Part shown: piece after piece, positions 1 through 51,246 of the stretch
Numbering within the stretch: position 1 is the first letter of the stretch
How the letters are laid out: every line of letters begins with the position of its first letter
Assembly: GCA_020060545.1 (NCBI GenBank)
Contig: JAGUZX010000050.1
Coordinates: forward strand, 1-51,246
Length of the DNA stretch: 51,246 nt
Direction of reading: 5' to 3'
Origin: Desulfovibrio sp.
Lineage (GTDB): Bacteria > Bacillota > Dethiobacteria > DTU022
Position numbers and translations under genes: made by a program
The notes under the pieces: model-generated
The model's input: the letters and a program-made list of their open reading frames with translations, nothing else
Databases searched by the model: none
Told to the model about the DNA's origin: nothing

Positions 1-96
1 CTGCAGAGATGAGGGCGAAGCGCCCCGCTTTGAAATTTCCCTCCTGGGAAAGGGACAGGAGGTTCCAGAGAAACCGCTCGTCGCATTTAAGCATCT
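1..96 (-). pseudogene. prkA: prkA, 3'-side fragment (host gene cut by the prophage)
   Basis: Read on minus from 94, the sequence encodes MLKCDERFLWNLLSLSQ and continues EGNFKAGRFALISA to the window edge. This is a highly conserved stretch of PrkA, the AAA-domain protein kinase/protease-like protein of sporulation and stationary phase. It continues exactly in frame from the fragment at the right end (51246-51053), which ends GMMEFQQ-ML. The serine recombinase frame overlaps this DNA in another phase, but that reading looks random, whereas the PrkA frame is clearly conserved. The gene is split by the prophage and would be whole again after precise excision. Confidence 0.9.
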
Positions 97-1641
97 CCTC
101 AGATTCTTAGAGTCACACAACGTTCCTGGGTCTTCAAAGCGGTAGTATATGACCGCCCGCGAGTGCCGCTTGGCGTCCTTCTCTTCGGTGAACACCTCCA
201 CCCGGCTTACCAGGCCCTTGGCCAGTTCGAGCCTTTCTTCCTCTCCCAGCGTGGGCAGCCGGGTTGCCAGGCCCTCCATCAGCGCCTTGGCGTTCAGCGC
301 CCCGGCTTCAATGGTGGCCGCCGCTTCCTGTTGCGCGAAAAGAAACTCGCGCCGCTCGGCCAGGGACTCGATTTCCTTGGCGATCGACGAAAGCTCTGTT
401 TCCGCTTCGGCCTCCGTTACGACGCCCTTGGCGCAAAGGGAAAGCACCCTGGCCCTGGCCGCGTGTTTCTCGGCGACAGCGGTCTCGACCTGGGCCAGCT
501 CCTCGCGGGCGGGCTCGGCGTTCCGCCTGTTGGCCTCCAACTGCTCTTGCATCAGTTCCAGGACCTGGTCCGGGTTGCGGACAAAGTATTCTATGTCCTG
601 CCAGACGGCCTCCTCGATGTCCTTGGCCCTGATCATTTTCGCGTTGCACCGCTTGCCGGCCCCGGTATCCATGGCGCCCGTGCAGCGGTAGTACGTCCGG
701 CCCTGCTTGCTGTGCCCGGAGCTGCCGACCATGGCGCGGCCGCAGTTCCCGCAGAAGATCAGCCCGCGCAGCAGGTACGACCGGCCCCTGGAGCCCCTGG
801 CCGCGTCGGCGTTCGCCGTCAGCCGGGCCTGGGCGTCGGTAAACTCCTCGCGGGTGACGATCGCGGGGACCGGGACTGCGATGGTCTCCTTCTTCCGCTT
901 CGACCGCTTCAAATAGTGATAAGTCCCGGCGTAGGCGGTCGCCCGCAGGATGATCGAGATATGCCCGGCGTGCCACTTGCCGGTCGAGTTGTTCTTGGTA
1001 CGCTTTGAGACCGCCGGCGTGGGGATGTTTCTTGCGTTCAGGTAGGCGGCTAATTCTATGGTGCTTAGGCCGGGCTCCTGAAGATACAGCCGATAGATCA
1101 GCCTGACCACTTCGGCCTCGTTTTCGTGGATTTCCAGGCGGCCCTCGCTGATCCGGTAGCCGAACGGTGGGGGACCGGAAACCCATTTGCCCTCGCGCGC
1201 CCATCGCTCCTTGCCCAGCAGGGTCCGGTCCATGATGGTGTCCCGTTCCAGCGCGGCGATGCTGGCGAGCAGGGTCATAAAAAACTTGCCCGTCGGGGTG
1301 CTGGTGTCGAATGCCTCGGTCATGCTCTTGAGGGCGACGCCGTGGGCTTCGAGGAGTTCGTAGCTGTCCAGGACCACCTTGACGCTCCGGGCCAGCCTGT
1401 CCAGCCTGTAGACGTAAAGGGTCCGGTCTTTGTACTTCCCGGCCTTAACGTCGGCGATCAGCCTTGCGCCCGCCGGCCGGGACTCAATGGGAATCGTGCC
1501 GGAGACCCCTTCGTCCAGGTAAACAGCGGCTTCGATGCCGTACAACTCGAAATATCCCTTGGCGAACTGCAATTGGTTTTCGATATTGCCCTGCTCGGCC
1601 TGTTCATCGCTGCTGACGCGGGCGTAGAAGGCGTTTTTCAT
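1..1641 (-). CDS. int: Large serine recombinase (integrase); C-terminus altered by integration
   Basis: The resolvase catalytic domain has YARVSSDEQ (nucleophile Ser10), VYRLDRLARS (about 77-86) and LLASIAALERD (124-134). The recombinase domain covers about 150-260, a zinc ribbon uses Cys297, Cys300, Cys320 and Cys332, and a long coiled coil spans about 365-435, as in phiC31/TP901-type integrases. ATG 1641 follows a GGGGTGGTGG ribosome site. There is no stop before the left edge: from codon 519 the frame enters prkA out of phase. In the excised form the frame would instead continue at 51052 for 27 codons (EPYNIPAVEVVWQFQ...) and stop with TGA at 50969, giving 545 residues. The first 518 codons are phage-derived. 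It has its own promoter and follows a terminator, so expression in the lysogen is likely. Confidence 0.95.
   Translation of the reverse strand, partial: MKNAFYARVSSDEQAEQGNIENQLQFAKGYFELYGIEAAVYLDEGVSGTIPIESRPAGARLIADVKAGKYKDRTLYVYRLDRLARSVKVVLDSYELLEAHGVALKSMTEAFDTSTPTGKFFMTLLASIAALERDTIMDRTLLGKERWAREGKWVSGPPPFGYRISEGRLEIHENEAEVVRLIYRLYLQEPGLSTIELAAYLNARNIPTPAVSKRTKNNSTGKWHAGHISIILRATAYAGTYHYLKRSKRKKETIAVPVPAIVTREEFTDAQARLTANADAARGSRGRSYLLRGLIFCGNCGRAMVGSSGHSKQGRTYYRCTGAMDTGAGKRCNAKMIRAKDIEEAVWQDIEYFVRNPDQVLELMQEQLEANRRNAEPAREELAQVETAVAEKHAARARVLSLCAKGVVTEAEAETELSSIAKEIESLAERREFLFAQQEAAATIEAGALNAKALMEGLATRLPTLGEEERLELAKGLVSRVEVFTEEKDAKRHSRAVIYYRFEDPGTLCDSKNLRRCLNATSGFSGTSCPFPRREISKRGASPSSLQ
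88..96. other. attL: attL, left attachment core
   Basis: TAAGCATCT (minus AGATGCTTA) is shared exactly with 51053-51061 and sequence identity ends immediately on either side. Bases to the left are prkA and bases to the right are phage. A short identity segment is normal for serine integrases, whose crossover is a central dinucleotide; which dinucleotide is used cannot be told here. The att site lies inside the integrase reading frame, after codon 518. Confidence 0.85.
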
Positions 1642-1659
1642 AGTCCACCACCCCAGAGC

Positions 1660-1682
1660 ATATATATAGGCCAATTATACCA
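1660..1682 (-). promoter_or_regulatory. Integrase promoter, extended -10
   Basis: On minus, TGGTATAAT at 1674-1682 is a perfect extended -10 element. No good -35 is seen. Transcription would start near 1667, giving a leader of about 26 nt before ATG 1641. It lies downstream of the terminator at 1792-1833, so int is probably its own transcription unit. Confidence 0.55.
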
Positions 1683-1791
1683 TTTATGCCGCCTGGGAGG
1701 TCGACGAAATGGAGATTTTCCGGGTTTACTCCTCCGGCCGGGAGGGCCGGGGGGATATTGCGGCCACACTACTGAAGCTGGCACTGAGGCT

Positions 1792-1833
1792 AAAAAAAGG
1801 GCAGGACCCCCAGAACATCGCTCCTGGGGGTCC
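1792..1833 (-). terminator. Intrinsic terminator after the sliding-clamp gene
   Basis: Perfect 10-bp stem (1804-1813 with 1824-1833, GGACCCCCAG/CTGGGGGTCC) followed on minus by seven T residues (1792-1798). It ends the accessory operon 27 bp beyond the clamp stop codon and separates it from int. Confidence 0.85.
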
Positions 1834-1859
1834 TGGTTTTGATGGACAAACCCGAACCG

Positions 1860-2915
1860 CTACGACACCCGAAGCGGCAGGAGGATCGAAGCCTCCTTGC
1901 GGCCGCGGACGATGATCGGGTTATTCGGGCCGATGAACCCCAAGTTGATAGTACCGCGATCGCGGAGCGATTCAAGCAGGTCTTTGAGGTAAACTCCCTG
2001 GACATGAATCTCCAGGCTGTCTGACTTCGGCGGATCCAACTTCGCCGGTATGCGGGCGCCGATGGTACACCGCTCTGTCTTGTAGTTCGCCTGGATGTGG
2101 TCGCCGTTGACGTTGAGCGCCACCGCAGTCTCCCTGGGCACGTTCTTTACCAGCCCCAGGAGGTCGCCGACGTCTATTACCGCATGCTTCTTGGGCGTGT
2201 CCCCGAGAACCACCTGGTACTGGGGGTAGCGCCCTTCCTCCTTGCGGGAATAAACGGTAAAGGTGTCGGTGCAGAACCTCACAGAAGACTCGTTGTGCCG
2301 CATTTCCAGGCCGTTAACGCCGTACATTTTGGCCAGGTAAATCACGGCCTTGGCCGCTTTGCCGGGAATCAAACACTCATGCAGGTCTTCTTGTATGTCC
2401 GGGTAGTAGACCATGAGCCGGTGAGTGTCTGTGGCGGCTATCTCCCTTCTCCCGCATTTCAGGCAGGTGAAAACCGGCCGCAACAGGCCCTTTGAGGCAA
2501 ACGGTAGGCACTTGGCCAGGCCGGTGATAAAGTCCGGGCCGAGCTGCTGGCGCGTGGTCCAGCAGAACACTGCTCCCTTGCCTATGCCGGGGTATTCTTC
2601 GACCGGCGTCTGGTACCATTCCATGGTCTTGTTGCCGCAGATAAACTTGCCGCCTTCGTAAGTAACGGCGCTGGTGTCCTTAATGAAAGCAAGCACATCG
2701 CGGGGGTCAAGTAGAAACTCGCCGCAACCGACGACTCTTAAGCATCGCAGCCGCACTTGCACCGTGACGTCAAGGTCGGTGGCCGTTAGCTGTACGCCTG
2801 TGTTGTCGTACTCCAGCATGGCCTGGTGGAGTGTTAAAAGCGGGCTGGTAATGGAGGTCGCCAACTGGACGGCCCGGAGGGCCTTCTCGAAACTCTTGGT
2901 TTCTACTGCAAACAC
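1860..2915 (-). CDS. dnaN: DNA polymerase III beta sliding clamp homologue
   Basis: This 351-residue protein has the usual length and three-domain layout of bacterial beta clamps. The N-terminus MFAVETKSFEKALRAVQ, the central KNVPRETAVALNVNGDHI and the C-terminal ILLPLRVS correspond to the clamp strand/helix repeats and the terminal strand at the protein-binding pocket. A central CLKCGRRE stretch, absent from housekeeping clamps, may be a lineage insert. A clamp tethers polymerase and other factors to DNA. In this phage it lies at the end of the accessory operon beside int, far from the replication genes, so it may serve repair, modification or takeover rather than simple replication. ATG 2915 has an AGGAGGAG site. 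Confidence 0.85.
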   Translation of the reverse strand: MFAVETKSFEKALRAVQLATSITSPLLTLHQAMLEYDNTGVQLTATDLDVTVQVRLRCLRVVGCGEFLLDPRDVLAFIKDTSAVTYEGGKFICGNKTMEWYQTPVEEYPGIGKGAVFCWTTRQQLGPDFITGLAKCLPFASKGLLRPVFTCLKCGRREIAATDTHRLMVYYPDIQEDLHECLIPGKAAKAVIYLAKMYGVNGLEMRHNESSVRFCTDTFTVYSRKEEGRYPQYQVVLGDTPKKHAVIDVGDLLGLVKNVPRETAVALNVNGDHIQANYKTERCTIGARIPAKLDPPKSDSLEIHVQGVYLKDLLESLRDRGTINLGFIGPNNPIIVRGRKEASILLPLRVS

Positions 2916-2937
2916 GGGTAACTCCTCCTTTTAGTAG

Positions 2938-3207
2938 TTATTCCTCTAACCCGTAACGCTTGAGAACTTCGTAGTCCCTGGGGGGCACCACCTGGTAGTC
3001 GTCGACTTCCAGGGCTTGCTCGCCGTTCGGACGGGCGTAGCACCTGGCGTATTCTTCGCAAACCGTGCCTTCGCCGTAGAAGTCAGAAAAGTATTTGTCG
3101 ATTACGTCCTCCGGCTTGCGTTTGTAGGGAAACCGCAATAACGCGCGGCCGATGTCCTCAAACTCGCCGCTGCGGACGGTCCATTTCACCAAAAGGCCCC
3201 GTGGCAC
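2938..3207 (-). CDS. Uncharacterised small acidic protein
   Basis: About 89 residues starting at GTG 3207 (MPRGLLVKWTVRSGEFED). A GTG at 3216 is also in frame, but the AGGAGG ribosome site (3216-3221) overlaps it and sits 8 nt from 3207, so 3207 is preferred. The protein is rich in Tyr, Glu and Asp (DKYFSDFYGEG, DDYQVVPPRDY) with no recognised domain. It lies 22 bp upstream of the sliding-clamp gene and just downstream of a terminator-like hairpin, so the pair may be expressed by read-through or antitermination. Confidence 0.65.
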   Translation of the reverse strand: MPRGLLVKWTVRSGEFEDIGRALLRFPYKRKPEDVIDKYFSDFYGEGTVCEEYARCYARPNGEQALEVDDYQVVPPRDYEVLKRYGLEE

Positions 3208-3231
3208 CGCCTGCACCTCCTTTCTGTTGGG

Positions 3232-3270
3232 GTGAAATAAAAGAACCCCCGGATCATGCCCGAGGGCTCT
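3232..3270 (-). terminator. Intrinsic terminator/attenuator before the clamp pair
   Basis: On minus, AGAGCCCTCGG (3260-3270) pairs with CCGGGGGTTCT (3242-3252) over 11 positions including two G-U pairs, followed by TTTTATTT. There is almost no room for a promoter between it and the gene at 3207, so partial read-through is likely. Confidence 0.65.
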
Positions 3271-3295
3271 TGTTGAGTGGTTTTTATTTAAGGGC

Positions 3296-3502
3296 CTACA
3301 TCCGGCCCTCCTTTTTGTGCCGTTGTATCACCGCTTCCGCTATCCACTTACTCCTGCTGGCGTCCGGGTCTTTTTCCTTTTCCGCCGCCACTGCTTCATC
3401 GGTGATCACAAGGACGTCCATGGGGACGTAGATTTGCACTCCTAAACGCGGGCCGCCCTTCGTCAACGGCCTGCCTGGTGTGCGCGGCCCTGGTTTCGCC
3501 AT
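3296..3502 (-). CDS. Ribbon-helix-helix-like small protein
   Basis: 68 residues starting MAKPGPRTPGRP. GGAGG lies 11 nt upstream of ATG 3502. The part GVQIYVPMDVLVITDE is a strand region and SRSKWIAEAVIQRHKKE resembles the second helix of RHH/CopG repressors, where SRS-WI-EA is the common signature. A DNA-binding role is plausible but the ribbon is not textbook. Its stop is followed by the terminator at 3232-3270. Confidence 0.6.
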   Translation of the reverse strand: MAKPGPRTPGRPLTKGGPRLGVQIYVPMDVLVITDEAVAAEKEKDPDASRSKWIAEAVIQRHKKEGRM

Positions 3503-3525
3503 TTTCCATATCACCTCCAAAACGG

Positions 3526-4032
3526 TTATGACGACCATCCAAACGGTTCGTAAAAACTAAGTTTCTTCGAATCCCTGTAGTCTTTGAGGGTTCCTTCCGG
3601 GGCAGCCGGTAGTCTCCAGTCGCTGACGAGACCATCCAGGCCGGTGCTGGTTAATATCTGGTTGTGGTGGTCGGTGCTGCTCTTGCTGTGAAGGCTCCTT
3701 GGAACGCCGTCGCGGCCCTTGAAGTATATAGAGTAGTCGGACTTTCGGGGAGGTGATCCCAAAGGCATCGTCCGCAACCCCATCCAAAGATAAACGGTTC
3801 CTTCCGGGGTACACGCAGGGCCTAAACCTGTCACCTTGGAGCCGTCGAACGTCGAAGCGGCAACTATCACGGCCTCACAGTCAGGCCCCCCGCAGGAGAT
3901 ACCCGGCGGCACTTCCGATGACGGGTACAGCCGATAATGCCCTGGCTCAACGGCGCTCTGGAAGGCGTCGAATACTACCGGCTCAATCTTTCGGGGTTTC
4001 CATTTCCGCATGTCTCTAATTATAGCACGCAT
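3526..4032 (-). CDS. Uncharacterised protein, possibly leaderless
   Basis: 168 residues from ATG 4032, or 161 from ATG 4011 (MRKWKPRKIEP). A TATAAT element at 4019-4024 lies between the two starts and predicts transcription starting near 4012, so ATG 4011 at the very 5' end of the mRNA is the better candidate. Neither start has a convincing ribosome site. No domain is recognised; the sequence has ISCGGPDCEAVIVAAS and a C-terminal FYEPFGWSS. It follows the MoxR/VWA group but has its own promoter. Confidence 0.6.
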   Translation of the reverse strand: MRAIIRDMRKWKPRKIEPVVFDAFQSAVEPGHYRLYPSSEVPPGISCGGPDCEAVIVAASTFDGSKVTGLGPACTPEGTVYLWMGLRTMPLGSPPRKSDYSIYFKGRDGVPRSLHSKSSTDHHNQILTSTGLDGLVSDWRLPAAPEGTLKDYRDSKKLSFYEPFGWSS

Positions 4033-4046
4033 GCGGGTCTAAAACA
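4019..4046 (-). promoter_or_regulatory. Promoter sharing a 16-bp element with the 10.7-kb promoter
   Basis: -10 TATAAT at 4019-4024, 17-bp spacer, -35 TTGTTT at 4042-4047, which overlaps the U-tract of the preceding terminator. The 16 bp at 4019-4034 (ATTATAGCACGCATGC on plus) is repeated exactly at 10709-10724 around another -10 element, suggesting shared regulation. Confidence 0.5.
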
Positions 4047-4073
4047 AGGGCGGGAGCCGAAACCCCCGCCCTT
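4041..4073 (-). terminator. Intrinsic terminator after the MoxR/VWA operon
   Basis: Perfect 9-bp stem (4065-4073 with 4046-4054, AAGGGCGGG/CCCGCCCTT) followed on minus by GTTTT. It lies 8 bp beyond the stop at 4081. Confidence 0.85.
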
Positions 4074-4080
4074 CCCCTTG

Positions 4081-5046
4081 TTAAGCCACGGCCTCCAGGT
4101 CGAGCAGCTTCATGGCCTGTTTACGGGCCAGTTCCAGGTTAGCCGCCGCGCCGATAACCTCGACTTCGAGCATTTCCTGGTACTCCGCGATCATGGCCTT
4201 CAACTCCTGGACGCGGCCCAGGTAATTGTCGATCGTCGTACCCGTAACCTTTTTGCCCTGCTCGGCCTGGTGGATCAGGCCCGCCATTTCGTCGATCAGG
4301 GCCTTGGACGCGGCCTTAACCTGGTCTTCCAGGCTCTCATGGACCATAGCCCGTTGCTCCTCGGTATCCACAACCGGCATGCTGTGCATTGAGCTTTTCC
4401 AGGAAGTTGCACTGTAGCCTGACAACTCTTTGACCATGCGCTGCAGGCCGTCCACGGTCTCCGCGTGCTTTTGAGGCACGAAGTAGACGCCGCCGCTGGG
4501 CCTGACCGAAACCGGGTTGCAGCCGTGGAGGATGCGCTGCACTATCTCCCGGACGTGGCGGCCGTTGTAGTTCATCTTGTCGGCCTCGTACCGCCTTGCC
4601 AGCCGCTGGACCATTTCGTGCTCCAGCCGGGACAACTCGATCAGGTCGACCAACTCCTTGACCTCCAGGCTCTCGCCGTTAAGCTCCAGGCTGAAAATCG
4701 GCTTGTACTCCAGACGCACGTTCTTGCTGTCCACGATCTCCCGCACAAGCTGGCGAACGACCTGATCCGGGCTGCATTTCACTTCCCGGACCAGCAGGTT
4801 AAGGTAACGGCCGCCACCGGCCAGTTCCTCCCGGTTCAACTCCATCGTCTTTGTCGCCCGTCTAAAGGCGTCCCGGTGGCTAATCGGGAAGGGCAGCCAT
4901 TTCTGGTCGATGCCCGCCCGCTCAAAAACGCCTTCAAGCTCCTCCCTGGTGATCCGGGTTTCTGTGATCGTGAACCAGAGCAGCCGTCCCAGAAGGCTTA
5001 TATCGTACACTTGGCCGTCAATGCCCATCAGTTTCTCGATTACCAT
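4081..5046 (-). CDS. Third gene of the MoxR/VWA set (DUF6744-like)
   Basis: 321 mostly helical residues. The C-terminal third is a likely coiled coil (DQVKAASKALIDEMAGLIHQ through LEVEVIGAAANLELARKQAM). The middle has VREIVQRILHGCNPVSVRPSGGVYFVPQ, a basic/aromatic segment that may bind nucleic acid or a partner. It resembles phage proteins grouped as DUF6744, from memory and unverified. It is 24 bp downstream of the VWA gene and ends at a strong terminator, so it probably works with the MoxR ATPase and VWA protein as substrate, adaptor or effector. Confidence 0.7.
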   Translation of the reverse strand: MVIEKLMGIDGQVYDISLLGRLLWFTITETRITREELEGVFERAGIDQKWLPFPISHRDAFRRATKTMELNREELAGGGRYLNLLVREVKCSPDQVVRQLVREIVDSKNVRLEYKPIFSLELNGESLEVKELVDLIELSRLEHEMVQRLARRYEADKMNYNGRHVREIVQRILHGCNPVSVRPSGGVYFVPQKHAETVDGLQRMVKELSGYSATSWKSSMHSMPVVDTEEQRAMVHESLEDQVKAASKALIDEMAGLIHQAEQGKKVTGTTIDNYLGRVQELKAMIAEYQEMLEVEVIGAAANLELARKQAMKLLDLEAVA

Positions 5047-5069
5047 TTTTCCTTCCTCCTCGTTTTATT

Positions 5070-6554
5070 TTAGTTGACTATCCGCTCAAACACTTCGCCG
5101 GCCACGTCGTCCGTCAGGTGACTGACCGGCCAGACCGCGTCACTCCACTTCTTCAGCTCGCCGGAGGGGTCCCGGTCGCCGATCAGGACCGTCCAGCAGC
5201 GGGCGCCGTGGTGCTTCTTGCGTTCCAAGAAGCCTTTCAGCCACTCGTCGTCAACCCTGCAGAGCCCGTCGGTGATCATCACCACGTCGGCGCTCTTGTA
5301 AGCCTGCTGGTCCATGTTGTCGACCGCCCAGGAGAGGGCCGGGACGTAGTCGGTGCCGCCGGCGGTCCCGGTGGATGCCATGTCGATGTACTTCTGCGGG
5401 TCCCGCTCGCCGGGGGCAAACTCGATCACCTTCAATACCCTGGTATCGACGAAGACGACCGCCGTCTGCCGCTTCTGCCGGGCCGCCGTGTCCGCCAGGC
5501 CCAGGGCTACGGCGATCGCCCAGTTCAGCGGGTGGCCGCTCATGCTGCCGCTGATGTCCACCAGCGCGATCATTGGGCCTTTGCCCTGGGGCTCGTTGGC
5601 CTGCAGCTCGTACTGCAGCAACTGGCCTTCCAGAAAACGCCGCTGGAAGTCGCGCCGGCGGACCGGGTTCTTGAGCGCCGCCAGTTCCGCCGGGAGCACC
5701 CGGCCCAGGTCGTTGCCGATCGTTATGCTGTGTATCTCGTCGCGGTTCTTCTTCACCCGCTGGTCGTACTTGGCCTTGGCCAGGTTCCGCATGCGGCCCA
5801 CCATGTCCGCCAGCTTCCGCACGTGGGGCATGCGGAGCTGTCTGACCAGGCTGATCCTGGCCTCCAGCGGAGCCTGCGCCAGATCGCCGGGTTCGAGCCC
5901 CCAGCCGCCCAGGGCGTTGACCGTCTGCCGGGCTTCCTCCTCCCCGGCCTTGGCAGCCTCTTTAACCGCCCGGCGTACCGAGCGGGCCGCCTGCTGGAGC
6001 GCCTGCCGGTTCTGCTGGGCCAGTGATCCGGCGTATTCCTGCGAGCCGTGGTCTTCCATGTTGTCGTACCCGGCTATCTCTCCCGCCTGGTGCATCGCTT
6101 CCTTTAACTCCGGGCGCTGTTCGATCTCCTGCATCAGCCTGCGCCCGGCGGCAACCGTGGCCAGGGCGCTTGAAAGTTCGTCAAGCGCCGTAATCACGCG
6201 GGCCTGGCCTGTTTCCGGGTCTTCCAGCAGTTTTTCCACGAACGGCCGGTTTGCCAGGTGGCCCTGCTCCACGTCGCTCTCCGGGGCCAACTCGGGGAGG
6301 CTCTTGTAAAAGCAGCCCCAGACGTCCTGCAGGAGCGCGGGCCAGGTGGCCATCTCCTTCTCGCCGGCCTGGTGTTGCAGGCCCCGCAGTTCGCCGCTGG
6401 CGTTCAGGACGTCCTTGTAGAGCCTCCCGTCGAGCCGGTCCATAATCAGGTTATTCTTGCGGGTAACGCGAGCAGCCGGGGTGTCGAGCGGAAGGTCCGC
6501 GGTCCCCGGCTGCCCCTGCAGTTCGTCGAGCGTCTGCATCAAATCCCCAGACAT
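5070..6554 (-). CDS. VWA-domain protein, partner of MoxR ATPase
   Basis: 494 residues. The N-terminal 320 are helical and the C-terminal VWA domain has a complete metal-ion site: D333-I-S335-G-S337, Thr401 (GGTDY) and Asp429 (ITDG). This architecture matches CobT/ViaA-like proteins that act with MoxR-family AAA+ ATPases to remodel or insert metal into protein complexes. The start overlaps the MoxR gene end by 16 bp, so the two are translationally coupled. No signal peptide, hence cytoplasmic. The target in a phage context is unknown. Confidence 0.9.
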   Translation of the reverse strand: MSGDLMQTLDELQGQPGTADLPLDTPAARVTRKNNLIMDRLDGRLYKDVLNASGELRGLQHQAGEKEMATWPALLQDVWGCFYKSLPELAPESDVEQGHLANRPFVEKLLEDPETGQARVITALDELSSALATVAAGRRLMQEIEQRPELKEAMHQAGEIAGYDNMEDHGSQEYAGSLAQQNRQALQQAARSVRRAVKEAAKAGEEEARQTVNALGGWGLEPGDLAQAPLEARISLVRQLRMPHVRKLADMVGRMRNLAKAKYDQRVKKNRDEIHSITIGNDLGRVLPAELAALKNPVRRRDFQRRFLEGQLLQYELQANEPQGKGPMIALVDISGSMSGHPLNWAIAVALGLADTAARQKRQTAVVFVDTRVLKVIEFAPGERDPQKYIDMASTGTAGGTDYVPALSWAVDNMDQQAYKSADVVMITDGLCRVDDEWLKGFLERKKHHGARCWTVLIGDRDPSGELKKWSDAVWPVSHLTDDVAGEVFERIVN

Positions 6555-7654
6555 TTCTCCACTACCTCCTTATTCCAGGATGCCACCTGCTCCCGGGCCT
6601 CCTGGATGCGGCCGGTGTCCTTCCCCTTGGCCTGGGCGTCGTTGAGCAAGCCTTCGAGCTTGTGCAACACCATTTTGAACTTCTTGTTCGATTCCCGGCC
6701 GGCGTCCGTCGCCTTGTCTTCGGGCGCGGCCATGGCGTTCTGGTAAGTTTCGACCGCTTCGTCCATCAGGTCGTTGACCGCCTGGACGATCGGGTTAGCC
6801 AGAGCCATGATCGTCTGCTTCACCTGCACCCGCTGGTCCGGCGTCTGCCAGAGCGCGTGGGCCAGGATTTCCAGGTCTTCCTCGGTGGCCTCCGTGCGGC
6901 CCTGGAGCCAGGCGTGGGCCTTGACCAGGTCGAGCGATTGCTTCCAGCGGCGGTCGCTGACCGGGATGTGCAGCTTGTTCATTTCCTGCCGCAGGCCCGC
7001 CAGGTGGCGGACGATCTTGGCGATGTCCACCTGGGCGACTGCCGCCTGGGCGCTGTCCAGTTCGTCCATGCTGATGGTGGTTCTGGTGGATGCCGCCCCG
7101 CCGTTGCCGGTGAGCATGGCGGCGAAGTTGCGCGGGTCCCGGATGTACGCCACCATGTAGCGCAGCAGGAAGCGATCCCAGAGCGCCGAAAGCTCGTCGC
7201 CTTCGGGCAGCTCGTTGCTGGCGCCGACTGCCATTTGCAGTGGCAGCATTGTCGGCGTCCCGTCGTTAAAGAAAAGGCGCTCGTTTAGCGCCGAAAGGTT
7301 CATGTTCAGCACGGCGCTGTTCGACTTCCAGATTTCGTCCAGAAACCAGAGGTCGGCCTCCGGGGCCTTGCCCGTGGTGACGCGCCGGTAGCTGTCATTC
7401 TCCAGCGCGGCCAGGCTGACCGGCCCGTAAAGCTCCTCCGGCGTGGTCGTCTTGGACAGCAGCCAGCGGAAGTAGCGGCCGCCGATCCGGGTGCAAAGGT
7501 CTTCGACCATCGCCGACTTGGCCGTGCCGGGAGGGCCCAGCAGGAGCACATGCTGCCGGGCCAGCAGGCCGATCAGCAGGCCCCTTGTTTCGTCGCGGCG
7601 CTCCTTGAAGCTGCCGTTTAGCTCGTTTTCGATCGCGGAAAACTTGTTACGCAT
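6539..7654 (-). CDS. MoxR-family AAA+ ATPase (RavA-like)
   Basis: 371 residues. Walker A GPPGTAKS (40-47), Walker B LWFLDE (102-107), sensor-1 Asn147 in GASNELPEGDELSALWDRF and the following arginine finger Arg161 define a complete MoxR ATPase; the ELPEGDE..ALWDRF motif is typical of RavA-type members. MoxR proteins work with VWA partners as chaperone-like remodelling machines. It is upstream of and overlaps the VWA gene. The basic/acidic C-terminal region (about 290-371) is predicted helical and may contact the partner. Confidence 0.92.
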   Translation of the reverse strand: MRNKFSAIENELNGSFKERRDETRGLLIGLLARQHVLLLGPPGTAKSAMVEDLCTRIGGRYFRWLLSKTTTPEELYGPVSLAALENDSYRRVTTGKAPEADLWFLDEIWKSNSAVLNMNLSALNERLFFNDGTPTMLPLQMAVGASNELPEGDELSALWDRFLLRYMVAYIRDPRNFAAMLTGNGGAASTRTTISMDELDSAQAAVAQVDIAKIVRHLAGLRQEMNKLHIPVSDRRWKQSLDLVKAHAWLQGRTEATEEDLEILAHALWQTPDQRVQVKQTIMALANPIVQAVNDLMDEAVETYQNAMAAPEDKATDAGRESNKKFKMVLHKLEGLLNDAQAKGKDTGRIQEAREQVASWNKEVVEKCLGI

Positions 7655-7904
7655 GAATTTCCCCTCCCGAATTTTTAATGCGCCTGTAGCGGCGCTGGTG
7701 TTTGGCGCGGTATAGCTGGAAGTTCTCGCCGATCACGCAAATCAAATAACCTTTGGGGAACATATCCGCCGGCGGTAGTTTGTCGTGGGAATCAACCGCG
7801 TGGATGCCGTAGTCCAGCGGGGGCTTGGCCCGGGACTTAACCCACTTGTATTCCCAGCGTTCTTCAACAACTTCGTCGTAATAAACACCGTTCACGACGG
7901 GCAT
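7647..7904 (-). CDS. Uncharacterised basic small protein
   Basis: 85 residues from ATG 7904 (MPVVNGVYYDEVVEERW), chosen because GGGAGG lies 9 nt upstream; an in-frame GTG 21 nt earlier has no such site. Rich in Tyr, Trp and Lys/Arg with a basic end (YRAKHQRRYRRIKNSGG). No family is recognised. It overlaps the MoxR start by 8 bp, so it belongs to the same operon. Confidence 0.6.
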   Translation of the reverse strand: MPVVNGVYYDEVVEERWEYKWVKSRAKPPLDYGIHAVDSHDKLPPADMFPKGYLICVIGENFQLYRAKHQRRYRRIKNSGGEIHA

Positions 7905-8122
7905 TTTAGTTCCCTCCCGTGCCATTCCAGCTCCTCGCAGGCCGCGTGAGCCAGTTGGTTGACCGCCGTCATGTAAAACCGCGTGCCGTAGCCGATGGGC
8001 TTACCGCAGAGCCCGCAAGGGGTCTCGGCCATTTGTTTGGTCAGATTGCAGTCCCTGTGCTTACAGGGCTTCTCGCAGGGTCCGTATTCGGTGCCGGGTT
8101 TCGGTAGCGTTCCTGCTGCCAA
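7892..8122 (-). CDS. Small cysteine-rich, probably zinc-binding protein
   Basis: About 76 residues starting at TTG 8122, which has AAGGAGG 8 nt upstream; an ATG at 8161 is in frame but has no ribosome site. Cys pairs in CEKPCKHRDC and CGLCGKP, with a later HAAC, look like a treble-clef or zinc-ribbon fold. It overlaps the downstream gene's start by 13 bp. Function unknown; such proteins in phages often bind nucleic acid or host proteins. Confidence 0.6.
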   Translation of the reverse strand: MAAGTLPKPGTEYGPCEKPCKHRDCNLTKQMAETPCGLCGKPIGYGTRFYMTAVNQLAHAACEELEWHGRELKCPS

Positions 8123-8135
8123 GGGGTCCACCTCC

Positions 8136-8597
8136 TTAACAAATCTCCCAATCCGCATCATCGTAACCAGGCAGGGCGTTGATTGCTTTGCGTCTTAAGG
8201 CGTCTATGAATGTTTTGGCCTCTGATGTTGTCCAGCCTTCATGTTCGCAACTCTGGTATTCATAGCAGTTGCACGCCTTGATTACCTGCACGGGGTCAAT
8301 GCTCATAGGCAGGTGGATATGCCGCTCATAACGGAAAGTCTCGTTCAACGGTCCAGGCATCCGATCCGGGTGACCTACGCAGTCTGGGTAGCGGGCGCAA
8401 ATACTCTTGATGTTCTCGTCCCAAAGCATCTGGCCGACTTCGGCTGACCGCTCCGGCTCTAAGCATCGTAAGTTATGGCTTCCGCCGTTGTGATACCAGT
8501 AAAGCGAACGATCATGGCCGCCATTCGCGAGCCGTACACTGGTGGCTGCTTCCACGAGATAAGCGATATGTTTTCGGCTAACCACAAACGCACTCAC
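8136..8597 (-). CDS. Conserved mobile-element protein of unknown function
   Basis: 153 residues from GTG 8597, with GGAGG 8 nt upstream. The N-terminus FVVSRKHIAYLVEAA and the central VGQMLWDENIKSICARYPD resemble a family I have seen in phages and plasmids, but I cannot name it. Four cysteines (CNCYEYQSCE, WEIC) lie in the second half. It sits between the RadC-like gene and the cysteine-rich small gene in the accessory operon. Confidence 0.65.
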   Translation of the reverse strand: MSAFVVSRKHIAYLVEAATSVRLANGGHDRSLYWYHNGGSHNLRCLEPERSAEVGQMLWDENIKSICARYPDCVGHPDRMPGPLNETFRYERHIHLPMSIDPVQVIKACNCYEYQSCEHEGWTTSEAKTFIDALRRKAINALPGYDDADWEIC

Positions 8598-8618
8598 CGC
8601 TATAACCTCCTTTAATCC

Positions 8619-9056
8619 TTATAACAGCCGCTCAGCCTTCAAGCTGATAAACGTGCCGTCACCGATAATGATGTGGTCGAGCACCTCAATGCCCAGGATT
8701 TCGCCGGCCTGGATAAGCCGCTTTGTCATGTCCACATCTTGCCTGGTCGGCGTCGGATCGCCGCTCGAGTGATTATGGCCGACGATCACAGCCGCCGCAT
8801 TGCAAGCAACGGCGGGCTTGAACACCTCTCGCGGGTGAACCGGGGCACTGTCCAGCGTGCCGATCGAAACCGTGTTGATGCCGATGATCTTGAATTGGGT
8901 GTCCAGCATCACGACCACGAAGTGCTCGCGGTCAGCGCCGGCCAGGTAGCCTTGCAGAACCTTAGCCACTGCTTCGGGACTCTCTATTTTCTTTGGGTCC
9001 ATGGTCACCGATGATTCCTTAACCAACTGAATACGGTAAACGGGGATTTCGTACAT
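8619..9056 (-). CDS. RadC-like JAB/MPN-domain protein
   Basis: 145 residues from ATG 9056 (7 nt after GGAGG; an ATG at 9062 is too close to the site). It is essentially the metal-binding RadC/MPN domain alone, without the N-terminal helix-hairpin-helix. HPREVFKPA and the JAMM-type GHNHSSGDPTPTRQD supply His-x-His and the distal Asp, with Glu in DREHF. RadC-family proteins are common on mobile elements; their activity is still debated (deubiquitinase-like fold, suggested DNA role). All catalytic residues are present. Confidence 0.88.
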   Translation of the reverse strand: MYEIPVYRIQLVKESSVTMDPKKIESPEAVAKVLQGYLAGADREHFVVVMLDTQFKIIGINTVSIGTLDSAPVHPREVFKPAVACNAAAVIVGHNHSSGDPTPTRQDVDMTKRLIQAGEILGIEVLDHIIIGDGTFISLKAERLL

Positions 9057-9078
9057 CGCCATACCTCCTTTTGACTTA

Positions 9079-9114
9079 GGAGGCCCTGGATGTTATCATT
9101 TTTCCAGGGCCTCC
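9079..9114 (-). other. Strong hairpin without U-tract upstream of the radC-like gene
   Basis: Perfect 11-bp stem GGAGGCCCTGG/CCAGGGCCTCC (9079-9089 with 9104-9114), 14-nt U/A-rich loop, no following T-run on minus. It lies between two genes of the accessory operon and could stabilise or process the transcript rather than end it. Confidence 0.5.
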
Positions 9115-9161
9115 GGGTCCTACAGTGTGCGGCCGGTGTACCCTGCCCAGGGCCGGCCGTA

Positions 9162-9488
9162 CTACTCAAAATAAGGATGCGGGTAGAGCTTAATCCTCAC
9201 CTCCGTTATACGCTCTCCCCAGTCGGGAACGTCCTGGATGTCTGCCCAAACCTCGTAAACCCCATCGCCCAGGCCGGAAGTAAAGGCTACCGCCAATTTG
9301 CCGCCAAGGCTATCAATTACGGGGCCGCCTTGGTTATTGCCCTGAGTTGCCTCGCAACACTCCTGGTAACTGCCGCCGCCAAGACCGCCGTTGTTACCGT
9401 GCTTCCAGTGGCTGCCGATATAACAGGGGTCACAGATCATCAACTGGCCGGAATCGACAGCCGCCCTACCGAGTAAAACGGTCTTCAA
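9162..9488 (-). CDS. Uncharacterised phage protein with DPCY motif
   Basis: About 108 residues from TTG 9488, which has GGAGG 9 nt upstream; a longer frame to 9548 has no ribosome site and crosses a leader hairpin. The N-terminus VDSGQLMICDPCYIGSHW contains a DPCYI signature I associate with small phage proteins of unknown function (DUF4241-like, unverified), and the end is strand-rich (VYEVWADI...ITEVRIKLYP). The middle is a Gly-rich insert. Confidence 0.65.
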   Translation of the reverse strand: MKTVLLGRAAVDSGQLMICDPCYIGSHWKHGNNGGLGGGSYQECCEATQGNNQGGPVIDSLGGKLAVAFTSGLGDGVYEVWADIQDVPDWGERITEVRIKLYPHPYFE

Positions 9489-9525
9489 TGATAGACACCT
9501 CCTTTCTTGTTTCCTGCGCTCCACC

Positions 9526-9546
9526 GAGCCCGGCAGCCCCGGGCTC
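9526..9546 (-). ncRNA. GC hairpin of a repeated leader motif (copy 1)
   Basis: GAGCCCG/CGGGCTC stem followed on minus by GGTGGAG and then, about 20 nt further, the ribosome site of the gene at 9488. The same arrangement (GC-rich hairpin, GGTGGAG, A-rich linker, ribosome site) occurs at 10435-10465. It may be a small cis-regulatory RNA; its class is unknown. Confidence 0.35.
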
Positions 9547-9557
9547 AAGCAGCGTAG

Positions 9558-9731
9558 CTAACCGCGCCTGCTCTGAACCACCGTGACCTGGAACTCGTTG
9601 CCGCTTGGGAAGCTGAGAACTAACCCTTTGTTTCCCGCTTCTTCAAAAGTTCTAATTTGAATTGACTCTTCGTCATATCCCATCGCGTAAAGCGACTCTA
9701 TTAGCACGTTTACCATGCCTTGTTCGTCCAC
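9558..9731 (-). CDS. Uncharacterised small protein
   Basis: 57 residues from GTG 9731 (VDEQGMVNVLIESLYAMGY), with AAAGGAGG 8 nt upstream. Predicted helix followed by strands (GLVLSFPSGNEFQVTVVQ). No family recognised. It lies in a run of small genes in the accessory operon, 20 bp after the 81-residue gene. Confidence 0.6.
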   Translation of the reverse strand: MDEQGMVNVLIESLYAMGYDEESIQIRTFEEAGNKGLVLSFPSGNEFQVTVVQSRRG

Positions 9732-9751
9732 TTCGTCGACCTCCTTTGTTA

Positions 9752-9997
9752 TCACCCGACCTGGGTGATTAGTTTTATAGCGTACCTCTTGAGCCAGCGC
9801 CGACACTGCCTTACTAACCCCTCGCCTTCGTCTTCGTCCTCGTTATACCAGCAGCCACCATCCTGGATCATGTCAATAACGTAACGGCACTCTGCAATAG
9901 CCTCTTCCAGTGTCGGTTCCTCGTTGCGATCGTCGAACCGCATCCAGATTTCTTCCGGTAGGTTTTTCAGCCAAGCCGGTTTCTTAGACCGCTTCAT
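9752..9997 (-). CDS. Uncharacterised small protein
   Basis: 81 residues from ATG 9997 with GAAAGGAAG upstream. Helical, with an acidic loop (NEDEDEGEG) between basic ends (MKRSKKPAWLKN, RRWLKRYAIK). No family recognised; operon position suggests co-expression with the RadC-like gene. Confidence 0.65.
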   Translation of the reverse strand: MKRSKKPAWLKNLPEEIWMRFDDRNEEPTLEEAIAECRYVIDMIQDGGCWYNEDEDEGEGLVRQCRRWLKRYAIKLITQVG

Positions 9998-10046
9998 TTC
10001 ATCGACTTCCTTTCTGCCCTCCCCTTCCGGTTCATCGGGCCTGTAT

Positions 10047-10409
10047 TTAACCGACCATCTTGAATACCCGCTTCATCTTGGAGATCGCGTCAACCATTTC
10101 GCAGTGCTCGCGCCGCAAGTCCTCAAGCTCCTGGTAAAGCCGCTTGCAGTCCTGAACCTTCCGGTTGTAGTTATCCTGCACCCTGTCGACCTCGGCCCTG
10201 GCCTTTTCCAGTTCCCTCTTGGCGTCTTCGGCTTCCTGGTAATACTGGTGTTTCAGGTCTTCGTACTCTACTACCGGGATCGCGAAGTCCATCTGCAACT
10301 GGTTTTCGATGTAAGCGTCCATGCCTTTCAGAATCCCTTTCAAGTAGCTGTCCTGCGGGAGCTTGTCGTAAAACTTCTTAAAGGTGGCTATTTCGTCGGC
10401 CTTGGTCAT
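10047..10409 (-). CDS. Coiled-coil protein, first gene of the accessory operon
   Basis: About 120 residues from ATG 10409 (MTKADEIATFKKFYDKLPQ), preceded by AAAGGGG. Residues about 45-110 are a long heptad-rich coiled coil (EYEDLKHQYYQEAEDAKRELEKA onward). An upstream in-frame start would run through a hairpin with no ribosome site. The gene stands behind a ~290-nt untranslated leader and a strong promoter near 10.71 kb, so it heads the block that ends with the MoxR/VWA and clamp genes. Confidence 0.7.
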   Translation of the reverse strand: MTKADEIATFKKFYDKLPQDSYLKGILKGMDAYIENQLQMDFAIPVVEYEDLKHQYYQEAEDAKRELEKARAEVDRVQDNYNRKVQDCKRLYQELEDLRREHCEMVDAISKMKRVFKMVG

Positions 10410-10702
10410 TTCGCATACCCCTTTCTGTTTTCTTGCTCTCCACCCGGCCCCCGGCAGGGGGCCGTAGCAAAGCAAGTTCACCCTTGCTTTAGTTTTGGTT
10501 TCCCGCCGGCCTCTGACCTACTCGTCGTGCTCCCCGCCTGGCTCCCCTTAGTCTTTAGCCCCGGTCTCCCTGTCTTCTGGTCCCCGCCTTAGTTGTCAGG
10601 GTCTCTTGCCGTGCCCCTTGGGGCCTCGCGCGGATCGTGGCCTATAACCTTTCGGTGCGTACTACCGGCCTCGGTTTTCGTCTGTCAATGTTCAATCTTC
10701 CT
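10410..10702 (-). ncRNA. Long structured 5' leader of the accessory operon
   Basis: About 290 nt between the promoter (-10 at 10709-10714) and ATG 10409 with no plausible ORF. Visible hairpins on minus include AAGCAAG/CTTGCTT, then an 8-bp CGGCCCCC/GGGGGCCG stem with loop TGCC, enclosed by CTTGCT/AGCAAG. G-rich repeated boxes (GGGGACC, GGGGAGC) lie further upstream. It could be a riboswitch-like leader or a stable RNA processed from the mRNA. No known RNA class is recognised. Confidence 0.45.
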
Positions 10703-10708
10703 ATTATC

Positions 10709-10797
10709 ATTATAGCACGCATGCTATAATTAATGCAATCGGTTACAACAAAGTTTTTTAGTTTTTCGCCGAAATATTTCTTAGATTTTCGCCGAAA
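10709..10797 (-). promoter_or_regulatory. Regulated promoter of the accessory operon
   Basis: -10 TATAAT (10709-10714), 18-bp spacer, -35 TTGCAT (10733-10738). The -10 is one arm of a perfect palindrome ATTATAGCA-4-TGCTATAAT (10709-10730). Upstream, two copies of TTTCGCCGAAA (10764-10774 and 10787-10797), each itself palindromic, are 23 bp apart, i.e. near two helical turns. This looks like a promoter with a repressor site and a pair of activator or repressor sites. Confidence 0.7.
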
Positions 10798-10831
10798 CCG
10801 GGGGGCTAATTAGGAGGGCTAAAGACGCGAA

Positions 10832-10859
10832 AAGCCCCCGGACCGAAGCCCAGGGGCTT
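10832..10859 (-). terminator. Terminator at the end of the late operon
   Basis: 10-bp stem AAGCCCCTGG/CCGGGGGCTT (one G-U) with 8-nt loop, followed by TTTCGCG; it lies 21 bp past the holin stop. The U-tract is short. Confidence 0.65.
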
Positions 10860-10879
10860 ATGTCGTGCGACCAGATAAA

Positions 10880-11248
10880 TTAGCGGGGTATGTGGGGTGG
10901 GCCCGGGTAATCTAATGCAGTGTAATCAAGATTCGCTCCGCGCCAAACATTAAACTTATCCTTGAGGTCCGCCAGTAGCTTCAAGCCGTATGAGGTTACC
11001 GCTACCGCCAGAATTCCGGCTATCGCGCCTGTGGGGTCCAGGTACGCAATAAATGATAAGATCAGCAGACCGCCGATGTAGGGCAAAACCTCGGACGCCA
11101 AAAACTTGGGCAGCAGCCGGAAGTTAAGCCCGCCCTTTTTGTGGGCGATCAACAGGCCAGCTATGAAGTCGGCACAGATCAACAAGATGCAGAACCATAC
11201 GGCCTTGAACACCGGCGACATGGCGAAATCAGTTAAAAAGGCTGAAAT
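10880..11248 (-). CDS. Holin
   Basis: Small membrane protein with three transmembrane segments (VWFCILLICADFIAGLLIA; EVLPYIGGLLILSFIAYL; AIAGILAVAVTSYGL) and a polar tail, typical of phage holins of the toxin-secretion/phage-lysis type. It releases the endolysin through the membrane. The first ATG (11221) is 35 nt from the only ribosome site (GGAGG at 11257-11261). An in-frame ATT at 11248 is 8 nt from it and would give the N-terminus MSAFLTDFAMSPVF. A non-canonical start is therefore likely; with ATG 11221 the protein is 113 residues. Confidence 0.8.
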   Translation of the reverse strand: MSAFLTDFAMSPVFKAVWFCILLICADFIAGLLIAHKKGGLNFRLLPKFLASEVLPYIGGLLILSFIAYLDPTGAIAGILAVAVTSYGLKLLADLKDKFNVWRGANLDYTALDYPGPPHIPR

Positions 11249-11275
11249 AAGCCCGTCCTCCTTTCCTCTGGTTTT

Positions 11276-11455
11276 TTAGTCCTTTCTGGGCGGGTCTTCT
11301 TCGCGCCCCCCATGGGAAAAGGCCGCGTAGTCAATTTTCTGGCCAGCCTCCTTCAACTTCTTAACGGTCTCCTTGTAAATACGGTCCGCATCGCCTGCGT
11401 GGTCCGGGTTGTGGTGCGGGCCGCGCCCGAAAATCGTTATAGCCCAAAAACCCAT
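11276..11455 (-). CDS. Small uncharacterised late protein
   Basis: 59 residues (MGFWAITIFGRGPHHNPDHA...) from ATG 11455 with GGGAGG 9 nt upstream and TAA at 11276. Polar and His-rich at the start, no membrane segment. It fills the gap between the endolysin-side gene and the holin with the same orientation and tight spacing, so it is probably a true gene. Function unknown. Confidence 0.65.
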   Translation of the reverse strand: MGFWAITIFGRGPHHNPDHAGDADRIYKETVKKLKEAGQKIDYAAFSHGGREEDPPRKD

Positions 11456-11475
11456 CTAATTAACACCTCCCTTCC

Positions 11476-11814
11476 TTAATGCTCGCTCTTGCCCGGATAG
11501 CCTACAAACCACGCCTTAAACGGCTCCTCGTTCGGATTCTTGGCATCCGCCACGCCGGCCATCCTGGCACCGATGTCCAGCAGTTTGAGCCCGGCATGGC
11601 AGACTTCGGCGATACCGCAGTTGTTCCGTTTAAGAACTTCGAGCACTTGCGCCATGATGTGCTCGTCGAACGACTGGTTGTATTCCTGCCATGCCGGATC
11701 ACGTTCGGCTTCGGGCAGTTTTTCGGTCACTCCCAGATACGCCTGGATGCTGCCCTGAATCACCGCAAAGAGCTTGACGGTAAACGACTGCACCAGAGCC
11801 TTCATGTTATCCAC
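11476..11814 (-). CDS. Uncharacterised lysis-region protein
   Basis: About 112 residues from GTG 11814 (VDNMKALVQSFTVKLFAV) with AAAGGGG 9 nt upstream; ATG 11805 is an alternative. Helical; CGIAEVCHAGLKLLDIGARMAG in the second half. No signal peptide or family recognised. It lies directly behind the endolysin gene and ahead of the holin, so it may be a lysis accessory protein. Confidence 0.6.
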   Translation of the reverse strand: MDNMKALVQSFTVKLFAVIQGSIQAYLGVTEKLPEAERDPAWQEYNQSFDEHIMAQVLEVLKRNNCGIAEVCHAGLKLLDIGARMAGVADAKNPNEEPFKAWFVGYPGKSEH

Positions 11815-11819
11815 CCGGA

Positions 11820-13088
11820 TCAGCCCCTTTCGATGGTAACAGTACGCGCCTCCTTGTCCCACCGCACTTGCCCCAGGCCGCCCAGGGCCGTGAGTACGTC
11901 CTCCAAGCTGAGCCCGTCGCCGACGAGCCTAACCGTTTCGTCCAGGCGGGCGACGGCAACCGTGGCCAGCAGAGGCGTAAGATAGTCCTTGACCAGCGAA
12001 AGCCCGTATTCCGGCGAAGGAGCCCACCTACCGCCTAACGCTTCGACCGTCCGAGCGTTGCCCGCCAGGTACACGAAATGCCTGGGGTCCGGGGTCTGGC
12101 TCAGCGCCTTGGGATAACCGGGCAGCCCGGCGTACAAGGCCAGGTGGTCCAGGTGGGCATGGATGCCGGCCCGCCAGTTGGGAAACCGCTGGTGCGCGTC
12201 CGGGTCGGAGTTCGAGCCGCCGATCGTAGTCTTCAACCCGCATGGGTTGCAGTAGCTTTCGTTTATCACCCCGCCAAAACGGCCGAACGCGGTCTCCTTG
12301 CCAAATTGGGCATAAGCCACTTCCGGCCTGACTCCGACCGCCGGGGCGAGTTCCCAGTAAAGCTCGGCCAGTTCGACAAAGTGACTGGTGGCCCCCCGGC
12401 TCCGCGCCCACGTCTGGGCCTGCGCTACCGTCGCCTGCGGTTCGCCGCCGATTGGAGTACCAGCAGCCGCCGGAGTAGCAGCCGGCGCAGGCGCCGGTTC
12501 GCCGGAATGAAGGCGCACCCCGAGAAAGTCGGCTATGCCCTGCGCGATCGCGTAGGCGCAAACGCTCTGGAAGCCGGGGGTCCTGAGCAAGCGCTCCTCA
12601 TTGGCGTTTGATATGAAGCCCAGTTCGACCAGTACCGCGGGCATCTTTGTTTTCATCAGTACGGTAAAGGGCTTCTCCTTGTCGGCGTCCCCGTCCGACC
12701 AGTCTGCCCGCAGGGCCAGCGTGGGTGAGATTTTCTGGAGCCTGTTGATTATGCACGTCGCGAGGGCGTCCGCCCTTGTAACGCCTGGGGTCGTGTAAAC
12801 CTCAAACCCGTGCGCGGTCTTGGCCGTGGCCGCGTTGGCGTGGATGCTTACAAAGCAGTCCGCGCCGTACTTGTTGGCGATGTCCGCGCGGGCCCGGAGG
12901 TCATTGTCCCTGTCCGGGCCAAGGGCTACGTCGGTCGTTCGGGTCAGCTTTACTTCGACGGCTTCGGAAAGCAAAGTGGCCACCGCTTTCGCGACGGCCA
13001 GGTTGATGGTCTTCTCCTGGGTGCCGGCGGGGCCGGTTGCGCCGGGATCTCGCCCGCCGTGACCGGGATCAATGCAAACTTTTTTCAT
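11820..13088 (-). CDS. Bifunctional endolysin: amidase plus glucosaminidase-like domain
   Basis: 422 residues. Residues 1-195 are an Amidase_3 (N-acetylmuramoyl-L-alanine amidase) domain with DPGHGGRDPGA (7-17), Glu25, SIHANA (81-86) and VELGFISN. After an Ala/Pro linker (about 198-222) comes a lysozyme/glucosaminidase-like domain (WELAPAVGVRPEVAYAQFGKETAFGRFGG) and then a short C-terminal strand repeat (ETVRLVGDGLSLEDVLTALGG) like cell-wall or copper-amine-oxidase-type modules. No signal peptide, so export depends on the holin. Two cutting activities in one lysin would attack peptide and glycan bonds. Confidence 0.92.
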   Translation of the reverse strand: MKKVCIDPGHGGRDPGATGPAGTQEKTINLAVAKAVATLLSEAVEVKLTRTTDVALGPDRDNDLRARADIANKYGADCFVSIHANAATAKTAHGFEVYTTPGVTRADALATCIINRLQKISPTLALRADWSDGDADKEKPFTVLMKTKMPAVLVELGFISNANEERLLRTPGFQSVCAYAIAQGIADFLGVRLHSGEPAPAPAATPAAAGTPIGGEPQATVAQAQTWARSRGATSHFVELAELYWELAPAVGVRPEVAYAQFGKETAFGRFGGVINESYCNPCGLKTTIGGSNSDPDAHQRFPNWRAGIHAHLDHLALYAGLPGYPKALSQTPDPRHFVYLAGNARTVEALGGRWAPSPEYGLSLVKDYLTPLLATVAVARLDETVRLVGDGLSLEDVLTALGGLGQVRWDKEARTVTIERG

Positions 13089-13118
13089 TTTGTTACCCCC
13101 CCCCTGGGGCTAAATTTG

Positions 13119-13508
13119 TTATTTGACACTGTTAACAATCGCCATACTCACCGCTACCACGGCGGCCAAGGTTGATATTAAAGCGACCGCGAAAGACGCC
13201 GTGAAGCGATTCCTGGTGCCGGTGTTTGCGTCGTCCTTTTGCCTCGCCGTCATACACTCGTTTCTGGCGGTGTGGCAGTTGTTTTTGCTCATATAGGTTT
13301 CCGCCAGGCGTTCGCGCATGTCCCCTGTACACTTTTTGACCGCGTTGACTTCGCTCCACAGGGCCCGGATGTCGCCTCTCATCTCGCCAACGTTGGTTTT
13401 GACATCATCTCTGATCCTGCCGACGTCGGTTTTGACATCTTCTTTTATAGCGTTGATCATCTGGATGATCAGCTGGCCTTCGGCGGACAGCTTCACCTGG
13501 TCGCCCAA
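13119..13508 (-). CDS. XhlA-like membrane-anchored coiled-coil protein
   Basis: 129 residues from TTG 13508 with GGAGG upstream. A heptad-rich region (IKEDVKTDVGRIRDDVKTNVGEMRGDI) is followed by one C-terminal transmembrane helix (FAVALISTLAAVVAVSMAIV). This layout is that of hemolysin XhlA-type proteins, which assist holin/endolysin lysis at the membrane. Position beside the endolysin agrees. Confidence 0.7.
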   Translation of the reverse strand: MGDQVKLSAEGQLIIQMINAIKEDVKTDVGRIRDDVKTNVGEMRGDIRALWSEVNAVKKCTGDMRERLAETYMSKNNCHTARNECMTARQKDDANTGTRNRFTASFAVALISTLAAVVAVSMAIVNSVK

Positions 13509-13531
13509 CGAAACCCCTCCTTCCTCAAATT

Positions 13532-13556
13532 AAAAAGCCGCCCGGTGGACGGCGGG
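13532..13556 (-). terminator. Weak intrinsic terminator between tail and lysis genes
   Basis: 5-bp GC stem (13551-13555 with 13538-13542) followed on minus by T5AATTT. It may lower lysis-gene expression relative to tail genes unless transcription is antiterminated. Confidence 0.45.
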
Positions 13557-13573
13557 GGTGCCGTGATCAAAAC

Positions 13574-13771
13574 CTATTCTTCCGGGAGTTCAAATTCCTT
13601 CTTCACCGCATTGTATTTGTGCCTCATGGTGACTTCCGGGCCGTACTCAACGAGCTGCTTCCCCGCTGGTATCCGCTTTTGAATATCCTCCAGCTTCTCG
13701 GTGGTGTACGCCTCGTTAATCTGAAGGATATTACCGTCGCTGTCTGTAATTGTAAAACGTAGAAACTGCAC
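13574..13771 (-). CDS. Small uncharacterised tail-region protein
   Basis: 65 residues from GTG 13771 (VQFLRFTITDSDGNILQINEAY), 7 nt after GGAGGGG. Starts with strands then a helix (EKLEDIQKRIP) and an acidic end. Similar small proteins lie after fibre genes in siphoviruses, sometimes as XkdX-like proteins, but the match is not clear. Confidence 0.6.
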   Translation of the reverse strand: MQFLRFTITDSDGNILQINEAYTTEKLEDIQKRIPAGKQLVEYGPEVTMRHKYNAVKKEFELPEE

Positions 13772-13784
13772 CCTAACCCCTCCT

Positions 13785-14228
13785 TTAGTAGAGTTCAACA
13801 ATTATGGCAGACAATATGCCATAAGTTCCACTACTTGCTAAAGAGTATGATAAAGCAACAGTAAGCTGAGTATTCGTAAAGCCAGAAATATAATAGTGCG
13901 CTGCGAAATAATAGGTATATGAGCCATCAGAAGTAGAGCCCCTACCAGCCCCATTTAGGAAAACCAAACATTTGCTACTCGTTACGCTGGTAATATTTAC
14001 GGTATATGGAGAATTATCAGGCGAAAAGGTCACCCGCTGCCACGATTTTACCTTCGTGGCCAGCCACCCCATAACGGTATTATCCGCGCGCACATCAGCG
14101 GAGTCGCCGATCTTGTTGTCTGCGACATTCTTAACCTTCGCGTGCAGGCTCCCCGCCGCGTCTGCGGTGTCGGTTCTTAGCCCGACCTGGCGCCTTATCC
14201 AGCTTAAAATCTCCTCAATGCCGAACAT
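13785..14228 (-). CDS. Putative tail fibre/appendage protein
   Basis: 147 residues. A short N-terminal helix (FGIEEILSWIRRQVG), a linker rich in DNA-fibre-like repeats, then a Ser/Thr/Tyr-rich beta region (SDGSYTYYFAAHYYISGFTNTQLTVALSYSLASSG) like phage fibre tips. ATG overlaps the previous stop (GTAATG), so it is translated with the gene at 14962. Probably host recognition. Confidence 0.6.
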   Translation of the reverse strand: MFGIEEILSWIRRQVGLRTDTADAAGSLHAKVKNVADNKIGDSADVRADNTVMGWLATKVKSWQRVTFSPDNSPYTVNITSVTSSKCLVFLNGAGRGSTSDGSYTYYFAAHYYISGFTNTQLTVALSYSLASSGTYGILSAIIVELY

Positions 14229-14962
14229 TACGCCACCTCACCTTTCTTCAGATACTCGCCGCTGAACGTGTACGTCACTATCTGACGTATCCCGCCCGCC
14301 GTGGTGTCGCTTGGCGGCAGGTAGCGGTAAACTTTGCTCAAGACTTCACCGCTGAACTCAAGCGTGCTGTGCCCGCTCGGGGGGTACGTCCGGTGTTTTA
14401 ACTCGCCGCTCTCGCCTGAGAACACTTTAAAATGGATGCTGTTCTCCAGCGTCCACGCGCCGGAACCGCCCTTCAGTCGGTAATACGCCGGGTAGTTCGC
14501 GTCCGGCGTGGTCTCCCCGTGGGCGTGGAAGTGGTTCGTCGCGTCGCCGGCGCCGCGGACCACGATCCAGTACTGGTTGCCGGCGGTGAGGCCGGTCAGG
14601 TCAAGCGGTATGCTCCAGTAGCTCCGGCCGGCGGGAAGGAATTCCTTTGGTACCACCACTGTCTTCAGCAGCGTGCCTTCGGTGGTGCCGCCTGGGTCAA
14701 AGCCGCTACGGATTTCAATTTGTAGGTCTGCGCCCGTACCGTGTTTAATCAGTTCGAGTTCCAGCCTGGCGATCTCCGTAACACCGGTGGCGGTGAATCT
14801 CAGCGCGTGGTCGTAGCTCGCGTTATCGAACTCGGCGGTACCAGCCCCGGCCTTCGCGTCCACCTGGCTGCCTTCGTAAATCAGGGCGAAGTCGTGGAAG
14901 GAGATAAGCTCGTTCATGTTGGTTTCGTCGAACGCCGTAACATTGTTCTTGAAAGCGTTCAC
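14228..14962 (-). CDS. Tail appendage protein, beta-sandwich type
   Basis: 244 residues from GTG 14962. The middle (ATGVTEIARLELELIKHGTG through GRSYWSIPLDLTGLTAGNQYWIVVRG) matches the pattern of beta-sandwich carbohydrate- or surface-binding repeats found in phage fibres and secreted proteins. The C-terminus (IRQIVTYTFSGEYLKKGEV) is strand-rich. Likely part of the baseplate or fibre set with its neighbours. Confidence 0.65.
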   Translation of the reverse strand: MNAFKNNVTAFDETNMNELISFHDFALIYEGSQVDAKAGAGTAEFDNASYDHALRFTATGVTEIARLELELIKHGTGADLQIEIRSGFDPGGTTEGTLLKTVVVPKEFLPAGRSYWSIPLDLTGLTAGNQYWIVVRGAGDATNHFHAHGETTPDANYPAYYRLKGGSGAWTLENSIHFKVFSGESGELKHRTYPPSGHSTLEFSGEVLSKVYRYLPPSDTTAGGIRQIVTYTFSGEYLKKGEVA

Positions 14963-14963
14963 C

Positions 14964-15443
14964 CTATGTCACCCCCTGGAAGGTCCAGCGAACTTCGATT
15001 GTCAGCACCGTGCCCGCTGTCTTTGAAAATGGCTGTACCAGGCGGTTGAGCAGCGTTCCTGTCCCGGCCACATCAGTGCTCCGGGCCACGATTCCGAGGC
15101 ATTGGTGGTCGCCGTTTGCCTCTGTACTGGTAAAGAATGCTCTAAGCCGTGCCATGGCACCGCTCCGGGTCTTTGACGACAACGCCTTTCTGGCCACCTC
15201 GGTCATATCAGTAAGATCATCGTTTTGCTGAGCAGCCGTCGCGTTTGAGCCGATGACAACGTGCATCGCCGCCGTCTCGCTTGGATGCTCGCCAATCAAA
15301 AGGGCGGCCATGTTTTCCAAGCCGCCCTGCACAACCTTGTTTCGGAAGGGGCCGAGGGTCCACTTCCTGCCTGTGACTATATCTTCGTAGTGAAGAAGCC
15401 AGTCAATGTAAATTCCGACTATTTCATTTAGAACAAGTTCCAA
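14964..15443 (-). CDS. Putative minor tail/baseplate protein
   Basis: About 159 residues from TTG 15443 (LELVLNEIVGIYIDWL); the longer frame to 15485 overlaps the previous gene and lacks a ribosome site. It contains VARKALSSKTRSGAMARLRAFFTSTEANGDHQCLGIVA, resembling phage-tail proteins that carry a T-I-Q-F fold. Two bp separate it from the downstream fibre gene. Assignment is by position and general pattern. Confidence 0.6.
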   Translation of the reverse strand: MELVLNEIVGIYIDWLLHYEDIVTGRKWTLGPFRNKVVQGGLENMAALLIGEHPSETAAMHVVIGSNATAAQQNDDLTDMTEVARKALSSKTRSGAMARLRAFFTSTEANGDHQCLGIVARSTDVAGTGTLLNRLVQPFSKTAGTVLTIEVRWTFQGVT

Positions 15444-15454
15444 TACCCCACCCC

Positions 15455-18019
15455 CTAAGCACTCGCACACATAACGAATCCGCACACCGGCGTCGTCACG
15501 ATGTCCTGAATGATACCGTCAAAGTCTAACTTGTACGTCGTATCCGCATCTGCTTCCAACGGCTCCCCGCTCTGATACCCCGCCAGAATTTCCTCATCCG
15601 TGCGGGCACGGCTGGAGATGCGGAGGTCGTCGATGAGGGAGTTACAATGACTGCCGAAGCCACCAGTTTCTCTATACAGTCCTCCAATGTCGCAATACGC
15701 CGCTACCACACTCGGCAAACCTGGATTGGTCAATGTTGCCTTCCGTACCCCGTCGATAAATAAAACCATTTCGGCTGGTTTCCATACACACGCAAAGTAG
15801 TGCCAACCTTCCGAAAGGTTGTTGATCCATGTAGGGCCATTCTCAGAATTATTAATTCTTCTCCTAAAACGCCATTGATTACCGTCCTTGTAATAATCAA
15901 GCCACAACCCGTTATCTGCGAAACCGGTCAGGCTTCCCCATATAGAGTTCCAGTTCCGTGCAAGCAACGTACTATTCACATACACCCATCCTTCCACCGT
16001 CCCCTCCTGTGGGTTCAGCACCCCCGCCGTGGGGATGGTCAGGGTTTCGGGGGAGCGGGTGGAGCCGCCGAGTGTCCAAGAGGTGGCAAATGCTTTCTGC
16101 TCGATTTGGAGGCCATCGGCGTAGAAGGTAATAGCCTGGGTTACGACAGTTCTAACGTGCATATTGGCTTTAACGCCAGTTGAGCCAAATGTTCTGGTAA
16201 CAGAATAACGTGTCCATTGACTGGTCAGAGTTATAACATTCGAAAAGGTGTCCCCGATAGTCGCACCGGCAGAATCAATCTCTCTAATTCTCAAATTAAC
16301 AGTTCCAGAACCTTTTAGCCATACGCTTGCAGTGTAGGTTGCAGAAGGTGTTACGTTGATTGACTCAGTATAAAAACCTTCGGCTGTTCCAATTCCCGCA
16401 GTAACAACCTTAAGAGAGGCTACACCGTGCCACTTTTCAACTGTATCACGGCTGATAGTTGCATCGGCTGTTGCATTAAGCCCCGTCGTATCCGTTTCCA
16501 CACTGCTCTGATTGGCTGTGAGAAGATTTGTCGTCCCCTCCTCCACCATCACCGCCTGGTCGAATTTTCCTGTCTCAAAACGAGGCTGATTTGCGACTAC
16601 CTGCGTGCCGTCCTGCTTGTAGGCAACGGAGGCCCTGGTGAACAAAGGCCCGCTCTTGACATAGAACGGCATCCGGTGGCGGATTATCCGAGATTCGTCG
16701 CTCACCTGCACGGTCTCGCTACCATAGGTGAACTTGTGCAGCACCGATGTTTCGCCCAGCTTCTTCTTTTGCTGAGCCGAAACCAGGGCTTTGAGGAAAT
16801 CCGCGATACCCAGCAACCTGCCGCCGTATTCGACGCGGTAAGTCCAGAGCGCATCAGTGGCCGGGGTGATGGTCACTTTTTGAATCAGGTACTGGCCGGT
16901 AATGCCTCGATCCGGCAGATTGATTGTAACCAGTTGCCCAGGCGCCCAGCCGTTTACCTCCGTCTCGAAGCTTCCCTTGACACGCGGATTGGCGTGCTCC
17001 CGCAGGTCGGCATTGCCAGCGGCCTCGGCAGCGTCGATAGTGGTCAGCGAATCGTCTACGATGACGTGTTCATATACGCCATCACCACCCTGCACGGCGG
17101 CAATGGCCTGCTGGGAGGCCAGATCCTCGACAACGGTAATCACGTCGATGTCCTGCTTGGCCGTGAGGCTCATGGTTGTACCGTCCGCCGGCGTAGCCGT
17201 TCCGGAGCTGCAACGCAAATATTTTTCCTGGAAGCTCATCATGTAGTCGTAGTCGGCTTCGTCGTGGAAGTTCTCAACGCCGACGGTCTTAGCCACGCCG
17301 CCGACCATTAGGCTGACGTCATGTGACTTGAAAGGCAAAGGCCAGTGACGCGCTACCCCGTCGGCTTTCCATTCAACAAGTTGAGGATCTGAAAGCATCG
17401 TACCGCCGCGGACGTAGATGCGGTTGCGGAGTCCCTGTTGGTCGATGGCGTGCTTGTGGTTGCGGAAGTATCCACCAGATTCGAGCGTCATCGGCGCCGG
17501 GGCAGCCAATTCCTCCGCACTAAAAAACTCCAAGTCTTTATTGTATGTAGGTTGCCAGTGCCAACTTACGTATTCGCACAGCCATTTGAAACACTCAGAC
17601 ACAGGCTTATAATTGAACTCATCGCCGGTGGTTTCAATCGTCGGCGCCCCGGTCCTGACGCCAGTAGTGGTAAACCCGGGGCAATACTTCGCCGCGATGT
17701 CCAGGAAGATGTTGCTTGCGGACAAGCCGGTATAACTTTCAACAACCAGCTTCCGGTCAAGCAGGTTTGTATAGTCGTCACACTCTACCGCCCAAATCTG
17801 CAGGTCCTTGTCCACCAGTTCCACCTTGACGATGATCCCGCCGAACAGGCGAATCGAGCCGTCTTCGATGATAACCTCCTCGCCCTCGGTGGGCTGGTCA
17901 CCACGCACCCGGAAGCGCGAGGTATCCAGTTGATAAGTTAAAACAGCCTCGATTTCGAGGCTGTTTGCGTCAAGGTCGGGCCAGCGTTCAACGCCGGCTA
18001 TTTTCAGAGAGCGAGCCAC
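15455..18019 (-). CDS. Tail baseplate hub/receptor-binding protein with CBM and LamG-like domains
   Basis: 854 residues from GTG 18019. The N-terminal ~430 residues (EVIIEDGSIRLFGGIIVKVEL..., ITGQYLIQKVTITP) match tail-hub proteins of Gram-positive siphophages. Residues about 500-640 look like a CBM4/9-type carbohydrate module (TPSATYTASVWLKGSGTVNLRI), and about 650-830 a concanavalin/LamG-like domain (TVEGWVYVNSTLL..., WHYFACVWKPAEMVLFIDG). So a structural hub is fused to two sugar-binding units, probably for adsorption. Usually these are separate genes. Confidence 0.8.
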   Translation of the reverse strand: MARSLKIAGVERWPDLDANSLEIEAVLTYQLDTSRFRVRGDQPTEGEEVIIEDGSIRLFGGIIVKVELVDKDLQIWAVECDDYTNLLDRKLVVESYTGLSASNIFLDIAAKYCPGFTTTGVRTGAPTIETTGDEFNYKPVSECFKWLCEYVSWHWQPTYNKDLEFFSAEELAAPAPMTLESGGYFRNHKHAIDQQGLRNRIYVRGGTMLSDPQLVEWKADGVARHWPLPFKSHDVSLMVGGVAKTVGVENFHDEADYDYMMSFQEKYLRCSSGTATPADGTTMSLTAKQDIDVITVVEDLASQQAIAAVQGGDGVYEHVIVDDSLTTIDAAEAAGNADLREHANPRVKGSFETEVNGWAPGQLVTINLPDRGITGQYLIQKVTITPATDALWTYRVEYGGRLLGIADFLKALVSAQQKKKLGETSVLHKFTYGSETVQVSDESRIIRHRMPFYVKSGPLFTRASVAYKQDGTQVVANQPRFETGKFDQAVMVEEGTTNLLTANQSSVETDTTGLNATADATISRDTVEKWHGVASLKVVTAGIGTAEGFYTESINVTPSATYTASVWLKGSGTVNLRIREIDSAGATIGDTFSNVITLTSQWTRYSVTRTFGSTGVKANMHVRTVVTQAITFYADGLQIEQKAFATSWTLGGSTRSPETLTIPTAGVLNPQEGTVEGWVYVNSTLLARNWNSIWGSLTGFADNGLWLDYYKDGNQWRFRRRINNSENGPTWINNLSEGWHYFACVWKPAEMVLFIDGVRKATLTNPGLPSVVAAYCDIGGLYRETGGFGSHCNSLIDDLRISSRARTDEEILAGYQSGEPLEADADTTYKLDFDGIIQDIVTTPVCGFVMCASA

Positions 18020-18035
18020 ATTATCTCACCTCAAC

Positions 18036-18058
18036 AAAAAAGCGGGACTTACTCCCGC
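18036..18058 (-). terminator. Intrinsic terminator inside the tail operon
   Basis: GCGGGA/TCCCGC stem (18042-18047 with 18053-18058), 5-nt loop, T6 on minus at 18036-18041. It stands between the gene at 18279 and the tail hub gene, so full downstream expression would need read-through or antitermination. Confidence 0.75.
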
Positions 18059-18081
18059 CTATGCGCTCCGATTAGTATTTT

Positions 18082-18279
18082 TTATTCTAAAAACTTATCT
18101 AAACTTTCCTTCATCCTCGCTTTGGCTTCATCGTCTTCGCCTTGGTCAATTTTCCGGAGTACCAGTTCTTTGAATTCACTTTTGTCAATGACGCCGTTCT
18201 TGATCAGTAACTCAACAACTGCATCGACTTTAAAGCTCATTAACACCAACCAACTTACAAAACCACTGCTATCTCCCAT
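18082..18279 (-). CDS. Small helical protein
   Basis: 65 residues from ATG 18279 with AAAAGGAGG 8 nt upstream. MGDSSGFVSWLVLMSFKVDAVVELLIKNGVIDKSEF then a Lys/Glu-rich helix. Its DNA is more AT-rich than neighbouring genes, suggesting separate acquisition. No family recognised. It sits between the tape measure and the baseplate hub and ends just before an intrinsic terminator. Confidence 0.6.
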   Translation of the reverse strand: MGDSSGFVSWLVLMSFKVDAVVELLIKNGVIDKSEFKELVLRKIDQGEDDEAKARMKESLDKFLE

Positions 18280-18348
18280 TTCCCAATCCTCCTTTTTAAA
18301 GTTATATTCGGGAAACACAAAGTCTTTCCTTTTTCAGGGGAAACGAGT

Positions 18349-21213
18349 TTAACGTCCCCCTGTCTTGTGAAACTCTCTTCTAAAGATAGGCTCAAGTTCT
18401 CGCCATATCTCCTTGGCGTTGGTACCGTTGATATTGACAACAACAGTGCTTCCGCCGTAAGTTACTTGGTTGGTGCTATAGCTATTCGCAATCGCCGGCC
18501 CCAAAGCCGCTGGTGACAGCGCGGCCATCCTTGCCGACATGTCGGCAAGATTTGGTAAACTCACCCGGATACCTTCAGCAAGACCCTTTACCAAGGCCGG
18601 GCCCCATTCGGCCAACCGGGAAAGTGGACCACGTTTTGCCGGGCTGTGCGGCATATAGCCGTCAACTACCCCGGCCATTTGCTCAAGGGTTGCCCTCAAC
18701 TGCTCAAATTTGCTTTCAATGCCGCCGATAAAGTTGGTCATCAAGCCGGTGCCGTACTTAGTACCGGCCTCAGCTACATCCTTCATTCTCTGCTCAATTT
18801 TCTTCATCTCTTCTTCGGTGTTCTTGCGGATTTCGGCGTTCTTCTTTTCCCACTCGGCGCGGTACTGCTCTAACTGCGCTGCCGCCGTAGCCCGGATTTC
18901 GGCAAATTTCTGCTCCATCTCGATTCGCTGCTTTTCGAGCTGGCTGACGGCCTCGGCCCGGGCGTCTTCGTTCTTCTGCCGCCAAAGGCCGACGTATTCA
19001 GCGAGCTGGCCGTCCGTTAAAGTCAAAAGCGCTGCTATTTCCGGCGCCGCTTTGGGTCCCATCTCACGAAGTTCATCAATTAATCCCTGATCAACGCCGC
19101 GGGCGGCAAGGGCCTGGATATTTGCGCTCCACTCCTCGAAAGTTTTTACCTGCCCCCGCAGGTTTTCGAGGAGTTCGGCGCCGCTTACTTCCTTGGACGT
19201 CACCTTATCAAAAAGTCCCACGAAGTTGGCTAAAGCAGACGCCCGCTGGTCAATCGACCGCTCAAACTCCTCGGTCAGCTGGCGCTCGTCTTCAGCCAGC
19301 TTCGCGTTTGTCTCACTGACCTTTCTTTCGTAGTCCTCCAGCGCGGCGGCCAGGTCTTCGCGGTACTTCTTTTCGACCGCGGTCACTTCACCAGACAGGT
19401 TCCGCAGTTCTTTTGCTTGGTCTTTGATCGCCTGGGTGGTATCATAAATCTGCTTTTCAATGTCAGCCTGGGCTTTCTTCTCCTGGTCGAGACGGAGAGC
19501 AAGCTTTAGGGTTTCTTCGGCATTTGCGTCTTTCGCCCGAACACTTTCATTATAAGCCTCGTTCACCGTTGCCACGATCTGTTTCTGGGTATCAAGCTCC
19601 TTATTGAGCCAGGTAACCTTGTCCGCCAGGACTTTAGTTTTATCTCCGTGCCGCTCGGCGGCTATGCCGGCAATCTCCTGCCGAGCTTGTAGAATCTGAA
19701 GCTTTGTGCCGAGAATATCGGCGGTCTTCTCCCAGGCTTCGCGGGTGTCTTCGGCGGCTTTTTTACTTTTTTCGGCAGCAGCACCTACCCCCTGGGGTGC
19801 TCCCGATGACGCATAAGCTCCCGCCTCTTGTAGCGTTTTTTTAACCTTTACTGTAGTCTTTAAAATCTGATCCGCTTGGTAATTCAAATTGCGAACAGCC
19901 ATGGTCCCTTGCTCTTTTGTTATTAAACTACCGATACCCTCACGGGCTTGTTTGATTTTTTCGCCCAGAACCGGCACCCAACCCAAAAGCTTTTCATAAC
20001 CTTTTAGCACAGCATCAATTGCCTTCAACACGTAAACTTTAATTGTGCCCCAAGCTTGAAGGCAATAATATCTCACTTTATCCCAATTTTTGTATAGAGC
20101 TACGCCAGCCGCCACAAGTGCACCTATTGCCAGTACGACAAGGGCAATTGGATTAGCCGCCATCACCGCATTTAAGACTGCCATTGCGGCGCTAATAGTA
20201 CCAATAACTAAGGTCGCAGCCTTAAACGTCAAAAAACCTGCCACCACTCCAGCAATAATCGGCTTGATAACAGCCCAATGTTTTGCTATCCACTTTGCCG
20301 CAGTAACCAACTCAGCAATAATCTTTTCTGTAACCGTCCACATCTTGCTAAACGCCTGGCTTACGCGGTCTGACCAGGCTTGCAATTGCCCATTTTTCTG
20401 CCAGTCGGCAAGCTTGTTAATAACCTCCTGCATTTTCTTCTTTAAATTGTCAAACAACCCGCCGATCTGAACTTTACCCATAGCACTAATGCCGGCCATA
20501 GTCGCTAAAGAAGTTTTAAAAACACCAACCATGGTAGACCACAGACCACTGAATGACTTAGCTTGAATCTCCATGCCGCCCTTGAAACGGTCGTTCATTA
20601 GAGCGAACAGGGCTTCGTTAAAAGCTTTCTGGTCAGTTATCTGCCCCGTATTGTTGACGATTTCAATATTCCGGCCCATCTCAGCGTTCTTCTGGATAAT
20701 CATGGCTTTAGTAATGCCGAATTCCTTCAGCCGTTCGAGCTCGCCAGTCTGGGCGTCGGCCACAGCCTCCACGGCTTGCATGATGTCCTTGTTCATCACG
20801 CCGGCCATATCCCCGATAGCAGGGAGCACTTTTTGCGCTTCAAGACCGTAAGCTTGAAGCCGAACCGTCGCCTGTATGATGCTGTCAGTTTCAAAAGGCG
20901 TCCGGTTAGCAAAATCTACTGCCCAAGCCATCATAGCCGCCGCTTTCTGCTGGTCTTTCATGACTACGTTCAAGGTATTGCGATAGTTTTCAAGGGCAAC
21001 GGCGCCTTTCACACTACCAACAACCGCGGCCCCAAACCCTGCAGCCATAACTGCACCTACGGCTTTAATTGCCGTTCCAATCGCAGCCATTGCCGGTTCC
21101 AACTCCTGAGCCTGTTGGCTCAAACGCTGCATGGATGCCCGAGCTGCAGCTAATCCCTTTTGAAATCCAGCCATATTAAGGCTTAGGCGTACGGAAAGAT
21201 CGCCAACTTGCAT
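18349..21213 (-). CDS. Tail tape measure protein
   Basis: About 954 residues from ATG 21213, which has GGGG 8 nt upstream; the GTG at 21222 is less well placed. The N-terminal region (GDLSVRLSLNMAGFQKGLAAARASMQRLSQQAQEL) is the usual PhageMin_Tail start. Then come a hydrophobic segment (AVGAVMAAGFGAAVVGSV), more membrane-like helices around 320-390 (AGVVAGFLTFKAATLVIGTI; ANPIALVVLAIGALVAAGVALY), and a long coiled coil (about 520-840). The tape measure sets tail length and helps DNA entry; about 950 residues predicts a tail near 140 nm by the usual scaling (inference). Confidence 0.93.
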   Translation of the reverse strand: MQVGDLSVRLSLNMAGFQKGLAAARASMQRLSQQAQELEPAMAAIGTAIKAVGAVMAAGFGAAVVGSVKGAVALENYRNTLNVVMKDQQKAAAMMAWAVDFANRTPFETDSIIQATVRLQAYGLEAQKVLPAIGDMAGVMNKDIMQAVEAVADAQTGELERLKEFGITKAMIIQKNAEMGRNIEIVNNTGQITDQKAFNEALFALMNDRFKGGMEIQAKSFSGLWSTMVGVFKTSLATMAGISAMGKVQIGGLFDNLKKKMQEVINKLADWQKNGQLQAWSDRVSQAFSKMWTVTEKIIAELVTAAKWIAKHWAVIKPIIAGVVAGFLTFKAATLVIGTISAAMAVLNAVMAANPIALVVLAIGALVAAGVALYKNWDKVRYYCLQAWGTIKVYVLKAIDAVLKGYEKLLGWVPVLGEKIKQAREGIGSLITKEQGTMAVRNLNYQADQILKTTVKVKKTLQEAGAYASSGAPQGVGAAAEKSKKAAEDTREAWEKTADILGTKLQILQARQEIAGIAAERHGDKTKVLADKVTWLNKELDTQKQIVATVNEAYNESVRAKDANAEETLKLALRLDQEKKAQADIEKQIYDTTQAIKDQAKELRNLSGEVTAVEKKYREDLAAALEDYERKVSETNAKLAEDERQLTEEFERSIDQRASALANFVGLFDKVTSKEVSGAELLENLRGQVKTFEEWSANIQALAARGVDQGLIDELREMGPKAAPEIAALLTLTDGQLAEYVGLWRQKNEDARAEAVSQLEKQRIEMEQKFAEIRATAAAQLEQYRAEWEKKNAEIRKNTEEEMKKIEQRMKDVAEAGTKYGTGLMTNFIGGIESKFEQLRATLEQMAGVVDGYMPHSPAKRGPLSRLAEWGPALVKGLAEGIRVSLPNLADMSARMAALSPAALGPAIANSYSTNQVTYGGSTVVVNINGTNAKEIWRELEPIFRREFHKTGGR

Positions 21214-21242
21214 TGATGTCACCCCTGTCTATCGACTACAAT
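21213..21242 (+). promoter_or_regulatory. Promoter of the plus-strand inserted gene
   Basis: -35 TTGATG (21213-21218), 18-bp spacer, -10 TACAAT (21237-21242), overlapping the 5' end of the tape measure gene on the other strand. Together with the terminator at 21720 it makes a self-contained cassette. Confidence 0.65.
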
Positions 21243-21271
21243 AGAAAAAACAACCAATGGAGGTGTTTATT

Positions 21272-21694
21272 TTGGGGTTCTTAAGCGGTATCAAGCGTCA
21301 ATTGACAACTCTCAATATAACTTACCTGGGCGGCCATCCTGACCTTACAAAATCACCAATTGCCGTTGGTGTCGGAAAAGAAGATGACATGATAGTCATC
21401 TATTTCGGCCCCACGTTTAGCCCTAAACTGAAAATACCTAAAGCTGATGTCACGAACGTCACCCTCGAAAAAGCCAGCAAGCGCAGCCTTGGTAAGGCCG
21501 CTGCCGGGGCCATCGTCGGCGGTGTTCTCACCGGTGGAATAGGTGCCATTGCCGGCGCGGCTCTTGGTGGGCGAAAAAAAGATGACAGTGTAATCGTAAT
21601 GACGATCAAATACGGACCCGCTGAAGTCGACGTTCTTTTCGGCGGAGACGATGTAAGCAAAAAATATAGTCAATTTGTCGCTCTACTTCGCTAG
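21272..21694 (+). CDS. Lysogenic-conversion type gene with glycine-zipper segment
   Basis: 140 residues from TTG 21272 with GGAGG 8 nt upstream. Strand-rich ends (DDMIVIYFGPTFSPKLKIP..., DDSVIVMTIKYGPAEVDVLFGG) flank a glycine-zipper helix (AAAGAIVGGVLTGGIGAIAG), suggesting a PH-like membrane-associated protein. It is opposite to all surrounding late genes and has its own promoter and terminator, as expected for a gene expressed in the lysogen. Its TAG stop shares CTAG with the minus-strand stop of the tail chaperone extension. Function unknown. Confidence 0.8.
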   Translation: MGFLSGIKRQLTTLNITYLGGHPDLTKSPIAVGVGKEDDMIVIYFGPTFSPKLKIPKADVTNVTLEKASKRSLGKAAAGAIVGGVLTGGIGAIAGAALGGRKKDDSVIVMTIKYGPAEVDVLFGGDDVSKKYSQFVALLR

Positions 21695-22226
21695 CGCCAA
21701 CTCATCAACTCCTGCAACGAAAGCCGCTCCTGCGGCTTTTCCTTTTGTTCTCCCCCGTGGACCTGCAAATGCACCTCCGCCAGTCTCATCAACTTCCCCG
21801 GCGTACACCGCCAGAATGTTTCCTCATTCATCCCCAAAATAACCGTCCCCAGATACAGCAGCCAGACCCAATCCCACCCGCCGGACCCTACTTCTCCGGC
21901 GGGTTTTCTGCGTTTTTTTCGGGCTGAGGCAGCGCCTGGGAAATGGCTTCGTTCACCGCCTCAGTTACACGCTGTAAATCAGCGAGAGTTATCAGCCGGC
22001 CCACGTCTTTAACCGTCAACGCTTCGTCCTCATGCACCAGCCCGGACCACAGCACGGCGCGCAGGGCCTTGACGCTTCCTTTAGCCAGCGCGTCCAAGGC
22101 CGCTTCCACGCTGCCCTGCTCTTCCTCCAGCGCCGCAAACGCATTTAAGTCGAATTTAAGCGTCCGCTCCTTGTCCAGAACCACTTTAACCGCCTTGGGC
22201 CGGATATCCGCAAGATTACTCATCAT
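21691..22226 (-). CDS. Tail assembly chaperone fusion made by -1 frameshift (gpGT-like)
   Basis: After the slippery site at 21912-21918 the -1 frame stays open for 73 codons (start RRKPAGEVGSGWDWVWLLYL) to TAG at 21691-21693. The extension includes FWRCTPGKLMRLAEVHL, the usual signature of siphovirus T-type chaperone ends. The fusion would be about 175 residues. In lambda and many siphophages the short G and long GT forms in a fixed ratio load tail protein on the tape measure. The last 30 codons lie over the terminator of the plus-strand gene, so both strands carry information here. Confidence 0.85.
21720..21748 (+). terminator. Terminator of the plus-strand inserted gene
   Basis: AAAGCCGC/GCGGCTTT 8-bp stem (21720-21727 with 21732-21739) with TCCT loop, followed by TCCTTTTGTT. 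It lies inside the coding sequence of the chaperone extension on the other strand. Confidence 0.85.
21877..21918 (-). promoter_or_regulatory. Programmed -1 ribosomal frameshift signal
   Basis: Slippery heptamer A-AAA-AAC (minus, 21918 to 21912) lies in frame as GAA-AAA-AAC. Eight nt later a perfect 9-bp hairpin CCCGCCGGA/TCCGGCGGG (21895-21903 with 21877-21885) can stall the ribosome. The zero-frame stop TAG falls in the hairpin loop. Confidence 0.85.
21888..22226 (-). CDS. Tail assembly chaperone, short form (gpG-like)
   Basis: 112 residues (MMSNLADIRPKAVKVVLDKERTLKFDLNAFAALEEEQGS...) from ATG 22226 after GGAGGAGGG. The strand-then-helix pattern and position between the major tail protein and the tape measure are typical. 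The C-terminus LPQPEKNAENPPEK covers the slippery sequence. It is made by the ribosomes that do not shift frame. Confidence 0.85.
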   Translation of the reverse strand: MMSNLADIRPKAVKVVLDKERTLKFDLNAFAALEEEQGSVEAALDALAKGSVKALRAVLWSGLVHEDEALTVKDVGRLITLADLQRVTEAVNEAISQALPQPEKNAENPPEK

Positions 22227-22254
22227 ATCCCTCCTCCCTCCAAATAAAACTCCA

Positions 22255-22288
22255 GGGCGGCACTCAGGCCGCCCCCCCCCTTTTTTTT
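22255..22288 (-). other. Hairpin beside a C9T8 homopolymer after the major tail gene
   Basis: GGGCGGC/GCCGCCC stem (22255-22261 with 22268-22274). On minus it is followed by TGGAGTTTTATTT, a weak terminator-like tail. The hairpin merges with nine C and eight T in a row on plus (22272-22288). It may lower transcription beyond the major tail gene, and the tract is prone to slippage. Confidence 0.45.
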
Positions 22289-22853
22289 AGCTGATCGCCG
22301 TCGCCGTCTCGTTGATCACCACGGACAGCAACTTATTCCCGGTCGCCTGGAGCGGGATGGCCTTCAGCTTCGCGCTCACCTTCGCGAAGTCTCCGTTCAT
22401 ACCTTCAAGCGAGAACTTCGGCGCGTCGGTGGTCTTTGCCTTGTGGATCACCACATGCACGTCCCCCAGTCCCGCGTCAACGTAGAGCGCTTGGCCCTCG
22501 ATCTTGACGTAGCCCGGCTTGTCCCCATTTGCCAGGTCGTAGGTCTGTTTCTGGTTCGGCGTGGTGCCGCTGGCCGTCACAGCGCCGCCCATAAGTAACG
22601 CCAATACGTCAAGCGGCAATATGGCATTGTCGATACCGATGTCCACGCTCTCCGGTTTCGAGAAAATGTCCAACAACACATTGTCACCGTGAAGCTCCTT
22701 GGTAACCATGTTGGGGGACACATCCAGCTTCAGTATGCCGGGGATGTCCACCGGGCTGCCGTAAGTCGGCGATCCACCTGCCGGATCGGCGGTCAACGGA
22801 AACACTTTAGCGTCCTTAAGCTCAAGGACTTTTGTTTGGGTTGCAATCGGCAT
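22287..22853 (-). CDS. Major tail (tube) protein
   Basis: 188 residues from ATG 22853. MPIATQTKVLELKDAKVFPLTADPAGGSPTYGSPVDIPGILKLDVSPN and the later VHVVIHKAKTTDAPKFSLEGMNGDFAKVSAKLKAIP match major tail tube proteins of Gram-positive siphophages. Its place, two genes upstream of the tape measure and just before the frameshifted chaperone, is standard. It polymerises around the tape measure into the tail tube. Confidence 0.85.
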   Translation of the reverse strand: MPIATQTKVLELKDAKVFPLTADPAGGSPTYGSPVDIPGILKLDVSPNMVTKELHGDNVLLDIFSKPESVDIGIDNAILPLDVLALLMGGAVTASGTTPNQKQTYDLANGDKPGYVKIEGQALYVDAGLGDVHVVIHKAKTTDAPKFSLEGMNGDFAKVSAKLKAIPLQATGNKLLSVVINETATAIS

Positions 22854-22872
22854 TTAAGTTTCCTCTCCTTTC

Positions 22873-23199
22873 TTACAGGTGTAATGCGGCCACGGTTACC
22901 GTGGTCACCGCGCTGTAGGTAACATTCACCTTGCCCGTCGAATCATTAAAACGCTCCGGGTCAAACGGCCCGATCATCTTGTCCGCTCCGGCTGCAACCG
23001 CCACCGTGATATCGTGATCAAAACCCTGGTTGCACGGGACAGCGGAATCAACAGTAACGTTAATGGAACTCGCGCTGCCGTTTTTCACGTGCAGAAAAGC
23101 CCGGCCGTCGTTGGTGAAGTTGTCACCGCCCGCCGCAGCCGCCGCGTAACTCGGCGTAAGGCCGGCAAGCGCAATGTTCTGAACCGTAAGTTGCGCCAC
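22873..23199 (-). CDS. Structural protein, probable head/tail decoration
   Basis: 108 residues from GTG 23199 (GGAGGGG upstream). Beta-rich with an Ala/Gly stretch (AAAAAGGDNFTNDGRAFLHVKNGSASSINVTVDS), resembling small Ig-like phage structural proteins found between neck and tail-tube genes. Exact location in the virion unknown. Confidence 0.65.
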   Translation of the reverse strand: MAQLTVQNIALAGLTPSYAAAAAGGDNFTNDGRAFLHVKNGSASSINVTVDSAVPCNQGFDHDITVAVAAGADKMIGPFDPERFNDSTGKVNVTYSAVTTVTVAALHL

Positions 23200-23211
23200 T
23201 TTATCCCCTCC

Positions 23212-23601
23212 TTAATCCCTACTTGTCCAGACCGCAAGGTTAAACACAAACACCCCCCGATTATTCGCATCCCGCTCCAGTAACAATGGGGGCTGCATCG
23301 CCTGCGCCACCATCTTGCGGTTATTGATCTCAATAAATCGGTTTTCCGGCCGGTCAAGCAGGCTGAATATCTGCCAGATTTTTTTTCTCGCAACAGCATA
23401 GCTCTTGCTTCGAACTGTTATCTGAACCGTACGCCGCAGGTCCGGCAAAACCGCTTGAGCCGGATAGCCGCCCGTATCGAATACCGCAACTAAATCGTCT
23501 GGTTGATCGGGCCTCGCATCCAGGAAAATATCTGTTCCAACGGCCAAAGCCTGCCCTTGATCAACCAGATAGCCCGCGATGTCCCTTGCAAGTTCCGGCA
23601 G
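23212..23601 (-). CDS. Tail terminator/minor capsid protein with probable CTG start
   Basis: The listed TTG at 23547 lacks a ribosome site and would cut a good helix. In-frame coding extends upstream (PELARDIAGYLVDQGQALAVGTDIF) to CTG 23601, 9 nt after GAGG, and there is no ATG, GTG or TTG in that stretch. The 129-residue product has the helix-plus-strands pattern and VFVFNLAVWTS end of minor capsid/tail-terminator proteins (neck region). It ends the head-to-tail connector set. Confidence 0.7.
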   Translation of the reverse strand: MPELARDIAGYLVDQGQALAVGTDIFLDARPDQPDDLVAVFDTGGYPAQAVLPDLRRTVQITVRSKSYAVARKKIWQIFSLLDRPENRFIEINNRKMVAQAMQPPLLLERDANNRGVFVFNLAVWTSRD

Positions 23602-23607
23602 AAGGCA

Positions 23608-23955
23608 TCACCTCGCATCCTTCAGGGCCTTCTTAACCCGTAGGCCCACCAGCTTCTCCACCTTGGCCGCGTTGCGCTTGAACGGGTCCTCAAGATACTT
23701 TGCCTTGCCCCCGCGAGGATGGTTCAAAGTTAGATCTTCATGCTGCTTAACGGCGTAGGGCGTACTAAAAGAAACATACACCGCCCCCTCAGTCGGGGCG
23801 TCAGTCACCGCCCCAGACCGGCGCAAAGTACCGGTATCAATCGGCGCTTCGTCAATTGCCTCGGTGAGTATCGCCTCCGCCCCATCGTGAAGTGCCTGCA
23901 TTGCCGCCTCACGGGCAATCTTCTTCGCCAGGTCGCCGCGCCATTTTAACGTCAT
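23608..23955 (-). CDS. HK97 gp10-like neck/tail protein
   Basis: 115 residues from ATG 23955 (GGGAGG upstream), overlapping the previous gene by ATGA. AAMQALHDGAEAILTEAIDEAPIDTGTLRRSGAV and the TPYAVKQHEDLTLNHPRGGKAKYLEDPF segment are the hallmark of HK97-gp10-type proteins. They sit in the neck and help join head and tail. Confidence 0.85.
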   Translation of the reverse strand: MTLKWRGDLAKKIAREAAMQALHDGAEAILTEAIDEAPIDTGTLRRSGAVTDAPTEGAVYVSFSTPYAVKQHEDLTLNHPRGGKAKYLEDPFKRNAAKVEKLVGLRVKKALKDAR

Positions 23956-24266
23956 ACGGCCACCTCCCGGTGGCGGACAATACCATTTAAACCAGGAACC
24001 TCGCTCACCGCGATCACCGGCCAGTCACGGCCTCCGTACTCAATTACATCGCCCGGCTGAACCGCTTCCATGCAGAACACCCGCGCCTCAGAAACTACCT
24101 CTTGCCCTTGCCGATTCCGGACTATCCGACGCTTTGCTTCCCAGCGGACCGTGATTGTCTGGGCCGTAGTAAACGGCGGTTCGGAAATAAAGGTAGTCGC
24201 TTCGCCATACTCGTTTATCACCGCGGGCTTCCACACGGCTGTTTGGTTCAGATACTGGTCGATCAC
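23952..24266 (-). CDS. Head-tail joining protein (stopper-like)
   Basis: 104 residues from GTG 24266, which overlaps the upstream stop as GTGA; the longer frame to 24311 only re-reads the upstream gene. VIDQYLNQTAVWKPAVINEYGEA... with RRIVRNRQGQEVVSEARVFCMEAVQPGDVIEYGGRDWPVI is the usual head-closure/joining pattern (SPP1 gp16 type). It closes the portal after packaging. Confidence 0.8.
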   Translation of the reverse strand: MIDQYLNQTAVWKPAVINEYGEATTFISEPPFTTAQTITVRWEAKRRIVRNRQGQEVVSEARVFCMEAVQPGDVIEYGGRDWPVIAVSEVPGLNGIVRHREVAV

Positions 24267-24607
24267 CGTAGACCACCAGCCTTGAGGCCCGGCCCGCGCA
24301 GAAAGGCCCATGCTTGGGAAGCTATGGTCGGGTCATGCCGCAGATTGTATGTCTCGGAAAGCGACCCTATACTGGAACTGGCTACTCCAGACTTTTGCAG
24401 CTCCGCCCTTTTGTCACCCGCTAAAAGCCATATAGCCTGCTCGCAGACGGCCTTATTAAAACGGGTGGATTCTACCATGTCCTCGTAGTCCGCCAGCTGG
24501 TTTTCGGCGGTCGTCAGCGCCTTGGTCTTGTCGGTGTCCGAAGCCGCGTCCCATACCGCGCTGTTTAGGCGAGTGCTGAAATATTCGTTGGCCGCCGTTA
24601 GGTCCAC
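24263..24607 (-). CDS. Head-tail connector (adaptor)
   Basis: 114 helical residues from GTG 24607. The pattern DLTAANEYFSTRLNSAVWDAAS-DTDKTKALTTAENQLADY is that of gp6/gp15-type adaptor proteins that bind the portal ring. It follows the major capsid gene and overlaps the next gene by 4 bp. Confidence 0.8.
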   Translation of the reverse strand: MDLTAANEYFSTRLNSAVWDAASDTDKTKALTTAENQLADYEDMVESTRFNKAVCEQAIWLLAGDKRAELQKSGVASSSIGSLSETYNLRHDPTIASQAWAFLRGPGLKAGGLR

Positions 24608-24627
24608 CGCCCATCACCTCTCTAAAC

Positions 24628-24673
24628 GGGGCCGTCCGGCACCCGCTGCCTGCAAATGCCGGACGTTGGCCCC
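24628..24673 (-). other. Hairpin after the major capsid gene
   Basis: Stem GTCCGGCA/TGCCGGAC (24634-24641 with 24657-24664), extended by GGGGCC/GGCCCC. The minus T-tract is poor (GTTTAG). It sits in the gap between the major capsid and connector genes; on minus it lies after the connector leader, so it may modulate the message rather than end it. Confidence 0.4.
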
Positions 24674-24679
24674 TGTAAG

Positions 24680-25711
24680 TTACTCAGCCAGAACGACACC
24701 GATGAAGATGCCGTCTGCGTACGGGAAGGTCGGGATCGCGGTGGCCGCAGCTTTGGTCCAGATGCCGGGCGGTTCGTCCACGGCGTCGACGCGGGCATAA
24801 ATCCCGGCCGCTTCCCTGGCCTCAACCTCGGTGTCCAATAGCGCCTCAGCGGTCGGCCCCATGAGCGTGTCGCCGCATTTGGTCGGCGGCAGGAGTACGA
24901 ACCGCGTGGACGGGAAGAAACGCACTGTCGAATAGGTCCCGGCTTCGGCCTGGCTACGGACCTGCAGGTCGTAGGTGGCGATGGCCGGCAGGTCGAGCTG
25001 TTCCATCAAGGTGTTCACCTGCGCCAGGCTCACGGCGCGGGTGCCGCCGGAATCCCCGTAGATCATTTTTCGAACCTGGGCGTTCTGGATGAGGTAGCTA
25101 ACCACAGTGTTTGAGGTCAGGGCTCTGGTAGGCCGCACACCGCAAGCCGCTACCACGGCGTTTACCCAGGCTTGAATCTTCGTGACGGGCTCGGCAGTCG
25201 CTACAGCGCTCCAGAGGTCGTTGCCCGCCAGGGTCTCTTTGTTGCCCGCCGGGACGCCGTAGTCGACGGTCATCATAATCCCGTTCTCGTTCAGTGCCAA
25301 CTGCCCGTAAGCGACCGCGTCCATCCGCATCTTCTCAATCCGTGCGTTTACGGAGTCGATCATGTTGTCCAGATCGTTATAGAGTTGGTTGCGAACCCTA
25401 TCAACGTCGCCGGCGCCCTCACGCTTGAGAGCGATAAGCTCCCGCTCGTTAAGCGGAATTTTCCGTTTGATCGGCGGGATCTCGCCGGTGACCTTGTCCG
25501 CACCGTCACGACTGGCAATCTGGGCTTCTGCGCCGTACATCTGCACGCTGGCCATTACCGGCAGGATGTTCTGGTCCTTCCAGTATTCAAAAGTCAACTC
25601 GTTGACGGTGTTCACGGGGAACAGCGTGGCCCCGACGTAGTTTCGGGGCAGCCGCGCACGGGCATAGGCCAGGACGGCCTTCCGGCTGAACTCTTTAAGC
25701 AACGGATTCAT
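24680..25711 (-). CDS. Major capsid protein (phage capsid E family)
   Basis: 343 residues from ATG 25711 (GGAGGG upstream). Segments RARLPRNYVGATLFPVNTVNEL, the basic PPIKRKIPLNERELIALKREG, and the C-terminal DAVDEPPGIWTKAAATAIPTFPYADGIFIGVV are typical of lambda gpE-like capsid proteins. No N-terminal delta domain, in line with a separate scaffold gene upstream. It forms the icosahedral shell. Confidence 0.9.
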   Translation of the reverse strand: MNPLLKEFSRKAVLAYARARLPRNYVGATLFPVNTVNELTFEYWKDQNILPVMASVQMYGAEAQIASRDGADKVTGEIPPIKRKIPLNERELIALKREGAGDVDRVRNQLYNDLDNMIDSVNARIEKMRMDAVAYGQLALNENGIMMTVDYGVPAGNKETLAGNDLWSAVATAEPVTKIQAWVNAVVAACGVRPTRALTSNTVVSYLIQNAQVRKMIYGDSGGTRAVSLAQVNTLMEQLDLPAIATYDLQVRSQAEAGTYSTVRFFPSTRFVLLPPTKCGDTLMGPTAEALLDTEVEAREAAGIYARVDAVDEPPGIWTKAAATAIPTFPYADGIFIGVVLAE

Positions 25712-25738
25712 TTCCTTATCCCTCCAGTCTCCTCGGCA

Positions 25739-26467
25739 TTACCCAACAAACGTAATGCCGGGCATATTCGCTTTGACTACGGCGTCGGGCGCAACCGGCA
25801 GACGCGCCGAAATAACCCGCCCGTGGTCGATCGCGGTGGCCGCTTGGTCGGCGTGAGAGGCCCCGCCACTCGACGTAAAGCTGGTGAAGTAGACGGTCTC
25901 CGCCAGGATCGCCGTCGGAGTGACGTTCGGGTCGGTGCCCTCAGCAAGCGCTGTCGCCGCCACAGCCGCCACTACACCGGTGCCGTCGCTGCCCGCGCCG
26001 TTTGCGGCCAAGACCTGGTCTTTAACCCAGAGCGTGGCGTTGATGGCAGCGATAACCTGTGCCGCGGTGCTGGTGATGGCGCTGCCCGCATCGGTCGCAA
26101 GGTAGACTACAATAACGTCGCTCTCCACCCTGACAAACAGCGGCTGGCTGGCCGCGCCCGGAGCTTTGAGCTGAACTTTAATGCTATTACCGGCTGTCCC
26201 GGCCGCCTTAGCAGTTACCTTGACGTCGTTGTTGTCGCCGGCGGGATTGAGCGTAACCGTCGCGGCAACGCCGGCAGTATACTTTGCCCACTTGCCGTTG
26301 CCCTTTTTGCCGATGAACGAACCGGCAAGCAGCTTTTTAAGCCCCGCAGCGTCCGCAGAAACGTCACTGTGGTCCAGGGTTACGCCGCCGCGGATGTAGC
26401 GGACTTCCTTGCTATCCAGGAAACTTACTTCACCACCAAAAGTCGTGGTCTTCAGTGTGAGGTCCAC
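25739..26467 (-). CDS. Head decoration/fibre-like protein
   Basis: 242 residues from GTG 26467 (GGGGG upstream). Ala/Val/Thr-rich with phage-tail-sheath-like repeats (VTAKAAGTAGNSIKVQL, LWVKDQVLAANGAGSDGTG). The C-terminal part (GRVISARLPVAPDAVVKANMPGITFVG) is like decoration proteins encoded between scaffold and capsid. Probably on the capsid surface. Confidence 0.7.
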   Translation of the reverse strand: MDLTLKTTTFGGEVSFLDSKEVRYIRGGVTLDHSDVSADAAGLKKLLAGSFIGKKGNGKWAKYTAGVAATVTLNPAGDNNDVKVTAKAAGTAGNSIKVQLKAPGAASQPLFVRVESDVIVVYLATDAGSAITSTAAQVIAAINATLWVKDQVLAANGAGSDGTGVVAAVAATALAEGTDPNVTPTAILAETVYFTSFTSSGGASHADQAATAIDHGRVISARLPVAPDAVVKANMPGITFVG

Positions 26468-26480
26468 TGTTTATTCCCCC

Positions 26481-27215
26481 TTACTGTTTTGGCGCCCAGG
26501 GGTCAAGTCCCCCGGGAGCCTGTTGTGCTCCTTTGTTCCGTTCCTCCGCGATTTTCTTGGCCTCCGCCACCGGGTCAGGCGGGCCGCCCGCGCCGGGGTT
26601 AGAGGACGAACCTACGCCGCCGCTGCCCGTTTTGCCCGCCAGGTATGGCTTTTCTTTAACCAGAGCTTCGACGATGTGGTCGAGCCCCGAAACGGGTTTG
26701 CCATCCTTGACGAGCTGTTTACCATCCTTGTCCACCGGGAACACGTTCATGGACTCCATGTCCACGTTCACGCCTGTTAGGTCGGCCAGTTTGTAGGCGG
26801 CCTCGATGTCAATCAGGTTCGACTTGGTAGCTGCGGCCACAAACACCGCTTTACGCAGCGCCTCCTGGGCTTTTCCTATGATACCGTCGGCATTTTTGGC
26901 CAACTCCTCGATCTTGGCCGTCACGGCCTTCAGGTCCGCGTTAGCATCCAGCTTCAGGACCTGCCTTGCCCTCTCCAGGAGGGCGTCGGTACCCGTTTTC
27001 AGCGCTTGGAGCTCAGTTTTAGCGGTATCGCGGTCCTTCTCAGCATCCCGGAGCTTTGACCGGTACTCCGCAGCCTCTTGGCGGAGATCCCGGACGTACT
27101 CGGCGGTGAATGTCTGGGCGGGCGGGTTGCCGCCGCCTCCACCTTGACCGCCGCCGCCGGGTGGTTCGTTGAGCAGCTGAAAACGTCTTTTAGGATTGTG
27201 TAGCCATTTGAGCAT
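26481..27215 (-). CDS. Capsid scaffolding protein
   Basis: 244 residues from ATG 27215, which has GGAGG 9 nt upstream; a longer frame is not supported. A Gly-rich stretch (GGGGQGGGGG) is followed by a long coiled coil (EYVRDLRQEAAEYRSKLRDAEKDRDTAKTEL...) and a charged/Pro-rich tail, the usual scaffold layout in Firmicute siphophages. Located just before decoration and capsid genes. Confidence 0.85.
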   Translation of the reverse strand: MLKWLHNPKRRFQLLNEPPGGGGQGGGGGNPPAQTFTAEYVRDLRQEAAEYRSKLRDAEKDRDTAKTELQALKTGTDALLERARQVLKLDANADLKAVTAKIEELAKNADGIIGKAQEALRKAVFVAAATKSNLIDIEAAYKLADLTGVNVDMESMNVFPVDKDGKQLVKDGKPVSGLDHIVEALVKEKPYLAGKTGSGGVGSSSNPGAGGPPDPVAEAKKIAEERNKGAQQAPGGLDPWAPKQ

Positions 27216-27302
27216 CAAGCTCGTCCTCCTTTGGGCTCCCGGCCCGGTAAAATTTTGCAGGAAACTAAAAACCCCCGGCGAATTGTGCCAGAGGTGATTG
27301 AC

Positions 27303-27623
27303 TTGACCGACTGGACTATACAAAACGACCGCCAGTCCGTAACGGTGGGAATTAACACCCGTCTTTCCCAGCTACGCAAGCAGGGCCTGGTGCCTGCACT
27401 GATCCGGCTCGGGAAAGACCACACCCGCCTTTTCCTACGGGAGCATGGCCTCTCGTTCATCCCTAACCGGAAGCCGCGCGCCCTGGTCTCCGACCACCTA
27501 GTCTGGGACCCCGTCACAAACCGGCTGTGTTATACCAGCCGGATGATACCTATTAGGTTTAACGACCTCCTTCTTCATGGTATAGCCGTGGAAGGAACCT
27601 CCCCGGCTAACTCGCCTCGTTGA
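27303..27623 (+). CDS. Plus-strand inserted gene, unknown function
   Basis: 106 residues from TTG 27303 with GAGG 8 nt upstream (TDWTIQNDRQSVTVGINTRL...). Codon choice is like that of real phage genes here. The minus strand of this ~390-bp stretch between scaffold and minor head genes has only a poor, overlapping frame. Its end overlaps the minor head gene end by 17 bp. I recognise no family; a lysogen-expressed gene is likely. No clear promoter seen. Confidence 0.6.
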   Translation: MTDWTIQNDRQSVTVGINTRLSQLRKQGLVPALIRLGKDHTRLFLREHGLSFIPNRKPRALVSDHLVWDPVTNRLCYTSRMIPIRFNDLLLHGIAVEGTSPANSPR

Positions 27624-28437
27624 TCTCCGCGTCGATGTCTATGTACAGCCCGTAGGCGTGCTTGCAGTTCGGGTGAAACAGCCCGCCCGCCTTGGCGTCG
27701 TCTAAAGTGGGATAACCGGCGGTCTTCCCCGTCAGGCTGAGGACCTTGCCCTGCCAGTTAACGCATTTCGGGCAGGCCCCGACGTGCGTGCTGATCTTGA
27801 CCAAGTCGTGCCCATGCTCCAGCAGCCGGTTGGCCGTGCCCTGCAGGTGGGCCTCCATCGTCGTAGTCCTGGCCACCGTGTCGGCGTAGGTCTTCATATT
27901 CCAGTCGCGGCCGGCCCGGTCCCGGAAGCCTGTTATGCCGCTGCCGGCCAGTCGCTCGCGGAAGTCACGCGATACCTGCTGCCAGGTCTTGTGGCCTATG
28001 ACGCTCTGCCGCGTGGTCTCCAGGGCGTACTCCCTATAGATGTCCTGTACGCGCCGCCCGATTAGCTGGGCTACGCTGTCCAGTCGGTCGTATGCGTTGT
28101 CGGCCAGGACCTTGGCCGCCTGTTGATGGATGGCACCGAAGCCCGCAATGAGCTTCTGGCCCCGCGCTTTTAGCTGGTTGTCGGCGAAGCCCGTTCCCTC
28201 GATGTAAACCCGAGGAATCGCCTCCTGACACCAGGTGCGACTCCCGGCCCGGAGGTCGCCCAGAATGGCCTGCACGTTTTTGAGCATCCCTTTTAGGTAC
28301 TCGGTCTTGTTACCCTTAGCGATCGCCCGGTTAAGTTGGAGCAGTATTTCGCGCTCGGCCTCGGTGTACAGCCGCACCAGCCGGTCGGCCTCGGTTTCAC
28401 TTAGCTTAACGAGCCGTTTGTCCGGGCCCCTGACCAT
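27607..28437 (-). CDS. Minor capsid/head morphogenesis protein
   Basis: 276 residues, starting in a TAATG overlap with the portal stop. The C-terminal HVGACPKCVNWQGKVLSLTG...AGGLFHPNCKHAYGLYIDI is the signature of phage minor capsid protein 2 (SPP1 gp7-like), with conserved Cys/His residues. The N-terminal two-thirds are helical. It acts inside the prohead, probably with the portal. Confidence 0.88.
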   Translation of the reverse strand: MVRGPDKRLVKLSETEADRLVRLYTEAEREILLQLNRAIAKGNKTEYLKGMLKNVQAILGDLRAGSRTWCQEAIPRVYIEGTGFADNQLKARGQKLIAGFGAIHQQAAKVLADNAYDRLDSVAQLIGRRVQDIYREYALETTRQSVIGHKTWQQVSRDFRERLAGSGITGFRDRAGRDWNMKTYADTVARTTTMEAHLQGTANRLLEHGHDLVKISTHVGACPKCVNWQGKVLSLTGKTAGYPTLDDAKAGGLFHPNCKHAYGLYIDIDAEINEAS

Positions 28438-29912
28438 TAACCTCCACCGCCCTCGCCGCCCCCGCCACCTTCGGCGCCCTGCTCGCCCGACTTAGGCAGT
28501 GTTATGTTGGGGGCGGGCGGCGTCCGTTCTTTTGCCGCCTTTCGAATGCGGTCGATCTCCTCCTGCAGCGCCTTGCCCTCCAGTCCGTCAAGCCGTCTGA
28601 CGCTGCTCTCCAGGCTGGTATTTTCTGCAGCGAGCCGGGAAGCCTCGATTTCAGCCTGCTCCATCTGGTCGACCGGCAGGCCGTCCGCCCAGACGATGCG
28701 CGGGATAGCAGGCTCGTAATTGCTTTTCCCGAAAGTCACGTCAAGCACCTGAGCCGCATAGAGGATGTTCTTTAGGCCCTGGTCGAAATACAGCTTCTTC
28801 CGGTTGATCTTGGCCAGGGTGCGGATCAGCCGGAACTTCAGCGCCCGGCCACTTTCCGCTACGCCGCTTTTATCCAAACCGAACGCCGCCGGGGAGATTT
28901 CGGACATTATCATAAGGAGCTCCAGGAACTTGTCGATCTCCTTAAATGCCGCTTCGAGCTGGGCGTCCCAGACCAGGTACTTGGGCAGGTCCCCCACCAT
29001 CGTCTGGTCAACCTCGACCACCTGGAGGAGCTCCTTTTCTATGTACCACATTTTGCGTTTCTCGTCGTACTTCATCAGGCCGGGCGGCAGAATGAGCTTG
29101 GGGTCAGAGTGCTTGTCAAGAATCCGGTCTACCCGGCTCACCCGGTTATTCAGCCCGTCGAAAAGGCTCTCCAGGTCCTCGTAATCGCTGATGCCCCAAA
29201 ACATATCGTCAAGCCGCCAGTTGGGGACGTGCTCAACCAGCAGCCCGGGGTACTTGGTCTCCTGCTCATCCTTCAGCCCGTCGTATTCGTCCAGCGTCTT
29301 CAGCGGCACCTTCATGCGTATTTGGCTGCCGTCAAGAAGCCAGAGTTCGTTCCGGATCAGGCCGGGTAGATGGATCTCTTTCCGCAGGTACTTTCTGTCA
29401 TTGACCTCCTTCGTCCAGGCCAGGGTAGCCCCGGTCATTTCCTGGACGTTGTCGCCGTTCAGGTGAGGAAAGAAGACGTGCGCCGGCACGGACTCGATGA
29501 TCGCCTGCTCGCCCTCGGACCAGTCCCGGTACTTGCCGAACCGGGCCTTATAGACGGCATCGCCCCGGTAGCTGCTTGACAGCGCCATTTCATAGTTGAC
29601 GGTATGCAGGTTGTTGTTGTTGAAGATGTTGTCCATGGCCTTCTGTTCCGGGCTGTCCTCGTCGCCCAGGACGGCACGGATCGGCTCCCCGAACAGCAGG
29701 TCGGCGCAGATTTTGCTGATCAGCCCGGCAAAGTTGCAGACGATGTAGATGACGGCCTTATCCGCTTCTTTTTCGAGCCACTGCTGCATCCGGGCGTAAA
29801 CGTCGTCGTGTTTCCCCATGAACAGCAGCCGGAATAAGGCATACTTTTCGATCCGCTGTTTGTGGCCCTCGGGCGGCCAGGTCTCCCATGTCTCCCATGT
29901 CAAAAGTATCAC
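28437..29912 (-). CDS. Portal protein (SPP1 gp6-like)
   Basis: 491 residues. GTG 29912 directly follows the terminase TAG; TTG 29903 is an alternative (7 nt from AGG). Central features (GLLVEHVPNWRLDDMFWGISDYEDLESLFDGLNNRVSRVDRILDKHSDPKLILPPG) are those of SPP1-type portals. The portal forms the dodecameric DNA gate. The N-terminal codons are a short repeat encoding WETWETW. Confidence 0.9.
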   Translation of the reverse strand: MILLTWETWETWPPEGHKQRIEKYALFRLLFMGKHDDVYARMQQWLEKEADKAVIYIVCNFAGLISKICADLLFGEPIRAVLGDEDSPEQKAMDNIFNNNNLHTVNYEMALSSSYRGDAVYKARFGKYRDWSEGEQAIIESVPAHVFFPHLNGDNVQEMTGATLAWTKEVNDRKYLRKEIHLPGLIRNELWLLDGSQIRMKVPLKTLDEYDGLKDEQETKYPGLLVEHVPNWRLDDMFWGISDYEDLESLFDGLNNRVSRVDRILDKHSDPKLILPPGLMKYDEKRKMWYIEKELLQVVEVDQTMVGDLPKYLVWDAQLEAAFKEIDKFLELLMIMSEISPAAFGLDKSGVAESGRALKFRLIRTLAKINRKKLYFDQGLKNILYAAQVLDVTFGKSNYEPAIPRIVWADGLPVDQMEQAEIEASRLAAENTSLESSVRRLDGLEGKALQEEIDRIRKAAKERTPPAPNITLPKSGEQGAEGGGGGEGGGG

Positions 29913-31394
29913 CTACCATCCCGCTGGTTTGGCACCGGCGGCCCGGGCGACCGTCCCGATGCCGGTGGCTATCTCTATGCCCGCGTAAGAGGCAACGTCT
30001 ACCTGGTCCTTGTATTGGCCCTTGGGGAACGCGATCAGCTCGTCTTCCCACTCGCCCATCCAGGGTGCTCCGAGCCGGAAGTAAACGGTGCCCACTTCGC
30101 ACCTTGCAGCGAACGGCCGCGCCCGCGAAACCTTGTCCGTATCGGCTGGCAGCGGCCGGATCGGTAAGCCTTCTTTCTTACAGTCTTGTATGATATTCAG
30201 CCCGTAACTTGCTTCCTCAACGCCCTGGAAAGTCGGGCGCCACCGCTGGTATTGGGCTTTCATAATTTGCTTGTGCTTGGTAGTTTCAGCCCGCTCCCGG
30301 AAAACGTCCAAGAGGAGCAGGTCTTTGTCGGGCGTCACCGCCCAGGTAGCCAGGACGAAATAGCAACTGCTCTCCTTCTCCGTAGCCGCCGGGTCGCAGG
30401 TCTGGAATATCCAGCACTTAGACTTTTCAACCAGTTTCTCGCCTTCCGGGCCGGCCAGGACGTAGTACAAGCCCTCGTCGCGGAAGTACCGGAACCAGGA
30501 CCGCTTGAACAGCGTACCCTCTTCGGGCGACGGCTTTTGCCTGTACAGCGAGTTCCACCAGTAGGTGCCGATCGTCCGCTTAATCTGGAGCAATTCCTTT
30601 TCACCGAACCGCTCCGGCCAAAGGGCCTCCCCCGGCTGTCGCCCAAGCGTATCGTCTTCTTCCGCCAGCCCGGGAAGGCTTATGACTTCCCACTGGTCCG
30701 CCTCCGGGTCTTCCTTGGCCTGCTTTAGCAGCCGCCCGGCCAGGTCGTCCTCGTTCCAGCGGGTCATTATGAGTATGATCGCTCCGCCGGGCTCAAGCCG
30801 GGTGTAGGCGGTAGACCTGTACCATTCCCACTGGCCGTCCCGAACGGTCTTGGAGGCAGCGTCTTTGTCGTTCTTCAGCGGGTCGTCGATTATAAACAGG
30901 TGGGCGCCCTTACCGGTGACCGGGCCCGCGACACCCGCCGTGTTCATGCCGCCCTCGTGACCCGCCAGGTCCCATCTTGCGCCCGCCGTGGAATCCCGTC
31001 TTAGTCGAACGCCGAAAACCTTGGGACCATATTCTTCAAGGATGTCCCTTGCCTTGCGGCCCCAGGAAGCCGCGAAGTCCGCCTCGTAACTGGTTAGCAA
31101 CACCCGCCGGTCTGGGAACGTGCCGAGATACCAGGCGGCAAAATACTGGCTGGTCAGTTGGCTCTTGCCGTGCCGCGGGGGCATCAGGATCATTAAGCGC
31201 TTGATATGGCCCGCCGCCACCGCCAGCAGTTTTTCGTTAAGATAACTAAGGTGCGGGGCTAATCGCCACTTCTTACCGCTCGCTACCCACGCCAGGCCCG
31301 CCGGTGCCAGCGCTGCCAGGAATGATTCGTCCGAGCAGCTGGCCAGCAAGTCGTCGGGCTTCTGGGTCGGACAGAATGCGTTTTGCAAGTTCAT
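29913..31394 (-). CDS. terL: Terminase large subunit
   Basis: 493 residues. Walker A MPPRHGKS (71-78), Walker B HLFIIDDP, coupling motif near IILIMTRWNEDDLAGRL, and a C-terminal nuclease region with CDPAATEKESSCYFVL and YKDQVDVASYAGIEI. It is the ATPase/nuclease that packages DNA with TerS and the portal. The ATG lies 122 bp inside the TerS gene. Confidence 0.93.
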   Translation of the reverse strand: MNLQNAFCPTQKPDDLLASCSDESFLAALAPAGLAWVASGKKWRLAPHLSYLNEKLLAVAAGHIKRLMILMPPRHGKSQLTSQYFAAWYLGTFPDRRVLLTSYEADFAASWGRKARDILEEYGPKVFGVRLRRDSTAGARWDLAGHEGGMNTAGVAGPVTGKGAHLFIIDDPLKNDKDAASKTVRDGQWEWYRSTAYTRLEPGGAIILIMTRWNEDDLAGRLLKQAKEDPEADQWEVISLPGLAEEDDTLGRQPGEALWPERFGEKELLQIKRTIGTYWWNSLYRQKPSPEEGTLFKRSWFRYFRDEGLYYVLAGPEGEKLVEKSKCWIFQTCDPAATEKESSCYFVLATWAVTPDKDLLLLDVFRERAETTKHKQIMKAQYQRWRPTFQGVEEASYGLNIIQDCKKEGLPIRPLPADTDKVSRARPFAARCEVGTVYFRLGAPWMGEWEDELIAFPKGQYKDQVDVASYAGIEIATGIGTVARAAGAKPAGW

Positions 31395-31842
31395 TATTGT
31401 CCCGCCTGTTATCTTCTTGCCTCACATTCTCGGTAGGCTCACCCCTGCTTAGTCGCTCGACCTTGACCGCCACGTCGAACCACCTGGCCAGATCGGCCGG
31501 CGACAAGTCTTCTGGATTTATCGTCCGTAAGCGCTCCACGAGTTTCTGCTGGAACAGCATGGCCTGGTTCGCATGCCGTTCGGCCATTGCTTTTACCCGC
31601 TTCTCGTTTTCGCGCCGGGCCCCCTGGTCCAGGTGGTCGTCCCAGGCTTCAACCCGCAAGACCCATTGCCAGCGAGAACTCCAGCGCTGGAGCAAAACCT
31701 TGTGTTTGCCTAACTGCTGGGATACTTTCGATAAACTCCTGTCAGCACCCATGTCCCGGTAAATGCAAAAAGCCTCAAAGGCTTTCTGTGTCTCGCCTTT
31801 CTGTCGTTCCCAGGGCTGTCGGTCGTCCTTGCCCAACCTCAT
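31273..31842 (-). CDS. terS: Terminase small subunit
   Basis: 189 residues. The N-terminal helices (ETQKAFEAFCIYRDMGADRSLSKVSQQLGKHKVLLQRWSSRWQWVLRVEAWD) form the DNA-binding HTH typical of small terminases, followed by helices for ring assembly. The start overlaps the ParB-like stop (ATGA). The C-terminal 40 codons overlap the TerL start in another frame. Confidence 0.85.
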   Translation of the reverse strand: MRLGKDDRQPWERQKGETQKAFEAFCIYRDMGADRSLSKVSQQLGKHKVLLQRWSSRWQWVLRVEAWDDHLDQGARRENEKRVKAMAERHANQAMLFQQKLVERLRTINPEDLSPADLARWFDVAVKVERLSRGEPTENVRQEDNRRDNNELAKRILSDPEARRLAGQLLGRIIPGSAGTGGPGVGSER

Positions 31843-32765
31843 TCACCACCTAAATAATCGGCGGCCCAGTATTCTATGGCCTGCCAGAGGTTCTTTTTGC
31901 CCACATGGCCGTCTTCCTGCATCTGCTTGACGGCCCGCCTAACCACTTCGGCTGCCTCTTTAGGCATGGTGCCGCTGCCAAATATACTGGAGAGCGCAAC
32001 CCAGGGCTCGTCATCCTCCCGTATGCCCACCTCCGCCACTATTTCCAGGGCCGTCCGCGCCATTACGGCGACCGCCGTGCCCGCAGACCGGATGTCCATA
32101 AATCGGGAGAACTTGATCACTGCGTCCGCAAACGCCTTAAACAACTCTATCGGCGCGACGGAGACCAGGTCTTGCCTGCCCTCTAAGCTGTTGATTAGCG
32201 CCTTCATGTCGTCCAGTTGGTGAGGAAGAAACACAAACGATACAGTCTTCCAGTCAAAGTCGACCTTCGGCGCTATAAGGGTGTCCAAGACGGCCTCCGG
32301 TTCGGTCAATATATCCTTGGGTAGATGGGCCTCCAGCATGTCGTCGACATCCGTTATAATTTGCGCTATTTGCCGGATGATGTTTTGGTCGTCGAACCCG
32401 CTGATGCTGTTATGTGCGAGCTGTTTAGCCGCTATCTGCGAACGGCTCAGCCCCGACTCGTCCAGGAGCACGGTTATTTCCTTCAACCCCGCCTCCCTGG
32501 CCGCCCTGCTCCGGTGGTGGCCCGAGATTATTTCCACCCTCCCGTTGACCAGGGCGCAGAAGGGCAGGCTTTCCAGGGAGCCACGCTTTTTCACGTTGGC
32601 GACCAGTTGTTTGAACATGGCCGGGTTCATGGTCCGAGCGTTGACATCTTGCTCCCGCAGGTTATCCAGGACAACTCTGGCTATGCTCAGTCCCTGGCCC
32701 AGTTCGATTATTTTTTCATAGACTTGGCCCTCGCCTTCCTCCACTGGGCTTCCTTCCTGAGCCAT
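31839..32765 (-). CDS. ParB-like nuclease-domain protein
   Basis: 308 residues. The ParB N-terminal fold is clear: NVKKRGSLESLPFCALVNGRVEIISGHHRSRAAREAG, with the GHHR nucleotide-binding motif (CTPase/ParB-N). The C-terminal part is helical. Phages often encode such a protein next to a methyltransferase/Mom-like protein and TerS. Likely DNA binding or DNA modification support rather than partition, as no ParA is present. It overlaps the upstream gene by 58 bp. Confidence 0.85.
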   Translation of the reverse strand: MAQEGSPVEEGEGQVYEKIIELGQGLSIARVVLDNLREQDVNARTMNPAMFKQLVANVKKRGSLESLPFCALVNGRVEIISGHHRSRAAREAGLKEITVLLDESGLSRSQIAAKQLAHNSISGFDDQNIIRQIAQIITDVDDMLEAHLPKDILTEPEAVLDTLIAPKVDFDWKTVSFVFLPHQLDDMKALINSLEGRQDLVSVAPIELFKAFADAVIKFSRFMDIRSAGTAVAVMARTALEIVAEVGIREDDEPWVALSSIFGSGTMPKEAAEVVRRAVKQMQEDGHVGKKNLWQAIEYWAADYLGGE

Positions 32766-34141
32766 TCGGTTAATACCCCCTGTAGACTGTTGTCGTTCAA
32801 AGGCGCCTCGTATGTCAGGCGGTACCCCATCTTGGAATCCTTTGCCCGCCGCACGAGCTTCATAATGCCGCGTTCTTCTTTGCTTTCCGGTTTCGAAGTC
32901 AGCATGGCCGTGACCACGCTCTCGACTTTCTCGTATTCCAGCGGAGAAAGCACCGGCTTGATCACCGCGCGGGTCAAGGCCGCCATTGACAGGAGCCGGC
33001 CCATGCGGAGCGTGTTATGGGGCGTCGTAACGCCGTAGGTCAGCAGCAGCGCCGTGCGCTCCTCCTGCCCGAACCTCCCGATGTTGAGCCAGCCTGGATC
33101 GTATCCGAACACGCCCGCCAGGTACCCGTCCACTTTTAAGGCCAAGTTGATCGGCGCCGATTTCCCGGCGAAGTTGTGCGTCCAAATAGACCGGTAGTAC
33201 AGGGCGTTTGCCCTGGTGATGCTTTCCACCTCAACGCGCGACCTCTCGGTAATAGCGTGATCCGCCGGCATCGGTGGCCCCTTGAGGGGCTCCATGGCGA
33301 CCGGGCCTGGGCGGACGATTTTCTTTCCCCGCGCGAGAGCCTCTACCTCATCCGGCCTGTTTGTTGTAAGGTAGACATTTATGTTTTGGCGCACGCCGAA
33401 ACGTGCGAATACGGGAGCGCCTGCGGTCTTACCCGGTTCGTTTTCCTCGTAGCAGATTACCAGGGCCTTTGCGTCCTTTGCCCACTGGCACATTAGTTTT
33501 ACAAGGCCCGTTTCCGGGTCGAAGATTTCATATGGCGGTTCCTTCCACCGCATCCTTCCGCCGGTGTCGTACCACTTCTCAAAACCCGCCGTGTATGTGG
33601 GCGGGTTGATGCAGACAAGGGCCTCCGGGTCGGACAGGACCTCCGTCAGGTGAGCCCACATGCAGAGCGGGCGGTACCTCATTCCTGAAAGCAGTTCCTT
33701 CGCCCGCTGTAGCTGCTTTCGGATTACGCCCACATGGTGCTCTTGTCTTTTGTGCAGGTCGTGCAGCAACTCGGCGAAATATGTCTTGCCTGCCTTGGTA
33801 GCGGTTCTCAGGACCAGGTGCGTCCACAGGGCCACGGCCGGGTCGGTCAAGTCCTCCCCCTCGTAGCCATCCGCCTCTAAGCGCAGCCCCGCCAGGTCCT
33901 GTCCCGTGATTGCGTAGCCCATTATCGAACTGAACATCGACACGTCGCTGGTGTCGATTTGGTCCGCTGGCCACCCGACAGACTGTGCTAAGTGAGCCAT
34001 GGCGAAAGCCCCGGCGCATGGTTCTATAAACCGCGTGTAGCCCTGTCTCAAAGCGTTCTCGATAACCGCTTTCAAGAACGCCTGCTCTTTGGCAACCAGC
34101 GTGCCCAGGAAGAAAGAGCCTGGGTTCTGGAAACGTGCCAT
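32708..34141 (-). CDS. Putative antirestriction adenine methyltransferase with Mom-like C-terminal domain
   Basis: 477 residues from ATG 34141 (GGAGG upstream). Residues about 35-245 resemble D12-type N6-adenine methyltransferases: FIEPCAGAFAMAHLA (SAM binding) and the catalytic-type NPPTY (usual NPPY). Residues about 300-460 (ALYYRSIWTHNFAGKSAPINLALKVDGYLAGVFGYDP, NTLRMGRLLSMAALTR, and a VVTAMLTSKPESKEERGIMKL segment) match a GNAT/Mom-like half seen in phage antirestriction proteins. A likely role is base modification that protects phage DNA from restriction. The NPPT variation may mean binding of a modified substrate. Confidence 0.75.
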   Translation of the reverse strand: MARFQNPGSFFLGTLVAKEQAFLKAVIENALRQGYTRFIEPCAGAFAMAHLAQSVGWPADQIDTSDVSMFSSIMGYAITGQDLAGLRLEADGYEGEDLTDPAVALWTHLVLRTATKAGKTYFAELLHDLHKRQEHHVGVIRKQLQRAKELLSGMRYRPLCMWAHLTEVLSDPEALVCINPPTYTAGFEKWYDTGGRMRWKEPPYEIFDPETGLVKLMCQWAKDAKALVICYEENEPGKTAGAPVFARFGVRQNINVYLTTNRPDEVEALARGKKIVRPGPVAMEPLKGPPMPADHAITERSRVEVESITRANALYYRSIWTHNFAGKSAPINLALKVDGYLAGVFGYDPGWLNIGRFGQEERTALLLTYGVTTPHNTLRMGRLLSMAALTRAVIKPVLSPLEYEKVESVVTAMLTSKPESKEERGIMKLVRRAKDSKMGYRLTYEAPLNDNSLQGVLTEWLRKEAQWRKARAKSMKK

Positions 34142-34166
34142 GAGATACCTCCAAACAAAAACAGAT

Positions 34167-34188
34167 GCCCCCGCCGCGAGGCGAGGGC
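34167..34188. terminator. Bidirectional terminator-like hairpin below the tRNA
   Basis: 9-bp arms (34167-34175 with 34180-34188, one mismatch), GCGA loop, followed by TTTTGTTTT on plus and by ATCTGTTTTTG on minus. It separates the tRNA from the methyltransferase gene. Confidence 0.6.
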
Positions 34189-34198
34189 TTTTGTTTTC

Positions 34199-34274
34199 TG
34201 GGCCGCCGGGAGGGACTCGAACCCTCCATGCCCCGTGTAAAGAGCACGGTGCTCTACCGTTGAGCTACGGGCGG
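34199..34274 (-). tRNA. tRNA, anticodon CUU by position (Lys)
   Basis: 76 nt with encoded CCA. Acceptor CCGCCCG/CCGGCGG (one C-C mismatch), D stem GCTC/GAGC, perfect anticodon stem CCGTG/CACGG, T arm GAGGG-TTCGAGT-CCCTC. The anticodon loop CTCTTTA puts CTT at 34-36. U at 37 is odd (A is usual) and the variable loop has six nt, so identity is less certain than the fold. It is phage-borne, between a DUF488 gene and the methyltransferase. Confidence 0.8.
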
Positions 34275-34293
34275 ACGGTTTTGGTCGTTCGAT

Positions 34294-34734
34294 TTAGAAG
34301 AGGCTGAATGTCAACTGGGTAACCGTTTTACTTCCTTTGTCGGGTGGATAAAGCAGGTCCAGCTCCTCCACTTTTTCCCCTGTTTTAGACCCCCACCACT
34401 CCGCAAACACGAGCCTGTGACACCATTCCCGCGGCTTGCTCACGTCCTCGTAGCAGAGCAGAACCAGGTCCCTTCCGCCGTGCTCCCGGCTGATTCGCTC
34501 CAACTGGCGCCGGATTTTTTCGACCCCAATCCGATCCAGCTTCGCATAAAACTTTGGCGTAAACGCCGCCCGGTCATTTATTTGGAACATCCATCCGTCC
34601 GGGGCCAGTTCCCTGACGTATTCAACCACTTGGTACGGCAACGGAAACTTCGGAACGCCCAAAGTGATACCTACCGGCACGAGACCGCTGTCGGCTATTT
34701 GCTTGTGTTTATACCGGCCGGTATACAACTTCAC
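34294..34734 (-). CDS. DUF488-family protein
   Basis: 146 residues from GTG 34734 (GGGGGG upstream). The signature LVLLCYEDVSKPREWCHRLVFAEWW contains the conserved Cys...WCHR of DUF488 proteins, a family of unknown biochemistry often found on mobile elements. The N-terminus (MKLYTGRYKHKQIADSGLVPV) is the first strand of the fold. It heads the late-side DNA-modification group (tRNA, methyltransferase, ParB). Confidence 0.8.
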   Translation of the reverse strand: MKLYTGRYKHKQIADSGLVPVGITLGVPKFPLPYQVVEYVRELAPDGWMFQINDRAAFTPKFYAKLDRIGVEKIRRQLERISREHGGRDLVLLCYEDVSKPREWCHRLVFAEWWGSKTGEKVEELDLLYPPDKGSKTVTQLTFSLF

Positions 34735-34771
34735 CTAAACACCCCCCAAAAAACCCATCCTTCAATCTTAG

Positions 34772-34812
34772 TCTATACCATAATTTAGGGGTATGCAAGT
34801 GTTTTTGCATAA
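34772..34812 (-). promoter_or_regulatory. Putative promoter and inverted repeat before the DUF488 gene
   Basis: Minus: TGG-TATAGA (extended -10, 34772-34780) and TTGCAT (34793-34798) with a short 15-bp spacer. TTGCAT is one arm of the inverted repeat ATGCAA-6-TTGCAT (34793-34810). It could give extra transcription of the packaging operon. The rest of the 144-bp gap shows nothing else. Confidence 0.4.
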
Positions 34813-34878
34813 ATAATTCCGTTTTTGATGGATATGGGCGTTCGCCCTAATGCTCGCGTGAGCTTGCTGCCTTTCCCT

Positions 34879-35121
34879 CTACATTGCCACCTGCGCCCTG
34901 GCCGGGATCTCCGCTACCGGCCGTATCAGGTAGACCCTGCCGGTGGCCCGGTTTGTGAGCGACGCCGTAACCCGCTTTTGCGCGGCCACGTTGTTTGCCC
35001 ACCGCCTGGCCCTTATCACGCAGGCGTATGTTCGCGTCCTAACCCCCGGCGCCCTCACCGTGTACTTCCGTTTCGGGTACCGCCGTTTCCGGGTGAGCGG
35101 TGTCACCTGGTCGAACAACAA
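34879..35121 (-). CDS. Small very basic protein
   Basis: 80 residues from TTG 35121 with GGGGAGG 7 nt upstream. About a quarter Arg/Lys (LTRKRRYPKRKYTVRAPGVRTRT, VIRARRWANNVAAQKRVTA), suggesting nucleic-acid binding. Its start overlaps the end of the zinc-finger gene at 35103. No family recognised. Confidence 0.6.
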   Translation of the reverse strand: MLFDQVTPLTRKRRYPKRKYTVRAPGVRTRTYACVIRARRWANNVAAQKRVTASLTNRATGRVYLIRPVAEIPARAQVAM

Positions 35122-35446
35122 GACTGTCCCTCCCCTTGGGTTTTCTGCCCCGCCGCGGCTTTGGAGCCGTAAAAAATATTAGTCGTCCACATGCCACACC
35201 CGGGGCAGTTGAGGAATAGCTTGTCGGCTTCCGGTCCGGCGGTTTCCCACTTGTGGGCGCACCAGATGCAGCGTCGTTTGTACGACGGCATTCGGCCTCC
35301 TCCTTCGCCAGATACTCCTTATACTTCACGCAATGCAGGTTGCACGCCAGTTTGCACTTCTCCCGCCTCTCGCATAACCAACAACATCGGTACTTCAGCT
35401 CCCGGCAGTCATACCGGCAAAAATTCGCCGGTCCTTTTTTGGCCAT
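35039..35446 (-). CDS. Cysteine-rich protein; 3' part overlaps two other genes
   Basis: 135 residues from ATG 35446 (MAKKGPANFCRYDCRELKYRCC). The first 55 residues carry nine Cys in CxxxC/CxxC patterns (CRYDC, CCWLC, CKLAC, LHC), a probable zinc-binding unit, and look well conserved. The rest (after AKEEAECRR) is low-complexity and overlaps, in another frame, the genes at 35291 and 35121, so the functional gene may really end near 35290 or a stop has been lost. Function unknown. Confidence 0.5.
   Translation of the reverse strand: MAKKGPANFCRYDCRELKYRCCWLCERREKCKLACNLHCVKYKEYLAKEEAECRRTNDAASGAPTSGKPPDRKPTSYSSTAPGVACGRLIFFTAPKPRRGRKPKGRDSLVVRPGDTAHPETAVPETEVHGEGAGG
35103..35291 (-). CDS. Small zinc-ribbon protein
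   Basis: 62 residues from ATG 35291 with GGAGGAGG upstream. Two CxxC pairs (CIWCAHKW and CPGCGMW) about 25 residues apart make a typical zinc ribbon. It is nested in another frame of the preceding cysteine-rich gene and overlaps the next gene by 19 bp. The ribosome site and the Zn motif favour it as real. Confidence 0.6.
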   Translation of the reverse strand: MPSYKRRCIWCAHKWETAGPEADKLFLNCPGCGMWTTNIFYGSKAAAGQKTQGEGQSCCSTR

Positions 35447-35447
35447 C

Positions 35448-35711
35448 TTAACCGGCCCCGCCTTCCCCGCCTTCGTGGTTATGGTCCGGAGGGACCTCGT
35501 GGGCGTTCCATGCCGGGCCACAGAGCTTGACTCCATTGTCCCATTTGGCTACGGCGTATTCGGAAAACGGCTCTCCATGCCCTCCGTTCCACCCCTCAAA
35601 GACGGCATCGAAAAGGACCTCGCAGGTTGCGGCGTGGACGTGGACGCGGTACCGCTTGCCCTGTTCGAGCTTCCATCTGACTACCGGCATGCCCAGGTGT
35701 ACCAGCATCAA
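35448..35711 (-). CDS. First gene after the late-leader terminator
   Basis: 87 residues from TTG 35711 (8 nt from GAGG; ATG 35708 follows). Strand-rich: LGMPVVRWKLEQGKRYRVHVHAATCEVLFDAVFEGW, then a polar, His/Gly-rich tail. No family recognised. It lies only 28 bp after a strong intrinsic terminator, so its expression likely depends on transcription passing that terminator. Confidence 0.55.
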   Translation of the reverse strand: MMLVHLGMPVVRWKLEQGKRYRVHVHAATCEVLFDAVFEGWNGGHGEPFSEYAVAKWDNGVKLCGPAWNAHEVPPDHNHEGGEGGAG

Positions 35712-35738
35712 CCCGATCACCTCAGCCCCGCCTTCCGC

Positions 35739-35773
35739 AAAAAAAAATAGCCCCCGGGGTTTTAGCCCGGGGG
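35739..35773 (-). terminator. Strong terminator ending the late-leader RNA
   Basis: 8-bp stem CCCCCGGG/CCCGGGGG (35766-35773 with 35751-35758), followed on minus by CTAT9 (nine T at 35739-35747). It stands between the 36.02-kb promoter and all late genes. Confidence 0.9.
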
Positions 35774-35987
35774 TTGCACGCACTTACTTTTTTGGTGGGC
35801 GTCGGCTCTGGGACGGCTGGAGTCCCCCGGCGCCCTATTAAATGCCGACTTGCGGCTTTTAATCCTGGGACGCGGGGCAGGGTTTTGGTGCGCCCCGCCC
35901 CGCGTCCAGCCAGCAACGCTTCTCCTGCGGGGAGGAAGGAGTGGTACCCTTATCCAATACGGTATTCCCAAAATGGGAATACGATAC
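35739..35987 (-). ncRNA. Structured ~245-nt late-leader RNA (lambda 6S-like arrangement)
   Basis: Transcript predicted from the consensus promoter at 35994-36023 to the T9 terminator. No ORF with a ribosome site. Main hairpin: perfect 11-bp GGACGCGGGGC/GCCCCGCGTCC (35897-35907 with 35868-35878). A second, TTAAA-GCCG/CGGC-TTTAA with an A-A mismatch, follows. By position (promoter, short RNA, terminator, then packaging genes) it is like the lambda pR' 6S RNA, whose extension by an antiterminator turns on late genes. A free-acting small RNA is also possible. Confidence 0.65.
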
Positions 35988-36023
35988 GCCACTATAATAC
36001 TTTAGGTCTCTGGAGATTGTCAA
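35962..36023 (-). promoter_or_regulatory. Consensus late promoter with operator-like palindrome
   Basis: -35 TTGACA (36018-36023), 18-bp spacer, -10 TATTAT (35994-35999). Just downstream of the predicted start is the perfect inverted repeat GTATTCCC-5-GGGAATAC (35962-35982), which could be a repressor site or an RNA hairpin at the 5' end of the transcript. Confidence 0.8.
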
Positions 36024-36028
36024 CATGT

Positions 36029-36286
36029 TTAAATTAATTCATACGGACGCCGCTTGGGACGCGGTTTCCGGCGCTTTCTTCCCGCGCGTTTTGAGCCACC
36101 TCGTTTGCCTCTCTTGCGGTCTCCCTGCCAGACGAACCGGATATGGCTGTCTTTGATCCCTTTGACATGGGGCTCGTCCTCGTCCGGGATGTTGGGCCAC
36201 CACTCGCCGCAGCCGCCGGGGCACCTGTAAAAGTCATGCTCCTGCCACTCCAGCCGCTTCATGCAGATCGGGCAGTGCAGCTCCAT
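36029..36286 (-). CDS. Small zinc-finger protein with basic tail
   Basis: 85 residues from ATG 36286 (AGGAG 6 nt upstream; TTG 36307 is possible). CPICMKRLEW and YRCPGGCGEWWP give a zinc-ribbon, and the last 30 residues are strongly basic (RKRGKRGGSKRAGRKRRKPRPKRR). The design suggests DNA or RNA binding. It is the last gene of the early operon, stopping six bp before the late -35, so a role in late control is worth considering. Confidence 0.65.
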   Translation of the reverse strand: MELHCPICMKRLEWQEHDFYRCPGGCGEWWPNIPDEDEPHVKGIKDSHIRFVWQGDRKRGKRGGSKRAGRKRRKPRPKRRPYELI

Positions 36287-36617
36287 CGGCTTCTCCTGGT
36301 TTTCCAACCCCCAACCCGCCTCCTTTTACCGCCAAAGCCCACAACGCCTGTTTGGTCTGCATTTTCAGCCCCCGGTGGAACGTGACAACAGAATACCCAC
36401 CTTCTACTTCCGGTACGATGACCGCCCAAATGCCCGGTTTCACTTCGACATGGCCAGCTCCGGTTTTGTCAACCTCCATGCCCTGCCGCAGGGCCTCCTG
36501 GAGGTGGCGCCGAACCCTTCTGGCCAAATGCTTACCGGTGGTGTTCCCGACGTAGTCCAGCCAGCGGGCCAGGGCGTGCGATGAAACAATTACGCGGGTT
36601 GCTGCTCGTTTGCTCAT
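36234..36617 (-). CDS. Uncharacterised protein, nuclease/toxin-like pattern
   Basis: 127 residues. The core RVIVSSHALARWLDYVGNTTGKHLARRVRRHLQEALRQG and PGIWAVIVPEVEGGYSVVTFHRGLK recalls DUF4258/RelE-like small folds (His-Ala-Arg near the start, strands at the end), but I would not assign it. It overlaps the next gene by about 50 bp in another frame. Confidence 0.6.
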   Translation of the reverse strand: MSKRAATRVIVSSHALARWLDYVGNTTGKHLARRVRRHLQEALRQGMEVDKTGAGHVEVKPGIWAVIVPEVEGGYSVVTFHRGLKMQTKQALWALAVKGGGLGVGKPGEADGAALPDLHEAAGVAGA

Positions 36618-36661
36618 TGCATAGTGATACCTCCTTGTCGCCTGGAGTTTAGATGTTCGCC

Positions 36662-36964
36662 TTAGCCGACTGCTCTAATCACGTCGTCGACCGACCGGGC
36701 CAGGACGTGCTTCAGGTGCGGGCCGGTGTGGGGCAGCATGTCGTCGCGGAATTTGCGCTGTTCTCTGCTCAGGTCCGTACCCTCCGTTTTGACCTCGATC
36801 CAGAGGGTGCAGTCGTTCTTTACGGCCGTCAGGTCCGGGATGCCTTTGTAGCTGCCCAGGCCCTGCCGATTGTGCCAGACCATCCAGCCGGTAAGGGTCA
36901 GGTAATCGCTGATCGCCTTCTGGAGCTGGGCGTGCGTGGGCTTATATTCTGTTGCCTGGACCAT
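36662..36964 (-). CDS. VRR-NUC-type nuclease
   Basis: 100 residues from ATG 36964 (GGAGG upstream). LQKAISDYLTLTGWMVWHNRQGLGSYKGIPDLTAV...LWIEVKTEGTDLSREQRKF has the nuclease pattern E..GIPD-(x)-EVK of the VRR_NUC domain, active in DNA repair and phage replication (Holliday junctions/flaps). The catalytic Asp, Glu and Lys are present. Confidence 0.85.
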   Translation of the reverse strand: MVQATEYKPTHAQLQKAISDYLTLTGWMVWHNRQGLGSYKGIPDLTAVKNDCTLWIEVKTEGTDLSREQRKFRDDMLPHTGPHLKHVLARSVDDVIRAVG

Positions 36965-37634
36965 CGGCGGGCGGGCCTCCTTTCGCGGCAAGGGCTTGGT
37001 TCGCACGCTCTACCCAATCGGTAACAACGGCGCGTATTTTGCTTTCCCAGTCAGGGTCACCGTCGCGGAGAGTTTTAACATAAATGTCCATAACCCGCTG
37101 AAATACGCTCTTGCCGTCTTCCAGCACGTCCTCCAGCCGCCGCACGTACTCCAAGTGGGCGCGGGCGGCAGTGCCGGAGAGCGCATTTTCGATAACCTTA
37201 CGATAAACAGAGTCGGAGGAGTGCGTGCTGTAAACCAAGTCAAGACAACTTTCAAGCGCACCTCTCATCGCCCCCGCCTCAGCGCGGCACTCGGCGAGTT
37301 GGGCTTTAAACTCTTTCGCATACCTGATAAATTCTTCAAAAGTTACCTTTTCGCTGGTCATTGCTCCTTTTAATGCTTCTTTAATCACCGCAAAATCAGC
37401 AGATAGATTTGCATTTTCAGTTCCCAGCCGCTTGACCTCGGCCTGTGCCTCCTGCGCCCGCTGAATCCAATGCCGCCAGCCTTCGCGGGCTTCCAAAATA
37501 TAACGTGTAGCCGTTGGACTAACTGACTTTGCGATTACGTTCATATCGCTGTCAATGATGTTGTCGTCGAAGTCTTCCCACAGGAAAGGAATCTTCTCTA
37601 ACAACTCTAAGTCTTTCCTAGCGTCACGTTCCAT
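36942..37634 (-). CDS. Coiled-coil early protein
   Basis: 230 residues from ATG 37634 (AGGAGG upstream). Mostly helical with a coiled coil (IQRAQEAQAEVKRLGTENANLSADFAVIKEAL) and a C-terminal helix bundle. Similar proteins are common in early phage regions, without known function. It overlaps the nuclease gene start by 23 bp. Confidence 0.65.
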   Translation of the reverse strand: MERDARKDLELLEKIPFLWEDFDDNIIDSDMNVIAKSVSPTATRYILEAREGWRHWIQRAQEAQAEVKRLGTENANLSADFAVIKEALKGAMTSEKVTFEEFIRYAKEFKAQLAECRAEAGAMRGALESCLDLVYSTHSSDSVYRKVIENALSGTAARAHLEYVRRLEDVLEDGKSVFQRVMDIYVKTLRDGDPDWESKIRAVVTDWVERANQALAAKGGPPADGPGNRI

Positions 37635-37647
37635 CGTTGTCGACCTC

Positions 37648-37929
37648 CTAAATTATCCGGTTCCGACGCCTGGACTCCTGGGCCATGCGTCGCCGGTTCT
37701 TTTTGGTCCTCGCCCGCGCCCGCTTCTTCCGGGCCAGCTTGCGCTGCTGGGCCGCCCACTTTGACAGCTTACCGCCGCTGGTCAGACTAACCTGGGCGCT
37801 GTCCTTGCCGGCGAGTTTAAACCTGGCCGCGTATGCCAGTTCGAAAGGCACTTGGACAAAACCCGCCCGGGCCAGCTCCTCCTCGTTCTCCTTGGTGATC
37901 CGTCTTAGCTCTCCGGTGTCGATGTTCAA
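37648..37929 (-). CDS. Small protein with arginine/lysine-rich tail
   Basis: 93 residues from TTG 37929 (GGAGGAGG upstream). The N-terminus MNIDTGELRRITKENEEEL is frequent in Firmicute phage proteins; the last 30 residues are very basic (KLARKKRARARTKKNRRRMAQESRRR), so nucleic-acid binding is likely. Function unknown. Confidence 0.65.
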   Translation of the reverse strand: MNIDTGELRRITKENEEELARAGFVQVPFELAYAARFKLAGKDSAQVSLTSGGKLSKWAAQQRKLARKKRARARTKKNRRRMAQESRRRNRII

Positions 37930-37944
37930 TTAGACTCCTCCTCC

Positions 37945-38622
37945 TTAATCCGCCCTAAGTCGGCGTTTTAATGCTTCCTCCAAAGAGGGTCCGCTAATCG
38001 AGCCTTGATCGCCAGGCCCGTACCTAATAGTCAGCTTATCCGCCCTCCTCCGGCCCACCGGCAGCCACCCCGGCAGGACATTAACCAGGTAGTCGAGCGC
38101 CAGGCGAAGCTCGGGAAACCACTTCGTCTGGTGATACTGCAGCCAATAGCTGGCCTGGTTCGCCGTGCCCCACAGGACAACGATCTTGCCCTGCCGGTAC
38201 GCCTCGCGGATTTCCATCGACGTGCCGATGCAGGCCGCGTCCCGGGTGTCCATTTCCACCAGGATGATGTCGGCCATCTTAACGTCCATAAGGTCGGCGG
38301 AGATCACGTCCTGCGGGCAGTAAACGTCCCCTTCTTTTTGCCCGCGCAACGGGTTTAGCACCCGGTAGCCCCGCTTGACCAGTAGCGCCGTAGCCTGCAG
38401 CCGCCACTCGTTGGCGTCAGCGAAAGTGCGGCCTTGGATGGAGCCCGCCAGGTAGACGGTGATGGGGCCGTCGTAAAACAGGCACTTGCCGTTTTGCCAC
38501 TGGTTCTCAGGTCGGGGAAACAGGAGGCATCCTTCTCCGGCGGGCGGGAAAGCGCACTTGCTGCAGCCTTCGCAGGGGTCTTGGAGACTGTGGAATTTAG
38601 TGAACAACTGTAAATCAGCCAC
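37945..38622 (-). CDS. Nucleoside 2-deoxyribosyltransferase-like protein
   Basis: 225 residues from GTG 38622. After a Cys cluster (CEGCSKCAFPPAGEGC) comes a nucleoside deoxyribosyltransferase/DUF4406-like fold: VYLAGSIQG, RGYRVLNPLRG, DVISADLMDVKMADIILVEMD, GTSMEIREAYRQGKIVVLWG (the catalytic-type Glu). Could alter free nucleotides or sugar-base bonds. The Cys-rich N-terminus may bind Zn or a cluster. It overlaps the radical-SAM-like gene by 8 bp. Confidence 0.8.
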   Translation of the reverse strand: MADLQLFTKFHSLQDPCEGCSKCAFPPAGEGCLLFPRPENQWQNGKCLFYDGPITVYLAGSIQGRTFADANEWRLQATALLVKRGYRVLNPLRGQKEGDVYCPQDVISADLMDVKMADIILVEMDTRDAACIGTSMEIREAYRQGKIVVLWGTANQASYWLQYHQTKWFPELRLALDYLVNVLPGWLPVGRRRADKLTIRYGPGDQGSISGPSLEEALKRRLRAD

Positions 38623-39526
38623 TTAATTTCCCTCCTCCGTCGACCGGCCAGGGCACCTCATCCCAGATCCTGCCGTCGAGCAGGCGGCCTGTACGCTCAG
38701 AACCAGGTATCAAACGGTCACACACAAAATCGGCAGCGCCTTTGAACGCGCCCCAAGACTTAAAAAAGAAGGGCGTTCCGCTTGCCTGGCACTGGTCCCG
38801 TAGGCTCCGCACCCAATCAGGGTGGCAGGGACGGGCACCGGGGCCAGTTTCGGAGCCGCAGATAATCCAACTGATGGCGTTGGTTCCATCGGGATTGCAA
38901 CGGGGTCCCGAAGGTTCGCCGTAGCGGTCGTAAACCGAAAGATACGGTTCAAGGTCTATTGACCCCAATAGAGGTTCACACGAAACAAATCTCACCGCCG
39001 CCGGTATCTGAAGTAGTATCGGTATCCGCTTGTCAGCCATCTCTTGGTTTTCGGCGGTGACACCGAGGAATACATGCTTGTATTCACGCGGCCAGGCATT
39101 GAAGCCAACCCAATCGGAGTACCACCGGATAAACTCTGCCATCCGATGAGGCCGTTTCGTCAGAACCAAAAAGGCATGTCGCTTACAGTGGTGCATGTGT
39201 CCGAAAGCTTTGCGGATAAACTCAAGCGGCACGTCCTCATGGAAAAGGTCGTTCCATACCGCCCAAACGATAGACTTTCTTGTCCGCAGCGGAAGGTCTA
39301 AGTTCTGCTCCAACAGCCGGATATGCCCGTTCCATTGGCCCCTCGTATTCGTCAGTCCGCCGTACCGCGCAAACATTTTCAGGTTCGCTTGGCCCGCCCG
39401 CATGTGTGCCTGAGAAGCCGCCCAACAGTTAGCGCAGCCTTCAGATACCGGTGTGCAACCTTCAACCAGTGACCAGGCCCGCTGCCAGTACATGCCCTTT
39501 TCCAGCCGTTTAGGCGAAACGTACAA
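38615..39526 (-). CDS. DUF5131 (phage Gp37/Gp68) radical-SAM-like protein
   Basis: 303 residues from TTG 39526 with GGAGG upstream. VEGCTPVSEGCANCWAASQA is the Cys-rich motif of Gp37/Gp68 proteins, thought to hold an Fe-S cluster like radical SAM enzymes. FLVLTKRPHRMAEFIRW, FLGVTAENQEMADKRI, RFVSCEPLLGSIDLEPYL and a C-terminal SWIICGSETGPGARPCHPDWVRSLRDQC are all family hallmarks. Phages keep it widely; the reaction is unknown, with nucleic-acid modification suspected. Confidence 0.92.
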   Translation of the reverse strand: MYVSPKRLEKGMYWQRAWSLVEGCTPVSEGCANCWAASQAHMRAGQANLKMFARYGGLTNTRGQWNGHIRLLEQNLDLPLRTRKSIVWAVWNDLFHEDVPLEFIRKAFGHMHHCKRHAFLVLTKRPHRMAEFIRWYSDWVGFNAWPREYKHVFLGVTAENQEMADKRIPILLQIPAAVRFVSCEPLLGSIDLEPYLSVYDRYGEPSGPRCNPDGTNAISWIICGSETGPGARPCHPDWVRSLRDQCQASGTPFFFKSWGAFKGAADFVCDRLIPGSERTGRLLDGRIWDEVPWPVDGGGKLSG

Positions 39527-39542
39527 GGCCAGCCCTCCTTTC

Positions 39543-39917
39543 TCAAAATCCTATTTTTTCGAGTACAGCGTCGTGCTCCTTAACCAACTGGTCAGCATAC
39601 TCGAACGCCTGCTTCCGCTCGTTGCCCTTAAACCGCCGGCTGTGAAGGACGGGGTAATGGGTGCGGTCCCCGCCCGGTATGTCCGGTATAAGCCGCAGCC
39701 CGACGTAAAACTCAACCCGCGTGGTGAAGTGTTCTCGCCCGAGATAAACCACCTTGCGGAACTTAGTGTTTTTAATTACCTCCAACTGCGCCTTGGCCGC
39801 CGCCGCGTAGCTGATAATGGCCCGTATGTCCTGGTCGGCAAGTTCCAGCTGTATTCGGACGCTTCCGGCGTCGTAGTCGCGTTTCAGGTCTTCCAATGCT
39901 TTCTGGTTGTAATTCAC
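39543..39917 (-). CDS. Uncharacterised early protein
   Basis: 124 residues from GTG 39917 (AGGAGG upstream). Two helices frame strands (KFRKVVYLGREHFTTRVEFYVGLRLIPDIPG) and a basic RRFKGNERKQAFEYAD segment. No family recognised. It follows the D12 methyltransferase by two bp. Confidence 0.6.
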   Translation of the reverse strand: MNYNQKALEDLKRDYDAGSVRIQLELADQDIRAIISYAAAAKAQLEVIKNTKFRKVVYLGREHFTTRVEFYVGLRLIPDIPGGDRTHYPVLHSRRFKGNERKQAFEYADQLVKEHDAVLEKIGF

Positions 39918-39919
39918 GA

Positions 39920-40753
39920 TTAGCCCTCCTTGTTAAAAATCGTTACCTGCTCCACGGTCAAGGTCGCCGCGGCCACCGGGTTGATCCATAGTGTCTCGGT
40001 GCGCCGCCGGCCTCCCTCCGCTAAGGCCCTGGTGGTTTTGCGTTTCCAATGGCTTAGCCGGTCCTGGTATAACTGGCAGTCATAGCCCGATATGAGGACC
40101 GGGCCGGGGTGCTGGTCCAGGGCGTCCAAAAGCTCCGCGTGCTGCTCGTCGGTCATTTCGTGGGCGTATTGCGCCTTTTCTCTTCGGGTGGCCAGTAAAT
40201 ACGGCGGGTCCGCGTAGATCAGGACGCACGGGTGCTTATATCGTTCAATCAGTTGCATTGCGGGCTGGTTCTCTATTTGCGCCTGTTTAAGCCTTTCCGC
40301 TACGGCGAGGATCCGGACCGGCAAGCTGTTCCATATCTTCGCGCAACTGGTCCCTTGCCTTCCCTGGATGTCGTTTCTCCAGCCCGTGCGGTGGCATAGC
40401 TTTGTGCCGCGGGCCATCCAGCAGCGAACCAGGAACCGGCGGGCGTCCTCGAGAGCTTCGCCCGTTCGTTCGTAGCTTTCGTAATACTCTGCCCTCGCCC
40501 ACGGTGTCTTTTCAATTAGGGCTGCCATGCCCTTTGGTCTTTCCCTAATAACCCGGAAGAGGTTGACGACGTCGCCGTTAATATCGTTAATAGTCTCGGT
40601 ATGCGACGGGGGTTTAACGAAAAAGACCGCGCCGCTTCCAAAAAAGGGCTCAAGATAGGTTGAATGTGGCGGGAAATGTTTAACAATCCAACGCGCTATA
40701 TTCCACTTCGAGCCCGGGTACCTTAAAACTGGCTTAAGCTCTGCCGGTCTCAC
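39920..40753 (-). CDS. D12-class N6-adenine DNA methyltransferase (Dam-like)
   Basis: 277 residues from GTG 40753. RYPGSKWNIARWIVKHFPP, the SAM-binding YLEPFFGSGAVFF, and the catalytic ADPPYL (DPPY) are complete; the tail TLWINPVA is normal for D12 enzymes. It methylates adenine in DNA, likely to shield phage DNA or mark replication sites. No matching restriction gene is present. The start overlaps the MazG-like gene. Confidence 0.93.
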   Translation of the reverse strand: MRPAELKPVLRYPGSKWNIARWIVKHFPPHSTYLEPFFGSGAVFFVKPPSHTETINDINGDVVNLFRVIRERPKGMAALIEKTPWARAEYYESYERTGEALEDARRFLVRCWMARGTKLCHRTGWRNDIQGRQGTSCAKIWNSLPVRILAVAERLKQAQIENQPAMQLIERYKHPCVLIYADPPYLLATRREKAQYAHEMTDEQHAELLDALDQHPGPVLISGYDCQLYQDRLSHWKRKTTRALAEGGRRRTETLWINPVAAATLTVEQVTIFNKEG

Positions 40754-41054
40754 GAACAACCGCCCCTTCCTCGGCCTCATACTGCAGCCCGCCCACCACG
40801 TCGGCGATCATCGTAGCGACGTTGTTTACGTCGGCCGCCTCCTCCGCGATGGCTTCCGGCGACTTCCACAGGATAGCTTCGTATAGCTCGGCTACTTCTT
40901 CCATCAGCTTGCGGAACAGGACGATGGCTGGAGTGCCCTGGTAGCTCTTGTGGTCGTTCGCCCTGAGTTTGATCTCCATTTTCCTGGCGATCGCCTGGAC
41001 TACCGGGCGCGGCTCGATCGGCGCGGTCAGCGGGACCGGCACGGCGTTTTTCAT
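40734..41054 (-). CDS. MazG-like NTP pyrophosphohydrolase
   Basis: 106 residues from ATG 41054 (GGAGG upstream). FRKLMEEVAELYEAILWKSPEAIAEEAADVNNVATMIADV contains the ExxEL ... ExxD metal pattern of all-alpha NTP pyrophosphatases. It may clean the nucleotide pool or lower ppGpp-like signals, as suggested for phage MazG. ATGA overlap with the preceding gene. Confidence 0.82.
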   Translation of the reverse strand: MKNAVPVPLTAPIEPRPVVQAIARKMEIKLRANDHKSYQGTPAIVLFRKLMEEVAELYEAILWKSPEAIAEEAADVNNVATMIADVVGGLQYEAEEGAVVRETGRA

Positions 41055-41275
41055 TCCCTCACCTCCTGGCGTTTTGTCTTGGAAATGGCCTCCTTCAACC
41101 TTGCGATGCTGGTTTGTGCGTCGGCCTCGTTAGTGACTTCCTTATCAAGGCATTTCACCCAGACATGCACGGTTATTGCTGCTTGGTAACCGTGTTCCTC
41201 AGAGAGTTTTACCAGTTCGGCAGCAGTTTCAGGCTTAATTCGTGGAGTACACTGGAACGGTGCCAGGGCGTCCAT
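41051..41275 (-). CDS. Uncharacterised small protein
   Basis: 74 helical residues from ATG 41275. TPRIKPETAAELVKLSEEHGYQAAITVHVWVKCLDKEV; Lys/Arg-rich end. No family. ATGA overlap with the MazG-like gene, so translationally coupled to it. Confidence 0.6.
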   Translation of the reverse strand: MDALAPFQCTPRIKPETAAELVKLSEEHGYQAAITVHVWVKCLDKEVTNEADAQTSIARLKEAISKTKRQEVRE

Positions 41276-41521
41276 CTAAAAATCACCTACTATCTTCATG
41301 TGCTCGATTTGCTCTTGGGATGGCTGCGGGAATCCATTGCACCGGGCGTCTTCAAAACCAGCAAGCGCCTTTTCAGCGTTATTAATCGCTGTCCGTTCCG
41401 TTGAGCCTAAACCGGCATCAACCGACGGGTCAGGATATTTGTCTCGGTATGCTTCGCCGGCGGTTTTGACGTCTGCACGTAAATCCAACCACTTTTCAAA
41501 GACTTTAGGTGGCATTGCCAT
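41276..41521 (-). CDS. Uncharacterised small protein
   Basis: 81 helical residues from ATG 41521 (GGAGG 12 nt upstream). MAMPPKVFEKWLDLRADVKTAGEAYRD... with a Pro/Gln-rich end. No family recognised; its stop abuts the next gene. Confidence 0.6.
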   Translation of the reverse strand: MAMPPKVFEKWLDLRADVKTAGEAYRDKYPDPSVDAGLGSTERTAINNAEKALAGFEDARCNGFPQPSQEQIEHMKIVGDF

Positions 41522-42047
41522 AACTGCAACTCACCTCCTGGCAGAACAAAATCGGCTCGGGTACTCGCCTGGCATACAGCGGGTGCCTGGGGTGGCCGTC
41601 CTTGGTCAGCCCGACACAGTACAGGGGCTTGCGGATTTCCTGGATCAACTGAATAACCTGCTTGTCCCTGCCCTTAAACGCGCCCCTGGTCCCCCAGGCG
41701 GCTACAACCCACTGGCAGCCCATTGCCGCCCGGACTATGTGCTTATCGTTTTCCGGGCCCACCGGGTCCGCAGCCCTCAGTAGTTCTCTTGGATCGGTCG
41801 CCCGGTAGGCGAAAAGGTTAACGACCTCGATGCCGCCGCAGCCCCAGGCTTTAGCCAGGCTGATACATCGTCGGATGGTGGGATCGTCCTGCCGGGCGTC
41901 CGCCGTACTGGGGTTAAGCATGATGAAGCAGGCGCGGTCCATTATGTCCGGCAGTTGGAGCAGGGTGAGGTACTGGCGGGTTCTCCATTCGCGGATTAGT
42001 GAGTAACGATATTTACCTGTTTCGTCGATCTCCGCAGAGGATTTCAT
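41505..42047 (-). CDS. DUF1643-family protein
   Basis: 180 residues from ATG 42047 (MKSSAEIDETGKYRYSL); the longer frame upstream only re-reads the DnaC-like gene. CFIMLNPSTADARQDDPTIRRCISLAKAWGCGGIEVVNLFAYRATDPREL is the full DUF1643 signature. The family is spread in phages and bacteria; no function is known. It lies five bp after the helicase-loader gene. Confidence 0.9.
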   Translation of the reverse strand: MKSSAEIDETGKYRYSLIREWRTRQYLTLLQLPDIMDRACFIMLNPSTADARQDDPTIRRCISLAKAWGCGGIEVVNLFAYRATDPRELLRAADPVGPENDKHIVRAAMGCQWVVAAWGTRGAFKGRDKQVIQLIQEIRKPLYCVGLTKDGHPRHPLYARRVPEPILFCQEVSCSYGNAT

Positions 42048-42051
42048 ACCC

Positions 42052-42738
42052 CTACCCCCTGTGCAGCCGGTAGTTGCTCTCCGGCTGCTCGATAATACTG
42101 ATGTGCCCGCGTGCCCTTTCCAGGATGCGGGAGCCGGTAGCCTGGTCGACCGCCAAAATCTCCTCCGGCGTCCGCTCGCTGGAGATAATCGTCGGCAGGC
42201 CATGCAGATAGCGATAGTTCACGATCAGGAAAATGGTCTCCATCACCCACGGGATAGGCGCTTCTCGCCCTTTCAGGAAGTCGTCCCAGAGCAGCAGATC
42301 CGCCTTCTTGATCTCCTCCGTCCGGGCGTGGGTGCCGGCGCTGGTTTTCAGCGCCGCCAGCAATTCCTCCATTACCTCGACGTGCGGAATATAGGCCACC
42401 GTGAGCCCGGTCTTCAAGGCCCGGTTAGCCACCGCCATGCATAGGTGGGTCTTGCCTGATCCGGGGACGCCCAGGAGGACCAGCCAATTGTTTTCGCCCA
42501 GGTCGCCCTCCTCCAACTGCCGGACATAGTGCCGGGCGCTCGACCACATGGAGCGTACTTCCGGCGTCGAGCTGTCCGGGTGAAAGTTCTCGAAGGTCTT
42601 AGCCCGGAAGGACTCGGTTATCCGGCTCGCCTTTAGCTGCCGTTCGAGCAGGCGCTGCCGCATACACTCGCAGGGCCTGGCCGTTTTGTGGTCCAGGAGG
42701 ATCAGCCCGCGGTCGTGGCAGATGTTGCACTCAGGCAT
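42052..42738 (-). CDS. DnaC-like helicase loader
   Basis: 228 residues from ATG 42738, which overlaps the initiator stop (ATGCCTGA); ATG 42816 is possible. N-terminal Zn-type CNICHDRG...CECM, then an AAA+ ATPase with Walker A GVPGSGKTH, Walker B DLLLWDDF and sensor 1 TIISSERTPEE. It loads the host or phage replicative helicase at the origin. No helicase gene is in the window, so the host DnaB is probably used. Confidence 0.9.
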   Translation of the reverse strand: MPECNICHDRGLILLDHKTARPCECMRQRLLERQLKASRITESFRAKTFENFHPDSSTPEVRSMWSSARHYVRQLEEGDLGENNWLVLLGVPGSGKTHLCMAVANRALKTGLTVAYIPHVEVMEELLAALKTSAGTHARTEEIKKADLLLWDDFLKGREAPIPWVMETIFLIVNYRYLHGLPTIISSERTPEEILAVDQATGSRILERARGHISIIEQPESNYRLHRG

Positions 42739-43816
42739 CGGCGTCGCCGGCGTAGACGAATTTGCTCCTGTCGATCGACGCCGGTAGTTTTCCAGGTCTG
42801 GTTGCACCTGTTCCATTGTTTCCTCGCGCTCCTTCCATATCTCGTTTGAGCCCGCGAATGATCCCGTGCGTGTATTCCTCCCGCCTGTTCGGGTACTTTT
42901 CGATGTGTAGTTTCATGGCCTGAATAACCAGTTCGGGCGGGAAGGTTGACCATTTGTCCATCCACGCCTGGACGACCGACATAGCCAGCCGGTTGCCCTT
43001 TCTGGTCCGGCGGATCATGGTCCAGTACCGCTTGATGGCCTCCTGTTGCTGTGGTGAATAGCGTTCGTGCAGTTCTTCGAGAGAGGGAGGGCCCTCTTTG
43101 TCGTCGTCGTGAGCGGTCTCTTTAGAGAGTTTGTTTAAATCTTTATTTCTTATAATGAGTGGGTCGGTTTGTGGTATCTGGTGAGAGTCCATAAAGTCGC
43201 CGTTTGTGGTATCTGGTGAGCTACCAGAAACGTCCTGACCGTTTTGTGGTATCTGGTGAGCTACCAGTAATGGTGTTTGTGGTCGCTGACCAGCTACCAA
43301 AAGAGGGTCTTGCGGTATCTGGTGAGCTACCGAATCGGCGGACTCTTTTTGGTCCGTAGGCACTTGCCCTGCTTGTGGTCGCTCGTCAGCTACCACTACG
43401 TTGGTTTGTGGTCGCTCGTCAGCTACCGCAAACAGGTTGCATTTGTGCCCAACGGTCTGCCAGCGGTCGGCGTATTTCTGATACCGGTAGGCTGCCGGAC
43501 GCCTGCCCTCGCTCGGGCGGGTGACCAGAATTCCCATGTCGACCAGCGCCTGTAGGCCCCGGATAACCGTGGACTTGGCCATGCCAGTGATGTCGGCAAA
43601 CTCCTGGGTGCCGATATGCGCCCACTGCTTCTTGATCGGCCGGCCGTCGCCGTCGCGCAGGGCGCTGCCGTCTATGTCGCGTTCGCAGTCGCCCCATGTC
43701 TTTCGGAGAACGACAAAAACGAGTTGGTACTGGGGGCCGCTGAGGCAAGCCTTGGCCAGGTCTTCGAGCACCAAGTTGGCGATCTGCGTATAGCCGTTTT
43801 CCAACTGCGGCCCCAT
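42731..43816 (-). CDS. Replication initiator (phage O/DnaD-like), origin inside gene
   Basis: 361 residues from ATG 43816 (AGGAGG upstream). The N-terminal winged-helix part (GYTQIANLVLEDLAKACLSGPQYQLVFVVLRKTWG, ITGMAKSTVIRGLQALVDMGIL) is lambda-O/RepO-like DNA binding. The middle encodes repetitive VAHQIPQ/VADERPQ segments, the result of seven DNA iterons. The C-terminal helical part (YWTMIRRTRKGNRLAMSVVQAW...) resembles DnaD-type helicase-loader contact domains. It should bind the iterons and recruit the DnaC-like protein. Confidence 0.85.
   Translation of the reverse strand: MGPQLENGYTQIANLVLEDLAKACLSGPQYQLVFVVLRKTWGDCERDIDGSALRDGDGRPIKKQWAHIGTQEFADITGMAKSTVIRGLQALVDMGILVTRPSEGRRPAAYRYQKYADRWQTVGHKCNLFAVADERPQTNVVVADERPQAGQVPTDQKESADSVAHQIPQDPLLVAGQRPQTPLLVAHQIPQNGQDVSGSSPDTTNGDFMDSHQIPQTDPLIIRNKDLNKLSKETAHDDDKEGPPSLEELHERYSPQQQEAIKRYWTMIRRTRKGNRLAMSVVQAWMDKWSTFPPELVIQAMKLHIEKYPNRREEYTHGIIRGLKRDMEGARGNNGTGATRPGKLPASIDRSKFVYAGDADA
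43121..43427. other. ori: Probable phage replication origin
   Basis: The iterons are flanked at 43121-43158 by the most AT-rich stretch of the gene (TTTGTTTAAATCTTTATTTC), a likely unwinding element. The plan is as in lambda, where ori with iterons and an AT-rich box lies within gene O. Confidence 0.8.
43168..43427 (+). repeat. Seven replication iterons
   Basis: About 23-bp repeats with core GTGGTATCTGGTGAGCTACC or the variants GTGGTCGCTCGTCAGCTACC and GTGGTCGCTGACCAGCTACC. They begin at 43168 (truncated), 43203, 43243, 43276, 43309, 43372 and 43405. Steps of 33, 33 and 33 bp (three helical turns) recur, with others of 35, 40 and 63. All have the same orientation and lie inside the initiator gene. 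Confidence 0.88.
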
Positions 43817-43826
43817 CAATATCCTC

Positions 43827-44270
43827 CTAAGAGATTTTTTGCTGCAACTCTCCGATCGGCGGCGGGTCGCCGTATTCAAATAGGCGGCATCGTATAACCT
43901 TGGTCAAAATCATTGTGGTGGGCCTGCCCGCCTCCAGCGCCCTCGGAACGTCGGCCACGGGCGCTGTCCGCTCGGTGTACTCAACCAAGCTTGACTTGTC
44001 GCCCTTGGCTATCCAGTCGCACAGCAGCGCGGTTGCGCGGCTGCAATAGAAGCAGGCGGACATGCTGCCGTCGAGTTTAAGGGGCACCTTCGCCGGGTGC
44101 GGAGGCTCGTACTTAATATCCAACCGGCTCGCCATGGAGCGCGCTTGGCTGACCGTCCGGTTGAACCCGGCCCGCTTGAGCGCCTTGCAAGTTGCCTGGG
44201 GGCCGTGCTGCTTATAGTACCGGGCAAGGATTTGCTTCTCTTGGTCCTGCCACGCTTGGCCCAACTTCAT
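43827..44270 (-). CDS. HTH/homeodomain-like early protein
   Basis: About 147 residues; GTG 44273, ATG 44270 and TTG 44264 are alternative starts (TTG has GAGG at 8 nt). The N-terminal QDQEKQILARYYKQHGPQATCKALKRAGFNRTVSQARSMASRL is a SANT/Myb-like or HTH segment, and CFYCSRATALLCDW adds Cys pairs. Possibly a DNA-binding regulator. It overlaps the hydrolase gene end. Confidence 0.65.
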   Translation of the reverse strand: MKLGQAWQDQEKQILARYYKQHGPQATCKALKRAGFNRTVSQARSMASRLDIKYEPPHPAKVPLKLDGSMSACFYCSRATALLCDWIAKGDKSSLVEYTERTAPVADVPRALEAGRPTTMILTKVIRCRLFEYGDPPPIGELQQKIS

Positions 44271-44701
44271 CACCTCGCAAACACGTGGTTGCCGATCCGC
44301 ACGGTTATCGGCCGCGTCCTGATCCAGCGATCGGTAGCCGTCCGCGGGTTGTAGAAGAAAAGCGCACCCCGTGACGGGTCTACGCCTTCGAGCGCCAGAA
44401 ACGCAGCCCAGAGACTGTCTGGACTTGGGCGGATGCCGTGCCGGTTGGCGAACTGAGGGGAAGGCATCCGCTGGTCGACCACAGCCGGGACGGTGGAGGG
44501 CCAGCGTGGGTCCTTAGTCCGGTTGACCACGACGGCCCCCACCGCTACCTTGCCCGCCAGCGGTTCGAGTGCGGCCTCAACCTCGATCAGCGCGGCCAGT
44601 TCAACCAGGCCGGGCTTGTATAGAGGGGAGGCGTGGGCGGGTGACGTAAAAAAATTGAGCATTGCCGCCAGAACCAATAAGAATCCGAGGCTTTCCCTCA
44701 A
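44270..44701 (-). CDS. Secreted SleB/CwlJ-type cell-wall hydrolase
   Basis: 143 residues from TTG 44701 (GGGAGG 7 nt upstream). Signal peptide (LGFLLVLAAMLNFFTSPAHA) then the hydrolase_2 domain: LAALIEVEAALEPLAGKVAVGAVVVNRTKDPRWPSTVPAVV with the catalytic-type Glu, and a final GALFFYNPRTATDRWIRTRPITVRIGNHVFA. SleB/CwlJ enzymes cut spore cortex; some phages and clostridia use them on vegetative wall. Being early and secreted, not next to the holin, it probably acts on the lysogen or at infection, perhaps in spore germination. Confidence 0.88.
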   Translation of the reverse strand: MRESLGFLLVLAAMLNFFTSPAHASPLYKPGLVELAALIEVEAALEPLAGKVAVGAVVVNRTKDPRWPSTVPAVVDQRMPSPQFANRHGIRPSPDSLWAAFLALEGVDPSRGALFFYNPRTATDRWIRTRPITVRIGNHVFAR

Positions 44702-45171
44702 CTCGCCACCTCCCAAGGCGCCTGCCAGTCCCAGAGGCCCTGAGCGCCCCTGGCCGGTATGGCCGGTTCAAAATGTTGAGGGTCGATGAAATCCCAGGCG
44801 AACCGGCCGGGCCGGTAGTCTCCGAAAGACCGCTCGGGCTCGCCGGGAAGCTGGCGGACCACGAAATAACCGCAGGTCCGGTTGTCGGCCGCTTCGACCA
44901 TGCCGCCGGGTGTAATGCGGAATATGGTCTGCAGTTTCGCCTGGCCCACAATACAGCCCAACGGCAGGTCGCAGCCGATAATCCCGGCTTTTCTAAGCAC
45001 TGAGAGGAAGGGCTCCTGCCGGCATAACTCCCGCGCCCAGGCCGGGAAGTTTTTGGCGGCGTGGATTGCCACGGGCCCACGGTAGTTCGTCGCCCAAGAC
45101 CGGGTTTCCGGGCCTTTGAGGTTGAGCGCCAGCAAAGTGGCGTATGGCTGGTAAAGCGTTAGGGCCTTCAT
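44698..45171 (-). CDS. ASCH-domain protein
   Basis: 157 residues from ATG 45171; the ORF extension upstream has no start support. MKALTLYQPYATLLALNLKGPETRSWATNYRGPVAIHAAKN is the characteristic ASCH fold (RNA- or nucleotide-binding, PUA-like), with the K-ETR and RG-LAIHAA patterns. Some ASCH proteins are nucleases or bind modified nucleotides. TTGA overlap with the hydrolase start. Confidence 0.88.
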   Translation of the reverse strand: MKALTLYQPYATLLALNLKGPETRSWATNYRGPVAIHAAKNFPAWARELCRQEPFLSVLRKAGIIGCDLPLGCIVGQAKLQTIFRITPGGMVEAADNRTCGYFVVRQLPGEPERSFGDYRPGRFAWDFIDPQHFEPAIPARGAQGLWDWQAPWEVAS

Positions 45172-45425
45172 TGGTAGGCCCTCTCCAGATGCCGCGAAGC
45201 GAGAACGCAGGGCGTCATTAAAACCTCGACAACCGTATTCTCGTCGACCGTCGTAGCCGGTCCAATCTCTGACTCTTGCTCTTGCGGAAAGTGAACTATG
45301 CAAACCTTGTGCTTTCTAAAAAACGCTTTTCTCTCGCCCACATAACCAACTCTTCCGTCCGGTTCCGGCAGCCGGATGACGGTGCCGTAATGGACGTTCT
45401 TAATCGCAGCCTCAACCTTGGCCAC
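45168..45425 (-). CDS. Uncharacterised small protein
   Basis: 85 residues from GTG 45425 (GAGAGG upstream). Strand-rich (YGTVIRLPEPDGRVGYVGERKAFFRKHKVCIVHFP...). The stop overlaps the ASCH start (ATGA). No family. Confidence 0.6.
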   Translation of the reverse strand: MAKVEAAIKNVHYGTVIRLPEPDGRVGYVGERKAFFRKHKVCIVHFPQEQESEIGPATTVDENTVVEVLMTPCVLASRHLERAYQ

Positions 45426-45954
45426 TATTTTCCTCTCCCTCCTGTTCGTTTTGCTCAACCGGGGCCGGTTGTTGGACCGGCCCCGTATCGCATACCGGGC
45501 GCATCGCTGGGATAAGGACGTCGACTAACCAGTTACGGAAAGCCAGGACTATATGTGTCGGTTGCGGTGGCGTCACCGATAAGGACAGGCGGCCAAGGGA
45601 CTCGATAAGCGCCACACCTTCGCGGCCGGCCTGGGATAGCAGGAAAGGGTCAGGGCCTATCAGTTGCCACAGGTGGAAGCAATTGTGGTGGATGTTGACA
45701 TAGTTTTCTGGCGCGGGTAATAGCATACCCACCTGGATGTCAGGCGGCATGAACGTGTAACGGGCGTCGCGGATTTCATCCCACGTCGGGTAGCGCGTAC
45801 CGTGGGCAATGCTCAGGTGCCAGCGGCCTCCCTCGATGCCCACCATCACCTTGCACTCGCCGTATTCAAAGGCGCGGGCGGTCGGGGCTGGTGAGGGAAT
45901 TTCTTTTATTTTCCTCGGTTCGTGTTTCTTGTCCGGTTTTTTGGCGTGCGACAA
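45412..45954 (-). CDS. Conserved phage protein (DUF7694-like pattern)
   Basis: 180 residues from TTG 45954 (GGAGG 8 nt upstream). WHLSIAHGTRYPTWDEIRDARYTFMPPDIQVGMLLPAPENYVNIHHNCFHLWQL is a conserved stretch in many phages and islands; the family number is from memory. The C-terminal end is a Pro/Gln/Glu tail. It lies 20 bp downstream of the gp3-like gene. Confidence 0.7.
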   Translation of the reverse strand: MSHAKKPDKKHEPRKIKEIPSPAPTARAFEYGECKVMVGIEGGRWHLSIAHGTRYPTWDEIRDARYTFMPPDIQVGMLLPAPENYVNIHHNCFHLWQLIGPDPFLLSQAGREGVALIESLGRLSLSVTPPQPTHIVLAFRNWLVDVLIPAMRPVCDTGPVQQPAPVEQNEQEGEENSGQG

Positions 45955-45974
45955 AATAGTTGCCTCCTTTACTG

Positions 45975-47054
45975 TTAGCGGAGTAAGGCACCGGGCAGCC
46001 AGTCCACGAACTGGTCCAGCAGCCCCTGGTCCTTGCAGACTTTCGACAGGTCTTTTATCTCCAGCGGATTGTTGATGTCCGGCGAGAAGAACACGCCGGC
46101 CAGTTCGAGCACTTTTTCCCTCGTAATACCCATCGCGTAAACGGCCTGCCAGAACTCATTCCACTTGATCTTGCCGTTCCCGCTGTTGCCGTTTTGCCGG
46201 GCTGGGCCGGCTTGAGCTTCCGGAGCAGGTTGCGGACCGGGTTTCGGCGGCGGCTCCTTGGTCTCGGCTGGCCCGCCTTCGGACCCGTTAACTACCTCGC
46301 CGTCTATAACCTTGCCGTCCGCGAGCACGTCCGGCGGGAAAAGGTCGTCCGGGGCTTCGTTCATGTCCAGGTCGATGCCCTGGGGAAGCGCATTTTCCTG
46401 GGGTATCGACTTCAGCATTTGCTCAAGCGTTAAATGCTGATAGTGCAAGTCCAGGACGTAGACCGTTTTCTTCTTGCCCTCCACCGTGGCCTCATGCGGC
46501 TTGACCATCAGCTTCAGCGGAATCATGGCAATACGGCCACCAGTGAGTGACATTAAGAATCTAATGGCGCTGTTGAGGTTCAGGATCGTGTTGATGCTTC
46601 TGCTGTCCAGTTGCCAGCAGCCGATACCGGGAACCTTTGGCAGCAGGAACATCAGCGTGCCCACCGCTAGGCATTGTTTATTCTGGTACCACTCGCAGGT
46701 GTCGGGATTGCAGTCGATCTCCCGCAGCTCTCCGGTCTCCCGGTCCGCCTCTACCGCCTTCACCCCGTCGCCTTTGCAGATCAGGCCCGTGCCTTTTCCA
46801 TAGCGCCGGTACCACTGCGGGAAGAAAGTTTCGATATTGTGTACCGGAAACATGATGTCGAGCACCTTGGGCTTTTCGCCGTAGACGTCGTGGAAAGCCT
46901 TGGCCATTGACTCCGGCGTGGACTGATCGGGATTGACGACGAAATAGTCGACAGGTTTGGGGTAAGAAGACCGCTGCCCTTCCACCTTGACGCCCAGGCG
47001 GACCTTGCCCAGCCGGGGCAGCCTGGTACGCTCGGAAAGATTCTTAATCGGCAT
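45975..47054 (-). CDS. Candidate recombination directionality factor (phiC31 gp3-like)
   Basis: 359 residues. The beginning MPIKNLSERTRLPRLGKVRLGVKVEGQ and YPKPVDYFVV match the Gp3-like family, whose phiC31 member switches its serine integrase to excision. A Cys cluster C93, C115, C120, C128 (CNPDTCEWYQNKQC) may bind Zn. A Pro/Gly-rich linker precedes a C-terminal helical part. Serine integrases need such a factor for attL x attR; none other is visible. Homology is by sequence pattern, so the role remains to be shown. It also may act in phage replication, as gp3-like proteins are made early. Confidence 0.75.
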   Translation of the reverse strand: MPIKNLSERTRLPRLGKVRLGVKVEGQRSSYPKPVDYFVVNPDQSTPESMAKAFHDVYGEKPKVLDIMFPVHNIETFFPQWYRRYGKGTGLICKGDGVKAVEADRETGELREIDCNPDTCEWYQNKQCLAVGTLMFLLPKVPGIGCWQLDSRSINTILNLNSAIRFLMSLTGGRIAMIPLKLMVKPHEATVEGKKKTVYVLDLHYQHLTLEQMLKSIPQENALPQGIDLDMNEAPDDLFPPDVLADGKVIDGEVVNGSEGGPAETKEPPPKPGPQPAPEAQAGPARQNGNSGNGKIKWNEFWQAVYAMGITREKVLELAGVFFSPDINNPLEIKDLSKVCKDQGLLDQFVDWLPGALLR

Positions 47055-47646
47055 TGCAGGCCGCCCCCTTCCCGTTCTCCGGCTTTCGGGCTTCGATCAC
47101 CCGGCTGGCCCACATGTCGGCCCAGTGCAGGATCATCTGCAGCGGAGTCTCCCTGCCCTGGATAACGCGGCCGTCGGGCGTGTATAGGCCGTTGTGGTAG
47201 AGGATCGCGTAAGTCTCTTCCTCGGTCAGGTAGATGTACTGGCTCAGGATGTGGACGCTGGCCACCTGGTGCGGGATCGGCAAGCGCTCCGGGTTGCAGC
47301 AGTAAGGCTTGCTGTCGCTGACCTTGCCGCTTTTTACCCGGTTCTGGATGTAGTGCGGTTTGGAGTAGTACATCGACTTACCCAGGTCGTGGAACAGGCC
47401 GCAGATGATCAGGGAATCGTCGGGGATGTCGTCTTTGTCCAGCCCAAAGGCGTTGCGCAGCCGGAACATCAGGCCGGTGACGTTCAGCGAGTGCCGGAGG
47501 TTGCCGGCCTCGCAGGCGCCGTGGTACTGGGTGCTGGACGGCGCGGTGAAATAGTCGCCTACGGCCAGGTAAAATACAAGGTGCTCTATGCCTTCGCGTT
47601 GGACACGGCGTAAATATTCAAATAACTCGTCTTTCAAGTCTTTCAA
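47044..47646 (-). CDS. HD-domain phosphohydrolase
   Basis: 200 residues from TTG 47646, TTGA overlap with the upstream HTH gene. H in GNLRHSLNV, HD in LFHDLGKSMYYS, later PHQVASVH and WADMWAS make a complete HD metal site. Possible substrates are nucleotides or cyclic nucleotides. It overlaps the gp3-like start by 11 bp. Confidence 0.88.
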   Translation of the reverse strand: MKDLKDELFEYLRRVQREGIEHLVFYLAVGDYFTAPSSTQYHGACEAGNLRHSLNVTGLMFRLRNAFGLDKDDIPDDSLIICGLFHDLGKSMYYSKPHYIQNRVKSGKVSDSKPYCCNPERLPIPHQVASVHILSQYIYLTEEETYAILYHNGLYTPDGRVIQGRETPLQMILHWADMWASRVIEARKPENGKGAACNAD

Positions 47647-47909
47647 GCCGATTCTCCTCCTTTTTGTCCAGGCTTGACCTGCGCGTAGACGAAGGCGATC
47701 TGTCCCGGCTCGTACAGGTGGCCCGGCGTGACTCCAAGGTACTGCGCCAGTTTTTCCACCTCGTCGGGCGTCGGAACGATATGCCCGTTCTCCAGCATCG
47801 ACAGCCTGGACCGTTTAATGCCGATGTGTTCGGCGACCGCCTGCTGGGACGCAGGCTTAGCGCCTTCGGCAAGCAACTTTTCGCGGTAAAAGCGGATACC
47901 GTTCTGCAT
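47643..47909 (-). CDS. XRE-family HTH regulator
   Basis: 88 residues from ATG 47909. An HTH_3 domain covers 1-65 (ASQQAVAEHIGIKRSRLSMLENGHIVPTPDEVEKLAQYLGV) with a short tail. Probably a Cro-like or early transcription regulator. Confidence 0.88.
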   Translation of the reverse strand: MQNGIRFYREKLLAEGAKPASQQAVAEHIGIKRSRLSMLENGHIVPTPDEVEKLAQYLGVTPGHLYEPGQIAFVYAQVKPGQKGGESA

Positions 47910-47918
47910 GTCTCCTCC

Positions 47919-48053
47919 TTACCCGGCAAGCCCGAAATACAGGTTGCCGATAGCGACAAAAGTGGTAAGCAAGGCCAGCCGGGCGCCGCAGCGGCGGTTA
48001 ATCCAGAAGCTGGCCGGAATAAGCAGAGGGCCGATAATAAGGCTCTGGTTCAC
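47919..48053 (-). CDS. Small membrane protein
   Basis: 44 residues from GTG 48053, GGAGG 10 nt upstream. Two hydrophobic segments (SLIIGPLLIPASFWI and LALLTTFVAIGNLYFGLAG) around NRRCGAR, a helical hairpin. Unknown role; might be a superinfection-exclusion or host-takeover peptide. Confidence 0.5.
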   Translation of the reverse strand: MNQSLIIGPLLIPASFWINRRCGARLALLTTFVAIGNLYFGLAG

Positions 48054-48445
48054 CTGGAACGCACCTCCTTTGGGATGGAAAAAACGCAACTGCAATTCAT
48101 ACACCACGCCGATATAGATGCGCCGCCGCCGGCCAAGTACCGGGCGTCAAGTGCGTTACAGGCAGGGCAGCGGCCGTCTATACTGGCGGCCTTGCCCCTG
48201 AAGACGATCGCCGGCATGGACTCGTCGCCTAAAACAAAGTTCAACTGGACTTCGTAAGGCCCGCAGTCAACATTCAGGCCAGGCGGGAGAATGTCGGTCA
48301 GGTAAGCGTTCATGGCAGCGCGGCTTATCTGTCCGCGGGCGAAGCTGTTGATCAGGCCGGCAACGCAGCGGCGGATTTTGGGCGGGGTGTGGGAGAAATA
48401 AACGATTTTCGACTTGCCCCGGATCGTTTCGGGTGTTACACTCAT
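48050..48445 (-). CDS. Zinc-ribbon protein
   Basis: 131 residues from ATG 48445. Two Cys pairs (CPACNALDARY and CMNCSCVFSIP) near the end form a zinc ribbon; the N-terminal part contains PPKIRRCVAGLINSFARGQISRAAMNAYL. Possibly DNA binding. It overlaps the small membrane gene by 4 bp. Confidence 0.65.
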   Translation of the reverse strand: MSVTPETIRGKSKIVYFSHTPPKIRRCVAGLINSFARGQISRAAMNAYLTDILPPGLNVDCGPYEVQLNFVLGDESMPAIVFRGKAASIDGRCPACNALDARYLAGGGASISAWCMNCSCVFSIPKEVRSR

Positions 48446-48454
48446 TACAGACAC

Positions 48455-49003
48455 CTACTTTTTCTGAGCGCCGTTCGGGCGCTTTCTCTTTTCTGGGTAC
48501 TCCTTGTCGATGTTCTCCTGCTCGACCTCGTCGTACAGATCCGCCAGGCTGATGTCCCAGCCGTCAGAGACCACACAGAGGAACGTTTCAGCAGCGCGTA
48601 TGGCCTGAATCACCTCCCGGAACATCCCTCTGGCCTGCGTTTTCTCAGGTTCGGTCAAAAGAGGGTTCAGCCACAGCCGGGGGGTTCCGCGAACCGCCTC
48701 CCCGGCTTCTTCCAATTCCAGCAGGAAATAATCCCTGGCCACAAGGCGGTGGTTTTCGATATTTGCCAGGGAAAGGGCCATCACCCCGCCGGTGGCCTCC
48801 CGCTGTAGGGCCTTGTAGAACCGTGCCTGATCGAGCGCCCGGGCGAGGTGCCGCCGCATTTCCTTCGTTATGCCCCGCTGGCCCTGTTCGATCTTGCGGA
48901 CCAGGCTGCCGCTGCAGTGGGCCTTCTCTGCGAGCGCGTCGGCGCTCCGTCCCGTTTTCTTCCTTTCCTCCCTGAGAATTGTCCCAAGTTCCAGTTTGAT
49001 CAC
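48455..49003 (-). CDS. Cro/C1-type HTH regulator with long C-terminal part
   Basis: 182 residues from GTG 49003. HTH in REERKKTGRSADALAEKAHCSGSLVRKIEQGQRGITKEMRRHLARAL, then a helical region (VIQAIRAAETFLCVVSDGWDISLADLYDEVEQENID) that resembles phage regulators of early genes. Basic end (EYPEKRKRPNGAQKK). Confidence 0.8.
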   Translation of the reverse strand: MIKLELGTILREERKKTGRSADALAEKAHCSGSLVRKIEQGQRGITKEMRRHLARALDQARFYKALQREATGGVMALSLANIENHRLVARDYFLLELEEAGEAVRGTPRLWLNPLLTEPEKTQARGMFREVIQAIRAAETFLCVVSDGWDISLADLYDEVEQENIDKEYPEKRKRPNGAQKK

Positions 49004-49045
49004 ACCCCCTTTGTCCCAGCACAGGCGGGCCGGGCATGTTACGCT

Positions 49046-49168
49046 TTACTTGATCACCCCGCCGGACTGAAAGTATTCAGCCCAGCGCCGTTGCCGGCGG
49101 CGTTCCCGTAGCCATTCGTGATATGACTTAGCCAGCTTTTTGAGCCGTTTCCGGATCAGCCTTAGCAA
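49046..49168 (-). CDS. Tiny arginine-rich protein
   Basis: 40 residues (MLRLIRKRLKKLAKSYHEWL, then RERRRQRRWAEYFQ...) from TTG 49168 with GGAGG 9 nt upstream and TAA at 49046. Over one third Arg/Lys, amphipathic. It overlaps the end of the gene at 49128 in another frame. Likely real by ribosome site and composition; may bind nucleic acid. Confidence 0.5.
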   Translation of the reverse strand: MLRLIRKRLKKLAKSYHEWLRERRRQRRWAEYFQSGGVIK

Positions 49169-49304
49169 CCTTGCTCACCTCCTTTGCGCCGGGGTCCGGG
49201 CGGCGGCAAGCCTTGAGAGCCACGCTTGCCAGTGTGGCGGCCACGGTTACCAGGCTGGACTTTTGAGAGTTATACCGACGTTCGACCGTCAGTTGGTTAC
49301 CCAT
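49128..49304 (-). CDS. Small early protein
   Basis: 58 residues from ATG 49304 with GGAGG 7 nt upstream (MGNQLTVERRYNSQKSSLVTVAATLASVALKACRRPD). A short hydrophobic helix lies between polar ends. No family recognised. Confidence 0.55.
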   Translation of the reverse strand: MGNQLTVERRYNSQKSSLVTVAATLASVALKACRRPDPGAKEVSKVAKADPETAQKAG

Positions 49305-49329
49305 CGTAATTCCTCCGGTGAGGTGTAAC

Positions 49330-49761
49330 ATGAAATACCTTGTTGAGCTGATCGGCGACTGTGACCACAAAGAGCTGCAGCGTAAAATCAACTACTGGTT
49401 ACGGGCGGAAAGGCCCCGCCGGGTCTACAGTGTCCAGTTTGTCGCCGACGGAACCGAGCTTACTTACTGCTGCCTGTTCCTTTACGCGCCGGGCAGATCG
49501 GCGGGCCGGTCGTCATCGGCCACAAACAAAACGCCTGGGGGGACGCCGAAGGGTTCAGCGATCCGCCGGGCGTTTCGTAGTTTGGTTTTCTTGCCCTTCT
49601 CGATCCGGCACAACCAGGCGGGTGACATACCAATTAGGCAGGCCAGGTGCGCGAGCGACCAGCCGCGGCCTACCCGCATCATCTGGAGCATCGTCACACC
49701 ATACTCGTTACGCCGGGGCTCAACGAGCAGGATGTCTGTAGCCCGCCGGTGCTCCTGGTGA
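49330..49761 (+). CDS. Cse60-like small protein with antisense-overlapping extension
   Basis: ATG 49330 has GAGG 6 nt upstream. The first 55 residues (MKYLVELIGDCDHKELQRKI, then a RVYSVQFVADGTELTYCCLFLYAP segment) follow the pattern of Cse60, a small B. subtilis sporulation protein. Beyond that (to residue 143) the frame is only the complement of the HTH gene at 49482 and looks meaningless, so the ancestral stop may have been lost. It is opposite to the early operon, which would be transcribed through it antisense. The Cse60 match is from memory. Confidence 0.5.
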   Translation: MKYLVELIGDCDHKELQRKINYWLRAERPRRVYSVQFVADGTELTYCCLFLYAPGRSAGRSSSATNKTPGGTPKGSAIRRAFRSLVFLPFSIRHNQAGDIPIRQARCASDQPRPTRIIWSIVTPYSLRRGSTSRMSVARRCSW

Positions 49762-49877
49762 ATGATCTGGTGTATCCGCTGGCGGCTGATCCGCAGTTCC
49801 CTGGCCACGGCAGCCTGTGTATCTCCGTTAGCCAGTTGGCTGATGATTTGCTTGGTCCGCTCGGCCATGTGCGCCAA
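49482..49877 (-). CDS. Early regulator with two HTH domains
   Basis: 131 residues from TTG 49877 (GAGG 8 nt upstream). First HTH: QIISQLANGDTQAAVARELRISRQRIHQII (resolvase/sigma-like). Second: LQMMRVGRGWSLAHLACLIGMSPAWLCRIEKGKKTKLRNARRIAEPFGV (XRE type). As first gene behind the early promoter and its operators, it is the likely Cro-equivalent. Confidence 0.82.
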   Translation of the reverse strand: MAHMAERTKQIISQLANGDTQAAVARELRISRQRIHQIIHQEHRRATDILLVEPRRNEYGVTMLQMMRVGRGWSLAHLACLIGMSPAWLCRIEKGKKTKLRNARRIAEPFGVPPGVLFVADDDRPADLPGA

Positions 49878-49889
49878 AATAACCACCTC

Positions 49890-49940
49890 GGTGATTTAAT
49901 TATAAATCACCTAACCGGGGATGTCAATAAGGTGATAACC
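49890..49940 (-). promoter_or_regulatory. Consensus early promoter with operators
   Basis: -35 TTGACA (49922-49927), 17-bp spacer, -10 TATAAT (49899-49904): an exact consensus. The -10 lies within the perfect palindrome GGTGATTTA-4-TAAATCACC (49890-49911). A second, weaker site GGTGATAACC is at 49931-49940, upstream of the -35. This is the expected binding region for the C1-like repressor. Confidence 0.9.
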
Positions 49941-49961
49941 ATGTCGGCAATATTTTAAATT

Positions 49962-49990
49962 TTGGGCTTCCCAAGTTGGTAGAATAAACT
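49962..49990 (+). promoter_or_regulatory. Repressor-maintenance promoter
   Basis: -35 TTGGGC (49962-49967 by best fit), 17-bp spacer, -10 TAAACT (49985-49990). It is divergent to the early promoter and near the same operators, as in lambda pRM/pR. Confidence 0.55.
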
Positions 49991-50007
49991 TGCGGGGTGA
50001 GGAGATT

Positions 50008-50484
50008 ATGAGCATCCTTGGGGATAGACTTAGACGTATCCGGGAAATGCAAGACCCGCCGTTGCTGCAGAAGACGGCCGCGCGGGAAATGGGCATGGAG
50101 CCGAACACCCTCAGCCGTTATGAGTTGGGGGAACGTGAGCCGGACGCCGAAACCCTGGTCAAGCTCGCCGAATACTACGGTACCACGACGGATTATTTAT
50201 TGGGCAGGGCCAACAACCCGAACCTGCCGGAAGAAAGGGAAAACGGCGTGATGCAACTCGTGCCCCACCACGCCAGAGACCGGGTAGAAGCATTCTCGGA
50301 GCTTGGGGAGATAGCGGATCGGGCCGGTCTTTCGTCCGAGCAGATTACGAAGTTAATTAAGGTGATCGCCGAAGTGATTGCGCCGCCCAAGGGCAGCAGG
50401 AAAAGCAGTTTGGCGGCGCACATGGAGAGCCCTCAACCGGGGCAGGTCGCTGGCGGGTGTGTTGATGGGGACGATAACCATTGA
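50008..50484 (+). CDS. C1-like phage repressor
   Basis: 158 residues from ATG 50008 (GAGGAG upstream). HTH domain: LLQKTAAREMGMEPNTLSRYELGEREPDAETLVKLAEYYGTTTDYLLG. The C-terminal part is short, helical and Pro/Gly-rich without the Ser/Lys site of LexA-like self-cleaving repressors. Inactivation is therefore likely by the ImmA-like protein next door. Overlaps it by 20 bp. Confidence 0.88.
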   Translation: MSILGDRLRRIREMQDPPLLQKTAAREMGMEPNTLSRYELGEREPDAETLVKLAEYYGTTTDYLLGRANNPNLPEERENGVMQLVPHHARDRVEAFSELGEIADRAGLSSEQITKLIKVIAEVIAPPKGSRKSSLAAHMESPQPGQVAGGCVDGDDNH

Positions 50485-50977
50485 CCACTTGTTGCTAATT
50501 GCCTCGTTTTTGGGCGCCAGGGTGACGTATTCCGACCTTCACGCCATACATCCAAAACTCGAGGCCTATACGAGATTCCCGGCGATCCATCTTGATAAAT
50601 CCCTGGAGTGCCGTCCGCGCCAGCACAGGTGCGTTCTTGCCGAAGAGATCGGGCATGTCTGCTACCCGCCCAGACCGGGCCATGTGGCCTACCACGTCGC
50701 CGGCTCGTGGAACTCCCTGGATTATGAGGCCCGCGACGGCTTGGCGGTAATTGTAGCCCAGGACGAACGCAAAGCCCTAAAGTGGGCAACCGGGCTGTTG
50801 ATACCCAATAGCGCTTTCTGGCGCTTTGCTGGGAAAGGGCCACAAAGTATGGAAGACTGGCTGGAGGAGTTCGACGTGGAAAGGTGGTTCTTGGAAGCCA
50901 AAATCGGCCTGATCCGCGTAAGTCAGCCACCGAGGCAGCGGCTGCAGTGGAGGAATCTGATCAAACGCTCAATGTAA
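50465..50977 (+). CDS. ImmA/IrrE-like protein with altered HExxH
   Basis: 170 residues from ATG 50465. CVLAEEIGHVC aligns with the zinc-protease HExxH helix, but the first His is replaced (AEEIGH). Some phage members share this, so activity may be lost or a different ligand used. ImmA proteases cut the partner repressor in ICEBs1-like switches. TAA at 50975-50977 would overlap the integrase stop (50969-50971, minus) in the excised form. Confidence 0.82.
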   Translation: MGTITIDHLLLIASFLGARVTYSDLHAIHPKLEAYTRFPAIHLDKSLECRPRQHRCVLAEEIGHVCYPPRPGHVAYHVAGSWNSLDYEARDGLAVIVAQDERKALKWATGLLIPNSAFWRFAGKGPQSMEDWLEEFDVERWFLEAKIGLIRVSQPPRQRLQWRNLIKRSM

Positions 50978-51052
50978 AGGCGTTTCTCTGTACCTGCCTA
51001 TGCTTCGCTGAAACTGCCAAACGACTTCTACAGCAGGAATGTTGTATGGTTC

Positions 51053-51061
51053 TAAGCATCT
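51053..51061. other. attR: attR, right attachment core
   Basis: TAAGCATCT, identical to 88-96. Bases to the right are prkA, bases to the left are phage. In the excised circle this phage side supplies the last 27 integrase codons and its stop. Confidence 0.85.
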
Positions 51062-51246
51062 GCTGGAACTCCATCATCCCCCTGTTGGCGATGTTCAATT
51101 CGCCGTCAAAGCGGTAAGCGCGCGGGTCTGACTCCGACCCGTACTCGGTTATTGCGGAAAAATCTATACTGCCGGTTAGTTCTGCAATGTCCTGCGACTT
51201 CGGGTCGGACGGTGTGAACGTGCCGATACCCACTCTTTTCTCCTCC
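51053..51246 (-). pseudogene. prkA: prkA, 5'-side fragment (host gene cut by the prophage)
   Basis: Minus frame open from the window edge: EEKRVGIGTFTPSDPKSQD, then IAELTGSIDFSAITEYGSESDPRAYRFDGELNIANRGMMEFQQML. These are signature PrkA residues (AAA part), upstream of the segment found at 96-1. Beyond the junction the frame runs 30 codons into phage DNA to a stop at 50961 (RTIQHSCCRSRL...), giving a truncated protein in the lysogen. The gene start is outside the window. In Bacillus PrkA supports sporulation and prkA lies with yhbH and spoVR. Confidence 0.92.

Follow-up and report, generated by a model that had tools for sequence, protein, structure and literature searches.

Two copies of a covarying hairpin element precede ribosome-binding sites in a prophage accessory operon and may be sites of mRNA processing

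Introduction

Phage transcripts carry several RNase III signals at which an asymmetric internal loop interrupts a hairpin. The best comparison for the present work is R1.1 of phage T7, which lies between T7 genes 1.0 and 1.1 and is reported to have a 4/5-nt asymmetric internal loop (PMC6121014 for R1.1; PMC6121014 and PMC4858673 for the occurrence of several signals). Here we describe hairpins of a similar build in a prophage. The analysed window, 51,246 nucleotides in length, is one whole contig of a 2.5-Mb draft genome. The original prediction had proposed a regulated promoter and a long structured leader in front of an accessory operon. We show that the last 85 nt of this leader are a structured, covarying RNA element, which is shared with the flank of the fourth gene of the operon. 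This duplication was absent from the original prediction.

Results

Prophage setting and operon layout

The window is a prophage in which the minus strand carries nearly all genes. Starting from the right end, genes for regulators and replication are followed by those for terminase, portal, capsid, tail and endolysin and then by the leader region. To the left of it lie radC and the genes for a MoxR ATPase, a vWA protein, DUF6744 and a sliding clamp, with a large serine recombinase at the left end. The accessory operon, from about 10702 to 4046 on the minus strand, is a prophage operon located between the lysis genes and the integrase. Its main features are:

10829-10859, minus strand: terminator-like hairpin AAGCCCCTGG...CCGGGGGCTTTTCG after the lysis genes, with a short, imperfect U-tract, seen in the sequence
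10047-10409, minus strand: operon gene 1, starting at ATG 10409, encoding a coiled-coil-like protein of ~120 aa (weak coiled-coil matches only)
9162-9488, minus strand: operon gene 4, starting at TTG 9488, PHROG 5209 (function unknown)
4046-4077, minus strand: intrinsic terminator, seen in the sequence and folded, probably the operon end
4019-4047, minus strand: second promoter with 16 bases, GCATGCGTGCTATAAT, identical to the accessory promoter but without the palindrome's left half

The hairpin at 10829-10859 is absent from the output of the terminator scan, which requires five T in eight. The 16 bases GCATGCGTGCTATAAT recur at 4034-4019, just past the strong terminator. This points to an operon end at that position and to a second unit that has part of the signal in common. 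As the predicted transcription start of this second promoter is within a few bases of ATG 4011 (window 4019-4011), the gene at 3526-4011 may be nearly leaderless.

The genes for the MoxR ATPase (bpMoxR), the vWA protein and DUF6744 are found together in one phage operon (window 7654-4081). For MoxR-vWA pairs of jumbo phages, a role in virion assembly has been proposed (PMC7824862). Defence-system models gave no convincing match on the tested operon genes. The prophage splits prkA of the host, positions 182-245 of the PrkA model being found at the right end (51246-51048) and positions 236-272 at the left end (112-5), and AGATGCTTA is common to both ends, near 51061 and 96. In this it resembles prophages inserted in sporulation genes.

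Promoter and operator

The region upstream of the operon contains the following signals and, elsewhere in the window, there are four candidates for the repressor:

10709-10738, minus strand: promoter TTGCAT-18-TATAAT with extended -10 TGCTATAAT, from sequence, expression predicted
10709-10730, no strand assigned: 9-4-9 palindrome ATTATAGCAN4TGCTATAAT over the -10, exact, single occurrence in the window, likely operator
10754-10797, minus strand: two 21-nt direct repeats with a period of 23, each with the near-palindrome TTTCGCCGAAA, candidate regulator sites
48455-49003 (minus strand), 49482-49886 (minus strand) and 49990-50484 (plus strand): HTH proteins by Pfam, candidate repressors
47643-47909, minus strand: HTH protein by eye, candidate repressor

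On the minus strand, TTGCAT (10738-10733) and TATAAT (10714-10709) are separated by an 18-nt spacer. The former is a weak -35 that matches the consensus in three of six bases. The latter is a perfect -10 with a TG in front of it, hence an extended -10. Judged by these elements, the accessory promoter is better called an extended -10 promoter than a TTGCAT/TATAAT promoter. The extended -10 TGNTATAAT is present at four sites in the window (0.48 expected) and here has a dyad over it, as in a repressible extended -10 phage promoter. The output of a generic promoter scan did not include the accessory promoter.

TTGCAT and TATAAT had both been placed in a perfect palindrome. This holds for TATAAT, which lies inside the exact 9-4-9 palindrome, whereas TTGCAT lies just outside. 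The palindrome was matched within three mismatches in none of 100 shuffles, and an inverted repeat with 9-bp arms was seen in 1.25% of 2000 local shuffles. Its core with 7-base arms is absent from 42 other genomes of the family. The two predicted upstream sites 23 bp apart were recovered as TTTCGCCGAAA at 10764-10774 and 10787-10797, within the 21-nt direct repeat (90% identity), some 55-95 bp 5' of the inferred start; among local shuffles, 1.2% had an exact 11-mer repeat.

The early promoter of the same prophage (TTGACA-17-TATAAT, 49927-49890) also has a 9-4-9 dyad, GGTGATTTAN4TAAATCACC, over its -10. Both promoters are in this respect like phage repressor-operator promoters of the cI/Cro type. 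In contrast to those, the accessory operator is located after the lysis genes, at the accessory operon, and its sequence is unlike that of the early operator, so that a different regulator is likely. We infer from the dyad that the operator would cover the extended -10 promoter and that a dimeric regulator, probably phage-encoded, likely represses it. That the promoter is regulated, as originally proposed, is well supported by its anatomy and by the dyad-bearing promoters found both elsewhere in the window and in a related phage (L036, tail protein 50% identical). The latter has a TTTACA-17-TATAAT promoter after its lysis genes, with a dyad in the spacer, and there also a terminator-like hairpin by eye, but its leader is just ~44 nt. 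Thus, the promoter plan is common to both phages and the long leader is not. When the palindrome was used as bait, it was found in eight viral contigs with flanks that differ from the window. Pairs of TTTCGSCGAAA were found in three viral contigs.

Length and structure of the leader

Between the inferred start near 10702 and ATG 10409, ~293 nt are free of a convincing reading frame, in agreement with the ~290 untranslated nt predicted. On a rough ORF map of the window, the gap at 10410-10879 (470 nt) is among the longest, and the three larger raw gaps contain further ORFs. A leader peptide was considered and rejected: the ORF at 10642-10722 begins upstream of the inferred start, and the in-frame GTG 10481 lacks a properly spaced ribosome-binding site.

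Nested hairpins had been predicted for the leader. In models run at 37 C only, the full leader does not fold better than its shuffles (z -0.44; 66 of 200 fold equally well), whereas ~10502-10423, about the last 85 nt, is clearly stabler, and no other part is (z -4.6 for the best 60-nt stretch, and -3.8 at the same size). The remaining part is:

10503-10702, minus strand: first ~200 nt of the leader, without a coding frame, excess structure or any relative found; unexplained

No relatives of the leader DNA were found in 42 other genomes of the family or in the phage records searched, and a longer leader query matched an amidase gene as its sole hit in phage records. An exact 11-base complementary pair, GTCTTTAGCCC/GGGCTAAAGAC (10826-10816 and 10561-10551), connects the leader with the last part of the lysis terminator region; this could be chance. 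The leader may give a stable RNA.

At the gathering score, the only Rfam match in the window is a tRNA at 34202-34274. With permissive filters, the best match in the leader is the ilvH RNA (RF02993) at 10482-10419, which it resembles loosely in overall shape. The match reaches 18 bits of the 55.1 needed (E 0.7), and the leader is therefore not a member of this family. No minus-strand terminator is listed in the leader, as would be needed for an intrinsic attenuator. The proposed riboswitch is not supported, given the lack of an Rfam match for the leader, hairpins without a U-tract and an open ribosome-binding site.

A second copy of the leader hairpin

The structured end of the leader (E1) has a second copy (E2) in the same operon:

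10405-10488, minus strand: E1, with outer stem 10476-10469/10439-10432, inner stem 10464-10457/10452-10445, internal loop GCUA/GGUGG, and a tail with the ribosome-binding site AAAGGGG followed by ATG 10409
9487-9570, minus strand: E2, with inner stem GAGCCCGG/CCGGGCTC, internal loop GCUU/GGUGG, and the tail AAAGGAGG followed by TTG 9488
10483-10490, minus strand: AAAGCAAG, potential competitor for the 5' arm of the E1 outer stem, CTTGCTTT

E2 was found with a covariance model, R1, built on 10500-10405 with two identical copies as input. When the whole window was searched with filters off, this model retrieved E2 at 9558-9499 on the same strand with 26.6 bits (E 4e-4; E-values of this model and of model R2 below are rough), the next-best match being the plus-strand image of the first hairpin (E 0.081). 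E2 occupies the gap between the stop codon at 9560-9558 and the start codon TTG 9488 of gene 4. Among 780 pairs from 40 gene-start flanks, picked by hand, E1 and E2 are the most alike (score 36, next pair 26), a value reached in none of 5000 shuffles.

The two copies have GGUGGAGnGCAnGAAA in common; GGUGGAG, GCA, GAAA and GAAAGG are found in both. Their stems differ by five two-sided compensatory changes, and E2 loses two outer-stem pairs. In the alignment, 93.3% of cells are paired and five of 15 pairs are changed on both sides, against none in all six slid controls; 19 of 500 shuffles reached the observed covariation, which with two rows is a weak test. Each copy is built of two helices around a 4/5-nt asymmetric internal loop, for E2 in the model alignment, whereas its minimum-energy fold closes the loop partly (pairs 9549-9522, 9548-9524 and 9547-9525) and adds outer pairs. 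E1 and E2 are both directly 5' of a ribosome-binding site, which is left open in their minimum-energy folds. Instead of a U-tract, GGGUGGAG or AAAACAG comes after the hairpins, so the element is not an intrinsic terminator. Other hairpins, unlike E1 and E2, also stand close to ribosome-binding sites, as before radC (9062), so that position alone tells little about E1 and E2. The radC hairpin, GGAGGCCCTGGA...TCCAGGGCCTCC (12 bp, window 9063-9125), lies just before the ribosome-binding site and differs from E1 and E2 in sequence.

Search for further copies

A comparative covariance-model search, suggested along with the original prediction, produced the second copy in the same operon, and nothing at E <= 0.1 for R1 in 96 other genomes of the class, where filters were stricter than in the window search. 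Of the regulated leader proposed, the last ~85 nt stand by virtue of the second copy at 9558-9499; the remainder does not. The model R2 gave matches at E <= 1 in nine other genomes of the class (best 23.1 bits). Those ranked highest, L052 and L053, fall within long ORFs, and in the next one, L054, six of 15 pairs are broken, so we count them as chance and the E-values of R2 as too hopeful.

There was no convincing third copy in the window, the 96 other genomes of the class or the phage records searched. The element thus stands as two copies in one phage, and the other record with them is identical. A record named Ammonifex sp. SURF_55 has 12,491 bases identical to window 13032-542. A 36.8-kb viral contig (L028) is identical to the window in 13,882 of 14,330 fetched bases. 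Over the last 448 of these (13883-14330; window about 14137 and below), the match is lost, at window 14138, in a gene after the tail genes and before the leader is reached; this is a variant or an assembly end. The motif GGTGGAGNGCANGAAA followed by AAAGG was present in four viral contigs, of which one (L047) scored 12.8 bits and three were without a score. In Moorella phage MTATph1, where the gene after E2 has a relative, the element is absent.

With MoxR, the terminase and the tail protein as bait, viral relatives were found, and none were found for operon gene 1 and the holin-like gene. Three of the nine tail-protein loci (L034, L035 and L036) extend past the lysis genes, L035 by only ~640 bases, and none contains the operon. 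Downstream of its lysis genes, the L034 contig breaks off within a type IV Cas7 (Csf2) gene, of which it has the start (13144-13401, PADLOC E 1.7e-17).

Discussion

We favour, with a probability of roughly 40%, E1 and E2 as mRNA-processing hairpins in the transcript of a repressible promoter. Host RNase III or a similar enzyme would cut both at the asymmetric internal loop. The resulting mRNAs would begin with almost the same short sequence, GGAGnGCAnGAAAnAnGAAAGG, and their ribosome-binding sites would be exposed; the cut at E1 would in addition split off the 5'-most ~250 nt as an RNA of its own. A gene for RNase III is present in the host genome (TIGR02191, 256 bits; cut-off 166.25). Together with the R1.1-like 4/5 loop, the missing U-tract and the open ribosome-binding site, this led us to rank processing first and translational control second.

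As translational operators, E1 and E2 would be bound by a phage or host protein at the hairpin and the G-rich loop GGUGG close to the ribosome-binding site, which would set translation of both genes together. This is a possible but doubtful alternative. The most conserved stretch (GGUGGAGnGCAnGAAA, then GAAAGG) connects the internal loop with the ribosome-binding site and stem pairing is kept despite sequence change, as expected for such operators, but neither minimum-energy fold sequesters the ribosome-binding site. It is unlikely that E1 and E2 merely descend from a copied cassette of hairpin and ribosome-binding site with a generic effect, such as stability or insulation from upstream transcripts. 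Hairpins before gene starts are indeed common in the prophage (radC 9062, 4032, 3216, 18019 and 34141), but the pairing-preserving changes suggest selection on structure, even if two sequences are few. Still less likely, in our view, is that E1 and E2 belong to an RNA element outside Rfam that would mark selected operon genes so that a factor encoded by the phage controls them jointly after transcription, the first ~250 nt freed by the E1 cut being a small RNA with targets of its own.

A two-state switch (attenuator or riboswitch) at the leader end, in which AAAGCAAG (10490-10483) and AGAGCAAG (10439-10432) would compete for CUUGCUUU (10476-10469), is improbable. The two-hairpin and extended forms of E1 differ by just 0.5 kcal/mol (-29.5 and -30.0), modelled growing transcripts shift from the first towards the second, and such a competing triple occurs in 1.7% of 3000 shuffles, a test picked after the triple was seen. 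However, E2 favours the extended form (-42.4 kcal/mol, against -38.1 with the alternative forced), and neither form is a terminator or covers the ribosome-binding site. That no long leader is in use, with a start elsewhere or a decayed gene in the gap, is very improbable: the first 200 nt, with no structure in excess of shuffles and no relatives found, and the poor -35 TTGCAT would fit, but no minus-strand promoter closer to the gene was found by the scan, all minus-strand frames of the leader contain stops, and the perfect -10, its TG extension and the dyad fall together.

The presence of repeated, covarying hairpins beside the ribosome-binding sites of a prophage points to a level of control, overlooked by genome annotation, that acts once transcription has started. 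If RNase III processes them, the arrangement of T7 early mRNA would reach a temperate phage whose host is a very different bacterium. With two copies in one operon, the element can be tested side by side.

The comparison with T7 R1.1 has two sides. The host belongs to another bacterial lineage, the energy model closes part of the E2 loop, and the 4/5 loop is a simple feature that could coincide, the likeness resting on loop size and not on sequence. On the other hand, E1, and E2 in the model alignment, share with R1.1 and related signals the intercistronic type of two-helix hairpin with a 4/5-nt asymmetric internal loop, and both copies are likewise placed 5' of a ribosome-binding site, E1 in a leader and E2 between cistrons.

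Follow-up and report, generated by a model that had tools for sequence, protein, structure and literature searches.

Does a short promoter–RNA–terminator unit, lying between the replication and packaging genes of a prophage, control the genes beyond it by regulated read-through, does it release a stand-alone RNA, or does it simply close the operon before it? The unit lies on the minus strand of the window analyzed here, a stretch of 51,246 nt that constitutes an entire contig (C42) of a 2.5-Mb genome. Over 8.4 kb this DNA recurs with 100% identity on a 73.6-kb contig of Ammonifex sp. SURF_55 (L031), which runs on beyond the right end of the window into ordinary chromosomal genes, so the element is an integrated prophage; its host is an Ammonifex-like, Clostridia-type Firmicute. 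A recombination-directionality-factor-like protein encoded at 45975–47054 fits a temperate phage.

Among the minus-strand genes, those for terminase, portal, head, tail and lysis have the lower coordinates and those for replication the higher. The unit has genes for a replication O-like protein, a DnaC-like ATPase, a methyltransferase and a VRR nuclease upstream and those for TerL, portal, head and tail downstream, and thus marks the early/late border, between replication and packaging genes. It is identical in two further assemblies of the same phage. Its components, all on the minus strand, are as follows.

36029–36286, minus strand: last upstream gene, encoding an 85-aa zinc ribbon with an Arg/Lys-rich tail; ends 6 bp before the −35 element
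36018–36023, minus strand: −35 element TTGACA (6/6 sequence match)
35994–35999, minus strand: −10 element TATTAT (5/6 sequence match), after an 18-bp spacer
35981–35986, minus strand: −10-like hexamer TATCGT, at about +2 to +7 (4/6 match, with A2 and T6)
35962–35982, minus strand: palindrome GTATTCCCATTTTGGGAATAC with 9-bp perfect arms, a putative operator also able to form a 5' RNA hairpin
35929–35942, minus strand: C/U-rich linker ACUCCUUCCUCCCC, Shine-Dalgarno-complementary and partly unpaired (from fold and complementarity)
35868–35907, minus strand: predicted hairpin 1, a 15-bp stem (one G-U) with a 10-nt loop (RNA fold)
35837–35863, minus strand: predicted hairpin 2, 6 + 4 bp around an A-A mismatch (RNA fold)
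35797–35835, minus strand: predicted hairpin 3, 13 bp with a bulge (RNA fold)
35739–35773, minus strand: intrinsic terminator (from sequence) with 8 G-C pairs, a 7-nt loop, CTA and T9
35448–35708, minus strand: first downstream gene, 86 aa, codon score 0.16, no family match

Genes elsewhere in the window were also recorded. At the right end, near the prophage/host border, a fragment with a PrkA AAA domain (50961–51233) may be an interrupted host gene. In the most distal part of the late region, downstream of a separate promoter at 10.7 kb, genes for a MoxR-type AAA ATPase (bpMoxR), a VWA-domain protein and a DUF6744 protein are grouped at 4081–7654. Near the left end, 1860–2915 gave a weak match to a DNA polymerase III sliding-clamp domain, under the curated cut-off.

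The promoter, its palindrome and the terminator

The initial annotation had proposed a TTGACA/TATTAT promoter with an 18-bp spacer, and both hexamers were found where it placed them, on the minus strand, which it had left unstated. By its sequence this is a near-consensus sigma-A promoter. It was the sole 11/12 site within 32–40 kb and one of only two minus-strand sites scoring at least 11/12 in the whole window, the single higher one being a 12/12 site at 49927. Transcription is predicted, from spacing alone, to start near 35987, which places the hexamer TATCGT just after the start; as a 4/6 match of this kind is expected by chance in about 8% of cases (a hand estimate, with the start position itself predicted), it is a possible, weakly indicated sigma-dependent pause element.

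The palindrome GTATTCCCATTTTGGGAATAC starts about 11 nt past the −10 element and spans about +6 to +26. In the genome it is unique except for one site with three mismatches (contig C107), and in other viral contigs it was found in unrelated contexts. The window contains seven perfect inverted repeats (arms of at least 9 bp, spacer of at most 8 nt), compared to about two expected from first-order Markov simulations, and three of the seven sit on minus-strand prophage promoters, at 49.9, 36.0 and 10.7 kb. Besides the one at 35982–35962, these are:

49911–49890, minus strand: inverted repeat GGTGATTTA-N4-TAAATCACC, on the 12/12 promoter
10730–10709, minus strand: inverted repeat ATTATAGCA-N4-TGCTATAAT, on a promoter with a perfect TATAAT, 9/12 overall

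Because of this location of three repeats on promoters, we read the palindrome at 35982–35962 as probably an operator, and the earlier proposal of an additional control point just past the start site is well supported in that putative role. The three promoter palindromes differ in sequence from one another and may therefore serve different repressors, an arrangement that points to separate control of three operons; the window encodes three XRE-type proteins (47643–47909, 48455–49003 and 49482–49886). In a viral contig (L024, 2266–2286), several TTCCCAA-C-TTGGGAA palindromes resemble the operator of the window, the sequence being otherwise unrelated.

At the other end of the unit, the T9 run of the terminator (35747–35739) agreed with the initial annotation, but the perfect 11-bp hairpin described there proved to be a stem of eight contiguous G-C pairs, formed by 35773–35766 with 35758–35751. 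The rarity of such a combination was estimated by counting promoters of at least 9/12 with a strong terminator 60–400 nt downstream, with base rates taken from 243 kb of host DNA. This host DNA contained 10 promoters of at least 11/12 and seven strong terminators, and no pair within that definition. The window held one strong pair, the present unit, and one weak pair, where roughly 0.07 strong pairs would be expected (a hand estimate from simple rates), before the palindrome, the fold and the position are counted.

Fold, coding status and relatives of the leader RNA

From the predicted start to the end of the T run, the leader measures about 248 nt. Folding calculations predict three hairpins that abut almost without linker, and this core (35907–35797) has a calculated energy of −64.1 kcal/mol, with a z-score of −5.35 against shuffled sequences and a minimum structure that accounts for 70% of the ensemble. 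The z-score for the entire transcript is −4.71, and the opposite strand is nearly as stable (z = −4.53). Hairpins 1–3 of the leader RNA are predicted from folding energy.

The stretch had been described as about 245 nt without an ORF. Strictly, two mechanical ORFs cross it, at 35916–35722 (preceded by AGGAG) and 35992–35762, but the description is right in effect, as their codon scores (−0.22 and −0.25) resemble those of shadow ORFs (median −0.19), compared to −0.02 to 0.45 for genes. Codon usage therefore indicates that the leader is non-coding, and on the same basis the ORF at 35916–35722 was ruled out as a leader peptide.

Covariance-model searches of Rfam, the 6S and EAR families included, returned nothing above threshold for the leader (the best hit being a 13.8-bit chance match), and blastn with relaxed E-values detected no homologue in phage and plasmid records. 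No relative of the leader DNA was found in 98 genomes of the same class or in about 400 of the same phylum, and a covariance model built from the single sequence recovered only itself from the 98 genomes and the retrieved loci. Short matches in G072, G412 and G418 were rejected: one was an unrelated GC-rich terminator, another an unrelated GC-rich hairpin and the third a short chance match. Viral contigs collected through six neighboring proteins consisted of the identical phage and of distant relatives without the leader.

Read-through and the alternatives to it

The ATG of the 86-aa gene, at 35708, lies about 30 nt past the terminator, with its ribosome site 20–30 nt after the T run. As no promoter fits within these ~30 nt, the gene needs read-through, and as its mRNA must pass the terminator, antitermination at this point appears plausible from the layout, although leaky termination would also serve. 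Moreover, no minus-strand promoter of at least 9/12 was found between 35994 and 28936, which favors dependence of the downstream genes on read-through.

We therefore tentatively prefer, at somewhat less than even confidence, a reading in which a repressible promoter gives rise to a discrete, structured RNA and transcription continues into the genes downstream by regulated read-through. In the lysogen, a repressor would bind the palindrome. Once it leaves, polymerase would make a discrete RNA of ~245 nt and stop by default at the T9 terminator, which would also halt early transcripts coming from upstream. A factor from the phage or its host, or else the leader RNA, would then make polymerase read through and so switch on at least the 86-aa gene with the small genes that follow, and perhaps the packaging operon as well. 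A bolder version, in which a new structured phage RNA, alone in the manner of put or with a new small factor, drives operator-gated, processive late antitermination, is distinctly doubtful.

Regarding the factor, the initial annotation had pointed to the zinc protein starting at 36286. Q proteins bind DNA through a helix-turn-helix (PMC7171158, PMC9371919), and the model of the 85-aa protein, of low confidence (mean pLDDT 61), is without helices, so that a Q role for it is unsupported; it also lacked homologues, and a family search gave only sub-threshold zinc-ribbon matches. This basic zinc protein may instead act on RNA. Neither a Q-type antiterminator (PF06530, PF03589, PF06323) nor a NusG-like protein was present in the Pfam matches of the early proteins scanned, among which there may be a diverged Q-like fold.

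How far the leader's influence might reach depends on a second candidate promoter. The unit does lie upstream of all late genes, as first proposed, but about 1.2 kb downstream of it there is another candidate late promoter, close to the start of the main late block:

34772–34798, minus strand: candidate rival late promoter TATGGTATAGACTAAG, TTGCAT-15-TATAGA with TG before the −10 element (from the relatives' matrix)
34294–34734, minus strand: phrog_2450-family gene (family match), first of the main late block

This gene is followed by tRNA-Lys, DAM/GNAT-like and ParB-like genes, TerL, portal, head and tail. Its protein has relatives in seven other viral contigs and in an additional 16 genome contigs, mostly from Clostridia; most of the distant relatives inspected have a promoter 32–87 nt ahead of the phrog_2450-family gene, in some cases with a small gene between the two. 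The site TATGGTATAGACTAAG lies 43 nt upstream of the gene in the window, falls where the region has one of its A+T-rich dips (34721–34860) and comes 13th among 102,444 positions scored with a matrix derived from ten partly related sites of the relatives. A promoter near 34777 may thus belong to the packaging operon itself, and control by the leader may be confined to the small genes at 35708–34879 or take in the packaging operon too; this is the chief correction to the initial annotation. The group encoded at 31839–34734, directly before TerL (a DAM-like/GNAT-like fusion, ParB-like and phrog_2450 proteins, with tRNA-Lys among them), is possibly a DNA modification module.

Several Clostridia prophages carry a conserved non-coding region of their own before the phrog_2450-family gene, consisting of CATATGTCACCCCTAAAAAA, a variable hairpin and then TATTTCAGTGTACTTAGA-N12-TATAAT; at several loci it is located after a phrog_1558 gene. 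It was found at the following positions.

L006, 5790–5975
L008, 5780–5965
L010, 5780–5960
L033, 3795–3975
L034, 3790–3975
L041, 2280–2462
L045, 3785–3960

The four of these loci that were scanned had no Rfam match. By eye, the hairpin stems vary and yet stay paired; RNAalifold on a MAFFT alignment missed them.

The main alternative to the leader reading is that the unit encodes a stand-alone phage sRNA, whose C/U-rich linker would pair with phage or host Shine-Dalgarno sequences while the hairpins stabilize it, the late genes being served by the promoter near 34777. We consider this possible, if rather unlikely. The compact and highly defined fold suits such a role, as does the late promoter adjoining the phrog_2450-family gene in distant relatives, for which the window has a candidate at the same place. 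Moreover, ACUCCUUCCUCCCC is Shine-Dalgarno-complementary, the best gene-start duplex, at the gene at 5046 (−26 kcal/mol), is equalled by 0.2% of random sites, and the Firmicutes sRNAs RoxS and FsrA use C-rich regions likewise (PMC8216469). Nevertheless, a tract of this kind will by its nature match many genes, the linker is predicted to be unpaired only in part (0.1–0.8 per base), no target is backed by conservation, and the 86-aa gene would be left without a promoter.

It is less probable still, and unlikely overall, that the terminator merely ends the early operon, with a promoter leaky for the small genes, hairpins without regulatory function and an activator-dependent late promoter near 34777. 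The position of TATGGTATAGACTAAG at 43 nt, within the 32–87 nt range of the relatives, speaks for it, but the matrix behind that site comes from only ten partly related sites and its −10 element matches at 4/6. In several relatives a phrog_1558 gene precedes the region, whereas none of the window proteins scanned had a phrog_1558 match, and an activator motif common to the 34.8 and 10.7 kb promoters was not significant. In any case, a near-consensus promoter with an operator and an extreme RNA fold would be left unexplained.

That the inverted repeats act as DNA, in packaging, replication or recombination, is very improbable: the stability of the opposite strand and the nearly perfect stems in DNA would agree with it, but the repeats are precisely flanked by a promoter and a terminator of the same strand, and the G-U pair of stem 1 is a mismatch in DNA.

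Comparison with known systems

Lambdoid phages are well known to control their late genes through read-through of a terminator, and searches of the open-access literature found no clear case in a Firmicutes phage. The lambda pR'-6S-tR' plan invoked by the initial annotation is recognizable here in a promoter, a short RNA and a terminator at the replication/packaging border. The likeness to pR'-tR' is one of layout: as no Q-family protein was found, we do not place the unit in the Q-dependent class.

A strong promoter, a short leader and an intrinsic terminator are common to the lambdoid pR'-tR'/Q systems (lambda, 21, 82) and to AlpA/PalpB-tB (PMC9371919, PMC7171158). With the lambdoid systems the unit shares a promoter at the early/late border, a short leader and a terminator before the putatively regulated genes; the 4/6 hexamer TATCGT follows the predicted start, where Q-type systems have a −10-like pause element in the initially transcribed region (PMC9371919), and is a possible counterpart. 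With AlpA/PalpB-tB it shares the strong promoter (there that of the regulated operon), the short leader RNA and the intrinsic terminator. In contrast to both, no Q or AlpA homologue was found, the leader is predicted to be highly structured, the putative operator palindrome lies in the initially transcribed region and the host is a Clostridia-type Firmicute.

By analogy with HK022 put, nascent RNA that folds close to the 5' end of a phage transcript could itself act on polymerase; put, however, acts on early genes (PMC9378689), whereas this unit is at the early/late border and its antitermination is putative. The LoaP/dfn leader of Bacillus likewise comes from a Firmicute and combines a hairpin element with an intrinsic terminator (PMC12691694), but the UNCG-tetraloop hairpin used by LoaP is absent here (the single UNCG in the leader has a 1-bp stem) and no LoaP-like phage protein was seen. 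As in RoxS and FsrA (PMC8216469), there is an own promoter and terminator and a C-rich stretch that may be open to pairing with ribosome sites; there is no sequence relation to them, the RNA here lies directly before a gene, and its targets are putative.

If the preferred reading, that of a repressible leader with regulated read-through, is true, the unit would be a late read-through leader in a Firmicutes phage built around an unrelated and highly folded RNA, which would suggest that a pR'-tR'-like plan arose independently.

Follow-up and report, generated by a model that had tools for sequence, protein, structure and literature searches.

Does the Gp3-like gene in the early region of this prophage encode the recombination directionality factor (RDF) of the large serine integrase encoded at the prophage's left end? 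Serine integrases need some RDF, the known RDFs are unrelated to one another, and according to published work no reliable rules exist by which to recognize them (PMC5311408). A sequence-only reading of the same DNA had proposed the gene as an RDF dedicated to this integrase. Our analysis favored a broader account, to which we assign a probability of roughly 0.55, in which the protein has an early DNA role that is independent of any integrase and is also the leading, though unproven, candidate RDF of this prophage.

A prophage in prkA and its early region

The window (the whole stretch of DNA that was analyzed, 51,246 nucleotides) is a complete contig and holds a whole Firmicutes prophage of ~51 kb, inserted in the host gene prkA. 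Its two junctions are marked by the following features.

1..1674, minus strand: large serine integrase gene at the left junction, with Resolvase, Recombinase and Zn_ribbon_recom domains
88..96, minus strand: attachment core AGATGCTTA, at the junction of the phage and the C-terminal half of prkA
51053..51061, minus strand: attachment core AGATGCTTA, at the junction of the N-terminal half of prkA and the phage

Read on the minus strand, the right end of the window encodes the N-terminal half of PrkA through MMEFQQML, and PrkA picks up again at MLKCDERF at the left end; when the flanks were joined, MMEFQQMLKCDERFLWNLL of prkA was restored. A second assembly, Ammonifex sp. SURF_55, carried the same prophage and insertion with longer flanks, in which both halves of prkA were present at length (on one side, 1 mismatch to the window over 15.5 kb; on the other, 0 over 5.6 kb). 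One base of the prkA part, at position 51147, differs between the two assemblies. The three integrase domains and the matching cores at both ends confirmed that the prophage has a large serine integrase, whose true start is probably MKNAF at about 1641. The left attachment core falls inside the integrase reading frame, so that the C-terminal tail of the enzyme is not the same in the integrated (...RRCLNATSGFSGTSC...) and the excised (...RRCLEPYNIPAVEVV...) states. We considered and set aside an excision from prkA that is developmental and tied to sporulation, as with SPbeta and spsM; literature searches on prkA gave no paper that was evidently about such an insertion.

Several other genes of the prophage were noted in passing. 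Beside the integrase, positions 1860-2915 encode a weakly matching DNA polymerase III beta-clamp-like protein, below the Pfam cut-off. Genes for DUF6744, VWA and MoxR-type AAA proteins stand in a row at 4081-7654, an unusual cargo for a phage, and at 32708-34141 an adenine-methylase-like phage domain (PF22555) is fused to a GNAT-like phage domain (PF22559).

The early region comprises the following features.

45412..45954, minus strand: DUF7694 gene, downstream neighbor of the Gp3-like gene
45975..47054, minus strand: Gp3-like gene (PF18897), 359 aa with an ATG start (open reading frame, Pfam and AlphaFold2)
47044..47646, minus strand: HD-domain protein gene, upstream, sharing 11 nt with the 5' end of the Gp3-like gene
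49482..49886, minus strand: HTH protein gene on the Cro side, first gene of the early unit
49890..49911, no strand: operator-like inverted repeat GGTGATTTA-4-TAAATCACC with 9-bp arms, overlapping the -10 element
49899..49927, minus strand: sigma-70 type early promoter TTGACA-17-TATAAT, 12/12 matches
49990..50484, plus strand: HTH repressor gene, divergent from the early promoter
50378..50977, plus strand: Peptidase_M78 (ImmA/IrrE-type) gene adjoining the repressor gene

The 359-aa reading frame lies exactly where it had been placed. It had also been put under a repressor-controlled consensus early promoter, and promoter, operator repeat and divergent repressor gene were all found, the palindrome overlapping the -10 element. 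The Gp3-like gene begins ~2.9 kb downstream of this promoter, from which one transcript may reach it, and translational coupling with the overlapping HD-domain gene is probable. The Peptidase_M78 product is likely to be an anti-repressor protease; the repressor and ImmA-like pair at 49990-50977 resembles an ICEBs1-type induction module.

Family, fold and conserved residues of the Gp3-like protein

A Pfam profile search assigned the protein to PF18897, "Gp3-like, recombination directionality factor-like" (E = 8e-55, 186.1 bits against a cut-off of 23.6), with a match spanning model positions 1-189 of 191, which upheld the earlier family assignment. The same model matched phiC31 gp3 at 1.7e-17. 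BLASTP of the window protein against phiC31 gp3 gave nothing significant (E = 0.028), so the link requires a profile or a structure; identity over the core is 14-16%. A family profile found the PDB RDF chain 9teh_I, which is phiC31 gp3 and the sole solved relative in a sequence search, at 1.1e-47. As phiC31 gp3 is itself one of the 16 rows of that profile, independent support comes from its own PF18897 match and from the structure comparison below. The gene product is thus a PF18897 member and a homolog of the phiC31 RDF. Both peptides that had been quoted as signatures, including YPKPVDYFVV, are present; alignments showed that they are conserved in the Bacillota-type branch and not in phiC31 gp3. 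No near-identical DNA was found in the phage collection.

The protein consists of an OB-like core (residues ~12-210), an acidic proline-rich linker (217-296) and a helical C-terminal domain (~298-352). An AlphaFold2 model made with 79 relatives was confident in the core (mean pLDDT of 92-98 in 10-residue blocks over residues 11-200), beyond which it showed a disordered acidic linker and then a small helical end. One PDB chain alone matched the core significantly: 9teh_I, which is the RDF in the excisive synapse of phiC31 (VIA Z 12.1 across 183 residues; Foldseek E = 9e-8). Below it came OB-fold ssDNA-binding proteins (RB69/T4 gp32, BRCA2, SSB and RPA chains), with weak matches (RB69 gp32 Z 4.4, BRCA2 OB 3.8, SSBs 2 to 2.8, RPA70 Foldseek E = 0.05) whose Z of 2 to 4.4 lies below 8, where a match may reflect merely a common arrangement. 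The OB-fold likeness of the modeled core is in this sense suggestive only.

Four cysteines stand out in the core. Of 79 sequences, 78 have C115 and all have C93, C120 and C128, and this near-invariance suggests that they probably form a zinc site; the Bacteroidota phage versions of the protein do not have them. An acidic C-terminal tip of the SSB type was tried as a family feature and dropped, as it occurs in few members (such as L110, ...RDEIPF, and L019, ...NNEPF) and is lacking in the window protein.

Seven residues of phiC31 gp3 are required for integrase binding: G27, M105, C117, G119, P154, P168 and L170 (PMC5814800). In our alignment G27, G119 and P168 are identical in the window protein, L170 is replaced by Ile, and M105, C117 and P154 differ, with C117 probably corresponding to Cys93, two residues away in the alignment. 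Both glycines are also retained in relatives from integrase-free genomes, so they report the fold and not the function.

Occurrence with integrases and neighboring genes

If the protein were a dedicated RDF for the window integrase, with no other main function, its relatives should track serine integrases, a criterion of our own and not a published definition. The protein's kinship with phiC31 gp3 in sequence and fold speaks for such a role, as does the presence of a serine integrase in the same prophage. Moreover, in 5 of 11 Bacillota genomes with the gene, the window genome included, the contig also carries a serine integrase within plausible range, at 3 kb (G115), 5 kb (G001), 27 kb (G299) and 29 kb (G229) in the four others; in one of the 11 a tyrosine integrase lies 7 kb away. 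G070, a close relative with no integrase nearby, was dropped as evidence, being an IS-ridden remnant.

The wider survey did not bear this out. Integrase domains were scored in 50 IMG/VR records of at least 30 kb that hold a related protein, and the majority were without a serine integrase: 5 had one and 15 a tyrosine integrase (2 of these had both), and 32 had neither, a class that may include partial genomes, since many IMG/VR records are fragments and absence of an integrase is therefore an observation of lower quality. A control set of 28 records, picked on the basis of an unrelated gene, contained no record above the serine-integrase cut-off (2 were weak), with phiC31 detected as a positive control; these numbers are small, and 5/50 against 0/28 leaves room for serine integrases to be modestly enriched where a Gp3-like gene is present. 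No serine integrase match was obtained in four complete Bacteroidota phages that have a Gp3-like gene, and none of them has an annotated integrase, although in the record of one (OP172640) no gene is given a function. In an apparently integrase-free Bacteroides phage (L025:8536-9267) the gene is annotated as "recombination directionality factor", an annotation probably carried over from the naming of the family.

On the protein tree, the serine label required 9 changes for its 10 rows, compared with 9.4 when shuffled (208 of 500 shuffles were as low), and serine-linked members were scattered. The supported clade of five that holds the window protein mixes serine, tyrosine, none and undetermined. 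The label "none" does cluster, a sign that the tree is informative; phiC31 gp3 forms a very long branch of unsure placement. Nor did any core column separate serine-linked from other members beyond permutation (fraction 0.17). Family members therefore do not track serine integrases as dedicated RDFs would, and the proposal of the sequence-only reading, that Gp3-like membership together with a resident serine integrase identifies the RDF, was not supported; we consider a dedicated RDF quite improbable.

Profiles of the genes beside family members returned Cas4-, RecE- and other exonucleases, SbcC-like ATPases, replication initiators, DnaB and SSB. Beside the window copy no exonuclease was found, the neighbors being the HD protein upstream and DUF7694 downstream. 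Annealing proteins of the RecT, Erf and Rad52 types were absent among 25 upstream Pfam families and among the downstream matches listed. Canonical SSB genes adjoin some family members, so the Gp3-like protein does not just stand in for an SSB. The phiC31 RDF gene is likewise reported to lie near replication genes, and its product to have a phage replication function besides its RDF role (PMC5311408). From these neighborhoods and that precedent we take the members of the family to be early proteins of DNA replication or recombination, with an OB-type core and a putative zinc site, and open to recruitment as RDFs.

As most related genes are in viruses without a matching integrase, the window protein is probably a DNA-handling protein and may be an RDF too. 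The integrase-independent job is probably the original one, and probably involves the handling of ssDNA alongside phage exonucleases; the OB-fold ssDNA-binding proteins that come next among the fold matches speak for it. More tentatively, the whole family may be a group of OB-fold phage proteins with a zinc site that bind or anneal ssDNA and act as partners of exonucleases and replication genes in phages from many phyla, the phiC31 RDF, and possibly the window protein, having been recruited from it to steer a serine integrase.

The protein might instead serve replication or recombination only, the RDF being another, unrelated and probably small protein. The known RDFs are diverse and several are small (PMC5311408), the tree suggests that Gp3-like genes and integrase type were exchanged independently, and the prophage has small early or integrase-side reading frames without assigned function, e.g., 2938-3216 and 45168-45458. 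Against this, phiC31 gp3 also works on the divergent phiBT1 integrase (PMC5814800, PMC11530663), which suggests a fold that easily takes on the RDF role for different integrases, and we hold a separate RDF to be unlikely.

Returning to the favored account, that of an early DNA protein that is also the leading candidate RDF, we put its activity as a genuine RDF with the resident integrase at slightly under even odds. A route can be modeled on phiC31. Lysogenic repression would be lost, possibly through the ImmA-type protease encoded beside the repressor, and the early promoter would then fire and the Gp3-like protein accumulate. It would bind the resident serine integrase at its zinc/coiled-coil domain and so permit synapsis of attL with attR, and the prophage would be excised and prkA restored.

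Should the protein indeed switch the integrase, the known RDFs would gain one for a serine integrase from a deep-branching Bacillota host, with defined attachment sites, which would be useful for reversible genome engineering. If the reading of the family is right, it would explain the diversity of RDFs, early DNA-handling proteins having been recruited separately, and a Gp3-like match alone should then not be annotated as an RDF.

Comparison with known systems

The closest known system is phiC31 gp3 (also phiBT1 gp3 and TG1 gp25; PDB 9teh series), which shares the Pfam family and the fold (Z 12.1). Both proteins are products of early genes in temperate phages that carry a serine integrase, and the glycines for integrase binding are kept. 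In contrast to phiC31 gp3, the window protein has 359 rather than 244 aa, an acidic linker and a helical C-terminal domain as additions, and a differently spaced cysteine site, and it is known from sequence and a model.

The Gp3-like proteins of Bacteroidota phages (P2559S gp47, BKO1-3 gp14, AS73P1 and TCUEAP2) belong to the same family by sequence and fold, and the best fold match in BFVD was I6S743, of 237 aa like P2559S gp47. These phages differ in having no annotated integrase, in the position of the Gp3-like gene at or near an exonuclease gene, and in lacking the four cysteines.

OB-fold ssDNA-binding proteins (T4/RB69 gp32, the RPA70 C domain, SSB and the BRCA2 OB domain) have a similar core arrangement, with weak matches at Z 2 to 4.4, a range that may reflect that arrangement alone, and no sequence similarity to the window protein was found. 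Both gp32 and RPA70 C carry a zinc site.

Bxb1 gp47, whose family is evolutionarily unrelated to the Gp3-like family, offers a precedent in function: in a passage of PMC5311408 citing Savinov 2012, it is described as an early replication protein that also serves as an RDF.
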